Source of the DNA: Cyclina sinensis
Lineage: Eukaryota > Mollusca > Bivalvia > Venerida > Veneridae
Assembly: GCA_012932295.1 (NCBI GenBank)
Contig: JAAONU010000009.1
Coordinates: 3,640,843 to 3,704,842, forward strand
Direction: 5' to 3'
DNA length: 64,000 nt
A program made the translations under genes and the position numbers. Under the pieces are notes generated by a model. That model was not told the DNA's origin. It was given only the letters and a program-made list of their open reading frames with translations, and ran no database searches. Positions 1 to 64,000 of this stretch are shown one piece after another (the first letter of the stretch is position 1; each line of letters opens with the position of its first letter).

Positions 1-217
1 AGCATGCACAATGCTAAATCTTTTATAACATGACTAGGACTCTACAGTTATTGTATCTGAAATGTATAAGGTTGTTTAACAAAGTAGACTGACGTACTGT
101 GGAACAAAATTCCTTCAGTGTGTCCTTAGAGTGTGTATTGTCTGGCTTTAAATGAATAGTCCTTTTGATAAAATTTGGCACACAAATTCAGACCTTTTTA
201 CATATTTTATCTCACAG

Positions 218-397
218 ATTCGACAGATTTTCACAAGTATTGGTGTAAAGATGACAGGAGAAACATTTGAACATTTCTATGACCTTGCTGCCAAGAAGCA
301 CCCTAAAGGTTTTGTGAGTGTAGAATCATTCCGCAATGTGTTAGATGAGCTTCAGGCAACTAAGGTTGAGATAGGAGAGCATGCCATGGCAGTATGA
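218..397 (+). CDS. EFHB: C-terminal exon of an EF-hand protein, probably EFHB (CFAP21)
   Basis: Only the last coding exon lies in the window. It follows a polypyrimidine tract and acceptor (tttatctcacag, ending 217) and reads IRQIFTSIGVKMTGETFEHF through to a TGA at 395-397, about 59 residues. The helix, the KHPKGFVSVESFRNVLDEL segment and the loop-like 'KGFVSVESF' stretch look like a half EF-hand pair. The ATG at 152 is intronic, because the frame before 218 lacks domain character. EFHB is a ciliary/microtubule-lumen EF-hand protein. The name rests on the EF-hand look and on the neighbouring PP2D1-like gene, since EFHB and PP2D1 lie close together in human 3p24.3 (recalled, not checked). It could instead be another EF-hand protein. 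Confidence 0.55.
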   Translation: MRQIFTSIGVKMTGETFEHFYDLAAKKHPKGFVSVESFRNVLDELQATKVEIGEHAMAV

Positions 398-3010
398 ATG
401 AAAGTCTTTGAAAAAATTGTATTTCAAGTTAAAGATTAAACTGTCTTAAGTATAATGCCTCTTTTTTTTGAGATTTTAGTTGTTTCTGATGGACATATGA
501 CTTCTGTTTTAGTTTTTTGTCAGAGTTTGTGACCGGTTTCTTGTTACCATGACCCGTGGACTATACATGTAAACACTGCACACTTGTATCAACAGTTTCG
601 ACCAGATTGTTTATTTTTTAAACTTAACACATATAGTAGGATGCCATACTCATGCAGTAATTTTACAAAGAAAAATGATAAATTTAGTTAATTTTTAACA
701 TTCAAGCCATACATTTATTACTAACTTTTTGGTTTGGAAACTTATAGATAAGGTAAAATAATTCCACTAATCGTGTTCCACTTCCATTTATCCGTACTAA
801 GTTTTTCTCAAAGAAACATTACCTTATGGTAAACTGAGCACAAAGTCTTTTGTAGTCTGTAATCATTTAACAAACAATATATTAGAGGTCATTTCTTGAA
901 ATGAAAGTTACACATAGCAGTGTGCGAGCAGTTGAGGATATTGCATAAAGTTTTGTTTAGTTTGAGATGTGTACACAAGACAGCTTCCTGGCTAGAACCC
1001 AGCTAGAACACACACTGAGAAGAGTTTTAAGTGCAGAAGTTAAAATTATTGTCTTTGATAAATAACAGCATTATAGTATTTATGGAAACAATAAATGCAT
1101 GTATTTATTTTTATACCAATTACAACTTAATATCCAGTATTATATTTGAAACAGCATTGATAGATTATGTTAGAACTAGGACAGTTGTATTTTGTGACTC
1201 AATTGACCGCATGTTGTTTTCATTAGTGTATATATTGCGCTATTTCTATTTTACAAAGATTTCAAGTATTTTTTATAAGTATTTGCATCCAAATCAAAAT
1301 AGTTTCCTTTGAAGGTTTTGCTCTTTTTTTTATAAACAGTAGACTATATATTGAATTCCAGTATTATATTACAGAAACCTTCCTTCGTTAATTTACAGTT
1401 AACATTCTTACATAATTATAATTGTATATACTTTGAAAGTAAATCAAATATTTATTATTTATAATATTGCATAGTGGTGTGAAATGAAATTCAGTAGAAG
1501 TATTGAGCTTTTTTTTTTCTTTCAGACAATTTTAATTTTTACAAAATTGAAGTATGTATTCCAGTTATTACGATGTGTACCCTGTATTATCTAAGAATTT
1601 ACAAGTGTATTATTTATTACAGTTTGAAGTATTGTAAACTTGAATTTAAAATACCAATTGTTGCAACAGCATTATAAATTTACCAACAAATTGTTCTTTT
1701 GTACATCGATCATTAATTAAGTATATTAATTTATTCTAGGTACTATTTTATACATCTGTTCAAAGTTTTCAACAGTAGTCGTTTAGTATAATGATATTTA
1801 TCATTGTATATTTAAGGGTATATTAATCAGCATTACTTACATTTATGTACATTATTTATATTTCACATCAGACAGGAAAAATTTCTACAGAATCTATTCT
1901 GTAAATGTTTGTGTAGTTTTATGAGCAATCAAGTTAAGCTCTTTTAAACAAACTTCTGTGTATTTATTTATTCTCCGTTAGTAAATGAAGTTGAGTTTTT
2001 ACAGTTTCGTTAGGCGAACACACATCTTATTTAAAGCGAGACCTATAAACTTGTGGAAACTGTTTAGATATACATGTAGCATTTAATCTTTACTGTTGTG
2101 ACTAAAATCATTTGAATATACCTAATTATAAATGATGTAAAAGTGATAAGTCTTTAATTTAAAAGTGAGTTTGGCAAGAAGATATCTTCTTGTCGTGTAA
2201 TGTAATATCTGTGATCTATCAGCATGACATGTGCTATTCTGTTGTTGTTTGATTTACATGTGACAAATGCCTCCCCAGTGTTTTTTCACTTCCTTATTTT
2301 AAGCTTTTGTTTTATTTCAAGCTGTCACTTCGGACTTTTAAGGAGTCGAGATACTATAAATAGACTTTAAGTTTAAAGGAAAAGCCTGATTGTCACTAAG
2401 GTTTGATGAAAATATCTGTTTGCTAGGCAAAATTAAGTAGTCTAAGAAAGTTTAGGCTCCTTTTTCTCCACTACAGTGACATAGACCAAGCCATTGAAAT
2501 ATGTTACTTACTTTTACAAACATTTTTATACAGATGGTTAAACATAGTATTTCAGGTTTTTAGGGTAGGGAAAGTCCTGAAAATCATTTATAAACATTTT
2601 GCACTATTGCATCAGCATAAGAATGATGAGCCTTCAAGCTCCAGGCTAAAGTTCAACATTCTTTGACAAATCATTTGCATGGAGATATTTTACATAAAAC
2701 AAGTATTTGTCCTGTTTATAGGTGGGATATTCATTTAGTTCAGATTTGTATTTACATTTTTATTAAACTGTGATAAATTTAAATTAAGCATTTCCTGCAC
2801 CTGACATTGTTGTGCTCTTTTATTTATTCTTTACTTTTGTCCAGTATTTAGACCATTTTGTGTTGAAATCTGGTAACCTAAGCAATTTCCTGCACTCTTT
2901 TAACTAACAGCATTGTAAATGAGATAATTATACATGCTGATAAAATGTTTGAAGTTTATATATATATTTGTGCTTATATTTGTATATTGATGAAAGACAA
3001 TAAATCCTTG
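398..3010 (+). other. probable long 3' UTR of the EF-hand gene
   Basis: This is AT-rich sequence with no supported exon or domain. A canonical AATAAA at 2999-3004 is the first well-placed polyadenylation signal in a T-rich context and may end the transcript; earlier sites are possible. The short open frame at 1031-1312 has no exon signals or recognisable domain. Confidence 0.35.
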
Positions 3011-3317
3011 TTTAAATTCAGTTCGCTCTGTTTCTTAATATACATGATTATTTAAAAAGCTTTCCAGTTTTTATGGCTAAGATTTAAAGATTTAAAAGAT
3101 TATAAAGTTACAGTCCAGTTTGTATTTCCAGCTCTTTTTTGACAGATTGTGACACAAAAATTCCAATGTAAGTACATAAAAGTACACCAACCATATGGCC
3201 AAAGTTGTGTTTACCACTGAAAAACTCTACATACTGAGAAAATATCGTTTTCAATACTGCATTTATTTTACTGGTTAAGGGATGCACAGTTTACATAAGA
3301 TCTTTCTTTCTGGAATT

Positions 3318-3557
3318 CTTTGCCTGATATAGCTGACCCAGGTTATTTTTAGGTTCTGACCTGGACTTTGCCTGATATAGCTGACCCAGGTTATTTTTAG
3401 GTTCTGACCTGGACTTTGCCTGATATAGCTGACCCAGGTTATTTTTAGGTTCTGACCTGGACTTTGCCTGATATAGCTGACCCAGGAAATTTTTTGGTTA
3501 TGACCTGGGCTTTGCCTGATATAGGTGACCCAGGTTATTTTTAGGTTATGACCTAGA
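3318..3557. repeat. 48-bp minisatellite, five units
   Basis: Five head-to-tail units start at 3318, 3366, 3414, 3462 and 3510, each opening with ctttgcctgatatagctgac. Unit 4 has a diverged centre. The 48-bp length keeps the minus strand open, giving a spurious repetitive reading frame. The sequence just before it (3010-3317) shows nothing identifiable. Confidence 0.93.
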
Positions 3558-3929
3558 CTTGATACTAAGAAATACTGCGATATAGGTAGGGTAAAACAAC
3601 AGGGCACTATAGCTTGATGGTGGTTGCTTTAAGAGTTAAAAAAATGTAATAAGATAACTGAAAATATTTTAGTTTTTTTTGGTTTTTACTATGAACTTTT
3701 GTAGCTGTGCATTAAAACATTGCGAGCAGTGAAAACTAGTGTCTGTTGTGGTTTGATTATTTATAAATCTACAGGTCATGTAATATATTTTGTAACTGTT
3801 TCATAAAAGAATTTTTAACATATGATATGAGCATTTAATGTGTATTCAGAGACATTTGATCTGTTAGTTTTTCTAATTTGATTCTACTAACAGAAGTTAA
3901 TGAGTACAGAGAAAGTCCCTTATTTCCAG

Positions 3930-6234
3930 CAGGGCCTTAATTTAGAGTGGTATCAGAAGAAAATGGAGTAACAAAATACGTCGGCATTAAATGGAAGTTG
4001 ATAAGTGGTCATAGAACTGAGCTTTACAATGTAGTTTATTCCTATACCCGTGTTTGTTTATGAAAAAGAGCACCGTAAACATAGTGAGTTTTGACGAAAA
4101 TACAGGCATTCAGAGATTATCAAAGTACCGAGTTTCGGGTGGTATCAATGCAAACAGACTTAAAAGAAACACTAAACATGAATTGCATCGCACTCTACTT
4201 GAACAAAATTGAGATCTGGATATAAGGTTTCCAACCTTCTCTTCATATTTACTTCATAATGGACGGTCAAATATTGTGCTTTCATCAAATAGAGACAGAC
4301 TTTTTACAAAAAGAGAAAACATATTGAGATGTTGTTTTTTAAAGTCTGCTTGCAAATTAATCTTCTGCTGTGTTTATGTAAAAATTAAATATTTTTAAAG
4401 GTTAATGTTTCTTCTTTCTTACAAATTTTAGATTTTGAAAATCAGCCCATAATTGACAAAAATACCGATATTTTGTAAACTAGGTGCGAGTATTGCATGC
4501 CAACTTAATTTCCGCTAACAAACGGTAGATAACAAAATAGAAAGAACTAGAACTGTGTCCATAGGACACGGATGCCCCCACTATGCATACGTGCTCATAA
4601 ACAAGAGCATGTATATTCTGTATGTAAGATTTAGGTGGGGAACAATTTTTTTCTGTAGTTGCAAATAAACTGAGGTGTTTTGTATAGTATTAATGCTGTC
4701 CTTTTATTTCAAAATTTGATATTTTATACTGAAACAAGGGCTGTCAGATGGACAGCACGCTTGACTATTCTTAGTGCTTGAAGGTATAAAAGCCTGAAAT
4801 TAAATATTTTTCAAAGTCTTAAAAGGGGAATAACTAATAAAAATGCTTAACAGAGTTATGGGCCTTGATGGAATGACAATCTACGGCCAAGTTTGAACCA
4901 AATATCTGTAGAAGAAAGGGAAGAAATAGTGAAAATGAGAAGCTTGCCCTAAAACTTTAACCCAAAGCCACGCCGCAAGTACAATAGACCTCCTTATTCT
5001 TTGAATAGTCGACATAAAAATGTTGTAAATATTTATGTACTATGAGGAATCACATTAGTGAAGACGAAGGAAGAGACACACAAGTAATTACATGTTGCTG
5101 ATATTAAAGTAAGCAGGTAAAATTTAAAGAATGTTACACATGAAAGTTAACTACAGATTAAAGTATAGAAACCCCAGGTGTGTCAGGTCCCGTAAAAAAC
5201 ATTACCTTTCCTTTACTATCACCTACACATTAAGGTTGTTCATCCCTGAAAGTTTAAGTAAAATCTGCCATCCGGTTTATGAGGAGTTGCGTTCACAAAT
5301 TTATTTCACTTTATGGTATATAGTGAAAAAATCAACAAAGGGCCATAATTCCGTTAAATTTGGTCGCAGCAAAAATTCCTTCCTTCACTATCATCTACAC
5401 ATTAAGGTTGTTCATTCCTGAAAGTTTAAGCAAAATCTGCCATCCGGTTTATGAGGAGTTGCTTTCACAAATTTATTTCACTTTATGGTATATAGTGAAA
5501 AAATCAACAAAGGGCCTTAATTCCGTTAACTTTGGTCGCAGCAAAAATTCCTTCCTTTACATTCATCTACACATTAAGGTTGTTCATTCCTGAAAGTTTA
5601 AGCAAAATCTGCCAACCGGTTTATGAGGAGTTGCATTCACAAATTTATTTGGCTATATGGTATAAAGTGAAAAAATCAACAAGGGCCATAATTCCGTTAA
5701 ATTTGGTCGCAGCAAAAATTCCTTCCTTTACTATCATTTTCACATTAAGGTTGTTCATCCCTGAAAGTTTAAGCAAAATCTGCCATCCGGTTTAAGAGGA
5801 GTTACGTTCACAAAATTTTGGGGCGTACGTACGTACAGATGTACGGTCGTAATTTCACACGGTCGTACAGACTGACGGACAAGTGCAATGCTATATGCTC
5901 CCACTTTGTGAGGGCATAAAAATGTCTTGAGTTGTTGTCTTTTACTCGTCCGCTTACAAAAAGAACTTCCGTTGTTGAAGTGAAAAAAATGATATAAAAA
6001 GATCAATATTAATTTGTTCTTTGGTACGAATTTAAGATTAAAATCAGCCAATAATTAACAAAAAGACCGACGTTGTTTAAAATAGGTGCATTTAAACTTA
6101 CCGCTTACCAACGATACATTACCAGTTATCGATCGATTTTCCGTTACAGGCTATACAGGTGAATGCGTGACAGCATATTTTGGTTATTCTTTCGATAGAT
6201 AAGGAGTGTCCATTCCCTCTAAATTAAGGCCCTG
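3930..6234. mobile_element. 2.3-kb non-autonomous DNA transposon with 18-bp TIRs and 7-bp TSD
   Basis: The left end cagggccttaatttagag (3930-3947) is exactly inverted at the right end (6217-6234). The 7-mer tttccag flanks both ends directly (3923-3929 and 6235-6241), which fits a target-site duplication. No transposase can be read inside. It contains a 172-bp tandem array, the dispersed mollusc motif 'gtgtccataggacacggatg' near 4556, and a diverged internal direct repeat (about 4433-4535 and 6026-6125). CAGGG ends recall hAT elements, but those make 8-bp duplications, so the superfamily is left open. Confidence 0.82.
5204..5815. repeat. 172-bp tandem array, about 3.6 units
   Basis: Units begin near 5204, 5376, 5548 and 5720 around 'ccttcctttactatc', and carry 'ggttgttcatccctgaaag' and 'ggtttatgaggagttgc'. 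The array ends in a segment rich in acgtacgtac and 'ggtcgtacagactgacggac', typical of dispersed bivalve repeats. Three apparent short reading frames are the same frame repeated per unit and are not genes. The array lies inside the 3930-6234 transposon. Confidence 0.85.
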
Positions 6235-6241
6235 TTTCCAG

Positions 6242-7497
6242 TGACCCTACCAATCAGAATTTCCCTACCCTAAAGGTTTTTTCCCCCATTTTCTGAACAG
6301 GAAAAATAAAAAAAAAGCTGAAAAATAAAAGCCCTTAACAGACAAACAAAATGTTCTTTCTACGTTTATTTTCACAGACAGAAAGCTTCAACACATAATA
6401 TGTTTCATAAAACATTAAATATCATCTGTCAAAATAAATAAAGCTGTTTTATAATGTTTACTTAAAAATGTAAAGCACCTGGACTGTATTCATTAAAACA
6501 AGTATAAACAAAATTATTTTACAGGTATTAAAAAAAAACATGTAACCCTAATATCTTATTGTAGATGTTCTTACAGATTTTGTTAACTGAAATTGAAATT
6601 TTGGGGGGAAAAACGGATTATAAACAGCAAAAGAGGCTTTCTGAAAACTGGAACAACAACAACAACAGTTTTTTTTGTTATAAGAATACAGTATATCATA
6701 TATGTATACATGTATGTTAACAGAGTGAGATTATTCATTATTCTTAAAGTATTCTTACCTCTGCACCTAACAAGATTATCACAGCTTCACAAACAATACT
6801 GTTTATAGTAACTGTTATGAAAATAATTCAAATGATAAAAAAACTATAAAAAAGCTTTACTACAGCATCAATAAATGCATTGTTGCAAAATCAAACTTCA
6901 ATAAAGTGATTGAGCTGCACAGGAAGTTTTAGGATTTACTGTTATCCCATATATGCCTTCATGTGGCAAGTTGGTTCAGTTGGATTAAGATGAGATAATC
7001 TGTATGTTTTAGGGATGGGAACAAATATTAGACTATTAGAAAATTAGTATAAAGTTGTTTTTTTTTCAAATTAGATATTGATTTTGATCAATCTAAGCAT
7101 GCTAATTATGCATAGTTGTAGTTTGTTTATCGCATGTCAAAAATTGTCCAATTATCAAGATTTTTTTTTTTAAGAAATTGAACAAAAACAAACAATCACA
7201 CTTTTAACTCTACTGATACATGTATTACTCTTTCATTGTCCAGTCATTTAGAATAACTATGAAAGTTTCCTCTTTTACATATTTTTAAAATAATTGTAAC
7301 ATCTTGCTTTAAGATTGATCTTCACTTTACAATATAAAAATTATATCCTGTGATCAATTAACATGCTCCCCAACCTAGTTTAGCTGAATTAAAACAGTAT
7401 CAATATTCAGATATCAAATTCAGATATTTTCACTGACTTTCTGAAAATCAAATAGATAAGTTCAAATATGGAAAATTTAAATATTGATCTCAGTACT
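6242..7497. other. no recognisable feature
   Basis: AT-rich intergenic sequence between the 2.3-kb transposon and the 29-bp minisatellite. There are homopolymer runs near 6528, 7060 and 7162. I see no exon, RNA gene or paired repeat. Confidence 0.4.
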
Positions 7498-7772
7498 CAT
7501 TCCCATCCCTAGTTTATACACAGTCACATTCCCATCCCTAGTTTATACACAGTCACATTCCCATCCCTAGTTTATACACAGTCACATTCCCATCCCTAGT
7601 TTATACACAGTCACATTCCCATCCCTAGTTTATACACAGTCACATTCCCATCCTTAGTTTATACACAGTCACATTCCCATCCCTAGTTTATACACAGTCA
7701 CATTCCCATCCCTAGTTTATACACAGTCACATTCCCATCCCTAGTTTATACACAGTCACATTCCCATCCCAT
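7498..7772. repeat. 29-bp minisatellite, nine units plus partial
   Basis: Units start every 29 bases from 7498 (7527, 7556, 7585 ... 7759), reading cattcccatccctagtttat plus acacagtca. Only single-base changes are visible, for example ccttag in one unit, so the array is young. It lies downstream of the PP2D1 stop, possibly in its 3' UTR. Confidence 0.95.
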
Positions 7773-7987
7773 CTCTCTGTCTGTATAAAGAATACTGTTT
7801 CTGTACAAAATACTTATCTTTAATTACCCTGGTTACAAAAATATGAAACTCATCAAAACATGCTGAATACCATCTCATGGTTTCTTAAGAAAGGGACCGA
7901 AATAGATATATATCATTGTCAATTAGAGTACAAAAGACCGTGTGTTAAAAGATATATATAAAATCATGTTAAGTAAATATATTTTAT

Positions 7988-8143
7988 ATCACAAAAAATC
8001 CAACTTCCTATGACTGGACTGTTGATATCACAAAAAATCCAACTTCCTTTGACTGGACTGTTGATATCACAAAAAATCTAACTTCCTATGACTGGACTGT
8101 TGATATCACAAAAAATCTAACTTCCTTTGACTGGACTGTTAAT
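7988..8143. repeat. 39-bp tandem repeat, four units, just after the PP2D1 stop
   Basis: Units start at 7988, 8027, 8066 and 8105 with atcacaaaaaat and ending ctggactgttgat. Alternate units differ at the same two positions (cctatgac/cctttgac), suggesting an earlier 78-bp duplication. The array ends six bases before the PP2D1 stop codon, so it occupies the start of the 3' UTR. Confidence 0.92.
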
Positions 8144-8148
8144 ACATA

Positions 8149-11100
8149 TCAGAGACCACTTCCAGGTAGTAAGATTACCATGACGGTGACATTATCCTTG
8201 GCCCCAGCCAATAACGAGGCCTGGACTAAATGCTGGGCCATCATCTGTGCTTGCCTTCTTTGTAACTGTTCCCGGGAGGGTGGCCCATCAACCATAGAAA
8301 TTCTGGATATGCCTCCTGGAAATGATACATTTTCTAGGTATGAATCAATATCTGCCTCATTTCCAGAATCATCTTCTGATTCATCACCATGTCGACTGCC
8401 AATCTCTGTCTGCATGTCAGCATCAACATATCTACGTGACTTTTTGTTACTGGATTCCTTTGATGGAGAACCAGTAGGGGTTGAATGGCTTTGACTGGTT
8501 TTACCATCAGCTGACTTTTTACTCCCAGACTCTTTTGAATTGCAAACATCTGACTTCTGATCTTCCACACTTTTTTCACTTCCTGACTTTTGACCTTTAT
8601 TGACACCTGCACTACCTGACCTTGATTCACTTTCTTTCACATTTTTCTCATCACCTGATGTGCCTTTCTTTAAACTTTGATTCTGACTTTGACCTTTCTT
8701 CATGTGTTTCTCTGACCCTTGACCTGATCTACTGCTCTGATCTTCTTGGTGACTCTCTGCTACAGAAGCCAGAGTTGCACTCCTTTGTCGACCTCCGCCA
8801 AACACAAACTCTGCACTCTTTTTGCGTGTTGGAGAACTCCGGCTGGAGAAGGACACCTTTCTTGATGCTGATTCCTGAGATGAGGGACATCTATGCATTT
8901 CTTCAAACAGTGGTTTTAAAGTGGAGTTTACCTTACTGGGTGGTGGAATCTGGTTATTTGGTAGGAGCTGTACAAAAAGAAAATTTGCCATTTATTTACA
9001 AGGACAAATGCCAGAAAACTGCCTAGTTGTAACTCTCAACATGTAAAACAATGTGCCAGTAACAGAAATCTTTCTTAAAGAGAAGGACCAAAAGTTTGTG
9101 ATGATTAATCATGAAATATATACAAATTATAAACAGGAGAAGCTGATACTGGAAATGTATAGTCTGAAAAGGCGGAAACAAAGTTTACTCCCTACAGTAG
9201 TAGAAATAAAGAAATTAGTGACCAAATAAATGTAAGTATTTTAGTTTTAGATCTGTAGTATTAACACTGTATTCTGAATACAATACATCACAAGTGATTG
9301 CTTTTAAAAGTTCTGATCTGATAAACTAATTGAACTACAGGCTGATAGTTTATCAAAAAATATGACTGCATCTTCCATAGGTGATGCTAGTAACAAATTC
9401 ATGAAAAAAAGTGTTTGACTTTGATGGTAATATTCTTATATTCCTGATTCAAGCAATGACCTTTCAGACATCTCTACATAAATTTTACCTTTTTATAATA
9501 CCATCCATGTATTTTACCTTGATAAGGAGTGATGCAGCCTCTTTTTCAGAGAACACTTCCCATACCCCTCTTGTTGCTAAAATTAGAAACTGTGCATACT
9601 GGTCTATTGGGGCACTGATAGTGTGGGGTTCAACTAGGACACACTTCTTCAAATTTTTGTCACCATGGTTACCAAGACCTCTTGTGGTCATCAGAACACC
9701 ATTTACAAGGCAATCTTTGGTGCTTTCACTCAGAGTTCCACCTGAAATAAAATAAAAATGATGCATTATGGGAGCCTTATAAAAGACTAAAAGTAATATC
9801 TGCATTAGATCTAATAGACATCTATTCCAAATGTTTACATGAACATTGAACTGATTTTCACATTAAACTTTTTCAGATCTGTAAGTCATTTTTATTTTTG
9901 CAAGACAAGTGTCTCAAATCACCATGTGACAGAATCAAACTTTTACTGCTTAAGAAGCATTTATATATGTAAGTGCATGGTGACTCTTCAAAGTGATTGA
10001 AGCCACTTAAGACTGAAAACTATGAATGAAACGTTAAGCAAAGTTCTTGATTGTCAATCTCAGTAATCAAAGTAACATTACAAACAGACAAGCACATTTA
10101 AACATACCGTCTTTGAGTACTCGGTTTCTCTCCTTCTTATTATTTGGCGTGTGATCCTTGGTCAGGGAGTATGCCCGGTTACCTCGTACCAAAACAGCAT
10201 GAACATTCCCTGTATATTATAATATATGATGTTTGTATACCAATATAAGTAAAACATCCCTGAGACAAGTTAACAGAATCGTTGGCTTAACAATTCACAG
10301 ATTTTATCCTTATATAGTTGTACTTTCTAGCATTCAAAGGTCATTAACTGAATATCAATTTGACTGATTGTAAATAATAGTCTGATTTCAACTGATGCAA
10401 GCAGCCCACTGGTAACAACAACAACAACAACTGATATATAAACCTCATACAATTTTATATACACCACTAGCATGCCACTGACAACACATGTTCATTTTTT
10501 CTCTAATTTCAAATGCCAGTGTAAAAATATAGGATTACAGTGAACTCTCACTCACAAGACTAGTTAAAGTGTGGTCATAATAACAAACAGGTTTTCACAG
10601 TTTTTAATTGCAGACACTGGTTCTTTCAAAATGCTGATTTTCCTGTGATTTTGAAATAATCATAGTGATCTTAATATCAGGTCTTTACTGCACTTACATA
10701 ATGACTTTACATCTTTGGCAGTTCACATTACCAGACAGAATATAATGTACATCAATACTACATCTGTATACATACCAGCATTGGCCATGTGAATGGTTCC
10801 CACTCTCTTTGGTGGTTCCAGGCTCTCTGCAAGTCCACTGACCATGCTCTCTGTGTCCTGATCATCATCACCACCACTTTCTCCAGCCATTTCCTCTTTG
10901 GGTAGATCCTGTGAGTAACAAACACTCTGATTAATTTAATCCTATGAAGAAATTTTAGTCAAGTATACAAACAGACATAAAACAAACAAAACTATAGTTT
11001 GTTTCTGAAACAAAAACATAAGTCTCCACCAAAATGAACATATATAAGGTCTTTCCCATATATACATGAACTTGGAAATATACTTAAAGCATTGTCTAAA

Positions 11101-14100
11101 GAACTTCATTTCAGTCTTGTTACTTTTATTTTCATACTTTTAAAGTTAAGGTTTGAATACTGCTGAAGCAGGTGCAAGCGGACTTGAGAGTATGGACCCA
11201 GTTTTGCTTCATAGTAGTACACATTTCTGCCAGATGATTTCAAAATCCATCAAGGAATGACAAAGTTATGGAGTGCACATTAAAGACCCCATTTTTTTTT
11301 ATCTTAGACCTGTAAATGAGACCTTGACCTTGGAGGTATGGACCTTTGAATCATTGTCTCATGGTAGATAACAGATTTCTTCCAATTAATTTAAAATCCA
11401 TCAAAGAATGACAAAGTTATGGAGCGCACACTCACACACACAAACAAGGACCATCAGTGATCACATGTGTCGCCCGATGATAGCCAATTAAACAGTAGTA
11501 TTGAGAGGTGATTGGACAGTTTTGTAGGCTAAAATGCATTTTTTTATTCAAGGGCCATAACTCAGCCAAAAATCATTCAACCTAAAAACCTTAAGACATG
11601 CACAAGTACTTGAGGTACAGAACAATCCTGTAACATTTCATTTAAATTGCTTTAGTAGTATAAGAGAAGTAGTCCAGACAAACTTTAAAAATAAAAATCA
11701 TTAAAGAGCGATAACTCTGACAAAAATCATTGAACTGGAAAATGCTGAAGATATGCACAACTAGACTTGGTACTGATCATTCCTGTAAAGTTTGGATGAA
11801 ATCGCACCAGTAGTTTCTGAGGAGTATTCCGGACAAGTTTTGTGATGGACAGACAGACAGATGGACGGACAGACAGATGATGGGAAAGTGATCCCTATAT
11901 GTCATGGCTACTTTTTAGCATGTCGCAGCTACTGTGAAGCCTGCAACACAAAATTCATTATTTGGCCAGAATGCTTTTTTCATTCAAGGGCCATAACTCA
12001 GCCAAAAATAATTTAACCAAAAAACCCGTTAGATATGCCCAAGTACTTGAGGTACTGATCAATCCTGTAAAATTTCATTCAAATTGCATTAGTAGTATAA
12101 GAGAAGTAGTCCGGACACACTTCAAAAATAAGAATCAGAAAAGGGCCATAACTCCCACAAAAATCATTGGACTGGAAAATGCTGATGATATGCAGAACTA
12201 GACTGATCATTTCTGTAAAGTTTGGATGAAATCGCACCAGTAGTTCCTGAGGAGTAGTCCGGACAAGTTTTGTGACAGACGGACGGACGGACGGATGGAC
12301 AGACGGACAGACAGATGACAGAGAATTGATCCCTATGTCGCAGCTACTTCGTAGCAGGCGACACAAAAACAATAATAAAACATTTTTTACCTTTGATCTT
12401 TAAGTATGACCTTTACCTTTATAGAGGTATGGACCTGGTTCTTGCACATGACACATTGTCTCATGGTGGTTAACATTTCTGCTAACTTATTTTATAAAAT
12501 CCATAATGACAAGATTGGTTTGTGACATCTAGACATCCATCCAGACAGAATGCAAAACATCCAAATGTCTCCCCCTACAACTATGTGCGGGGAGACAAAA
12601 TAATGTGAAAAAAAATCAGTACTTCAGTATTTTTATTAAAGACCAAGGTCTAGGACATTTTATCTTTTATGTTTGCCCGAAAGTTACTTAGCCCTGCTAT
12701 AAAAACTCTAAAAAATGTTGATGAAGATTTATTATTAGGCAGCAACCATCAAAAACACTTAACCTTAATGTTGAATTATCATCTTTGTAAATTAATTCCT
12801 ACCTCCATAATAATCTGTACCTTAATAATGAAATAACTGTATGCTTACTTCTATCTAAGTTTACAGTCTGAAAACCTTTACCTGTATAACACTTTTATCT
12901 GTTTAATGTATATAGGATATGTTAACCTTCACCTGTATAGCACTTTTATCTGTTTAATGTATACAGGATATGTTAACCTTCACCTGTATAACACTTCACC
13001 TGTCACATGTATATAGGTAATGTTAACCTTTACTTGTATAACACTTCTACCTGTCACATGTATATAGGTAATGTTAACCTTTACTTGTATAACACTTCTA
13101 CATGTCACATGTATATAGGTAATGTTAACCTTTACCTGTATAACACAAGTTGCTGCTGAGCATCCACTCCAGCGTATCTTGGAGTTTTCATCTTTTCCAT
13201 AAGACAACAAAATATCAAGTAGATAATAGGCCTTTGAAAATGCATTCTCCATTTTGTGCTCAAATGGAGACTTGTCCTTTTTCTTTTTTCTGGAAGAGTC
13301 CAAGCCCTGGTCATCTTTAGCACTATTTTCTGGAGAGCTGTCCATTTTCTTGATCAGGTCATTATACTTGTCCTCACATATATTTATTATGTTTTCAATG
13401 ATGCCTACACTCTCATCATAAAGTACTGCTCTCTCGCTCTGTCTTGTATCTGGACGGTCAAATTTATAATGAGATATGTCACTTTCTCCTAACAAATTCC
13501 CTCCCAGAACAGACTTGGTGCGTGGGTCAAATTTGATCATTTCACTGAGTAATAATTTATGCAGCTCACTGGAAGCAATTTCTGCAGCAAATCTGCCATG
13601 GTAGCCATCATACAAACCAAAGAAACATTTATGTTTATCCTCACCAAAATAATCTTGAAATGTGCGTGCATCCTCCATGTACGATTTCCACCTCTCATTA
13701 GCACTTGCTGCAATACCAACAGCATGTATACAATCTGGGCTACAGTTCAAAGCCACACCTCCTACCTGTGCATTAACATCTTCTCTCACCTGTCGGAGCT
13801 CCTCATAATTACCCTCAAGTAAGGCTTTCAAATATTCAAATGCCTCATTTACTTCTTCTACCTGTTGTGGAGTTACCGGTTTTTCTTTCGTGGCAGCAGA
13901 TTTAATTTTTCGCAAAACAAAATTTCGTCGTTTTAACAACAATTCTGCATTTTTGGGCTCTTCAGCACCATACCTGTAAGTAAAACATTCAAGTACCATC
14001 AAAACAAAACTGAACAGCTTCATAATATTGAAATACAAAAACATTCAGTACTTTTTGCAAGGAACAAAGATGTGATACAATGAAAATAATGATTCTTTTC

Positions 14101-15352
14101 TGTCCCTAATTTTTACTGTTTTCATTCATAGCCTTCTTTGCTTTCAATTAATCCATTTCTAATGAATTTTTTTATGAAAGCAAGGAATTAACCACTTAAT
14201 TTTCAACAAATTTCTATTTTAAACAAGATTATCCAAGATTATCCTGTTAACAGAAATTTCTGAATTTATACCAATACAGAATGATTCAATTTAATCACAA
14301 AGAGACTTAGAACAATAGGTTAAAGTTTCTACACATCTATACTTTGTTAAAGAATGTATATTGTACATACTAAATACCAAAAATAAGAGGGATAAAGATT
14401 TAAGGACTATACCTGAGTTTGGTGAGAGCACTGTGGAACTGTCGATGTTCTTTCAGCTGGGTGAGAGGGATGTAAGACTTACATTTCTCACAATTTATAG
14501 AGATATCAGGAGCTGGTCTGTATGGATATTCTGTAAGCATGGTTTCCGGAGTATCTAAAAGAAACATTATCTTAAAAAAAACCCACTAGCAACAAGTTAA
14601 TAGTATTTGGCTGATTCATAACCAAATATTTGAAAGTGTCACAGTAAACTTTTGGAAAACAAACATCTACTGCTAACAAGAGTATTTCCTTACATTTCAA
14701 TTAGTAAGGTTATATTCAAATCACTAAGGTCAACATATAAATTTTTTCTCTCCTGTCTGAAACTGGCAATAGCCTTAAGTCATGAAATATGTATGCTGGC
14801 TCACTTTCAAAGATAAACATTCTTGTTGTTTAAATGAACTAAATTTTCAAAAAGATTTCTTTTTCTAAGTGGAAGGCTTATGTCTGAAGATGTTGGCACA
14901 CAAGAGTTGTTAAGAGATTTTACTATAATTATGCTTTGACTTTAGAGAACATTAAGTTAACAACTACAAGTATACATGAAATAAACCACTGACATAACTT
15001 TATTTTTCATGTTCAGACTCTAGTCAGACTACAGTGAGAAGTTTAGTCTATATTGTCTTTTACCATTGATGGATCCCTGACCCCTCAAATTTGCATGATT
15101 TAACAAAGAAGTTCATTTATATTTTGAGCACAAATAAGTATATAACAAAAGAGCACATGGTAATGTTTGTGGCTTAAACCTATTGTAACAAGATTTAAGA
15201 GTCATGCTGTGGATCCATGAGTTAAAGCCTACTATTTAATTTTTGATTTCATTATTCTTACCTGTTCTCCCCACATTCTGACCCTGGAAGTCCAGTGTTG
15301 GGTCATAAAATTCCCTGTTAGATACCTCACATTCCCCAACTTCAGAGGTCAT
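8149..15352 (-). CDS. PP2D1: PP2C-like domain protein, probable pseudophosphatase PP2D1
   Basis: Coding exons on the minus strand are 15352-15262, 14554-14413, 13973-13136, 10908-10776, 10209-10108, 9741-9518 and 8967-8149. All have GT-AG borders and matching phases, and sum to 2349 nt (782 codons plus stop). Exon 1 extends 5' to an acceptor at 15362-15363, so a 5' UTR exon lies upstream. A C2H2-like finger (C52, C55, H67, H71) precedes the PP2C fold. PP2C landmarks are RWKSYMED (E178, D179), LYDGYHG (D200, G201), GTIHMANAGN and AKDNVTV (D768). The usual 'DGxWD' aspartate is Arg493 (ATRGVW), the 'VGDS' aspartate is Asn403, and DGHGG has become DGYHG. Catalysis is therefore unlikely. A Ser/Lys-rich insert of about 200 residues (roughly 530-730) precedes the last strand. 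PP2D1 is the family match; its role is unknown to me. Confidence 0.9.
11150..11475. repeat. dispersed bivalve-type repeat pair in a PP2D1 intron
   Basis: Two diverged copies about 170 bp apart share 'aaaatccatcaa(g/a)gaatgacaaag' plus 'ttatggag(t/c)gcaca' (near 11248 and 11395). A further degraded copy is at 12400-12590 ('ggtatggacctggttcttgc'). They lie in the intron between the 13136 and 10908 exons. Confidence 0.6.
11530..12368. repeat. two tandem copies of a ~420-bp dispersed repeat
   Basis: Copies at about 11530-11950 and 11960-12368 share, in order, 'ttcaagggccataactcagc', 'aagtacttgaggtac', 'gtagtataagagaagtagtc', 'gtaaagtttggatgaaatcg', 'cagacggacggac'-like runs, and an end reading gatccctat...cagctact. 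This is the kind of family found throughout clam and oyster genomes. It carries no coding capacity. Confidence 0.75.
12872..13148. repeat. 51-bp array that includes the PP2D1 exon-3 splice donor
   Basis: About five and a half units carry gttaacctttacctgtataa (plus strand). The right-most unit overlaps the end of PP2D1 exon 3: on the minus strand the exon ends GTTATACAG and continues gtaaaggttaac, and each further unit repeats that junction with CAG, CAA or CAG before gtaaag/gtgaag. The unit is 51 bp, so the minus-strand frame stays open through several copies. Confidence 0.9.
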
Positions 15353-15521
15353 CACTGCACCCTAAAAGAAAACAATAGAAAGTGTTGAAGTGATTTGATT
15401 ATAACATATGAAATACTTCATTTAGTAATGAATGACAGTAAAAAAAACAACAGACTTTTTCTCAATGTTTGATAAAAAAAAAAACTGCAACTGATAATGC
15501 CGGGAATCCGAGGTCAGGCCC

Positions 15522-15541
15522 AGGGTTAGGGTTAGGGTGGT
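15522..15541 (+). repeat. short interstitial telomeric motif
   Basis: About two TTAGGG copies ('gggttagggttagggtgg') upstream of the PP2D1 first coding exon. Similar one-to-three-copy motifs are at 35701-35713 (+), 49660-49675 (CCCTAA) and 55872-55900 (CCCTAA). Confidence 0.6.
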
Positions 15542-16059
15542 GCCCAGGGTGGTGTGTTTTAATTCTTAAGATAAATCTAGGCCATTCTTAAAGCATTTTC
15601 TTTTTCCCAGAACTTTTAGCAAAAAGATCTACTCTTAGAAAATTTAAATCGATGCAAAGACTTATAATTGAACGGAAACAAATATCTTGCATTTTAAGCA
15701 TGTCAGTTAGATGTTTGACAAAAAAATGGTGGCTATTACATACCTTCCTGAATTATTAATATAGGACTATAAGCAATGCAATATTTTATCTACAAGAACA
15801 AACTGTCAGTTTTTGCTTAATGCTTTTTAAAGATAAGACCTACTGTATATAAACAAAAATAAATGTTTGTCACTGTAAAATAAGTCAAGATGGAAAAAAA
15901 AGACGCTTTTCTTCAACTTCAACTTATTACTGCCAAAAGTCAATACTGACTATACTAGGCAGGCGCTGGTCAGGAACATTAAAATTATAATAGATAATAT
16001 CAAAGAAAACAAGATTTTACTAAAGTTCTTACTTAATCATTTATTTTGAATGTTTAAAA

Positions 16060-17712
16060 TCTATAAAACTTGTTCAGTCCACTGATAAAAGCTGGCACAG
16101 CTGGGGTAGCCTTTATCTCGGTCGGTAATTCGTTCCAGAGTCATACAGTCCTTGGGAAGAATAAGTTCATGTGATTTTGTGTTTGTGATTGCGGGATGAG
16201 GTTTTTGTTGTTTCTTGTGTTTGTAAGGTGTTTGTGATCGACACTGACTTGTTTGTTTTTTATTTTGTGTAGCATGACCAGGCTGGCATAGTTTGCCTTT
16301 GTTCTAATGTTGACCATTTTAGTTCCTTAATCATGTTTGTTACACTGCTTGTATAGTGGTAATCATTATGAATGTACCTTGCAGCTGACCTCTGAACCAT
16401 TTCTATTCTGTGAGAGAGATATTTCTGCCATGGGTGCCATATGGTTCAGCAGTATATTTGAACTCTGGTCTTACATATGTTTTGTTTGCTCTTTCTTTGA
16501 GTTGTTTGTTTCATGTTTTGACATTCATCTGATGAACCTAAAGCTGTTTTTTGCTTTGTTTGTGATGTTGTTTATGTGGGATGACCAGTTCAGGTTACTA
16601 CTTATAGTAACTCCTAAGTATTTTGCATTTTCTGTGGTTTTCAGCACAGTGCTATGTAGGGTGTAGGGAAAGATGACCAGTTTCTTTTTTCTGTGTATTA
16701 TGAGTTCTTCACACTTGTCAGTGTTGAATTCCATTGACCATTCTTTTTCCCATATTTCAAGGTTGTGCAAACCATTTTGTAAGGTTTGTGCAGATGCTTG
16801 TGATTTGATTGTTAAAAAAACTATGGTGTCATCTGCAAATAGATGCATCCAGCTCCTGACACTTCCTGGTATGTAGGTCATTGATGTATGCAAGCTAGAA
16901 AGAGGCACGGACCTAAGACCGATCCCTGCCGGACACCAGAAAGCAAAGGGAGCCTGTTAGAGACCTTGTATTCCACTAATACTTGTTGTGATCTGTTTTT
17001 GAGAAAGTTTTGTATCCATGAACTGATGTGTGGATGAACTCCTATGTGTTTCAGCTTGTGTATGAGTTTCTGGTGGTCTACTTTTCGAAAGCTTTACTGA
17101 AGTCCATGACAATGACATCAGCTTGTTGACCTTCATCTAGGTTGTAAGCTATTTCTTGTGTGAAGCTGAAGTGCTGTGTCTGACAGCTTTGTTTTGACCT
17201 GAATCCATGTTGCTGGGGGCAAAGTATGTTGTGTTTGTCAAAGTAATCCATAATGTTTGAAACAATGATGTGTGCCATTAGTTTTGATGCTATACATGTG
17301 AGTGAAATTAGTTGCTATGTTTTGAATTTGACCCTTTTTTGAATGCTGGTGTGATGATGGCATGTTTCCAATCCTTAGGAACAATACCCATGTCAAGTGA
17401 CCCACAGGAATCTGACGTTTTATCCTAGAATTCACCGAGATGGGAATGAAAGCACTGCCACTCTAGCTGTTGCCAACAATTCTAGGATAAAACGTCGGAT
17501 TCCTGTGAGTGACCTTAGGAATATGATATTGAGGATGGGTGCTATCTCTGTGTGTAGCTCTTTGAGTAACCTAGGTTGGATCTCATCTGGACTTTGGGCT
17601 TTATGTGGGTTTATTCCTGTCAATAACTTATCAACTCCTAGAACTGAGATGGATATGGGACCCCTGGGTGGGTGATCAAGTGATGACATTGAGTTTTTAG
17701 CTATTTGTTCTT
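16060..17712 (-). mobile_element. degenerate non-LTR retrotransposon, reverse transcriptase part
   Basis: On the minus strand, broken frames give an ordered reverse transcriptase. From about 17689 it reads 'GINPHKAQSPDEIQPRLLKE' (the K-SPG/DEI block), then CPQQHGFRSKQSC and DVIVMDFSKAFEK near 17100-17220, the catalytic block LFADDT near 16830-16846, and AKYLGVTISSNLNWSSHI near 16560. This is the jockey/CR1-like order. The endonuclease part is missing (5' truncation). Frameshifts and an internal 105-bp insertion break it, so it is inactive. The region reaches into the presumed upstream flank of PON. Confidence 0.85.
17403..17507. mobile_element. 105-bp MITE with 30-bp TIRs inside the retrotransposon
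   Basis: The ends are inverted copies over 30 bases with one mismatch: cacaggaatc(t/c)gacgttt continuing atcctagaatt. The flanking heptamer agtgacc occurs at 17396-17402 and 17508-17514. Removing the insert and one heptamer makes the reverse-transcriptase frame continuous on the minus strand, with FLRSL joining directly to DMGIVPKDW. That supports a simple insertion. Confidence 0.9.
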
Positions 17713-18092
17713 GTATAAAATGGATAAAAACAAGTAATATTGCTTAAAAATTCGATTCATAAATGTAAGTTTACCTTTACGTACGGTTTCTTGGTGCATC
17801 CAATGTAAACATTGACTGGTTTACATACGGCTCTTCCGTTCCCCTCTCATAAAATGTGTTTCAGATACAACCTTGTATGTGAAGATACAGATGCTGATTT
17901 AGATTTATTAAGTCATTATTCCTGTATCGATTTATTTACTAAACGAGAGCTTAGTAACAGTTTCAAGACGTTAATACCAAACCTTTTTAACTATGCGCTG
18001 CAGGACGAAAGCGTTAAGACTCAGAGGGATGTTTTCTTATACCAGTCCCAATTAACAAAACTAATTTGTAGCTGAGGGAAGGTCGAGTATTA
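17713..18092 (+). promoter_or_regulatory. 5' flank / presumptive 5' UTR of PON
   Basis: This interval lies between the retrotransposon and the PON start codon. No TATA box stands out. An open frame at 17812-18075 (start MTGLHTALPF) shows moderately protein-like composition but no domain I recognise and ends just before the PON ATG; it could be a uORF or chance. Confidence 0.3.
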
Positions 18093-21000
18093 ATGATGTA
18101 CTTGAAAATTGTAGGCATAAGCTTGCTCTTATTAATCTTGCAGCACCTGGCTAGATTGATGTGAGTATTTAGAAATAAATCAAACGGAAAAATTTAAATT
18201 ATTCGTGCACGGTAATTTCGTAACTAAAAGTATCAGTCACTTTGGAGGCATTTTTTTAGTTTAGCCATAATTGCTTTTCTTGAAATGAATGTCCATTCTA
18301 CAAAATCTAGCGTCGATAGAAAATATCCGGTGATGCAAAATGTAAAAAACTATTTTAGACTTGGCGTTATTGAATTTGCTGAATGATAGTCATTGGCATC
18401 CAAACTGTTTAGCTGTTTGTAATTTCTGAAGGAAGAATACATTTTCCCAGATGTAATCAATTCGCCATCAGTCAATTCATGGTGGGTCTTGAACACAAAT
18501 TCAATGCTACATGTTATGATTAACTGTACAGTAAAGAGAGTGAGGTAAACATTTGCTATGAGCAATTATTTAAATTGATCTTAAAAAGAAAATTATGATG
18601 ATTGATGTACATGATATCAGAGCTGAAACATTTCTGATGCACCATAAAGGATCAGAAAAACCAGAGATGTAGATTTATATACATCCCTGGAAAAACCAAT
18701 AGTTTACTGAAGGATTCTTCTCAAGTCATCTCTATTTCTACATGAACTGAAACAAACACAAGAGCTTTGTTTTGTTTTTTTACAGTTTTGTATGTGTTGC
18801 GTTTCATATTAAACTTAACACTATGATTATAAGGCCAGAGTTATTGTCCTTGACACTGGTTAAAAATAGTTATTATGTCCTGCTTTTATACCCCTTGATC
18901 AGAGCACTTCATCTTTATAATGATAATGATCTATACATGACAGTATACATATTGAGTGTTTCTTGTGGGGGGGGGGGGGGGGGTGGGGTTGCTGTTTTCA
19001 TTTTAATCTTGAAGCAGAAGCACCCACACACTTTACACTTAGAGAATGTGTCTGTTCATATTGTTCATTTCTTTTTATCTGAGCACAGTTTAAGTAATGA
19101 AGAGAATGTGTCTGTTCATATTGTTCATTTCTTTTTATCTGAGCATAGTTTAAGTAATTAAGAGAATGTGTCTGTTAATTCATATTGTTCACTTTTTTTA
19201 TCTGAGCATAGTTTAAGTAATGAAGAGAATGTGTCTGTTCATATTGTTCATTTCTTTTTATCTGAGCATAGTTTAAGTAATGAAGAGAATGTGTCTGTTC
19301 ATTTTGTTCATTTCTTTTTATCTGAGCATAGTTTAAGTAATGAAGAGAATGTGTCTGTTAATGTTACTGTAATTTCTTTTTATCTGAGCATAGTTTAAGT
19401 AATGAAGAGAATGTGTCTGTTCATTTTGTTCATTTCTTTTTATCTGAGCATAGTTTCAGTAATGAAGAGAATGTGTCTGTTCATTTTGTTCATTTCTTTT
19501 TATCTGAGCATAGTTTAAGTAATGAAGAGAATGTGGTTGTTCATTTTGTTCATTTCTTTTTATCTGAGCATAGTTTAAGTAATGAAGAGAATGTGTCTGT
19601 TAACGTTATTGTAATTTCTTTTTATCTGAAGACAGATTACATGACTGATTTCATCTTAAATTTACTTGGTAAACACAGTATCTGTATGGTTAGTTGTTAA
19701 AAGCTGATTAATTGGTTATTTTTCATCTTAAAACTTTTCTTCTGTGTTACAGATACTTGCTAGGTTATCATGTGGTAGTTTACAATCATACTCCGGGACC
19801 TTGCTATCCTATATCGGGTGTAGGTAGGTGGTAGCTGCTTATAATCATCTAAAAATAGCTTATCCTTTTGTGTTGATAGATGATCAAAAATAGTAAGACA
19901 TGCATCATAGCCAGACCATAAAAATCAAGAATGGCATTTTTTGGGGATGTAAGATGTTTGATTATCATCAAGATCAAAACTGCTTAAATTTTAAATAAAT
20001 TCATACAGTTTGCTATAGCTTTAAATATAAATGACTTTCAACTAAACTATTACAAAATCACTAGCATAATCAAGACTCTGTAACCACTCAGTCAAAACCT
20101 GTACTTGTTGTGTTCTTAAGTTGTTCTGTTTGAAGAATTTTAGTTATTTTAGGTTGTGCAAGACAGTATAAAATACAGAAAGAATCCCATTCCTGAGACA
20201 CTTCTAGCTCATTTATATGCTTAGTGTATAACACCCTTACATGGGACCTCAGTTTCCTGTATTATATGAGAGACAGTCATTTGTACTAGTAGAGACGTAG
20301 AGAATTGAATTTGCGATACCAGGATTACCAGTTCAGCTTGTTACCACTAGACCAAATTTGATCTGTCCCTTCTTGAAGTCGAAAGATATGGCTAAGCTAA
20401 ACTTAATTCAAGTCTGATTTAAAAGGTTGTATTCTGATTGGTTGAATGGTGTCCTATAACTAGCTGAGTTCTGTATTCTTATCTTCACTTTTAGAACATG
20501 GAGCGGAAGATATGCAGACCTTACCTAATGGGATGACTTTCATTACTGCAGTATGTAAGGCTGTAGTTGTAACTTATTTGTTTTTAAATTAATGATTAGA
20601 TTGTTTTCTGCATGTTTGATTCTTGATTTTAAGGTCTATATATAATTTAAAGTTTTTTTTTTATTTTTTGTTTCAAGTACAACATGAAAATGAGCATATA
20701 ATATTGACCTTTTTGGACAGGTGTCACAGAAATGAATTCCTTATTCAGATTTATGATTAAAAAATTTAGAATATTTCTTATTTCCACATTGTTTATAAAA
20801 AGGACCTTTTCATTTTTACAGGGCTTTCATTGGTCAATTGGTTCTCCTGATTTTTTTCAACTGTACAAAGATCAAAACAGAAAAGGGAGAATACTCTTGT
20901 TTAACTTTAATACACCAGACAAAGGAGTTACAGAACTTAGCTTTAGTGAAAGCTTTGACCGGTCCACATTTTATCCACATGGTATTAGTGTCATACAGAA

Positions 21001-24000
21001 TACAGACACAGGTATTATGCAAAGCTGTATTTTCATAGTGACAAAAAACATCTGTCATTAAAATTGCTAAAATCTGTAACAGAGGCTATTGTGACATTTC
21101 CATCAAATTTTTATGACAAAAACCTTGTTGTAAATCATTTTATTAAAATATGGCATATTACAGAACCTTTTCATTGTTGTTCATTAAGTTTCCAAATCAG
21201 CATATTTATTGCTAAACATTAGCACCTCATTGCTGTAAAATATATATGACTATTTTTATGTTTTTTATTGTTTAAGCAGACTGTATATGAGAGAGATAAT
21301 CAAGATTTATACTAGCACTTTCAGAACTTAAAATTGTGGGTGCAAAGGATACCCCCTGACCACTGTTGATTTGTTGTCATGGGGACACCCATTATTTAGA
21401 TTTAGATTATGATTTTCAGAGAAGATAACTCTCTTTGTTGTAAATCATGGCCCAGAAGAAGATAGAATAGAGAAGTTTGAGTTCATTGAGGACAAAATGA
21501 TGCTGGAACATAAAATCTCTTATATTGATGAAGCAGTACATTTGTAAGTATAAGAGGTTTATAGCTGTTATGAAATAGCAACTACTTATGCAGACATTAG
21601 CTGACCAAAGAGCTAAGATTAATATAACAAAACTATCCTTTTTTTGTAATATTCTGCAAAGATGATTCAGTATTTGCTAGTAATTCAGTGTTAGGGTTGG
21701 ACATCCGTGTTTTTCTATTAATCCATTCATCTACACCATGCAAACATAGAGTTATTGCAAGAAACTGGATCAGCATCAGTCTGTTATATGTACTCTCTTT
21801 ATCTGTACAAAATTTATAATGTGTATGTGAAGATATACCGATGGAAGCCTGGTTATTCAAGAGAAAGTTTTTATCTGTATTTTTCAGAGTCAATGATGTT
21901 GCTGCTGTGAGTGAGAACAGTTTCTACTTCACAAACTATGCTTATTCACGAAGTCACTTTGGTCATATTCTAGAGGCTATCATACTTCAGCTTCCCTGGG
22001 GGAACATTGTGTATTTTGATGGAGCAAACTATGTTGAAGTGACAGATGGACTTCTTTTACCAAATGGCATTCTACTGTCAACAGATAAACAGTAAGTGAT
22101 GCTGATACAGGGTCTATGTATTCTTTTACCAAATGGCATTCTACTGTCAACAGATAAACAGTAAGTGATGCTGACACAGGGTCTATGTATTCTTTTACCA
22201 AATGGCATTCTACTGTCAACAGATAAACAGTAAGTGACGTGGACACAGGGTCTATATGTACATTTACCAAATGGCATTCTACTGTCAACAGATAAATGGT
22301 AAGTGATGCTGACACAGGGTCTATGTATCCTTTTACCAAATGGCATTCTACTGTCAACAGATAAATGGTAAGTGATGCTGACACGGGGTCTATGTATCCT
22401 TTTACCAAATGGCATTCTACTGTCAACAGATAAATGGTAAGTGATGCTGACACAGGGTCTATGTATACTTTTACCAAATGGCATTCTACTGTCAACAGAT
22501 AAATGGTAGATGATGTGGACACAGGGTCTATGTATACTTTTACCAAATGGCATTCTACTGTCAACAGATAAACAGTAAATGATGTGGCCACAGGGTCTAT
22601 GCATACTTTTACCAAATGGCATTCTTCTGTAAACAGATAAACAGGAAGTGATGCTAACACAGGGCCTGTGTTTACTTTTACCAAATTGAATTCTACTGTC
22701 AACAGACAAACAGTAGGTGATGTGGACACAGGGTCTATGTATACTTTTACCAAATGGCATTCTACTGTCAACAGACAAACAGTAGGTAATGTGGACACAG
22801 GGTTATTGTATACTTTTACCAAATGGCATTGTAATGTCAACAGATAAATGGTAAGTGATGCTGACACGGGGTCTATGTATCCTTTTACCAAATGGCATTC
22901 TACTGTCAACAGATAAACAGTAAGTGATGCTGACTCAGGGCCTATTTATACTTTTACCAAATGGCATTCTACTTTCAACAGATAAACAGTAAGTGATGCT
23001 GACACAGGGGCTATGTATACTTTTACCAAATGGCATTAGACTGTCAGCAGACAAATGGTAGTGATTGGCCACAGGGTCTATGTATACTTTTACAAAGTGG
23101 CATTTTTCTGTCAACAGATAAACAGTAAGTGATGCTGACACAAGGTCTATGCATTCTTTTACCAAATGGCATTCTACTGTCAACAGATAAACGGTAAGTG
23201 ATGCTGACCCAGGGCCTATGTATACTTTCTCGAATGGCATTCTACTGACAACAGATAAACAGTAAGTGATGCTGACACGGGGTCTATGTATACTTTTACC
23301 AAATGGCATTCTACTGTCAACAGATAAACTGTAAGTGATTCTGACACAGGGTCTATGTATACTTTTAACAAATGGCATTCTACTGTCAACAGATAAATGG
23401 TTAGTGATGTGGCCACAATGTCTATGTAAACTTTTACCAAATGGCATTTTACTGTCAACAGATAAACAGTAGGTGATGCTGACATAGGGTATATGTACAT
23501 TTACCAAATGGCATTCTACTGTCAACAGATAAACAGTAAGTGACGTGGACACAGGGTCTGTGTATACTTTTACCAAATGGCATTCTACTGTCAACAGAAA
23601 AACAGTGGATGATGTGTACACAATTTCTATGTATACTTTTACCAAATGGCATTTACTGTCAACAGATAAACAGTAGGTGATGCTGACACAGGGTATATAT
23701 AAACTTTTACCAAATGGCATTTTACTGTCAACAAACAAACAGTAGGTGATGTGGAAACAGGGTCTGTGTATACTTTTACCAAATGTCATTTTACTGTCAA
23801 CAGATAAATGGTAGGTGATGCTGACACAGGGTATATGTATACTCATACCAAATGGCATTCTACTGTGAACAGACAAACAGTAGGTGATGTGGAAACGGTC
23901 TATGTATACTTTTCCCAAATGGCATTCTACTGTCAACAGATAAATGGTTAGTGATGTGGCCACAATGTCTATGTATACTTTTACCAAATGGCATTTTACT

Positions 24001-27000
24001 GTCAACAGATAAACAGTAGGTGATGCTGACATAGGGTATATGTACATTTACCAAATGGCATTCTACTGTCAACAGATAAACAGTAAGTGACGTGGACACA
24101 GGGTCTGTGTATACGTTTACCAATTGGCATTCTACTGTCAACAGACAAGCAGTAGGTGATGTGGACACAGGAACTATGTATACTTTTAAAAAATGGCATT
24201 TTACTGTCAACAGATAATTGGTAGGTGATGCTGACACAGGGTCCATGTATATTTTTACCAAATGGCATTCTACTGTCAACAGATAAACAGTAAGTGATGC
24301 TGACACAGTGTCTATGTATACTTTTACCAAATGGCAGTCTACTGTCAACAGATAAATGGTTAGTGATGTGGCCACAGGGTCTATGTATACTTTTACCAAG
24401 TGGCAGTATTCTGTCAACAGATAAACAGTAAGTGATGCTGAAACAGGGTATATGTATACTTTTACCAAATGGCATTCTACTTTCAACAGATAAATGGAAG
24501 GTGATGCTGACACAGGGTCTATGTATACTTTTACCAAATGGCATTCTACTGTCAACAGATAAACAGTAGGTGATGTGGACACAGGGTCTATGTATACTTT
24601 TACCTAATGGCATTCCACTGTCAACAGATAAATGGTAGGTGATGCTGACACAGGGTATATGTATACTTTTACCAAATGGCAGTCTACTGTCAACAGATAA
24701 ATGGTAGGTGATGTGGACACAGGGTCTATGTATACTTTTACCAAATGGCATTCTATTGTCAACAGATAAATGGTAGGTGATGCTTACACAGGGTATATGT
24801 ATACTTTTACCAAATGGCATTCTACTGTCAACAGATAAATGGTAGGTGATGTGGACACAGGGTTTATGTATACTTTTACCAAATGGCATTATACTTTCAA
24901 CAGACAAACAGTAGGTGATGTGGACACAGGGTTTATGTATACTTTTACCAAATGGCATTTACTGTCAACAGATAAACAGTAGTTGATGCTGACACAGGGT
25001 CTAGGTATACTTTTACCTAATGACATTCTTCTTTCAAGAGATAAACGGTTAGTGATATGGCCACAGGTCTATGTATACTTTTACCTAATGGCATTCTACT
25101 GTCAACAGATAAATTGTAGGTGATGTGGCCCCAGGGTCTGTGTATACTTTATACATTCAAACTGATATTGTAAATTGACATGACACTGAGCAAGTACTGA
25201 AAGTTTTGCATAAGAAAGAAGAAGGTGATAGTTCACAAAGATTAATACATGGTGTAAGACTCAACATAGATCAGTTTGACAGTTTAATAGAGAGACTTGT
25301 AAGTAGATCATTCCACTTTCTGATTAAATTTTTAAGCAAGAATAACCAATGACATTCCTATGTCACAAAATGCTCCACTTACGTATATATTGACTATATA
25401 AAGGACAGGTGCAGGTTGACTTCAGGAGGGACAGGTTGACTGTATGATGAATGACAGATGCCAGTTGGCTATATGAAGAACATATGCATATTGGCTGTAT
25501 GGATTACTTGTGCAAATTGACCATATGAAAGACATGTAAAGATTGATATTATGAAGGACATGTATAGATTGCCTATATGAATGGTTTGAATAGATTGACA
25601 ATATGAGGGACAGTGGCAGATTAACTGTATGAAGGTTGTGTACATGTTGACTGTTGAAGGACAGATATTGACCATATGAGGGAACTGTACACATTGACTG
25701 TATGAAGTAAAGGTATTGACCATATGAGGAAAATATACTAGTTGACTGTATGAAGTACAGGTATTGACCATATGAGGGAAATATACAGGTTGACTGTATG
25801 AAGTACAGGTATTGACCATATGAGGGAAATATGCAGGTTGACTGTATGAAGTACAGGTATTGACCATATGAGGGAAATATGCAGGTTGACTGTATGAAGT
25901 ACAGGTATTGACCACATGAGGGAAATATGCAGGTTGACTGTATGAAGTACAGGTATTGACCACATGAGGGAAATATACAGGTTGACTGTATGAAGTACAG
26001 GTATTGACCACATGAGAAAAATATACAGGTTGACTGTATGAAGTACAGGTATTGACCATATGAGGGAAATATACAAATTGACTGTATGAAGTACAGGTAT
26101 TGACCATATGAGGGAAATATGCAGGTTGACTGTATGAAGTACAGGTATTGACCATATGAGGGAAATATGCAGGTTGACTGTATGAAGTACAGGTATTGAC
26201 CACATGAGGGAAATATGCAGGTTGACTGTAAGAAGTACAGGTATTGACCATATGAGGGAAATATACAGGTTGACTGTATGAAGAACAGGTATTGACCATA
26301 TGAGGGAAATATACAGGTTGACTGTATGAAGTACAGGTATTGACCATATGAGGGAAATATACAGGTTGACTGTATGAAGAACAGGTATTGACCATATGAA
26401 AGAAATATACAGGTTGACTGTATGAAGTACAGGTATTGACCATATGAGGAAAATATACAGGTTGACTGTATGAAGAACTGGTATTGACCATATGAGGGAA
26501 ATATACAGGTTGACTGAATAATGAAGAACAGGTATTGACCACATGAGGGAAATATACAGGTTGACTGTATGAAGAACAGGTATTGACCATATGAGGGAAA
26601 TATACAGGTTGACTGTATGAAGTACAGGTATTGACCATATGAGGAAAATATACAGGTTGACTGTATGAAGAACTGGTATTGACCATATGAGGGAAATATA
26701 CAGGTTGACTGTATGAAGTACAGGTATTGACCATATGAGGAAAATATACTGGTTGACTGTATGAAGTACAGGTATTGACCATATGAAGGAAATATACACG
26801 TTGACTGTATGAAGTACAGGTATTGACCACATGAGGGAAATATACAGGTTGACTGTATGAAGTACTGGTATTGACCATATGAGGGAAATATACACGTTGA
26901 CTATATGAAGTACAGGTTGACTGTATGAAGTACAGGTATTGACCACATGAGGGAAATATACAGGTTGACTGAATGAAGAACAGGTATTGACCACATGAGG

Positions 27001-29936
27001 GAAATATACAGGTTGACTGTATGAAGTACAGATATTGACCATATGAGCGAAATATACAGGTTGACTGTATGAAGTACAGGTATTGACAACATGAGGGAAA
27101 TATACAGGTTGGCTGTATGAAGTACAGGTATTGACCATATGAGGGAAATATACAGGTTGACTGTATGAAGATCAGGTATTGACCATATGAGGGAAATATA
27201 CAGGTTGACTGTATCAAGTACAGGTATTGACCATATGAGGAAAATATACAGGTTGACTGTATGAAGAACAGGTATTGACCATATGAGGGAAATATACAGG
27301 TTGACTGTATGAAGTACAGGTATTGACCATATGAGGGAAATATACAGGTTGACTGTATGAAGTACAGGTATTGACCATATGAGGGAAATATACAGGTTGA
27401 CTGTATGAAGTAAAGGTATTGATCATATGAGGGAAATATACAGGTTGACTGTATGAAGCACATTTTGATTATATGAGGGAAATATACAGGTTGACTGTAT
27501 GAAGTACAGGTATTGACCATATGAGGGAAATATACAGGTTGACTGTATGAGTACAGGTATTGACCATATGAGGGAAATATACAGGTTGACTGTATGAGTA
27601 CAGGTATTGACCCTATGAGGGAAATATACAGGTTGACTGTATGAAGTACAGGTATTGACCATATGAGGGAAATATACTGGTTGACTGTATGAAGTACAGG
27701 TATTGACCATATGAGGGAAATATACAGGTTGACTGTATGAAGTACAGGTATTGACCATATGAGGGAAATATACAGGTTGACTGTATGAAGGACAGGCATT
27801 GACTATGTAAATGACATGTAGAGGTTGACTGTATGAAGTACAGGTATTGACCATGTGAAAGACATGTACAGGTTGACCGTATGAAGGACAGGTATTGACC
27901 ATGTGAAAGACATGTACAGGTTGACTGTATGAAGGATGTGTACAGATTGACCATATGAAGGACTTCTGTAAATTGACTATTTTGAAAGGACAGATGCAGA
28001 TTGATTATATTGAAGAACATGTGCAGATTGACTATTTTAGGAAAGATAAAGATTGACTATATTGAAGGACAGGTACAGATTGACTATATGAAGGACAGGT
28101 GCAGATCAACTATATTGAAGGACATTTACAGATTGACTGTATACAGGTGCAGACTGACAGTAAAAGGACACTTACAGATTGACAGGTTTAGATTAATTGT
28201 ATGGAGGACAGGTGCAGATCAACTATATTGAAGGACATTTACAGATTGACTGTATACAGGTGCAGACTGACAGTAAAAGGACACTTACAGATTGTCAGGT
28301 TTAGATTAATTATATGGAGGACAGGTGCAGATCAACTATATTGAAGGACATTTACAGATTGACTGTATACAGGTGCAGACTGACAGTAAAAGGACACTTA
28401 CAGATTGTCAGGTTTAGATTAATTATATGGAGGACAGGTGCAGATCAACTATATTAAAAGACATTTACAGATCAGCTGTATACAGGTGCAGACTGACAGT
28501 TAAAGGACACTTACAGAATGACAGGTTTAGATTGACTATATGATGGACAGACAGTTACTAGTTAACAATTATTAAATTTGAGGCACTTTAAATGCAATAT
28601 GATATGCAGCAAATATGAAATTGAGAGGTTTGAAACTTTCAGGTATATTCTAATGCCAATATTTTATATGATTAAAAACTGCATAAACAGTAGTTGAATT
28701 TAAATTATGTTGAAAAATTGATGCATCTTTTCATTGCCTTCAGTCACTGAGTCATTTTTGAAAATTCATATTCCATCTACATGTATTTTCTTCTTTACAG
28801 ATATGTTTATGTAGCAAATCCACTGTTTTCCTCATTGAGCATATTTGAAAGAGAGGAAGACAACTATTTGTCAATCATACAGGTAAATATTTCATACACG
28901 TGTCTTGTTTCACTAGGGCTTTAGGCATTTTCATGAATAAAACTTATTTCTTTGACTGTAAATAGAATACAACCTTTAGATCAATTAAGTTTTGTGCAAA
29001 TTAGTGAGAAGCATACCTAGAAGGACATGCAGTGTACTAATTTAAGCAGTTGATTTTAGACATATTTAACAAATATATTGTTTTTAAAGAGAATAAGTAT
29101 GGAATAATTAATGTATGTCATACTTTAAAAATGATGAAAAGAGGTGAAATACAAAGCCATGTCTGAATATTTATTCAAAAAGAAATATCTGTATTGTTAT
29201 ACTATTTTATCAGTTTAAAAACATTTGCAGGAATACCAAGTATATTCAGGTGCTGACAATCTTCTAATTGAACCGAAGACTGGAAATTTGCTCACCGGTG
29301 CACATCCAGTAATGCATCAGACAGGTGCTCATTTAAACTCACCAGATCTTCATCGTGCTTCATCTAAGGTAGGAAGCCTTGCTGATTTTTCTATACAGTT
29401 TTAACTGTAAACATATCCATTGTTAAATAAATAGTCAATAGACAGGTTATAGCCTATGATAGCCCATTTTCTAAATGTTCATCAGGATTTACAAAAAATG
29501 AAATAATTTTGTCATAGTATTGAGGATTTTGTTATGAAATTTCCTTTGTCTGTTACTTTAATAGGTAGCGTTATCTTACAGCGTGTATATTCTTTGCCTA
29601 TTATTGTATTGCTATTGACATTATTGAAGATATGATTGGAATGATAGATGTACTTGTAGTTACTGAATTCATTGCATTTTAGCTTGATATGGTTCTGACT
29701 GCTGTTGACATATCTCAGTCTTGATTAATGATTCTACACCTATTGTTAGATGTTTTTTCTAGGTGTTGATGATTCACTTGAAGAACACAAGTTATGCAGA
29801 TGGTATAACAGAGCTGTATTCGGATGATGGAAGTAACTTATCAGGGAGCAGTGTGGCATCTATCTATGACAACAAAATGCTTATTGGCTCAGTTGTGGAT
29901 AAACTGTTATATTGTGAAGTTAGAACTTTAGAGTGA
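18093..29936 (+). CDS. PON: paraoxonase/arylesterase (PON family lactonase)
   Basis: Coding exons are 18093-18160, 19753-19823, 20495-20550, 20822-21011, 21420-21543, 21888-22091, 28801-28882, 29231-29368 and 29763-29936. All are GT-AG and in phase, total 1107 nt (368 residues). The first exon (MMYLKIVGISLLLLILQHLA) is a hydrophobic signal/anchor; it leads into the family motif YNHTPGPC. By alignment from memory to PON1, the calcium ligands are kept (E51, D52, N172, D173, N229, D274, N275), as are the two histidines (H118 in FYPHGIS, H138 in VVNH) and the disulfide cysteines (C40, C362). Family members hydrolyse lactones and arylesters in a calcium-dependent six-bladed propeller, usually membrane-anchored or secreted. 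Intron 6 is 6.7 kb and almost wholly tandem repeats. An alternative start is the ATG at 18096. Confidence 0.95.
18968..18990. repeat. poly-G tract in PON intron 1
   Basis: A run of about 16 G, one T, then four more G. It precedes the 60-bp array. Such tracts can form G-quadruplexes and also miscount in sequencing. Confidence 0.8.
19041..19640. repeat. 60-bp minisatellite, ten units, PON intron 1
   Basis: The unit reads gagaatgtgtctgttcatat, then a T-rich 'ttcatttctttttatctgag', then catagtttaagtaatgaa. About ten copies end at 19640. Two units (near 19354 and 19594) carry the variant 'gttaatgttactgta' / 'gttaacgttattgta', hinting at a higher-order duplication of roughly 240 bp. The array ends 112 bases before PON exon 2. 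Confidence 0.93.
22054..25150. repeat. 69-bp array (~45 units) founded on the PON exon-6 3' end and splice donor
   Basis: The first unit begins inside PON exon 6 at cttttaccaaatggcattct (22054), runs through exon sequence for 38 bases and then across the GTAAGTG donor at 22092. The next copies start at 22123 and 22192, and so on to about 25150. Most copies keep 'gataaacagtaagtgatg' or 'gataaatggtaggtgatg', so dozens of potential donor sites sit downstream of the real one. Units differ at a few positions in patterned pairs (aacagt/aatggt; gctgac/gtggac), showing higher-order duplication. Long minus-strand open frames arise because 69 is divisible by three. Confidence 0.96.
25690..27800. repeat. 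48-bp minisatellite, about 43 units, PON intron 6
   Basis: The unit is gactgtatgaagtacaggta, ttgaccatatgagggaaata, tacaggtt. Copies are very similar (atatgag/acatgag, agtac/agaac variants). Diverged relatives with gactgtatgaagg / ttgactat extend to about 25400 on the left and 28090 on the right. The minus strand has open frames of up to 776 codons, an artefact of a stop-free 48-bp unit. Confidence 0.96.
28091..28548. repeat. 113-bp array, four units, PON intron 6
   Basis: Units share gacaggtgcagatcaactat, with the 'acaggtgcagatc' word at 28095, 28208, 28321 and 28434, exactly 113 bases apart. Each unit is built from diverged 'acagattgact' sub-repeats related to the neighbouring 48-bp family, so the longer unit seems to be a higher-order form of it. 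The array is followed by unique sequence up to exon 7 at 28801. Confidence 0.92.
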
Positions 29937-30655
29937 GTTATAATGACCATTCTAACACAATCTGCAATTTAAAGACAATTAACAAAGAAGGAATTGACCA
30001 TGATAATATCATATACGTCATATCACGCTGAACACAAAAGGGCAACCGCTGACGTCACTGCAAACGTCACTGGAAAATAGTGCACATACTTGCACCCCTT
30101 AAAAATATACCTACCTGTTAGAATGGACATAGATTTTAAAGTTTTCATGATCTACTGTTGTATATACAATGGTTTTTCGTTCATATGCCTAATTATTTAA
30201 TCACTAAGGCCTAAGCCCTGAGTGATAAAATAACTACGCATCTGGACTAGACACCTTGATATATTCGAGGGTATATCACTCAAACTTAACCTTTATTTCC
30301 TAAGAAGATTTAAGTTTTATGAAGGTTGTGCTCTTGGTATTCCTATTTCAAATTACGTTGTTGTTTTTTCTTTGTTCATTCCGTTTAGGTGCAATATTTT
30401 ACAGGTGCTGCTGTTGTCAGCACAGCTCCATTGAAATAATTATATATGTTTTTGTAAAGCTCTATCCTGCTTGCTGCGCTATTTACTTGTATATGTATAG
30501 TCATAATTTTCAAGTTGAAAAGTGAAAGAAACTTATTCTTACTTTGAATTTCATTTTTCCGAATATTTGCTCAATTTTTGTCAAACTTTTCTTTATTAGG
30601 TAGAATTTTATTTTGAATGAAAAGATTTTGCATAAAAATACTATGTAAATGTTAG
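29937..30655. other. PON 3' UTR / downstream flank, nothing else seen
   Basis: AT-rich sequence after the PON stop codon. It has no second gene and no clear AATAAA. The short frame at 30319-30525 is hydrophobic and cysteine-rich by composition but has no exon context. Confidence 0.3.
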
Positions 30656-31540
30656 CAGACTGTATTTGTTAGCACACCTGACTGAAGGTCAGGTGTAGCT
30701 TTTAGTATGCTATTTTGTCTGTCGTCCATCCATGCATCTGTCATCCACAATTGACATTAAACAACATCTATTCCACTAATACCACTAGGTCAATTGCAAT
30801 TAAACTTTAGAGAATTGATCCTTGTATGGCCCTCTTTCAAATTCAGATAAAAATGGTAATCCATGCAGAACTCTGGTTGCCATGGCATCTGAAAGGAAAA
30901 ATATTAAGAATCTCCTTGTCTGAAACCACATGGCTTAGAGCTTAGATATTCGGTTGATAACATCATCAAGTGTACCTCAACCAGAGTTATATAAATCATG
31001 GCTATGGGGCCGGAATTAGCCCAAACCCAGGGGTCACTTAATTTACATTGCCTTATATTGGAAAACTTAAAAAATATTTTTGTCTGAAACCATAAGGCCT
31101 AGATATAAGATTTTTGGTGTGTATAATTTTCTAATGGACCTCTACTAAGTTTATGCAAATCATGGCCCCTGGATAAAAATTGGCCCCGCCCCAGGAGTCA
31201 CTTGATCTTACATAGACTTATATACAAGAAACAGTTTAAAAAGATCTTACATGTTTAGTTGATAGCATCATCTAGTGGACCTCTACTAAAGCTATATAAA
31301 TCATGGCTGTGTCGGAATTGCGCTAGTCAAGGGGTCACTGCATTTTGCTTAGACTTAGGAAATAATTTAAAAAAACTTCTTGTCAGAAACTGTAAGGGCT
31401 AGGATTAAGATATTTTGTTTGTACCTCCGTCTGGTGAACCTCTACTAAGTTTATACAAATCATGGCCCCTGGATCAAAACTGGCCCAGCCCCAGTGGTCA
31501 CTTGATCTTTGATAGAGTTATATGGGAAAAAGTTCTGAAG
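30656..31540. repeat. diverged ~155-bp tandem/dispersed repeat block
   Basis: Several decayed copies of 'catcatctagtggacctcta' plus 'tataaatcatggc' occur near 30960, 31120, 31260 and 31425, with 'ccccaggggtcactt'-type segments between them. This class of dispersed bivalve repeat recurs at 43.3-43.8 kb. No coding potential. Confidence 0.65.
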
Positions 31541-31994
31541 AAAGTGAAAGGCCTTGAGCTTACATAAATAAGGCTCAGCATTGCCTAGTTAATTAGATTG
31601 GCTTTGGAAGGTCTTAGACCTCAACAGGGTACCCAGCCTCCAACTACCTCACCTGGGTACCCCCTCCTTCCGAAAAAAGAAATCATTGTGTGGGGTAGGA
31701 AGGTACTTAACCTTCATCCACCTTTGTCCTTGTCCTTCATGTGACCTGCTGACCTACATCCTTGTTTTTTTAAAGCCACACGAATGAAATGTTTGACTAT
31801 TGTATAAATTTGCATGCAGACTTGAACTTTGACCTTGGCTGACCTTGACCAACTTCCTTGTTACTGAAAAGATGTCTTTGAAATTTTAAATATTTGTATA
31901 AGTTTGCATACAGACTTTAAATTTGACTGGTTTACCTTGAACTATGGACTTTCTTTCTTGGTTTATCTTTTTATGCACTGACCTTTATCTGTTT

Positions 31995-32470
31995 GACCTT
32001 GACCCCTGAATGACCTTCACCTTGAAGATCCAATTGTCCAAAAACTTTAACATTGGCCATAATTTCCATATTAGTAACTGGATTTACTTCAAACATGGAC
32101 ATGGAACTCCTTTGGACAAGACCTTCCCACTGACCTATATTTGTTTGACCTTGACCCTTGAATGACCTTCGGCGTGGACATCCAATTGTCAGAAAACTTT
32201 AACATTGGCCATAACTTCCACATTAGTAAGTTTTTTACTTCTTACTTGGACACAACACCCTTTTGGACAAGACCTTCCCACTGACCTTTATTTGTTTGAC
32301 CTTTTTCCTCGGAATGCATTCACCTTGAAGATCAAATTGTCCAAAAACTATAACATTTGGTAATAACTTCCACATTAGTAAGTGGACATACTTTATACTT
32401 GGACACAGCACCCCTTTGGATAAGACCTTCCCACTGACCTATATTTATTTGACCTTGACCCCTGAATGAC
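31995..32470. repeat. ~152-bp tandem repeat, three units
   Basis: Copies are marked by gaccttgacccctgaatgac at 31995, 32147, 32298 (diverged) and 32451. Each is followed by 'ccaattgtccaaaaacttta' and 'gacaagaccttcccactgac'. The spacing is 151-153 bases. Confidence 0.85.
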
Positions 32471-35028
32471 TGGTTCTCAGCTCAAAGGACAAAGCACGAC
32501 CTCGGGGGCATAGTCACCTTACAGTGACCGTTCTTGTTTATATCTAATGTGGTATTTGAACTGTCTGCCATTTGACACATCTCCAAGGTGCCCCCACTCC
32601 CACTCGATCAGTTGTTGGGTTTTTTTTTTCAGTTGAGCGATCTAAGACAATCTGCTCCTCTTGTTTTGTTAGTTTGTTTGTAAATTGCTTAAAGGTCATT
32701 GGACACAAATTTTTGACCTCAAAATTTCCTATGAGCGAAAAATATATATCTAACTTAGACATTTTACAAAATTTCATAGGTAATTTTTATCTTAAAGATG
32801 TTTTTATAGCAAATTAAAATCCATATTTTACGCGCTTGGTCCCGCGCATCTGTCACTTGCGAAACCGGAAGTGACACACATTTATCACTTGACAAAGCTA
32901 CCTGGACTGTTAACAAAACTTTAAAATTATGGTGGAAAGTGAAAATGTAGACTGAAAATAGGCAAAAAATCTAAAATGGAACAAGTTAAGCTAACATCAT
33001 GAATATACATTTATGATTGTTTGAATAAATAATTTGAAATTTTTATGTAATTTGGAGGCTAGTGAGCAAAATTTATATAGACGGTAGTTGAATCAGGGTT
33101 ACAGAATCAAAAAAAAACATCAGTGAAAATATCTAGGGATTTTTTCCAAAGTAACTGGTCCAAAAAGTTTTTGAACATGCTCATTTTTATCCCATGCAGT
33201 TTGTTTGGAAGACTTGACTAGCTAACTCCAATCGAGAGATTTTATTTTCATAAAAAAACGTTCTTTTTATAGTGATGTGTTGCTTATTTTCCGTGAGATA
33301 TTGCGCCTGAGGTACGTGTAAGAAATCTTTGACTTGATCTATAACCTTTTCACTATTAATGCATATCTTTTTCTGCGTATTCATTCTAGATTTTTGTCGA
33401 AAACAAAACAATAATGATCAAAGAACAAATAATGTGATAAGAAGAAGTCCTAAAAATTATGTCAAAATCATAAAACAAACACATTGTATTGAATATTTTT
33501 GTTCACATTTAGAATTCGAATGTTTTCACAAGTTTGGCTGATCAAAAGTTATTCAATCAATTTGTAAGATCACTTGTCATAAAATTTTGCTTATATTGTC
33601 TCAACTTTAACGTTGATTTGGTCATAAAAATGTTAATTGCAGACACAAATTTCTGCTTAATGGACATGTCATATTATTATTTTTCAAACAATATCCCAGC
33701 GTGAAAATACACTGTAGTGTGAATTTCCATTCCAGTGAAACCAATGATTACACATTAGGTCACCTAAATTTTCTTCTATTTTACGACACTTAAATGACAA
33801 AGAATTTGTTTATGATGTAATCATCAAGTGAGGAAGTGTTACACAACATGTTTAAACGTGGAGGAGATAGTTTTATATACAACCACAACATAGAACAAAT
33901 TGAAATATTTAATTATCACATTCTTTGCTAAGGTAAAATTACAACCCATTCTCCCTACACCTAGTTTTAATTTACTTGTTTTGAAAATCGAAAAGTAATC
34001 ACGTAATTTTTTTTAATTACAATTTATACCATTTTATTTGTATAAGTGTGTCTTTATTGTGTTTCTTGCACTAGTGGTTTAGTGTTATTTTTGCATTTTA
34101 AAACGGATGCGTTATGAGCAGTGTAATTCTGCACTACTGTTTCGAACAGTAGGGATAAATCTACTTCACACCAAAAATTGCAGCCGAAATTACCGATGTC
34201 AAAACGGAAACAGCCGATCATCAAAAACACGTTTTCCCTTATCAAAAGCAATATTTTCATAATTTTGTAATTAACCATTTTAATCAGTACATTATGATAA
34301 TTTTAAACAGATAAAGTTGCTATAGTTGTGTCCCATGACCTGTGATATTTTTTTTTGCTAATATTATATCTTATTTCTTAGGGAGTTGTCCAACTGTTCC
34401 TGTTTATTTTTCTACCTGTATTTTTTGTAACCATATTTAAGTTATTTATGGATGTACATTCAGATTATTTGTAATAACCTGAGCTTATATTTTGCCATGA
34501 TACCAGATGTGTTAGATAGTGTGCAATAATCATGTTTTTTGTGAACAGAGGTGATTTGAAGAATTTCTTTGTGATTTTAATCTGGAAAAAAAGGTACTAA
34601 GTATTTCAGTCTGGAGAAAAATTACCAGCAAAACTTGAAGATAGACAAATGAAAAATTGAATAAAGTGATAAAGATATTGATTTTGTTATCATCATAGAT
34701 TGTTGTGTTCTTACTACAGTAAGTGTCAATGTTCTTCCCTTTCTCATATATCTTGGTGACATTGAAGAACATAATGATAAAAATCTTCTAGTTAACTTGC
34801 ATTCTAGTATTTTTGCACAGTTAAATGAAAAATACTTTTTACAGGATATTTTATAAAACAGTATGAGAAGTGAAAAAAAATGCTGTCTGCTTCTTTTGAT
34901 GACCCCTGCATATAGTAATAGATCCATAAGTCTGTTCGTCTGTACGCTTAACGTTACTATTTTAGCACGTTGGATACATCTTAAATCCTACTTGTACCAG
35001 TGGCTTCATACTATACACACTTACTTTT
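32471..35028. other. AT-rich intergenic DNA without supported features
   Basis: I read both strands and found no exon with splice signals, no RNA gene and no paired terminal repeats. Homopolymers occur near 32620 and 34350. The open frames on either strand here are under 110 codons and have no domain. Confidence 0.35.
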
Positions 35029-35385
35029 ACCGAATACTTAGATTTTTACACATAGTTGACATACATTCACAATTTCCGTCACAGTTTTCTCAGCAACTAT
35101 AAGATGCAGCAGCGTGATATTTTGCATATTGCTTTATCCTATAGTCCCATATGGTGTAAAGCGATTTTATGCTCCTTGCTCATCTACTGCCTGTTTACCG
35201 AATACTTAGATTTTTACACATAGTTGACATACATTCACAATTTCCGTCACAGTTTTCTCAGCAACTATAAGATGCAGCAGCGTGATATTTTGCATATTGC
35301 TTTATCCTATATTCTCATATGGTATAAAGTGATTATATGCTCCTTACTCATCTACTTCCTGTTTACCGAATACTTAGAAGTTACC
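35029..35385. repeat. 168-bp direct repeat, two units plus partial
   Basis: The word accgaatacttaga occurs at 35029, 35197 and 35364. The first two units also share 'ttttctcagcaactataaga' and 'gcagcagcgtgatattttgc' almost without change. The array runs into a retrotransposon endonuclease fragment. Confidence 0.88.
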
Positions 35386-35389
35386 AACA

Positions 35390-35515
35390 CACAGGAAAGG
35401 AGGTTCACTTGATCGTGTTTTTGTGAATAAAGACTTCGATGAATCAGAAATCACAGATGTAATACCTGTTCATTATTCTGACCATTTTCATATCCATCTA
35501 GCTGTGCCTTGGATG
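35390..35515 (+). mobile_element. non-LTR retrotransposon endonuclease fragment
   Basis: The plus-strand frame reads GGSLDRVFVNKDF, DESEITDVIPVHYSDHFHIH, LAVP. The LDRVFV...YSDH spacing is the C-terminal signature of the AP-endonuclease domain in non-LTR elements. Only about 40 residues remain, so this is a relic. Confidence 0.7.
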
Positions 35516-36199
35516 AAGTTGTATTAAATTCAGGTAAATACTCGGAAAAATTTGACACTCTTTATACATATGACAAATGCAAATTACATTATGAAAGTCA
35601 AATTTCTGATAGCGGGGGTATCACTAGTGAGCATTAGCTCACAAATTTACTTGTTCGTTTTAGATCACTCAGATATGCATAAGTCATTGAAACATCATGA
35701 GGGTTAGGGTTAGATATATTAACCCTGTTCTTGAACAGAACAATTTCTTTATTTGTGAATACACAACTTTCATATACAAGTAAGGACATGTGTACAAGTT
35801 AACAAATAAATAACAAAAATTGGGTAGTGCGGATAGCATGGAACAAAATAAATAGATAGAAAAGACTAGCAAAATTCAAGGTAGGGAAGTAATATAAACA
35901 AAATTCTAGATGAAAAGGTTTTTTCTTTTATCAGACTGCTGGGGTAGTGTTTTTTTTAATTATTCCAAAAGGAGAGAAAAATCAGAAAGTTGAGAAAAGA
36001 AAAAAAACGATTGTAAATGCAAAGATATTATTCTCAAATTAATATCCGTGGGAAAATAAGTATGACAAATTTCTAAAAAATAGCTAATGTGTAATCCCAT
36101 AATGCTTAACGGTGACGTGTAGTTACAAGGCCACGTGCTGCTGGTGCACGAAAATTCCCTGATGAATGGAATGCCATTGAATAGGATCAAAAACAGGTG

Positions 36200-37860
36200 A
36201 GTAAAACTATTATTTACTATATAAGTCGGATTGAAATATGCCGTTAAAATGAGATCATCCGGAAAGTTAGGAATTTTTTCGATTGAAGTATTTTGATTAA
36301 TTGTTTTACAAAAGTACTTAAATTGTGTAAGATATCGTAATTTTTTGTTGTAAGCAGTTCCTTAAATTTGGTTGCATCAGGTCTAGTATAAAAGTTTGCT
36401 GGGATTAACGTTTGGCGTTTTTCATGAAAAAAGGGACAAGAGAGGAGGTAGTGTTGTTCACAACCAAGTTCTTCCGTAGTGTAGACGGGGCAGCGGCGGT
36501 CTTCATGGTGAATAAATGATTGGGTCCAGCGGCCCATTTCAATAATAAACCTATAGTTACCTGTACGGAAATGAAGCAGTGCTATTCTTAGGGAATGTTG
36601 GAGAAGTTAAGGTATTCTTCAAATTCTACTGATTCCTTAAAGCGTCCATACATTTTACCTTTCGAAAAAACATTAAGACCTGCATACCATTGTTGTTTAT
36701 ATTGATCAATCAGGGGTGTCCCCTCCCGTTGGTGGGGGTACGGGGGAGCCTCCCCCGGAAAATTTGAAAAATGAAGGTCTAAAATGAAGCATTTTTGGGC
36801 CTTTTGTTGCATTCATTATAGCACAGATTACCAAACAACAGACAACAAGATGATTTACAACTTTATAAATCTTTAATACTCGGATATAATTGCTAAAAAA
36901 ATCAAGATGATTAATTCATCTACTGAGAACTACAAAATTAAATTGACAAACAGTACCTATGAAATTTCACATAAAGCATGCTTATATTCAAGTTTAAAAT
37001 TTATAATTCATCTAATACATGGATTATAAGATAATAGCCGCAATCTGGCCAGAAACTATCAGTTTATAGAAAAAAAATGCAACTCCAATTTCACATGTAA
37101 ACAACTGCTAACTTTATCAAAGATTCGCCCCTTTTTGTAACTGTTACTTTCATTGGATGATTGTAAAATGATCAGCCAAGCAAATACACCGTTCCAACGG
37201 TCATGTCAATCAGGCGTGTACAACTTGTTGTCAATAATTACACTCTCAACCAAGCCCCCAGGCAAGAGATTAACAATTGGATGATAGCAATTAACTGCTT
37301 TGATAACGGAATACACTACGGACCATAAATGCATTAAAATATACCAGGCCAGCTGGAAAACGTATCTTTGGGCCGAGATGGGGGGCTGCAGCCCTGAAGC
37401 CGTGGCTGAATCCGCGGCTGTCAATAAGTGTTTGTTTTACAAGCGTTCCAAGGTTGTTGCTCCTGAGTATATCTTGGTTTAACCAGAAGAAAGAGTGTCC
37501 AGTGGAATCAAGAATGTTTTTAATGAAAGCTAACCATTTATAAGGGTAGGTAGATTGTAACATATGCTTATAAGAAATATATGATAATTTTTTAATCTTT
37601 GACTGTATAATTTTACTCCAGAAGTTGATCATTTGGGACTTAATGATAATTTCGATTGGATAGCGTCCAAGTTCAGCATACAGCAGGTATCTAGGAGTAC
37701 CTTTTCTGGGGTTAGTTATTTTTCTTTAAAAAAATGCATGGACCTGCTCTATCATATCCAAATTTTCGAAGCCCCAAATCTCACAACCGTATGTCAACTT
37801 TAGTAGTTAAGCATATAATTAAACACGTATGACATTTTTTTAATTGAAAACGATATTCAC
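36200..37860 (-). mobile_element. degenerate non-LTR retrotransposon, 3' part of ORF2
   Basis: Read on the minus strand from about 37860 it gives LTYGCEIWGFENLDMIEQVH, KGTPRYLLYAELGRYPIEI, INFWSKIIQSK, LVKQTLIDQYKQQWYAGL (split by an insertion), then RFIIEMGRWTQSF and CPVYTTEELGCEQHYLLSCP. This is the C-terminal region after the RT core, ending in a CP...C...H...CP cluster, as in many mollusc elements. The RT core is absent. A 710-bp insertion breaks it at 36711-37420. Confidence 0.82.
36711..37420. mobile_element. 710-bp insertion with 5-bp TSD (TCAAT), class unassigned
   Basis: The sequence starts caggggtgtcccctcccgtt and ends gaatccgcggctg, flanked by tcaat at 36706-36710 and 37421-37425. 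Excising it with one tcaat restores the minus-strand retrotransposon frame (KQTLIDQYKQQW). Only the terminal CAG/CTG is inverted, so this is not a clear TIR element. The G-rich ends (gggggagcctcccccg; ggggggctgcagccc) form short hairpins. No coding frame is convincing. Confidence 0.75.
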
Positions 37861-38497
37861 TATACGAACTTGATATTGGCCATCGGTTCGGCGAATATCA
37901 TTACCTTATAGTAAATGTCACATCATATTCAGTGAAACAAAAGACCGTAAATGTTTATGTGTAAACCACTAGCAGAACGAAGTAATGAATTTTCATTGTA
38001 ATATCTTTACTTCGTTTTTACTTTGTGTTTCTTTTGCCGCGTGCACTTGAAAACACGCTAAGTGTGGGCATCCGTCTCTTATGGACACATTTGAGTTTAA
38101 TTGTACATAGTTAATTTCTAATTGTTTTCTTATTAGATAAAACACTTATTTTATAAGATGAATTCAACTAAATCATAAAATGTTTGGTACTGCAATAGTC
38201 CCGTTTTGTTTCCTACTCAGAATTTTTATTTATCTGTTACATATATCGATAATAAATTTAGAATATGTGAAGTAAAAGATTAAATATAATTCAACTATTT
38301 TGACCAAACAGAGAAAATATGTTTAATAAAATAAAACTTAAATGCATCGAAATATTACTTACAGGCTGTACTCACTGTTATATAATTCTTTAAAGTGATC
38401 TTACATGAAAGAAAATGCTACACATATCAAATACGCCACAGAAGAAAATATTAATAGCATTTACTTTCACTTTTACCATGCATTTATTTTCATACAG
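37861..38497. other. intergenic; one dispersed repeat relic
   Basis: Near 38060-38095 'gtgggcatccgtctcttatg' plus gacaca is the inverse of a motif at about 4556-4580 (gtgtccataggacacggatg), so a dispersed family has copies in both places. Otherwise this is AT-rich sequence up to the transglutaminase exon. Confidence 0.45.
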
Positions 38498-39104
38498 ATA
38501 CAAATGCAAAAAGAATTACAGAGAAGTCCATGGACGTAAAAGTAGAGGTGACAGATTACTTGTACAAGTTGACTGATCATTGTATCTGTCAGATATCTTG
38601 CTTATGTCTGGTCGATGAGACAAAACAGACTTTTGCTGAATCGGAGGAACTCAGGCTCCGAAAACCACATCTTACTATTCAGGTGGGTTAGTTTTTGTTT
38701 TTGTTAGCGAGAGTTAATTAGTGTAAATTAAAAATTAGCATAACGAATAAAGCAATTCACAGATTGATATCAGTTCTCATCAAGCTAGGTCATTGTTTAA
38801 ACCGAAACATTTTTACGAAATCCTTAAATTGTCAACTTGGTAATTAGGAATATAAAACTGCTTAAAAGAAAAATAAAGATATTGATGTCAGTCAAACAAG
38901 CCCAAGCTTTTGTTAACTTTCATTACCTTTGGTCAGGCTCCGGAAACAGCTATTGTTGGCCAGAAGTTTGAAGTGGAGGTATCGTATGAGAAACCGTTAC
39001 CAGTAATACTAACCGAATGTGAACTGCGTGTTGAAGGACCAGGGATTCAAAGACCCGTCATCTTCAAGCATCCGTTTTTCGTTTTTAACCGAAATCACAA
39101 TTAA
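38498..39104 (+). pseudogene. transglutaminase C-terminal fragment (two exons)
   Basis: Exon 38498-38682 (TNAKRITEKSMDVKVEVTDY ... SEELRLRKPHLTIQ) and exon 38937-39104 (APETAIVGQKFEVEVSYEKP ... ELRVEGPGIQRPVIFK) match the beta-barrel C-terminal domains of transglutaminases, with the VGQ-F-VEVS and VEGPG-QRP signatures. Splice borders are clean. After VIFK the frame runs into unrelated HPFFVFNRNHN and a stop, without the expected last segment. The catalytic core exons (WVF Cys site) are not found between PON and here. It is either a decayed or duplicated fragment, or the window holds only the tail of a gene whose other exons I missed. Confidence 0.75.
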
Positions 39105-39716
39105 CAAAAAATAAATATTTTTCGAAGCGATTGGTCATAATCTTAACCAGAGTTTTGTGTAGAATTTTACTAAGGCTAGGATTATAGTGATATTAAAGGG
39201 AAATGCAACTTTGAAAAAAAAACTCGAATCGTTATGAAAATAAGTAGACTTGTAAAAGATGTACAACCGGGATCAGTCTAATACCGTTTGCCCAAAAGTC
39301 ATATACATGCATGAACGTGAAAGCTCTGGGACACTTCCTTTTCTCCTGAAGGCCTCCAGGCACACCCATGCTACCTAAAACTAATTTATTTGCCAGACAA
39401 AATGGGTATGATGAATTATTATCTTGGCGTAAAACGTGAATTTAACATTTTTACATTGTTAAATTAAAATTCTACAGGAAACTTGAGATGATCTTTGTCG
39501 TTGTTGATTCTAGAGATAGTAAGTTTTTGTTCTATCTTTTCTACGATAAAGCCCGTGTATTTTTGTTGAAATACCCTTCAATGTTGAACGAGATAAATCT
39601 TCACTTGTATGAGTAATGTTTCTTTGGTACAGCCTAAAAGAAAAAATCTCTAAACTTATGGACACTATTAACAATGGCTTTGGTCACGACAGGAAGTCAT
39701 CGCATATTTGGTTAAT

Positions 39717-41060
39717 AAGGCTGATGGACTTGATTATCTGTCATATTTATTGTATATGGCTGATCGATTTGATTATCTGTCATATTTATCATATAAGGCT
39801 GATCAATTTGATTAAATGTAATGTTTAGTGTATAAGGGCTGATGGATTTGATTATCTGCCATATTTAGTGAAAAAGGCTGATCAGTTTGATTATCTGTCA
39901 TATTTAGTGTATAAGGTTGATCAATTTGATTATCTGCCATATTTAGTGTAAAGGTTGAACGATTTGATTATATGACCTAGCAAGTATATAGGTCTGATCG
40001 ATTTGATTATCTGTCATATTTAGTGTATAAGGTTGATCAATTTGATTATCTGTCATATTAAGTGTATAAGCCTGAACAATTTTATTATATGTCCTATTAA
40101 GTATATAGGTCTGATCTATTTGATTATCTGTCATATTAAGTATATAGGCCTGATCAATTTGATTATATGTCACATTTAGTATATAGGTCTGGTCTATTTG
40201 ATTATCTGTCATAATTAGTGTATACGATTGATCAGTTTGATAATCTGTTCTAGTAAGTATATAGGTCTGATCGATTTGATTATCTGTTATATTTAGTATG
40301 TAGGTCTGATCAATTTGAAAATATGTCGTATTTAGTAAATAGGTCTGATCAATTTGAAAATATGTCATATTTAGAATATAGGTCTGATCGATTTGATTAT
40401 CTGTCATAATTAGTGTATAAGGTTGATCAGTTTGATTAACTGTCCTAGTAAGTATATAGGTATGATCGATTTGATTATCTGTCATAATTAGTGTATAAGG
40501 TTGATCAGTTTGATTATCTGTCATAATTAGTGTATAAGGTTGATCAGTTTGATTATTTGTCCTAGTAAGTATATTGGTCTGATTGGTTTGATTATCTGTC
40601 ATATTTAGTATATAGGTCTGATCGATTTGATTATCTGTCATAATTAATGAATAAGGTTGATCAGTTTGATTATCTGTCCTAGTAAGTATATAGGTATGAT
40701 CGATTTGATTATCTGTCATAATTAGTGAATAAGGTTGATCAGTTTGATCATCTGTCCTAGTAAGTATATAGGTCTGATCGATTTGATTATCTGTCACTAA
40801 TTAGTGTATAAGGCTGAACAATTTAATTATATGTCCTAGTAAGTAAATAGGTCTGATCAATTTGATTATCTGTCATATTTAGTTTATAGGTCTGATCGAT
40901 TTGATTATATGTCATAATTAATGAATAAGGTTGATCAGTTTGATTATCCTTCGTAGTGGGTATATAGGTAAGATCGATTTGATTATCTTTCATATTTAGT
41001 ATATAGGTCTGATCGATTTGATTATCTGTCATATTTAGTATATAGGACTGATCGATTACA
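39717..41060. repeat. 39-bp minisatellite, about 34 units
   Basis: The unit is gattatctgtcatatttagt, gtataaggttgatcaattt, with alternating variants (taggtctgatcgattt / aaggttgatcagttt; catatt/cctagt). The pairwise alternation gives a 78-bp higher-order unit. The minus strand is open as (TDNQIDQTYILTR)n, a frame created by the 39-bp unit. Confidence 0.94.
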
Positions 41061-41406
41061 ATGTACATATAAAACTTAAACACATATGTTGTACCACACA
41101 GCACCATACAAGTATTGTAGTTTAAAGCATTTTGGTCAAATTACAGATTTGTTAACTGAGTTGGAGATTAGATGTTGTCTGATTATTGCCTGTGCTTTTG
41201 AAGTTTAGAGAACATGAAATGGATCTTTAAAAAAAAAATTCATTTTTAAATTCAAATTAGGGCGGAGTGAATCTTTAAGTTCAGTCTTTTTATTCCACAG
41301 TTTGGACCTATCTTTTTCAGAAAAGCTTGCAAGTCGGTGTCTTCTTTTGTACATAATCACAATATTTACAACAATAAAATCAGAAATCATTTTAACAATA
41401 AATATA

Positions 41407-41700
41407 GGAGCGGATCTGTGGTCCAGTGGTTACACGCTGGACTGGTAACCCAGGGATCCTGAGATCGATCCCCCGCTCCTGCACTACCATTACTAATTGT
41501 CTTTCGGATGAGACATTAAACCGAGTCCCATGTATCAGTGCTGTACACTGAGCATGCAAAAGAACCAGTGGTGTCTCTGGAATGGGATGCTTTCTGTATC
41601 TTTCACTATCCTCCCCACAACATAACTAATCTCTGCATTGGGGCGTCGGTCATATAGGCAACCGGTACCGAGGACGAATAAACTCAAATAGAGACAGACA
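41407..41700 (+). mobile_element. tRNA-derived SINE
   Basis: The head (41407-41479) is a complete 73-nt tRNA-like sequence with a perfect 7-bp acceptor stem (ggagcgg/ccgctcc), an A-box-like tgtggtccagtgg, an anticodon loop ctGGTaa (Thr-type GGT) and a B-box-like gagatcgatcc. The tail contains 'tttcggatgagacattaaac' plus cgag, a conserved central domain known from mollusc and other metazoan SINEs. The element ends near 41700 in A-rich sequence. The tail argues against a free tRNA gene. Confidence 0.88.
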
Positions 41701-42374
41701 ATACAGCGATATTAGAGAAAATATTTACAGAGATAACACAAAAAGAAAAGAATGAGTAACATTTAAACACCGAAAAGATAGTATAAAACAATTACATGGT
41801 ACAACTTGACATGATTATAATAAGTGTTAAGAAATATTCCTGTATCTAAGATAGAAAGAAGGCATTTCCCAGTATGCAATGTATTTTCTTTTAAAGCTAG
41901 AGAGAGTTTCAGCCTAATGAATTTCATCTGACAATAAATTCCAGTTATTATATTTAGAATATTCAAAACTTTTCCTAAAAAATCTATTCTTGGCTTTGGG
42001 ACATGCAAGTTCAGTTTTAAGCCTGTTGATCTGAGACTTATAGTGTGTATATTATGCCTGTGGTAAGTATTGGGGACAGATACTGTTGAATATAAGTTCA
42101 TTTATTTTTCCATGGCAAAGAAATGTTGCATCATAATGGCATGTACATATATGCATGTATTTTTTGCAGGATTATGAATGACATACATCAAGAAAGTAGC
42201 ACAGCCAACTGGAATCTGGCAATATTTGTTCCAAAATGTTTTTAGTGTGTTAAAGGTAAAATTACCAATATTTTTTGTTTTGTAAAGAACCAGTCTCTTG
42301 TTAACTAAAAACAATGTACATGTAGTTACTAGTAAAATGAATAAATTCAGTGAACAGTGATTTTTTAGCTCACC

Positions 42375-42782
42375 TGAGCACTTTGTTGTCAAGATGAGCT
42401 TTTGTGATCGCCCTGTGTCCGTGCTGCGTTAGGTTAAAGGACACTGAGGCTGAAAATAGATTTATCTTCTTTAACTCATAGTGCCTTCATTTATAGACCA
42501 ATTTCTTTGATATTCGGTATATCGGTTCTTTTAATGAACCTCTACCCACGGGTGGGGCTTGAGGTCACTGGGTCAAGGTCAAGGTCACCATAGCTTATAA
42601 TAGATATTTCTACTTTCTGTCATAGAGCCTTTATTTATTGACTGATAATTTACAAAATTAGTTTGTAGGCACCTACATATCTTCAATTAAAAAAATGAAA
42701 TACAGCTTCCTATGTTTGCTTAACAGCAAACCAACAGCCAAAGTACTCAGGTGAGCGATCCAAGGCCATCATGGCTCTCTTG
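42375..42782. repeat. dispersed repeat, 'ctcacctgagc' family
   Basis: It opens 'agctcacctgagcactttg' and closes 'caggtgagcgatccaaggcc' with 'atcatggctctcttgttt'. Terminal acctga/tcaggt are inverted. Similar closing phrases occur at 45121-45160. Common mollusc interspersed repeat type; no gene. Confidence 0.6.
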
Positions 42783-43289
42783 TTTATACTTTTGCTAGAC
42801 CTTAAGATAGTACTGAAATGTTTACTGATTTGAAAAGTTTTCGGTTATTCAGAAACAACATCTAAACTCATTAGATGTTGACATATTCAGAATCAGGCAA
42901 ACATGTATGTAAGTCACACAGACTAATGAAAGAAATGTGACATTCTAAAAGATATGTAAATTTTTAGGTCTACTGAAAAAGGTATGACAGAGAAAGCCAA
43001 GAGATTCTACCAACCACTGCCTTGACAAAGGATATACCAAAGTTTTACGCACAAAGCACAAAGCATCATTTTAAATGCAAGGAACAGATACTGCTGAATA
43101 TCAAGAGTTTAAAATGTAAATTGATTTTGTTTGTAAGATCAGTTTAATATATCTTGACTTTAAGCGTAGACATAATATGACAACATAATTCAGTTGACTT
43201 ACATCATTTTGAATCACAAAACGTTATATATGTTTATATATTCATATGATATATATTTTGTGTTACTATGGTAACCAGTTATAAACATG

Positions 43290-45170
43290 ATTTTTTATAT
43301 AGGTTTATATAAGGAAAACTTTGAAAATCTTCTTTGTAACCACAAGTCCTAGGGTCCAGATATATAGTTTCTAGCATGGTCTAGTGGACTTTTACCAAGT
43401 TTGTTCAAATCATGGCCCTAGGGTATAAATTGGCCTTGCCCGAGTTTAAAAATGATTTTTATATAGGCATTTATAGGGAAAACTTCAACAAAATATTCTT
43501 GTCTGAAACTGCTATGCCTTTGGAATTGATATTTGGCAAACAGGTTCACTTAGTGCTTCTCTACAAAGTATGTTCTAATTATGCCCTTGGGGTCATAAAT
43601 GGCTCTACCCCAGGACCATTTGATTTAATAAAGCCTTATATACATGTTGGGAAAACTTTGAAAAATCTTCTATGAAACCACAGTGTTAGGGCTTAGACAT
43701 TCTGCATGGAGCATCACCACGAAGTCCTTCAAAAGATGCTTTTGTGGTCAAAATTGACCATTCTCCAGGGGTCACCAAGGCCATAAATAGACCTTTAAAA
43801 TTTTTATCATAGAGCCTTTTATTTATTGACAGATGTCTTAGATATTTGGTAACTATAGGGACCTTGCATGAATATCTTCCATTTACTTAGGTCATGGTCA
43901 CAGTCATTGAGGCTAAAATAGATTTTTATACCTGTCCCCAAAGAGCCTTCATTTATTGATTGATAGCTGAGATATGTAGGTACATTGCTTGGACCTCTAC
44001 CTTTTGATGGCGTTTAAGGTCACTAAGATCAAGATCAGGGTCAAATAAATCAAAATTTGATTTTTTCTTAATAACATCATAGTGTTTTGCTTGCATTCGA
44101 TACAATTTCAACCAAACTTTTACAAAACATTTATAAACAATATATTTTCTTTTTATACCCCCAGATAGACTCTCTCTGAACTATTTCGGATTCACGTGCG
44201 TTGGTTGGTCCGTCTGGCCGTCTGTAGACAAAACTTGTCCAGACTATTTCTGAGCAACTATTCCTCAGATTTTATTAATACTTTGCAAGAATCAAAACTA
44301 CCAAGACTCGTTATGCATATCGTTGTCACGTCCAACTGCGATGATTTTAACTGAGTTATAGACCTTCGAATTTTTTTTTACATATCAGTTTTTTCCGACT
44401 TCTGTTATTTCAATTTTGATAATATTTTGCAAGAATCGTAAGTACCAAGTTAAGCACAGTTGTGCATGTTATTGCTGTATTCCACTGCCAAGAATTTTCA
44501 GTGAGTTATGAGCCTTTGATTTTTTTAATACTTAAATTTGTTCATGCTATTTCTCAGCAACTATTCTTCCAGATTTTAATAATACTTTGCAAGAATCATA
44601 AATACCAAGCGTAGTTGTGCATGTTGTTGCTACATTCCACTACTGCCATAGTTTTTGACTGAGTTATGGGGTTTGATTCTTTTTTAATACATCAAGTTGT
44701 CAATGCTATTTCTTATCAACTATATGTCAGATTTTAATAATAGTTTGCAATAATCATAAGTACCAAACCTACTTGTGAATGTCATTGTTCTGTTTCAGCC
44801 CAGTGAATTTTCACTTAGTCATGACCTTTCGATCTCTTTACATAAAAAAGATAAGAAGATTGTCCAGTGTAAGTTTGTCTGTGCTATTAATAAGAGTATA
44901 ATCAAACTTCATGTGCATTTTGTGTTTATCAATATGGTTGACTTATACTGCCGATACTGCTGAGTTAATTTTCAAAAGAAGTTTGAGTTTTGAAATTAAC
45001 AGCTAATTTTATTTATATTATGACAGACAGACTACAAATGTAGAAACTGCTGTTACTTGTTTTCACTGAAGCAACCTGATTCCATCATGGGTTCCAGAGT
45101 TATGACCACTTAGCAATTGGATTCGGGTGAGTGATTTAGGGCTATTATGGTCCTCTTGTTATGAAACATG
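43290..45170. repeat. block of diverged dispersed repeats with a ~150-bp tandem section
   Basis: 43290-44050 carries decayed copies of the family also seen at 30.7-31.5 kb. From about 44220 to 44760 four copies of 'agattttaataatactttgc' plus aagaatcataagtaccaa recur near 44270, 44410, 44570 and 44730. The sequence 'ggttggtccgtctggccgtc' at the left is a typical repeat start. Short open frames here reflect repeats. Confidence 0.6.
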
Positions 45171-47033
45171 ACCAAAATACTGTTAGGGAATAGATGTTAT
45201 GCATGTTTTATTGGCAATTATCTGTTTCCTGAATTCAACCCAGTACTTTATTTGTTTGGCTCGATGTATATTCTATGTTAAATACAAACCTTTTTGTCAC
45301 ACAGGTAAACCTTGATATTGACTTATGTGACTGATTACAGAAACACATATTATGTATAATAAAGTTTTGTTTTTCATATTTTTCCTTTTTTTCTTTCATT
45401 TCATTTGTGCTGATAATACCTCTGATCAGCTCAAGTTAAAAGTTAAAAGTGCATCCACCTATTTGACCAATTGTCTTAACCTTCGAATAACTGGGTTAAA
45501 TGGTAAAATGATTGTTTCAGTCCTTTAACTGTATGTCTATATAAGCTACATATTTCAACATTATAGAATATTTGATGACTCCTATTATTTTGTTAGATTT
45601 TACTCAAAGCTGAAAGTTACCGATCTGACCAATACCTCAAACATCCTTTGATCAAGGGTCTTTAACCTTCAGAATTATCTCGCTACAATTGTAAGATGAT
45701 TGGTTTTGAAGTCAGTAAATTTGCTTAACACATGCTGTTTCTTCAAGGACTGTTTAACTTTAAACCTTTGTCTGAGATCAGTACCGAACAACTTCAGTGC
45801 ATTCAGCGCTTTGATTTTTATTGTATTTTGTTGCCTTTTCTTTGCACCTTGTTACCAGTACTGATTTTTGCTTGTACAATTTATATTTTTTTGATATTTG
45901 CATGTTTTTTGTGAACAAACTTTTGGCTTGTGCAACTTTATGTCACGAAAAAAAAAAATTCAAATGTGTATTGTTAGATAAATCGTCTGGCCTATGCAAG
46001 GCATGTTCAATCCAACAACACTGTTGTTGTGTTTCCCCCGTGACATAAATGAACTTCAGAGGCAAAAGAGGGCAAATATAAATTACACTGTTTATCAAAT
46101 TGCACTCAAGAACCAACGTTTGCTAGAGTTAGTAGCTTGCAATACTCGTGTCCATTCATTACTGCATGAATACTGCGCATGTTATAAGAAGGCGTCCTAA
46201 TAGAACTCTTAGCCCTAACTCAATATCTAAGTTATGACATACGTCTACTTAGTACAAACTGGGTGCAAAATAATAATCTTTTCCAAAACAATGACCTAGA
46301 TTTAAAAAAGAGATGGAAAATTAGCCATCTGCTTACTGACAAAGTTTAAAAAACTCACTGAATTATATTCTTCTATTCTTATTCACGATTCTTTGATATT
46401 TGCAAAACGCATTGTGGTTGATAAACTATTGTTCTATAGATTTATTAGGTTAAGGTTTGACAGGGGTCGACATTGTAAAGTTATGAAAACAATTGTAGGA
46501 AATCTTGAAATTGAAAACATCAGAAAGCATTACTCACTGAAATTGACTGTTTCCAATGTAACAAATAAGTATACTGTGGATAGCTTCTTGATTATACTTG
46601 ACTTTGAGTAAATGGTTTCCTACTTGGCCGGAGGAGTATGAAAAAGACCTTACACAAGTCTATTACAATCCTGAAAATCTGGTCTCCAAATAGTATTTTT
46701 TAGAACAATGAAGTGAAAACTACGTACATAATCGTAATACATGTATAAAATAGATCTGGTTGATATACTTATAGCATTGCTTAATCACGAATTAAGATGA
46801 AACAAGTGTACAACCGAACCTTCTTGTAAACATGAACCCTTGCAGTCTTAAACATTAATTCGTGTTTCCTTATCTTTTCCTTATCTTTTTCGCTAGTCCG
46901 TGCACCTGCGGATCTACAAAGAATTTTTTTCATACGCTATCTATCCGGATTTCCAGATTTTCGGTGACGCACCAAATCCTAAAACGGGATATGATGTCCT
47001 ATTGACAGAGATAACCTGCGCTCCTGGTTTAAC
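45171..47033. other. intergenic; upstream flank of the secreted-peptide gene
   Basis: No exon can be supported. Two short frames (45994-46200 and 46393-46611) are protein-like in composition but lack splice signals or domains and may be old transposon remnants. Confidence 0.3.
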
Positions 47034-47042
47034 TATAAAATA
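47034..47042 (+). promoter_or_regulatory. TATA box of the secreted cysteine-rich peptide gene
   Basis: TATAAAATA lies about 30 bases upstream of a likely start near 47063-47070. The presumed 5' UTR exon then ends at 47098 with a consensus donor (gtaagtaacc) and splices to 47613, 18 bases before the start codon. A strong TATA box suits a highly or tissue-specifically expressed secreted product. Confidence 0.65.
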
Positions 47043-47630
47043 TGCCCGGTGCCGCGAAAATGCATCATAGTCCATCAACTTTAAGCACAGACAAAATCGT
47101 AAGTAACCTTTTAATCAGAACATTTCTTGAATATCTAATAAATGAGTGTGGGTATAAGCTGATCTTGTAAATCTGTTTTATCACTTGTTATAACCATTTT
47201 TATAGTCTTAAGAGATAGATCTAGAAAAAAAATGAATTTGTTTTTATTTCAATTTATTTTGCACATTAAACAAAAGTCTTATGATTATTATATCTGAACA
47301 AAGACAACTTAAAATAAATACATTAAAAATGCTTTGCTAAGAGACATCGATGTGTTACGTTCAAAAAACATTTTGTGTCGACATTGTTTATGAACCTGGG
47401 CTCAACCTTTATTTTCAAGTCTTAGATATACAGTAATATCACATAATTCATTCAATGATAAGATACATATGGGAAATAAAACTAAGAAATAGCTGAAAAG
47501 TAAGGTCTTTTTAACGTAAGAATTCAGGCTTTGATAAACAGAATAAAAAAGTATCAGATGTTACGTTGTTGTTGTTATTAAAGTGTTTAAAACTATTTGT
47601 TTTATATTTCAGCCATAAAAGACAACAAAT

Positions 47631-49502
47631 ATGAAGTTTATTGTATTGTTACTGGCAACTGTATGCGTCTACAGCAGTCCTCTGCAGAAAGACACAGCAA
47701 AAAACTACATGGTCAAAAGTTTCCATGAAGAATCTTTGACAAAAAGATTTGTGCTTGACACTGGTAAGTGTGGGAAGTTTCGTAAACACAATTTCAGTAA
47801 TTCTTGAAAATATACAAGAGATGCATGTATATACAAAAGGGTAAAATACTAAGATCTGTTGAAATAACCTACTTTAAACAACTAAATATATTTATATATA
47901 TTATGGTTTTCGGAACTTATCGTTCGTCTGTTTGTACTTTCTTCATACCTTCATATTTCTGGACTAAAAACGGAATATTTTCACAATAATTTCGTAAGAC
48001 GTATAAAAATAAAGATTTTAGATGATAATTTTTGTCCCATTAAATCATTTCTTAATTACATAGGTCAAAAAGTAAACCAATCAATTATCCGGGCGTTTAT
48101 CAGCTTGTATTTACAGTTGCGTTGGGATTTTAGGTAGTAAAAATTGACAAAATACTTTTTTGATGATGAAAATGGTTCATTTATTTTCTTGGAAACCCTC
48201 TAGACTTCTATTTATAGCTTAGATCACAAGCGCAGTAACAAAGTCATGACCCCACCCGCAATATTTTTTAACATTTTTATACAATAGACCTGTAAAATAT
48301 TTAAACCCTTATTAAGAATGTACATAAGTTTGAGAACGTATTTTCAACATAGTCATAGGAAATGGAAAAAAGCTTGCCTGCTTCAGTTGCAAACATTCCA
48401 AATCAAGATCAAAAGAAAACGATTGTTTTTATAAAAGGCGAACAAAGCATATTAATAAAAACCACAGTAAAACACAGCCTTCCTACACAATCAAGAAGTA
48501 AAGGAAAAGATCGCATAAATTCATTTATAGAACAATTAAAAAAAGGACACCAAAAACAACTAACGAAAATGAGAACCATAGGGACGTTACCGCCTTGGAA
48601 CATTTGCCACTAACCAGGTTCGAGGGTGCACCTGCGTCACATTTGCCCCAATAGGTTATCATAAAAAGAAACAAGAACATGTTGTCTTGGTGAATAAACT
48701 CCAACCCACCCATCGACTCGACAATGTTGCATGCAAAAGCAGACAATTGCGCTATGTAATTTCCTGAAGGAATACCATTGCCAGAAAAGCGACATTAAGT
48801 TATAATGAGTTTCAAGTGACGTCATGGCCTACATAATAATGACATAGCTTTCGCGCTTCTGGTTTATGTATTAAATGCACTGCAACTAAGTATTTACCTG
48901 CTGAATCACTGATCCCAAACAAAAAGGACAGTGAACCTTTATTTGTAAAGAGTCCGGATAACTGATTGTCCGGATAATTAATATGATGCCATTAAGGCGG
49001 AGCTGAGTTTCAGTTTAGAAATCATCTGAACATACTATCTACCTTTTCTTGATACATGTTTGAGATTTTTTTATGTAGCCACACACATGTACATGTTTGA
49101 CTCAATTATTTGTGATAATCTATTCTAGATTTTAGTTAAGATATAATATTATTTTCATATTAACCAAAACCAGCGGGAAGATTTTGATATCGTTTTTGTT
49201 TGTTTGTTTGTTTGTTTTTGTTTTGTTTCTTTTTTGGTTTTTTTTAGTGACCAGCTTTACTTAAGAAAAACGTTTCAGTGTAAAACAACGCTCTACTGCT
49301 GATATATTTTTCATACTTAGATGTCGCACACTTGCCTGTATATCACGTTGGAAGTTCACCATGTGAGCCCGTGTCAAGTACATGTGACCCACAGTACGCT
49401 ACAGGATTCCATCACAACGGCGTTATCTATGCCTACTGTTGTTCGGAAAACCATAGGCCCCATGTCACTATCCACCCCGACGCAATTGAATGTGACTGTT
49501 GA
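47631..49502 (+). CDS. secreted six-cysteine peptide precursor, family not recognised
   Basis: Coding exons are 47631-47763 and 49321-49502, joined in phase 1 (GACACTG/gtaagtg and acttag/ATGTCG), giving 104 residues. Residues 1-16 (MKFIVLLLATVCVYSS) are a signal peptide. Residues 17-37 are a short pro-region, followed by a dibasic K38-R39 that would release a 65-residue mature peptide starting FVLDTDVAHL. Its six cysteines (59, 66, 84, 85, 102, 104) fit C-x6-C-x17-CC-x16-C-x-C; the peptide ends IECDC. The layout suits a processed extracellular or hormone-like or defence peptide, but the function is unknown. The second exon must be read in the frame set by the splice; the in-frame ATG at its first base gives a different, cysteine-poor product and is not favoured. 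A 3' UTR with AATAAA follows. Confidence 0.8.
49190..49245. repeat. (GTTT)n microsatellite in the peptide gene's intron
   Basis: Five to six gttt units followed by T-rich sequence, about 75 bases before the second coding exon's acceptor. Confidence 0.8.
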
Positions 49503-49554
49503 AGAATTCGTGAGAAAAAGTTTGCACGATGAATGAACATATGTTTATTACATG

Positions 49555-49560
49555 AATAAA
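49555..49560 (+). terminator. polyadenylation signal of the secreted-peptide gene
   Basis: AATAAA 53 bases after the TGA, followed by T-rich sequence, giving a short 3' UTR. Confidence 0.7.
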
Positions 49561-49579
49561 AATCAGCAAAATTATTGTC

Positions 49580-51095
49580 ATTTCTATTTACTTTAGTAAC
49601 TACGTAATAATTTTTAAAACCTTATCGTCTATGATATAAAAACACATACTACCTATCCCTAACCCTAACCCTAGAACTTATTATGTAATATTAATGAATA
49701 CACGATTGGAAAAATTATGATATTGCTGTCAAAATAAAATAATGCAGATAACTTTCTCAAATTCTATATACGCCTTTGATTCTAAAAAAATGGGAATAAA
49801 ACTTTTGAGAAAACCCCTGTGCACTCAATCTAATCAAGAGTCCGTCGCGAGCGTGTAATCAAGCCGTGAAATATTTGATCGAACACCATTGTAATAACAC
49901 TTTGACGTCGATGTCATTAGCAATGCGATTATAACAATTGCGCGTTTACGAACAAAAAAACTTTTTCTCATCATTTGCAGACATAAACCAAGAAAATTTC
50001 TATGATATAAATAGAACATTATATTCGTGAACATGTAACACAAAATTAATTTATGTAATACAATATATTACAGGCGTTATCAGAATGATAAGAACTCGGC
50101 ACAGCCACAGGTGAAAGTCACATCTCCTTAACATGCATGAACAGGTTAGAATTAAGATTTAACATACCTTATTTCTTTATTTGCTTTGGTATCTCCTGTC
50201 TTTGGCCAATCTGTCACGCAGCTGTCTGGTGGAGGATATGTTCAAGGGGTAGGACCTAAATCATGTAGCTCGGTGCTTTAAGCGAGAAAAGCATGTAGTC
50301 TATGACCAATGGCGGCAGTTTACATGTAAACAGTGAGGATTTTGGATAAATTATCAAAAGGTATGTAGATTTTCTTGGAATATTTGTAAAATATATACGA
50401 CCAGTACCTAGCCATATATATTAACTATCTGTAGCTACTGTTAGAAAGGCGGAGAAATGTGTTACAAAAAAGTTATTGAAGGGGTGCCAACCAATGTGTC
50501 GCATTTTTAGGTCAGTCTGCAATATTTTGCTTCGGTTTTTGAGCATGACAAACCATTCTGCGCCATTTGAATGATATATTCAGTAATTAGGCACATATTT
50601 AAACATTTTCAACCTGTGAAGCCTATACATAGTACATTTGTGTCCGATTGTTATAACTTTAAGACAATAAAGTGAAGTTTGAGTCACTTTAAGACCATAG
50701 GCCTATAGTGTAACTTCGGTTCTTCCATCAGTAGATCTACATACCGGTATTCTAATTCCTAAAATATCTTTTTGTCACTAGCATATTGGTATTTGCAGAA
50801 ATTATTTTGTACTATAATCATACACTCAAAACCAATGTTTGCCAAATTTAAAGGAATTTATGTAACCACACTACGGTGATTTTTTTATAAAGTAATAGCA
50901 GTCGAGTGTCTTTTGATATAACCAAAGTTACGTCCCTTTATCCAATATACGCAATTTGTTCCTGTATTTACAGACAGCTTTATTAATGTTAAAAAATAAA
51001 CAATCAATATTGTTGTGAGTTGAAGCAATAATTCAGTATCATAATCAGATTTTGTTTGATATCCAACTAGAATGAAAAGATTAAAATGTTAGGTT
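49580..51095. other. intergenic DNA without supported features
   Basis: AT-rich sequence with one short CCCTAA motif at 49660-49675. I see no exon, RNA gene or array. Confidence 0.35.
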
Positions 51096-51099
51096 ATTT

Positions 51100-54000
51100 G
51101 TGTCGTGGAATGCGATTTTGGGGCTTATTGACGTTGACGTCGTTAGCGAGAAAAAGCGAGAAAGATTGCCGGCATATTTTTGTTAAAAAAATTGATCTGT
51201 TATCACACTAAACTCCGCTGTACAAATGATTTATAATGGTTTACTATCAAGGAAATGTTCTAACTGTACGAATCTATCCCTCTGGATTCAGATTTGGTTA
51301 CATTAAACCTTTAGTAATGTAAGTTTTACAAGAAATCAATATCTTACACGACCCACTGACGTCATTTAATGATGCAAGTTTTATCTGTGTAAACACGTGT
51401 TAAAATTGCAGCTTGTTTACAGTGTCTTTCAACTTTTTGATTGATTGATTGCGACTGATATTGTTCTTGCATTTAAAGTGGAGCACATGGAGTGCACAAG
51501 TAATTTTTTTTAGTGAATTTTGCGAATTAAATTTAAATGTAAATGGTTATGCTTAACCCGGAAGTGACGCATTTTCCTTAATTTTTGTTGATATACTACT
51601 GCAGTACAGTCTCTACAAATCAGAAGCCAAGCTATTGTCCACCGATTTTGTCTAGTTTAAGTGTCAAGGTTGTCGGATCATCATCACGGGAAAAGGAGGA
51701 ACACATTTTTACATTTTTTTTTTCATCATTGTAAAATTAAATGAAGCTTTTTTTCTTTTGGGTTCCAGAGTATAATAAAATTTTAATTCAGACAAGAACT
51801 TTCAGAAAGCTACCAAAATTTATTTTCCTTTTGACAGATTGTCAGTATACTGACAACACATACACATGTATATGACTTAAGTGAGCCAACTACATTTAAA
51901 CACAGATTCTGCCAGACCTAGACTTAGATTCTAGAGTAAGATAAAAAAGCTTATGTCATAAATTAAATTTAGAAAACTGGAAATGTGCACAAACAAGATA
52001 TTGTTATTCCATTTAGCATGAAAGAATTAGATAATTTGAATGCATATTACTTTATCAACTAAACATGTAAAGGTATTGAGATGTTGGCATAGAATACAAG
52101 TACTATATAAAATGTGCTAGATATTAAACTGATTATCAAATGACATTTGTTTTACCATCTTTTACTATGTTATGTTGATCTACATGTGTTTCAGTATTTT
52201 CAATAAACTATACCTTTTGTCTGAATTACAATAAACATGACATCTACATGAAATGATAACTGGACAGTCAGTATTCTTTAAAATTTATATATCAAGAATG
52301 TCCAAAGAAGAAAACACTAGATCATATGTTAATATGTGCATAACCAGCATAAATCTAAATCTTTATCATTTAAAATTGCAAATTATGTTTGTTTCTATTC
52401 ACAGAGAAAATGTGAAATATTTCAATGGTTAGTGAAAGGAACAAAAGTTCAAAACATGGACAGTTCTATGGCACAACCAGAAAAGGAAACAATTCATCAG
52501 GTAAGGGTAGAAGCTTGCTTTATAGATTACAAATTTTAAAGACTGAAAAATTATTTTTTAGAAAGTATAAAAATTCATATACAAATAATCAAATCACCAA
52601 TTGCTTTTTAAGATCCATAAATGTTAAAGGGTTTAAAACTTCCAGTTTCTAAGTTAAACAGTAAATTTTCAGTAGAACTATGATGTAAACAATATTTACA
52701 AGTTGCCATTTTATCAAAATGTCATTATTTTTTTTAGGATTTAAGGAGCCTAATTTGAAGAGAGGAATGTACACTTGAAAAGAAAAAATTAAGGTAGCAA
52801 GGAATGCTGGGATATTGGTTTGCCTGTAAACAGACAAAGAAAGAAACATTTGATTGTAAAATGAAATTGCATGTAAATGTTATTCTGAAGCTTAGTGATG
52901 AAAATTCTATTTTGACATGAGAATGATAGATTGTATATCACAGTGTCTTCATGATGATTATAAAAACAAGATGTTCTTGTAGAATAAATGTTAAATATTT
53001 CAATAACCAATGGCCTTTCCAGAAAAACACATATTCCACCCCAGGAAAGCACTTTCAAAAAGGACAAACTCCTTTTAGCAGTTTATTTGACAAGAAAATC
53101 AATGAAAGTGATATGAACATAAAAAGAAGTTTCCCAGCTAAAATAAATAAGTAATTATTTCCTTTATTTTGCATTTCTGGGGCAAGATCTTTGTTCTACA
53201 GGAATGGCCATTGAGTAATTATGATATTTTTTCTAGAAATAGTAATTCTCAATTTTTGTACTACATATCTCTCTTGTATGCATATCTCTCTAATTTGTTT
53301 TTGTTTCTGATTCATTGAGATTTTCAAAACTAGACTTGTATTTTTTATATATCAGGCTCAAATCAGTATGTAATGGTTGTAAAACCAAATTTAACAATAA
53401 GAAAAAAATTGTAAATTAAAGAGTGGTTCCTTAGCAATTTTTTTGTTGCTGTTTAAAAGCAACTTGAATTATCGAAGTATGTCTTAACCACTGGATAAAA
53501 ATCACAACATAAAGGAATTATTTAACACAAGATGTGATGCTCTCTGAAATTTGTAAAAAATAAAGTTGTATTTTCAGAATATCAGTTTTTAGTTATTTAA
53601 AGTTGAATTGAATTTTATTTTCATGTTTTCATTTCTTGTTTCCAATTAACAATATTTTCCTCTATAAGCAGAAGCTGAAGTTGTGACATGTTTCCCACTG
53701 TTAAAGTGCAAATTTACTTTCTCTAAGTTTTTTAAAAGGAATTATACTGTCTCATAGTCTCGGTATTTTAAAGAAAGATTGAGCTTGGTATGATATTCTC
53801 TAGTTGCTATGAAACATTTCTTATTTTTCATTTTTTTTTTATCTGAAAGAAAACTTGGACTGTATACTATTACTTAGGTCTGTACCTACTTTGTTACAAA
53901 TAAATATAAAAGTTGTAAATTCATTGGCTTTTAGCCTTCTTCTTTATCTCAAAGCAGTTTTAATAACTAGCAATGAATGTGTAGAGACCTTCCATAAAAA

Positions 54001-54533
54001 CATTGGAAATTTCTAATTACCAAACATTTTGCATATGAAGTCATGCAAAAAAGCCTAAACATTATGTTTCAAGAAAATGTGGTAGATATAATCATGTACA
54101 GTTTCTTTAATAAAAAAATATTTGACATTGAAATCTGAAAAATTGGTAAATATCGAAAAAAATTTGGTTGCTAGGCAACACATTTAATAACCTCAGTTAG
54201 AATTGTATAAGACATGTAGAAATACTTTTAAGATAAAATAGATAGATTAAAGCAGATGCTTGTTTTCTCTCTATCAAATCTTTAAGCTTTCATTACCTGT
54301 TTATTTAACTTTCCAATCAATAACGTCATTGATTGAAAACGACGTCAACACGACGTCACAAATGTTGAATGTATTTATACTTACACTTAAAGAAAATGCT
54401 ATAACTTTGAGAGTTTTGAAGAATCCCTGCTAAAATTTTCTGAGTTTACTCCTTACATGTGACAGATTTCAAAAAAGCAAAAGTGAAAATCGAAATTTTG
54501 GTCAATAAGCCCCATTTTCGCATTCCATGACAC
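51100..54533. mobile_element. 3.4-kb element with ~33-bp imperfect TIRs and 4-bp TSD (ATTT)
   Basis: The left end 51100-51132 (gtgtcgtggaatgcgatttt, then ggggcttattgac) is inverted at 54501-54533 with four mismatches in 33. ATTT directly flanks both sides (51096-51099 and 54534-54537). No transposase is visible, so it looks non-autonomous or gutted. It contains a possible exon (52405-52500, acag/gtaagg, reading RKCEIFQWLVKGTKVQNM...) and an A+T-rich interior. If that exon belongs to the zinc-finger gene downstream, it was delivered by the element or the element inserted around it. Confidence 0.7.
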
Positions 54534-55394
54534 ATTTGAGCTTAAATTCACCTTGGAATTGTATATTCCTGAATGATAAAACTTGTAACTTGAGGCAATG
54601 TCTTATAAATAAGATTTCATAGCATAATAGCATATACTGACAAGCTTTTCATTATTGCAGTACACGAGAAGTGAACAGATCACTCAGAGATAACTTATAT
54701 AATTATGTTTTTTTATTATTTTTTAACAGACATGGAATCAAATCTTGGATCTGTAGAGTTACCCGATAGCTGGGAGATATGGGAGGTCAGTGATCATTTT
54801 GCCAATTGAAAATATTTCATTTTGATTTCCTTCCCAATTCATTATTAAAGATTAAACACTTATTAAAGGAAATTCCTTAAAACCATGTTTAATAACAGCC
54901 TAGTTCAATTTATTGCAAAACAGCTATTGGAGCAAGACGGTGTTACTTATCAGCCAGATCTGAATTTTTCATAAAAGGATTTTCACCTCACTTTATTCTA
55001 TGAAATTGTGTTTTTACATCTATGAATAAATACCAGAAATATGTAAGTTCTCAGCTAGTTATTTCAGTCATCAAAAGCTGTTCTAAATGGACTGCATGAT
55101 CCTTTTGAAATTACACATTGTAATTGTTAATGAAGACATAACAGTCATAATACATTGTAATCATTTAAACATTCGAACAAACTAATTATGCAAGTACAAT
55201 TTACATCAAATTTTCTCTCTTTTTTGCTGACGGAGATATGATAAAGTTGTCGTAGAATTTTATATTCATTATTTCATTTAAGGTGAATGACAGTCCAGTC
55301 AAAGAGGAAGAAATAATGACTGATGTTATAGGGAATGAGGAAAGACAATTTTTTTATGTATCTACAAATATTTTCAGAAAGCTAACTTGCCTAT

Positions 55395-55640
55395 CTTACC
55401 ATCGGATTGTCAATCTTGATGATCCAGGTTCAATCCCCATTAGGGCCGGCAAAATTTCTCTATGATAATTGATCTATAGGTCATTTGTCCCTCACCTCTG
55501 AAGCAAGTGAGGAAGTAGTCAGTCACTTGCGGAGAAATTGGTTAGTAAACTGGTTGGATACCCAGGAAAACTGGTCATGTGGTCTGACCACCGGGATATG
55601 ACCTTAGCTGTTAAGCTGGCGTTAAACCCAAATAAAAAAA
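55395..55640 (+). mobile_element. second tRNA-related SINE, in the zinc-finger gene intron
   Basis: 'gatccaggttcaatccccat' holds a B-box-like GGTTCAATCC, preceded by a degraded tRNA-like 5' part from about 55395. The tail reads gaccttagctgttaagctgg, then cgttaaacccaaataaaaaa, the 'gcgttaaaccc' type of SINE domain with an A-rich end. Confidence 0.72.
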
Positions 55641-56063
55641 GCCTATCTTGCATGTTTCTCAAATTTGTTTCCTTTTAACTGAAACAATTATGTGGTAAGA
55701 TGCAAATGAACATTTGACAAAGCATCCAAGAATAAATGTTGCATAAAAATTTTATTCAGTTCAGGGATTAAATAATACACCTTTGAATGACTATGGAGCT
55801 TAGCACACGAGCAGTTTTTATATGTGCTAAGTATATACAGTACATTTAATTGTCTGGGACTTGTGCAAGTACAACCCTAACCCTAACCTAACCCATGTTT
55901 CTAGCTAGAAATTTATATCTGTTGAATTTGTGACCATATAAATTGTTGTAACATACTTAAATGTTTGTTTTGAAAGGCTCAACACAATGAGGAAAATCAG
56001 GAGTTGATTAAAGAATGGGAGCAAGAAATGTCATTTGGTAATTTGGATTATCAAACAGAGGAG

Positions 56064-57307
56064 GTATGTGATATTTTTAAGTTAAATCAAATTATACCAG
56101 CCTTCAACACTGCATTATTTTTCCTTATTTTGCTCACCTGAGAACCATTGTTAAAAATATTTGAAATTTTTAAAGCCATAGCCTAAAAATTCAAAAGTAG
56201 ATCACTAAGTCAAGTTCAGGGTCATCCAGTGACAAAGGTTGGTCTAAACAGATTACTTGCTTGGGGTGTAAATCTAAAGGTTATAGCTTGAAATATGCAA
56301 AAGAAGTTTATTAGGTCATAGAAACATTCACTCAAGGTCAAAGGTCATTTCCAAGCACTAAATATATCTGACATTCAAATTTTATGTCAGTTTAGCTTTA
56401 AATCAACTTTTTTATCTGGACAATAAGATATTTAGCTGCTTTGTATATACAATAAAAAAGTTACATACAGGGCAGTGCCAATTTTTGCCTCTGGGGCACA
56501 ATTGGAACAGTCTTTACAGAGGATCATCTAATGGTGTTGCATGCCATAAATAAAAGCCCTATACCTTGAAGTGAAAGATAAGTAAATATTTTAAGATTTT
56601 ACAATATACATTTAGAGATAATAACTGACTGCAGGGTCAGGACTAATTTTGATTCCAGAGGCTCAATACAAACCAGGCACTCAACAATGCTAGATTTTAA
56701 AAATGAACACTCTAGGCCTTAAGGTTTCTAACAAGCAGATTTTTACAAGCCTGTGTAAAAGTAGTCCTAGGCTATGCAGTTCTAGACCCCCCCCCCACAG
56801 ACACACACACACACAAAAAATTTAAAGTTTTACTACATAACAACTGATCCCTATAGTGTATATTTAAAAGAAACTGGGTAATGTATCACCAAACAATGCT
56901 ACACAATATACTTCTGGGGTAAAAACTGTACTGGTGTGATGTATCATTTTTTTACATGCAAAAAAAGTTTTGACCGTTAATTAAGAATATCCTTAAATCT
57001 TATCATCTAACATTACAATCTCCAGGCCAAATTATCAGTTTAAATAAACTTAGCACCCACACTATTGCTGAATAAGTTATAACCCTTATAAACCAAGTAA
57101 AAGGTATTATTGCTGAATCTATTCATTTTATTCTATGGTACAAATATCTATTTTTGGTGAAATACCTACCTGCAAAAGTTGAAGACATACTAGTCATGTT
57201 TCTTGCCTGTATAAATGCCTGCAAAAATTTACATTTATGTCTATTGTTACAAATTTTAGTTCCTCTTAATTGACTATTAACTTTTTAACGTCTGTTATTG
57301 TTTACAG
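56064..57307 (+). other. last intron of the zinc-finger pseudogene
   Basis: AT-rich, with dispersed-repeat phrases ('aggtcaaaggtcatttcc', 'gtcaggactaattttgattc') around 56200-56660 and a C9/(CA)n microsatellite at 56789-56815. Confidence 0.5.
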
Positions 57308-57591
57308 GTAAAGGACTTGGACGAGAATAACAATACAGATTTTAAGTGCTCTATTTGTGACACAACTTTTGGAAGTTCCAGGTCACTGAAGCGACACATA
57401 TAAAAACACAGTGAGGACAGACTTGAGTGCCAATATTGTGGAAAAAAAATATGCTGAAGAGTATTTAATTGCTCACATAAGAACTCATAGAAATGAGGAA
57501 CACCTTTGTGATGATTGTGGTAAAATACACCTTACAGTCTAAATACAACTTAAAAAAGCATATCAATGAAAAACACAACCCTAACTTTAAG

Positions 57592-57764
<173 letters not shown>

Positions 57765-58256
57765 TATATAGTAAAGCTACCTTTTGAACGGAAGTAGGTT
57801 TGAACGGAAGTAGGCTGCGCATGCGCAAATGCATGACGGGAATATTGGTACGTCAGTACCGACATTGCGCATGCGTGTATTTCTTAACCGCCATTTTGAA
57901 TAGATGTATGGAAGAGGAAGGACGTGTTTTGTATTGTTCAGTTGTGATTGTTTAAAAAGAATGGATTATTATTAAAAGGTAAACGATTTTTTTATGTAAT
58001 TGAATACCTACAATATATTGTTTGTATTGTCATCCCTTAATTTGTAAAAAGAATTGATATAATTGCAAACAAAGTAAATACATATAAGCAAAATGGATTG
58101 AACCCTTGACCTTGCCTGCTATCCTGTATCGGAGAGCCAAAGCTTTTGTACTTATGGTTCGATTTTTACAGGTAATGTCCCGTGGTTTTGCAGCTTAAAT
58201 GCCTCTGGTTCGAACCTTTATGTGCTATCTTTGCAAGTGAAAGTATTCAATTCTAT
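57765..58256 (-). mobile_element. telomere-linked unit, copy A (492 bp)
   Basis: It begins tatatagtaaagctacct directly after TTAGGG and stops at 'attcaattctat', followed by gggttaggg. By eye it is identical to copies B and C over its length. It contains palindromic tgcgcatgcgca and two B-box-like words (ggttcgaacc near 58207; ggttcaatcc on the minus strand near 58098). Strand is given as minus because the fixed end would be a 3' end on that strand. No coding frame. Confidence 0.8.
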
Positions 58257-58327
58257 GGGTTAGGGTTAGGGTTAGGGTTAGAGTTAGGGTTAGGGTTAGG
58301 GTTAGGGTTTAGGGTTTAGGGTTAGGG

Positions 58328-58368
<41 letters not shown>

Positions 58369-58441
58369 GGTTAGGGTTAGGGTTAGGGTTAGGGTTAGGG
58401 TTAGGGTTTGGTTAGGGTTAGGGTTAGGGTTAGGGTTAGGG
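58257..58441 (+). repeat. telomeric (TTAGGG)n block 2
   Basis: About 30 units with a few TTTAGGG and one 'gagttaggg' variant, between copy A and copy B of the linked unit. Both strands are open for long stretches because six-base repeats lack stops in several frames; those frames are not genes. Confidence 0.95.
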
Positions 58442-59018
58442 TATATAGTAAAGCTACCTTTTGAACGGAAGTAGGTTTGAACGGAAGTAGGCTGCGCATG
58501 CGCAAATGCATGACGGGAATATTGGTACGTCAGTACCGACATTGCGCATGCGTGTATTTCTTAACCGCCATTTTGAATAGATGTATGGAAGAGGAAGGAC
58601 GTGTTTTGTATTGTTCAGTTGTGATTGTTTAAAAAGAATGGATTATTATTAAAAGGTAAACGATTTTTTTATGTAATTGAATACCTACAATATATTGTTT
58701 GTATTGTCATCCCTTAATTTGTAAAAAGAATTGATATAATTGCAAACAAAGTAAATACATATAAGCAAAATGGATTGAACCCTTGACCTTGCCTGCTATC
58801 CTGTATCGGAGAGCCAAAGCTTTTGTACTTATGGTTCGATTTTTACAGGTAATGTCCCGTGGTTTTGCAGCTTAAATGCCTCTGGTTCGAACCTTTATGT
58901 GCTATCTTTGCAAGTGAAAGTATTCAATTCTATTCTTGTCTATATGAATATAGAAGCGGCCATTTTGAAAGTCATTGCGTATGTTTCTAAAAATAAAATA
59001 CTCGTTGTAAAAGGCGGG
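58442..59018 (-). mobile_element. telomere-linked unit, copy B (577 bp)
   Basis: Same first base and sequence as copy A, but continuing 85 bases further (ttcttgtctatatgaatata ... gtaaaaggcggg) before switching to ttaggg at 59019. GGG at the junction is shared with the longer copy C, so the exact switch point is ambiguous by three bases. Confidence 0.8.
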
Positions 59019-59059
<41 letters not shown>

Positions 59060-59138
59060 AGTTTTTGGGTTAGGGTTAGGGTTAGGGTTAGGGTTAGGGT
59101 TTAGAGGGTTAGGGTTAGGGTTAGGGTTAGGAATAGGG
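59019..59138 (+). repeat. telomeric (TTAGGG)n block 3
   Basis: About 18 units with 'tttttgggttaggg' and 'agagggttaggg' interruptions, fading at 'aggaataggggg'. Confidence 0.93.
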
Positions 59139-59404
59139 GGTTTTGCGAATGTTCATTTCGTTTTGAACAATTGCTCCGCCCACTTGTCAATCATTATTCT
59201 GGTTAGATTCGGTTAGATGTTTGAATTTTTTCATTTGTATATAGACATTCAATGAGTACAGTATTGTGAAATTATTTGGATAAAATGTTATAGTGTTTTC
59301 GGATATTGTATTATATATTAAAGTAAGTTAATTTGATAAGAAGTGTTTTTTGCAATGAGAATATTTCTAATTATTTTGATTTTAAAAACATTTTGTGTCT
59401 GTTC
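59139..59404. other. unique sequence after telomeric block 3
   Basis: 266 bases of AT-rich non-repetitive sequence between the telomeric block and the triplet repeats. It may hold the promoter or a first exon of the 61251 gene, but I cannot define one. Confidence 0.25.
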
Positions 59405-59985
59405 ATAGTTGCTGATGAAGAGGAGTATGATAATTAATGAAATAAATTTTTTGGCTGTTGATGATTGTGATTATAGTTGCTGTTGTTGTGATGATGATGA
59501 TAATGATCAGGAGGAGGATTATGATAATATCATGATGATGATGATTGTTGCTGTTGATGATGATGATTGTTGTTGTCGTTGTATTAGTTTTAAATTTTGA
59601 TGATGACAATGATGATAATAATTATTATAATGAGTAGATGATGATGATGGAAATTATTGTTAATGCTGTTGTTGATGTTGATGCTGATGATGAGGAGTAT
59701 GATAATATCATGATGTCGATGAACGTTTATGTTGTTGTTGATAATGATGATTTTTGTTGTAATCGTTGTATAAGTTTTAAATGCTGATGATGACAATGGT
59801 GATGATGATTATTATAATGAGTAGATGATGATGATGGTAATTATTGTTAATGCTGTTGTTGTTGTCGATGCTGATCATGATGATGATGCTGATGATGATA
59901 GTGATGAATATAGTTGTTCTTGTTTTGGCTGTTGATGGTGATGATGATTAAGATGATGCTGCTGCTGATGATATATATCTTTATT
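59405..59985. repeat. GAT/GTT triplet-rich low-complexity region
   Basis: Interspersed gatgatgat and gttgttgtt runs. A ~185-bp segment is duplicated: 'aggagtatgataatatcatg' occurs near 59695, and 'ggaggattatgataatatca' near 59513, each followed by gatgat...gttgttg and then 'gtaatcgttgta' / 'gtcgttgtattag' and 'aagttttaaat' / 'agttttaaatt'. The open frames are compositional. Confidence 0.85.
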
Positions 59986-60009
59986 GGCTCAATAAGAGAA
60001 CCTTTACTG

Positions 60010-61195
60010 TAATAAAAATATTTTGGGTAACCTGAGTTACCATGTTTCTTAAAATAACTTTTGTCGGCAAGTCTTGGTAACATTGGTTAACCTGAGTAAC
60101 CAACTCCGGTTAACCTGGGTAACCATGTTACTAAAAATAACTTTTGTCGGCAATTCATGGTAACATTGGTTAACCTGGGTAACCAACTTCGGTTAACATG
60201 GGTAACCATGTTACTAAAAATAACTTTTGTCGGCAGTTCTTGGAAGCTTTGGTCAACCGGGTTCGGTAACCAACTTTGGTAATCTGTTGGCAACATAGGT
60301 CAAACGGGGTAACCAACTGAGGTAAACCTTTGTAACGGTATTATTGGTCAACTGGGGTAACCAGCTCTGGTTACCTGTAGGTAACCTTGGTCAACCAGGG
60401 TAATCAAGTTTGGTTATCTCTTGGCAACATAGTTTAAACGGGGTAACCAACTCAGATTTAACCTGGGTAACGGTACTATTGGTCAACTGGGGTTACCAGC
60501 TGCGGTAACCTGTTGGTAACATTGCTCAACCAGGGTAACTTACTTTGGTTATCTCTTGGCAACATAGGTCTTACGGAGTAACCGACTCAGATTAACCAGG
60601 GTTTCGGTACTATTAGTCAACTGGGGTTACCAGCTCCGGTAACCTGTTGGTTACATTGGTCAACCAGGGTAACTTACTTTGGTTATCTCTTGGCAACATA
60701 GGTTTTACGGAGTAATTAACTCAGATTCACCAGGGTAACGGTACTATTGGTCAACTGGGGTTACAAGCTCCGGTAACCTGTTGGTAACATTGGTCAACCG
60801 GGGTAACCAACTTTGGTAACCTGTTGCCCACATAGGTCAAACGGAGTAGCCAACTTTGGTTATCTGTTGGCAACATAGCTCAACGTGGTAACTCACTCAG
60901 GTTAACCTGGGAAACGGTACTATTGGTCAACCGGGATAACCAGCTCTGGTTACTTGTTGGTAACCTTGGTCAACCAGGGCAGCCAACTTTTGTTATCTGT
61001 TGGCAACATAGGTCAAACGTGGTAACTAACTCAGGTTAACCTGGGTAATGTTACAACTGGTCAACTGGGGTAACTAGCTCTGGTTACCTGTTGGTAACAT
61101 TAGTCAAACGGGGTAATGAACTCACTGAGATAAGTTTTTTCGGCAAGTCTTGTTAACATTAGTCGGCGTCGGGTAACCAACCTAGGGTAATGTTA
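60010..61195. repeat. GGTNACC satellite with ~135-bp higher-order unit
   Basis: Dense ggtaacc/ggttacc/ggttaacc words. A marker, cggtactattggtcaactgg, recurs at about 60335, 60471, 60605, 60740, 60915 and (diverged) 61049: spacings of 134-136, except one of 175 where an extra ~40-bp subunit is present. Subunits of roughly 40 bases alternate 'ttggcaacataggtcaaacg' and 'ctgttggtaacattggtcaa'. Confidence 0.88.
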
Positions 61196-61250
61196 ATGTT
61201 AGTTTTAAATTTGCTTGTTCTGATACATTTTATTTTTTATTCAGGATAAG

Positions 61251-62228
61251 ATGGTCGAAAGTATCCAGATGGAGTCAATGGCAGATGAGAATGAACACCT
61301 TTTATTGACGGGTATGGAGAACGCACTATCATTTAAACGGGTTTTTCAAAAACACAAAAGTATGACAGAATTTTTATGTCAGCATGAGTACATATCCATA
61401 AGAAGTACATCAATTTCATCATTTGAATATGAGAACGACTTAGACATTTCTACAGATATTGATGGTGTAACTATTGAGTGGAAAAATCTGGCCGGCACAT
61501 CGCAATCCTTTCATCACTTGTTTCTCGGTTCGAGGTTAAAAAATGTCTATACATTGTTGAAAAAACATGAAGATTTAACGAAGTACAATGCTGTCAGCTT
61601 GAAGACATTTAAAGAATGTGTAGGTGTACCAATTTTAAATGATGGTGGATGGGAATACGTACTATGCCTTTTGCCAGAATATAAATGTAACACGCCGTAT
61701 TACAAGGAAGTCATAAATTTGACCACGCTGAACTGGATTACTGAAATTAGAGTTAAGCTTCAAGAAATGTTTCGAGAGGCAATACCTGGTCGTGTAATCA
61801 AGGAAACAATAGATAAAAACAATGTGTTTGATTTACGGCAGATTTTCATATTACCAGGTGATAGAGACACAGTCCTTCAAATGTTTCAATCCTGTGTCGA
61901 TACTGTTGTTGTTCCTCAGGGTTTTAGGAAGTTCCTTTTCAGCTATAGATTTGGTGAAAAAGACCGTGGGCATGTAAATCTACCAATTACTGACAATGAC
62001 GCGGTGAATATGATATGTGTACATGTTGGAGTAAACATACAATTACAGGACGAAAGCGAAAGCTTGTATTGGTCTAGGTCTGGGATTGAGCCATTAATAG
62101 GACAACGCGGTACATTATCAACAGCATGCGGACTTACCGAGTGTGCTAATTTTCAGAGTAATTTTGTTTTTGAAATTACTGTCCATTTATATTGTTATAT
62201 AAGTTGTACTGTTTTATTACGTATTTGA
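61251..62228 (+). CDS. unassigned 325-codon protein between telomeric blocks
   Basis: One intact frame from ATG 61251 to TGA. It is preceded by a good acceptor (ttttttattcag, exon from 61245; GAT AAG before the ATG is also open), so it is probably the last exon and may begin in an earlier exon. The sequence is non-repetitive and protein-like: MVESIQMESMADENEHLLLT, then a body with DGVTIEWKNLAGTSQSFHHL, GGWEYVLCLLPEYKCNTPYY and YWSRSGIEPLIGQRGTLSTA, ending in a hydrophobic tail ITVHLYCYISCTVLLRI. No signal peptide at this start and no domain I recognise. AATAAA at 62356 would end the transcript. It could be a lineage-specific gene or an element-encoded protein. Confidence 0.6.
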   Translation: MVESIQMESMADENEHLLLTGMENALSFKRVFQKHKSMTEFLCQHEYISIRSTSISSFEYENDLDISTDIDGVTIEWKNLAGTSQSFHHLFLGSRLKNVYTLLKKHEDLTKYNAVSLKTFKECVGVPILNDGGWEYVLCLLPEYKCNTPYYKEVINLTTLNWITEIRVKLQEMFREAIPGRVIKETIDKNNVFDLRQIFILPGDRDTVLQMFQSCVDTVVVPQGFRKFLFSYRFGEKDRGHVNLPITDNDAVNMICVHVGVNIQLQDESESLYWSRSGIEPLIGQRGTLSTACGLTECANFQSNFVFEITVHLYCYISCTVLLRI

Positions 62229-62355
62229 TTTGTGAAAAGATTTCACGATCGCTATTTCAGAGTTAAAAAGGAATAATAGCTGATTATAAACTTTATGTCT
62301 GTTAAGGTTGTGTAATTTCATTGTCATGACATTATTTTGAAATATTCTGCTTTAA

Positions 62356-62361
62356 ATAAAG
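62356..62361 (+). terminator. polyadenylation signal for the 61251 frame
   Basis: AATAAA in 'tttaaataaagttgg', 128 bases after the stop codon. Confidence 0.5.
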
Positions 62362-62539
62362 TTGGTAAAATTGTATTAAAGCAATTAGACTTGTTTTATC
62401 TGGGGTTTGAGTTAGCACTTTTATAGGGTGAAACAGTCTGTATAGGCTAAAGGCCTATGTATAAGTTAAAGACCTCTGTAGTGTGTAAAGGCCTTTGTTT
62501 AGAGTGAAGGCCCCTTTATAGTTTCGGTTACCGATGATG

Positions 62540-63040
62540 ATCGTTAAAGCGTCTCAAAAAAGAGTCCACTTTGTATCATACATCTACCAGCGGTTACCTG
62601 GGTTAGTTTGGGTCACCGCGATTACCTAGAGTAAGTTCGGGTAACCGCGGGCAGATGGTAAGATTGCAAGTTAGATTGATACAGTTTTGGTAAGTTTCGG
62701 TTACTGATGATGAAAATAAGGTTGTGGCTGTTTGTGTTGTTGCTCTTGATAATGATGCAGTCGCTTTAACAATTATAATCATACTTATCATCATCCAAAA
62801 CCACAGTACTATTATCAGCAACTGCATCATCATCAACAACAACCACACAAACAGCAACAGCCACATATACATCATCGGTAACCGAAAATAACCAAAACTG
62901 TATCAATCTAACTCTTATCCATACCAACTGCCCGCGGTAGCCCAAACTAACCTTGGGTAACCACGGTTACCAAAACTAACCCGGGTAGCCGCGGGTAGAT
63001 GAATGATACAAAGTGGACTGTTTTTTGAGATGCTTAAACG
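62540..63040. repeat. imperfect ~500-bp palindrome
   Basis: The left arm 62540-62766 matches the inverse of 62818-63040. Paired words include 'agtccactttgtatca' (62574) with 'tgatacaaagtggact' (63006); 'ttagattgatacagttttgg' with 'ccaaaactgtatcaatctaa'; and 'gtggctgtttgtgttgttgc' with its near-inverse around 62845. A third copy of the right arm lies in direct orientation at about 63050-63190. Arms contain GGTNACC words and GAT/GTT triplets from the neighbouring satellites. Confidence 0.85.
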
Positions 63041-63200
63041 GTTATAATCTTACTTATCATCAAAAACAAGAACAACATCGTCAGCAGCATCAGCAATTGC
63101 ATCATTATCATCAACAACAGCACAAACAGCCACAACCTTATTAACATCATGGGTATTCGAAACTAACCAAAACTGTATCAATTTAACTTGTAACCTTGTT

Positions 63201-63211
63201 TAGGGTTAGGG

Positions 63212-63246
<35 letters not shown>

Positions 63247-63262
63247 AGGGTTAGGGTTAGGG

Positions 63263-63303
<41 letters not shown>

Positions 63304-63357
63304 GGTTAGGGTTAGTTTTTGGGTTAGGGTTAGGGTTAGGGTTAGGGTTAGTTAGGG

Positions 63358-63394
<37 letters not shown>
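63201..63394 (+). repeat. telomeric (TTAGGG)n block 4
   Basis: About 31 units with TTTAGGG, 'gagggttaggg' and 'gttagttttt' variants, same orientation as the other three blocks, again followed directly by the linked unit. Confidence 0.95.
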
Positions 63395-63395
<1 letters not shown>

Positions 63396-64000
63396 ATATA
63401 GTAAAGCTACCTTTTGAACGGAAGTAGGTTTGAACGGAAGTAGGCTGCGCATGCGCAAATGCATGACGGGAATATTGGTACGTCAGTACCGACATTGCGC
63501 ATGCGTGTATTTCTTAACCGCCATTTTGAATAGATGTATGGAAGAGGAAGGACGTGTTTTGTATTGTTCAGTTGTGATTGTTTAAAAAGAATGGATTATT
63601 ATTAAAAGGTAAACGATTTTTTTATGTAATTGAATACCTACAATATATTGTTTGTATTGTCATCCCTTAATTTGTAAAAAGAATTGATATAATTGCAAAC
63701 AAAGTAAATACATATAAGCAAAATGGATTGAACCCTTGACCTTGCCTGCTATCCTGTATCGGAGAGCCAAAGCTTTTGTACTTATGGTTCGATTTTTACA
63801 GGTAATGTCCCGTGGTTTTGCAGCTTAAATGCCTCTGGTTCGAACCTTTATGTGCTATCTTTGCAAGTGAAAGTATTCAATTCTATTCTTGTCTATATGA
63901 ATATAGAAGCGGCCATTTTGAAAGTCATTGCGTATGTTTCTAAAAATAAAATACTCGTTGTAAAAGGCGGGAATATTGCGCGCCAAATAAAGTTGGCGGG
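63395..64000 (-). mobile_element. telomere-linked unit, copy C (at least 606 bp, runs off the window)
   Basis: Identical in start and, by eye, in sequence to copies A and B. It continues past the end of copy B into gaatattgcgcgccaaataa agttggcggg without meeting TTAGGG in the window, so it is the longest copy. The full element and any coding region would lie to the right. Confidence 0.8.

What the first reader, a model, noticed from the sequence alone, without database searches (positions are those of the whole stretch)
57765..64000. Telomere-linked unit with one fixed end and variable truncation at the other: candidate telomere-primed retroelement
Three copies (57765, 58442, 63395) start at exactly the same base after TTAGGG. 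Copy A stops at 492 bp and copy B at 577 bp, each followed at once by new TTAGGG; copy C runs on past 606 bp. Read on the minus strand this is a constant 3' end (…GGTAGCTTTACTATA followed by CCCTAA) and variable 5' truncation, as in target-primed reverse transcription. If RNA ending in CCCUAA annealed to a free TTAGGG 3' end, copying from it, followed by telomerase capping, would yield this structure. Endonuclease-lacking Penelope-like elements (Athena, Coprina) are known to use telomeres this way. The copies look identical, so the events are recent, or were later duplicated. I know of no such description for this sequence.
Basis: partly seen in the sequence, partly recalled or inferred. Interest (0 to 1): 0.88.

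Follow-up and report, generated by a model that had tools for sequence, protein, structure and literature searches.

The report
Telomere-anchored gene fragments at chromosome ends
In what is likely a clam genome, 106 sequenced copies from five subtelomeric DNA families begin at a family-specific base directly after telomeric TTAGGG, and those whose far end could be read stop at more than 40 different points and run into new TTAGGG repeats; they were likely copied onto free chromosome ends and then likely sealed by telomerase, and the longest of them carry a gene for an unknown protein that is also present in other bivalves.

Summary
Copies A, B and C are identical where they overlap and start at the same base after TTAGGG. 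The genome holds 70 exact copies of the 17-nt start, against 1 of its reversed control. In the loci I fetched, 108 of 108 copies (six families, found by their starts) follow TTAGG(G); five families show 48 distinct right ends into TTAGGG arrays. No left-truncated or reversed copy was seen there; one diverged copy has a degenerate left flank.

The retroelement reading is not supported as written. The longest copies (6.2 kb on C1; relatives on C2 and C6) show that the fixed end is the 5' side of a gene on the TTAGGG strand, opposite to the proposed RNA. The gene is a single-exon ~950-aa ORF of unknown family, also in four named bivalves. I found no reverse transcriptase or hammerhead in the copies examined. 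One family (F4) has the opposite gene orientation.

Best reading: telomere 3' ends likely pair with the telomeric edge of a resident element, copying runs outward and aborts, and telomerase likely caps it; the template is more likely DNA than RNA. It resembles TALT and terminons but is filed under neither. Untested: RNA, raw reads, other individuals.

The parts
57587..57764 (+). TTAGGG array 1, directly left of copy A
57765..58256 (+). F1 copy A (492 nt): fixed left end TTAGGG|TATATAGTAAAGC, truncated at right and followed by GGGTTAGGG
58257..58441 (+). TTAGGG array 2
58442..59015 (+). F1 copy B (574 nt, 577 with the shared GGG): same left end, different right end
59016..59131 (+). TTAGGG array 3
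59132..63202 (+). F3 copy (4071 nt): second fixed-start family (TTAGG|AATAGGGGGTTTTGCG), running into array 4 at right; a 98.8% identical copy on contig C128 has another right end
61251..62228 (+). About the N-terminal third of the ~950-aa ORF family, on the TTAGGG strand; the ORF of the C128 copy also stops shortly after the same place
63200..63394 (+). TTAGGG array 4 (its first TTA is shared with the F3 copy)
63395..64000 (+). F1 copy C, runs to the window end; 3360 N follow in the assembly
57817..57898 (+). Promoter-like motifs in copy A (two GCGCATG sites and CCGCCATTTTG; the names NRF1 and YY1 are recalled); such motifs are also in F2, not in F3, F4 or F6
   Evidence: function inferred

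Best explanation
These are partial copies of subtelomeric elements, several of them gene-bearing, that were likely added to chromosome ends by copying that started at the element's telomeric edge, stopped at varying distances, and was likely capped by telomerase. Shown: a fixed left base per family directly after a TTAGGG array, many right ends running into TTAGGG with short overlaps to the repeat, one orientation within each family, and an outward-reading ~950-aa ORF in the longest F2 copies. Inferred: a 3' TTAGGG end pairs with the short telomeric stretch bordering a resident element (chromosomal or extrachromosomal), a polymerase extends it outward, the strand comes off, and telomerase extends it. 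The template is more likely DNA than RNA, because most families would need antisense RNA and one family (F4) is read from its other end. Also inferred: composite units (398, 700, 819 and 1202 nt plus array) were then multiplied in tandem and exchanged between chromosomes by recombination.
For: 70 exact F1 starts on 12 contigs against 1 reversed control. 108 of 108 copies found by their starts follow TTAGG(G); 49 distinct right ends in F1-F4 and F6, 48 of them into real arrays (a few differ by one base and may be one event). No left-truncated or reversed copy among 198 BLAST hits (80% identity and 150 nt or more) in fetched loci; the 20 flagged hits are cut by the locus end or a gap, lie in copies whose array lacks the strict pattern, or have variant starts. 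Overlap with the repeat: mean 1.42 nt against 0.58, P 0.0005, for 31 of 36 ends then known. Five of 18 F1 ends lie within 70 nt of the start, P 0.002 if uniform. Left arrays differ between copies: 50 distinct F1/F2 contexts, 10 with a variant within two repeats of the junction. F2 continues for 6.2 kb on C1 and C2 and at least 5.0 kb on C6, with the ORF on the TTAGGG strand. An array of about 560 nt at the very start of C2 borders an F1-F2 pair.
Against: The overlap at the left junction is short: the first array variant lies 4.9 repeats away against 3.1 expected, so only about two template repeats seem to be copied. That fits a short-tailed RNA or single strand at least as well as long-homology recombination. 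No donor, no polymorphic insertion and no empty site was seen. The excess of very short copies could also come from healing near an internal telomeric seed. One search's raw mean overlap was -1.5 and its scripted P 1.0: 10 of 49 ends scored negative, which I put down to variant arrays or the lack of a longer copy to compare. One diverged F2 copy (L045) has a degenerate telomeric left flank and a changed start.
Confidence: 0.5

Rival explanations
1. Telomere-primed reverse transcription: an RNA ending in CCCUAA pairs with the TTAGGG overhang and is copied by a reverse transcriptase (own, Penelope-like or telomerase), with 5' truncation and telomerase capping.
For: Fixed end, variable truncation with several very short copies, short overlap at the left junction, telomeric capping. 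F4 has the expected orientation: ORF, 620-nt tail, then CCCTAA.
Against: In F1-F3 and F6 the needed RNA is antisense to the gene. No reverse transcriptase in the element ORFs scanned, and no second ORF of 120 aa or more on the TTAGGG strand of the 6.2-kb C1 copy. No Rfam hammerhead; a core-motif scan of all 54 loci hits only one place, in the distal satellite of two F2 copies, not at a fixed end.
Confidence: 0.2
2. Whole elements move between chromosome ends by ordinary recombination within TTAGGG arrays; later terminal breakage trims them and telomerase heals the break. No aborted copying is needed.
For: Tandem composite units and the same right end on C2 and C6 (12 copies at about 700 nt) show recombination. 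Overlap at right ends fits healing.
Against: Tandem duplicates on C14 keep their array variant, while other copies with identical bodies have other variants close to the junction, so many left junctions look independently made.
Confidence: 0.2
3. Endonuclease-directed insertion into existing TTAGGG arrays, as recalled for TRAS/SART elements.
For: The copies with both ends readable lie between telomeric arrays, and right ends resume mostly at GGGTTAGGG.
Against: No endonuclease or reverse transcriptase domain in the ORFs scanned and no poly(A) at the fixed end; gene orientation differs between families.
Confidence: 0.05
4. Assembly artefact of repetitive chromosome ends.
For: Several clusters touch runs of N: 100 N at C1 and C15, 3360 N at C18.
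Against: Copies on 12 contigs, dozens of distinct junctions, and F2 and F3 following the same rule as F1.
Confidence: 0.05

Closest known systems
TALT (template for ALT) in C. elegans, PMC4595603 (passages read)
   Same: A block of genomic DNA (for TALT1 a promoter and first exon) flanked by telomere-like repeats in the same orientation, found at many chromosome ends and in tandem.
   Different: The passages describe one defined block per strain, spreading in telomerase-deleted worms. Here one end is fixed, the other takes dozens of positions, and several families take part in a genome not known to lack telomerase.
Terminons / Athena, endonuclease-deficient Penelope-like elements, PMC6431247 and PMC3846280 (passages read)
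   Same: Chromosome-end confinement, reverse-complement telomeric repeat at the fixed end, truncated other end followed by telomeric repeats, tandem arrays.
   Different: No reverse transcriptase or hammerhead found in the copies examined; in most families the fixed end is the gene's 5' side.
Yeast Y' elements and subtelomeric amplification (listing only; otherwise recalled)
   Same: Subtelomeric gene-bearing repeats separated by telomeric tracts.
   Different: I recall no fixed-start, variably truncated families there.

Membership tests
Telomere-associated Penelope-like elements (Athena, Coprina, Terminons) | Reverse transcriptase ORF in long copies | tested here: not met
   Pfam on four ~950-aa ORFs and 14 homologues: no RVT; no second ORF of 120 aa or more on the TTAGGG strand of the C1 F2 copy. 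Only fetched copies were examined.
Telomere-associated Penelope-like elements (Athena, Coprina, Terminons) | Hammerhead ribozyme next to the telomeric 3' end | tested here: not met
   Rfam on part of the window and 18 loci; core-motif scan of window and loci hits only places away from fixed ends
Telomere-associated Penelope-like elements (Athena, Coprina, Terminons) | Fixed end is the 3' end of the coding strand | tested here: not met
   21 of 27 oriented ORF hits read the other way; 6 (F4-type) fit (27 of the 42 hits, assigned by hand)
Telomere-associated Penelope-like elements (Athena, Coprina, Terminons) | Truncated end followed by telomeric repeats | tested here: met
   48 of 49 distinct ends in F1-F4 and F6
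TALT | Non-telomeric block flanked by telomeric repeats in the same orientation, on several chromosomes | tested here: met
TALT | One defined block multiplied | tested here: not met
   Several families; left border fixed, right border variable
TALT | Amplification when telomerase is lost | not testable with these tools
   A telomerase gene search did not complete
TRAS/SART non-LTR elements | APE-type endonuclease plus reverse transcriptase and poly(A) tail (features recalled) | tested here: not met
   No such domain in the ORFs scanned; no poly(A) at the fixed end

The most novel reading that the evidence does not exclude
Bivalve chromosome ends host a new class of telomere-bound mobile elements: each abuts TTAGGG at one fixed end, encodes a ~950-aa enzyme of unknown fold with invariant acidic residues and a Myb-like C-terminus, and moves by that protein's own copying from free telomere 3' ends, leaving capped fragments, some of which drive transcription into telomeric arrays.
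Probability: 0.25. Interest if true: 0.92.

Novelty: new variant of a known kind. Interest (0 to 1): 0.7.

Why it matters
It gives a genome-scale record of repeated, end-anchored copying next to telomeric repeats in an animal with TTAGGG telomeres, with dozens of junctions on which RNA-primed and DNA-primed models can be told apart. It also exposes an uncharacterised ~950-aa protein family, with intact single-exon ORFs here and relatives in other bivalves, found mostly on the contigs that carry these clusters; it could be expressed and tested. If it proves to drive the copying, it would be a route to telomere-bound mobility unlike Penelope-like elements.

Tried and rejected
RNA families: no hammerhead; sub-threshold miRNA and other chance-like matches only, none in seven long loci. 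A hammerhead-core regular expression gave two hits far away in the window and one place in the distal satellite of two F2 copies. Pfam, NCBIfam, PHROGs and PDB sequence searches of the ~950-aa ORF: no match above a cut-off, only scattered weak ones. Viral contigs: none. tRNA/SINE origin of F1: a tRNA-like stretch is visible by eye on the minus strand near 58100-58150, but ARAGORN finds no tRNA; not pursued. dN/dS between the C19 ORF and a truncated C13 copy: 0.47 over 348 codons with only 19 differences, too few to lean on; other pairs are saturated. Structure prediction failed once and was then switched off, so the fold is unknown. Rows dropped before counts: 5 of the 36 ends (no longer copy to compare), one F6 'end' that is a single repeat, and 15 of 42 ORF hits. 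Of these 15, ten are further pieces of ORFs, two (C7, C9) have no known array direction, C10:79449 and C13:42979854 read with TTAGGG, and C8:1958554 reads against the F1 copy 5 kb away and was not assigned to a type.
Full report
Check of the observation. Copies A (57765), B (58442) and C (63395) start at the same base after TTAGGG and are identical over the shared 492 and 577 nt (which counts from the second base). A and B stop at different points and run straight into TTAGGG. C reaches the window end, and the assembly then reads N for 3360 bases, so its right end is unknown. The arrays left of the three copies share only their last 18 to 21 nt.

Genome-wide. The window lies at C18:3640843-3704842 of a 902.9-Mb assembly in 154 contigs. 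The unit (606 nt) gave 42 matches, all starting at query base 1 or 3; 40 of 96 candidates were scored. The 17-nt start occurs exactly 70 times on 12 contigs, against 1 for the reversed control. In the loci fetched, which were chosen for the unit or the ORF and so are not a random sample, I found six families with a fixed start after TTAGG(G). They are F1 (the unit, 68 copies), F2 (22; 86% identical to F1 over 610 aligned nt), F3 (9, including the window's 59132-63202 insert), F4 (3), F5 (2) and F6 (4). Copies were found by their starts, and 108 of 108 follow TTAGG(G). F5 looks different: its two ends resemble an inverted repeat, and the plain sentence leaves it out. A few further copies have starts shortened by 2 nt after TTAGGG (C15, C6), and one diverged F2 copy in L045 has a degenerate telomeric flank and a changed start.

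Right ends. F1-F4 and F6 show 49 distinct right ends, told apart by their last 14 nt, 48 of them into real arrays (one F6 case is a single repeat). Some that differ by one base may be one event. Lengths range from 15-21 nt to 6.2 kb. Overlap between the unit and the telomere repeat averages 1.42 nt for 31 of 36 ends then known, against 0.58 for random joins (P 0.0005). Counting every end, 19 of 48 have 2 nt or more against 14.7% expected. The scripted mean was -1.5 with P 1.0, because 10 of 49 ends scored negative; I put these down to variant arrays or the lack of a longer copy. This pattern is what telomerase priming on free 3' ends would leave; that step is inferred.

Left ends. In fetched loci, 178 BLAST hits of family bodies (80% identity and 150 nt or more) fell inside copies with a proper start; the 20 others were cut by the locus end or an assembly gap, lay in copies whose right array lacked the strict pattern, or had variant starts. 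None was reversed. Among 50 distinct F1/F2 left contexts the first array variant lies 4.9 repeats away on average against 3.1 expected, and 10 have one within two repeats. These contexts are not fully independent. I read this as roughly two repeats contributed by the template. Tandem copies on C14 keep the same array variant, so I take different variants to mean different events.

What the units belong to. On C1 an F2 copy starting at TTAGGG continues through degenerate CCCTAA-like repeats into a 939-aa ORF on the same strand, and ends at TTAGGG after 6.2 kb. Copies on C2 (6.2 kb compared) and C6 (5.0 kb) are 99.0% and 98.8% identical to it, with broken ORFs. No F1 copy that I read reaches an ORF; its link to the gene rests on its similarity to F2. 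F3 carries about the first third of a related ORF, also on the TTAGGG strand; its C128 relative is 98.8% identical over 3989 nt with another right end. F6 precedes such an ORF on C13. F4 carries the ORF in the opposite direction, with a 620-nt tail ending at CCCTAA. Of 42 ORF hits I oriented 27 by hand: 21 read with TTAGGG and 6, all F4-type, against it (the 15 left out are listed under Tried and rejected).

The ORF. Four intact copies of 938-962 codons between stops have no match above cut-offs in Pfam, NCBIfam, PHROGs or PDB sequences. The Mactra protein bears number 000001 of its genome, with a longest contig of 66.6 Mb, which suggests, but does not show, a chromosome-end position. Across 33 long members, D71, D73, E398, E478, E482 and D669 are invariant, and the C-terminus looks Myb/SANT-like by eye. 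Function is unknown.

Mechanism. I favour copying from the telomeric edge of a resident element by a TTAGGG 3' end, likely DNA-templated, with abortive ends capped by telomerase. The families' mixed gene orientation and the lack of a reverse transcriptase in what I scanned argue against a standard retroelement; the short overlap at the left junction and the very short copies remain points in its favour. Recombination has multiplied composite units as well, as the tandem arrays on C2, C5, C6, C14 and C15 show.

Place in the literature. TALT blocks in C. elegans are flanked by telomere-like repeats, and TALT1 contains a promoter and first exon (PMC4595603, passages). Terminons are chromosome-end Penelope-like elements truncated by telomeric repeats, with a hammerhead beside the telomeric tail (PMC6431247, PMC3846280, passages). 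Searches of open-licence papers listed none whose title or abstract start describes this structure in a bivalve; only listings were seen beyond the three papers named. Most subscription papers are not held.

Limits. Many clusters lie beside runs of N or at interior scaffold positions, which may be scaffolding errors; at the start of C2 an F1-F2 pair does border an array of about 560 nt that reaches the contig start. No reads, RNA or second individual could be examined, and several whole-genome searches did not complete.

Noticed in passing
L038 1508-6050 (C1): F5, a 4.5-kb segment whose start (CTAAGGTTATTTTCCTCCCGTGGCCC) and end (GGGCCACGGGGGGAAAAAAACCCTAA) look like inverted repeats, sits between TTAGGG arrays; possibly a DNA-transposon-like or satellite block.
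   Followed up: partly
L001 2110-2796 (F1) and L047 1750-2997 (F2): F1 and F2 bodies continue into long degenerate CCCTAA-like repeats in inverted orientation to the flanking arrays; their origin is unexplained.
   Followed up: no
57300-57590: Sequence left of array 1 reads like a C2H2 zinc finger with a stop (FKCSICDTTFGSSRSLKRHI*), so the first telomere addition here may have healed a break in or near a gene.
   Followed up: no
60025-61123 and 62533-63049: GGTAACC-rich minisatellite (43, 83 and 134-nt periods) inside the F3 copy, and an inverted repeat with 233-nt arms.
   Followed up: no
22054-27934: Long minisatellites of 69-nt (45 copies) and 48-nt units.
   Followed up: no
16525-16956: Reverse-transcriptase fragment (RVT_1, E 1.2e-7) on the minus strand, far from the telomeric cluster.
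   Followed up: no
58095-58150: Minus strand resembles tRNA D and T arms by eye; ARAGORN finds no tRNA in the window.
   Followed up: partly
L038 6631-6730 (C1), L008 1192-1291 (C15), L031 844-4203 (C18): Clusters abut runs of N (100, 100 and 3360), so their interior chromosome positions may be scaffolding errors.
   Followed up: partly
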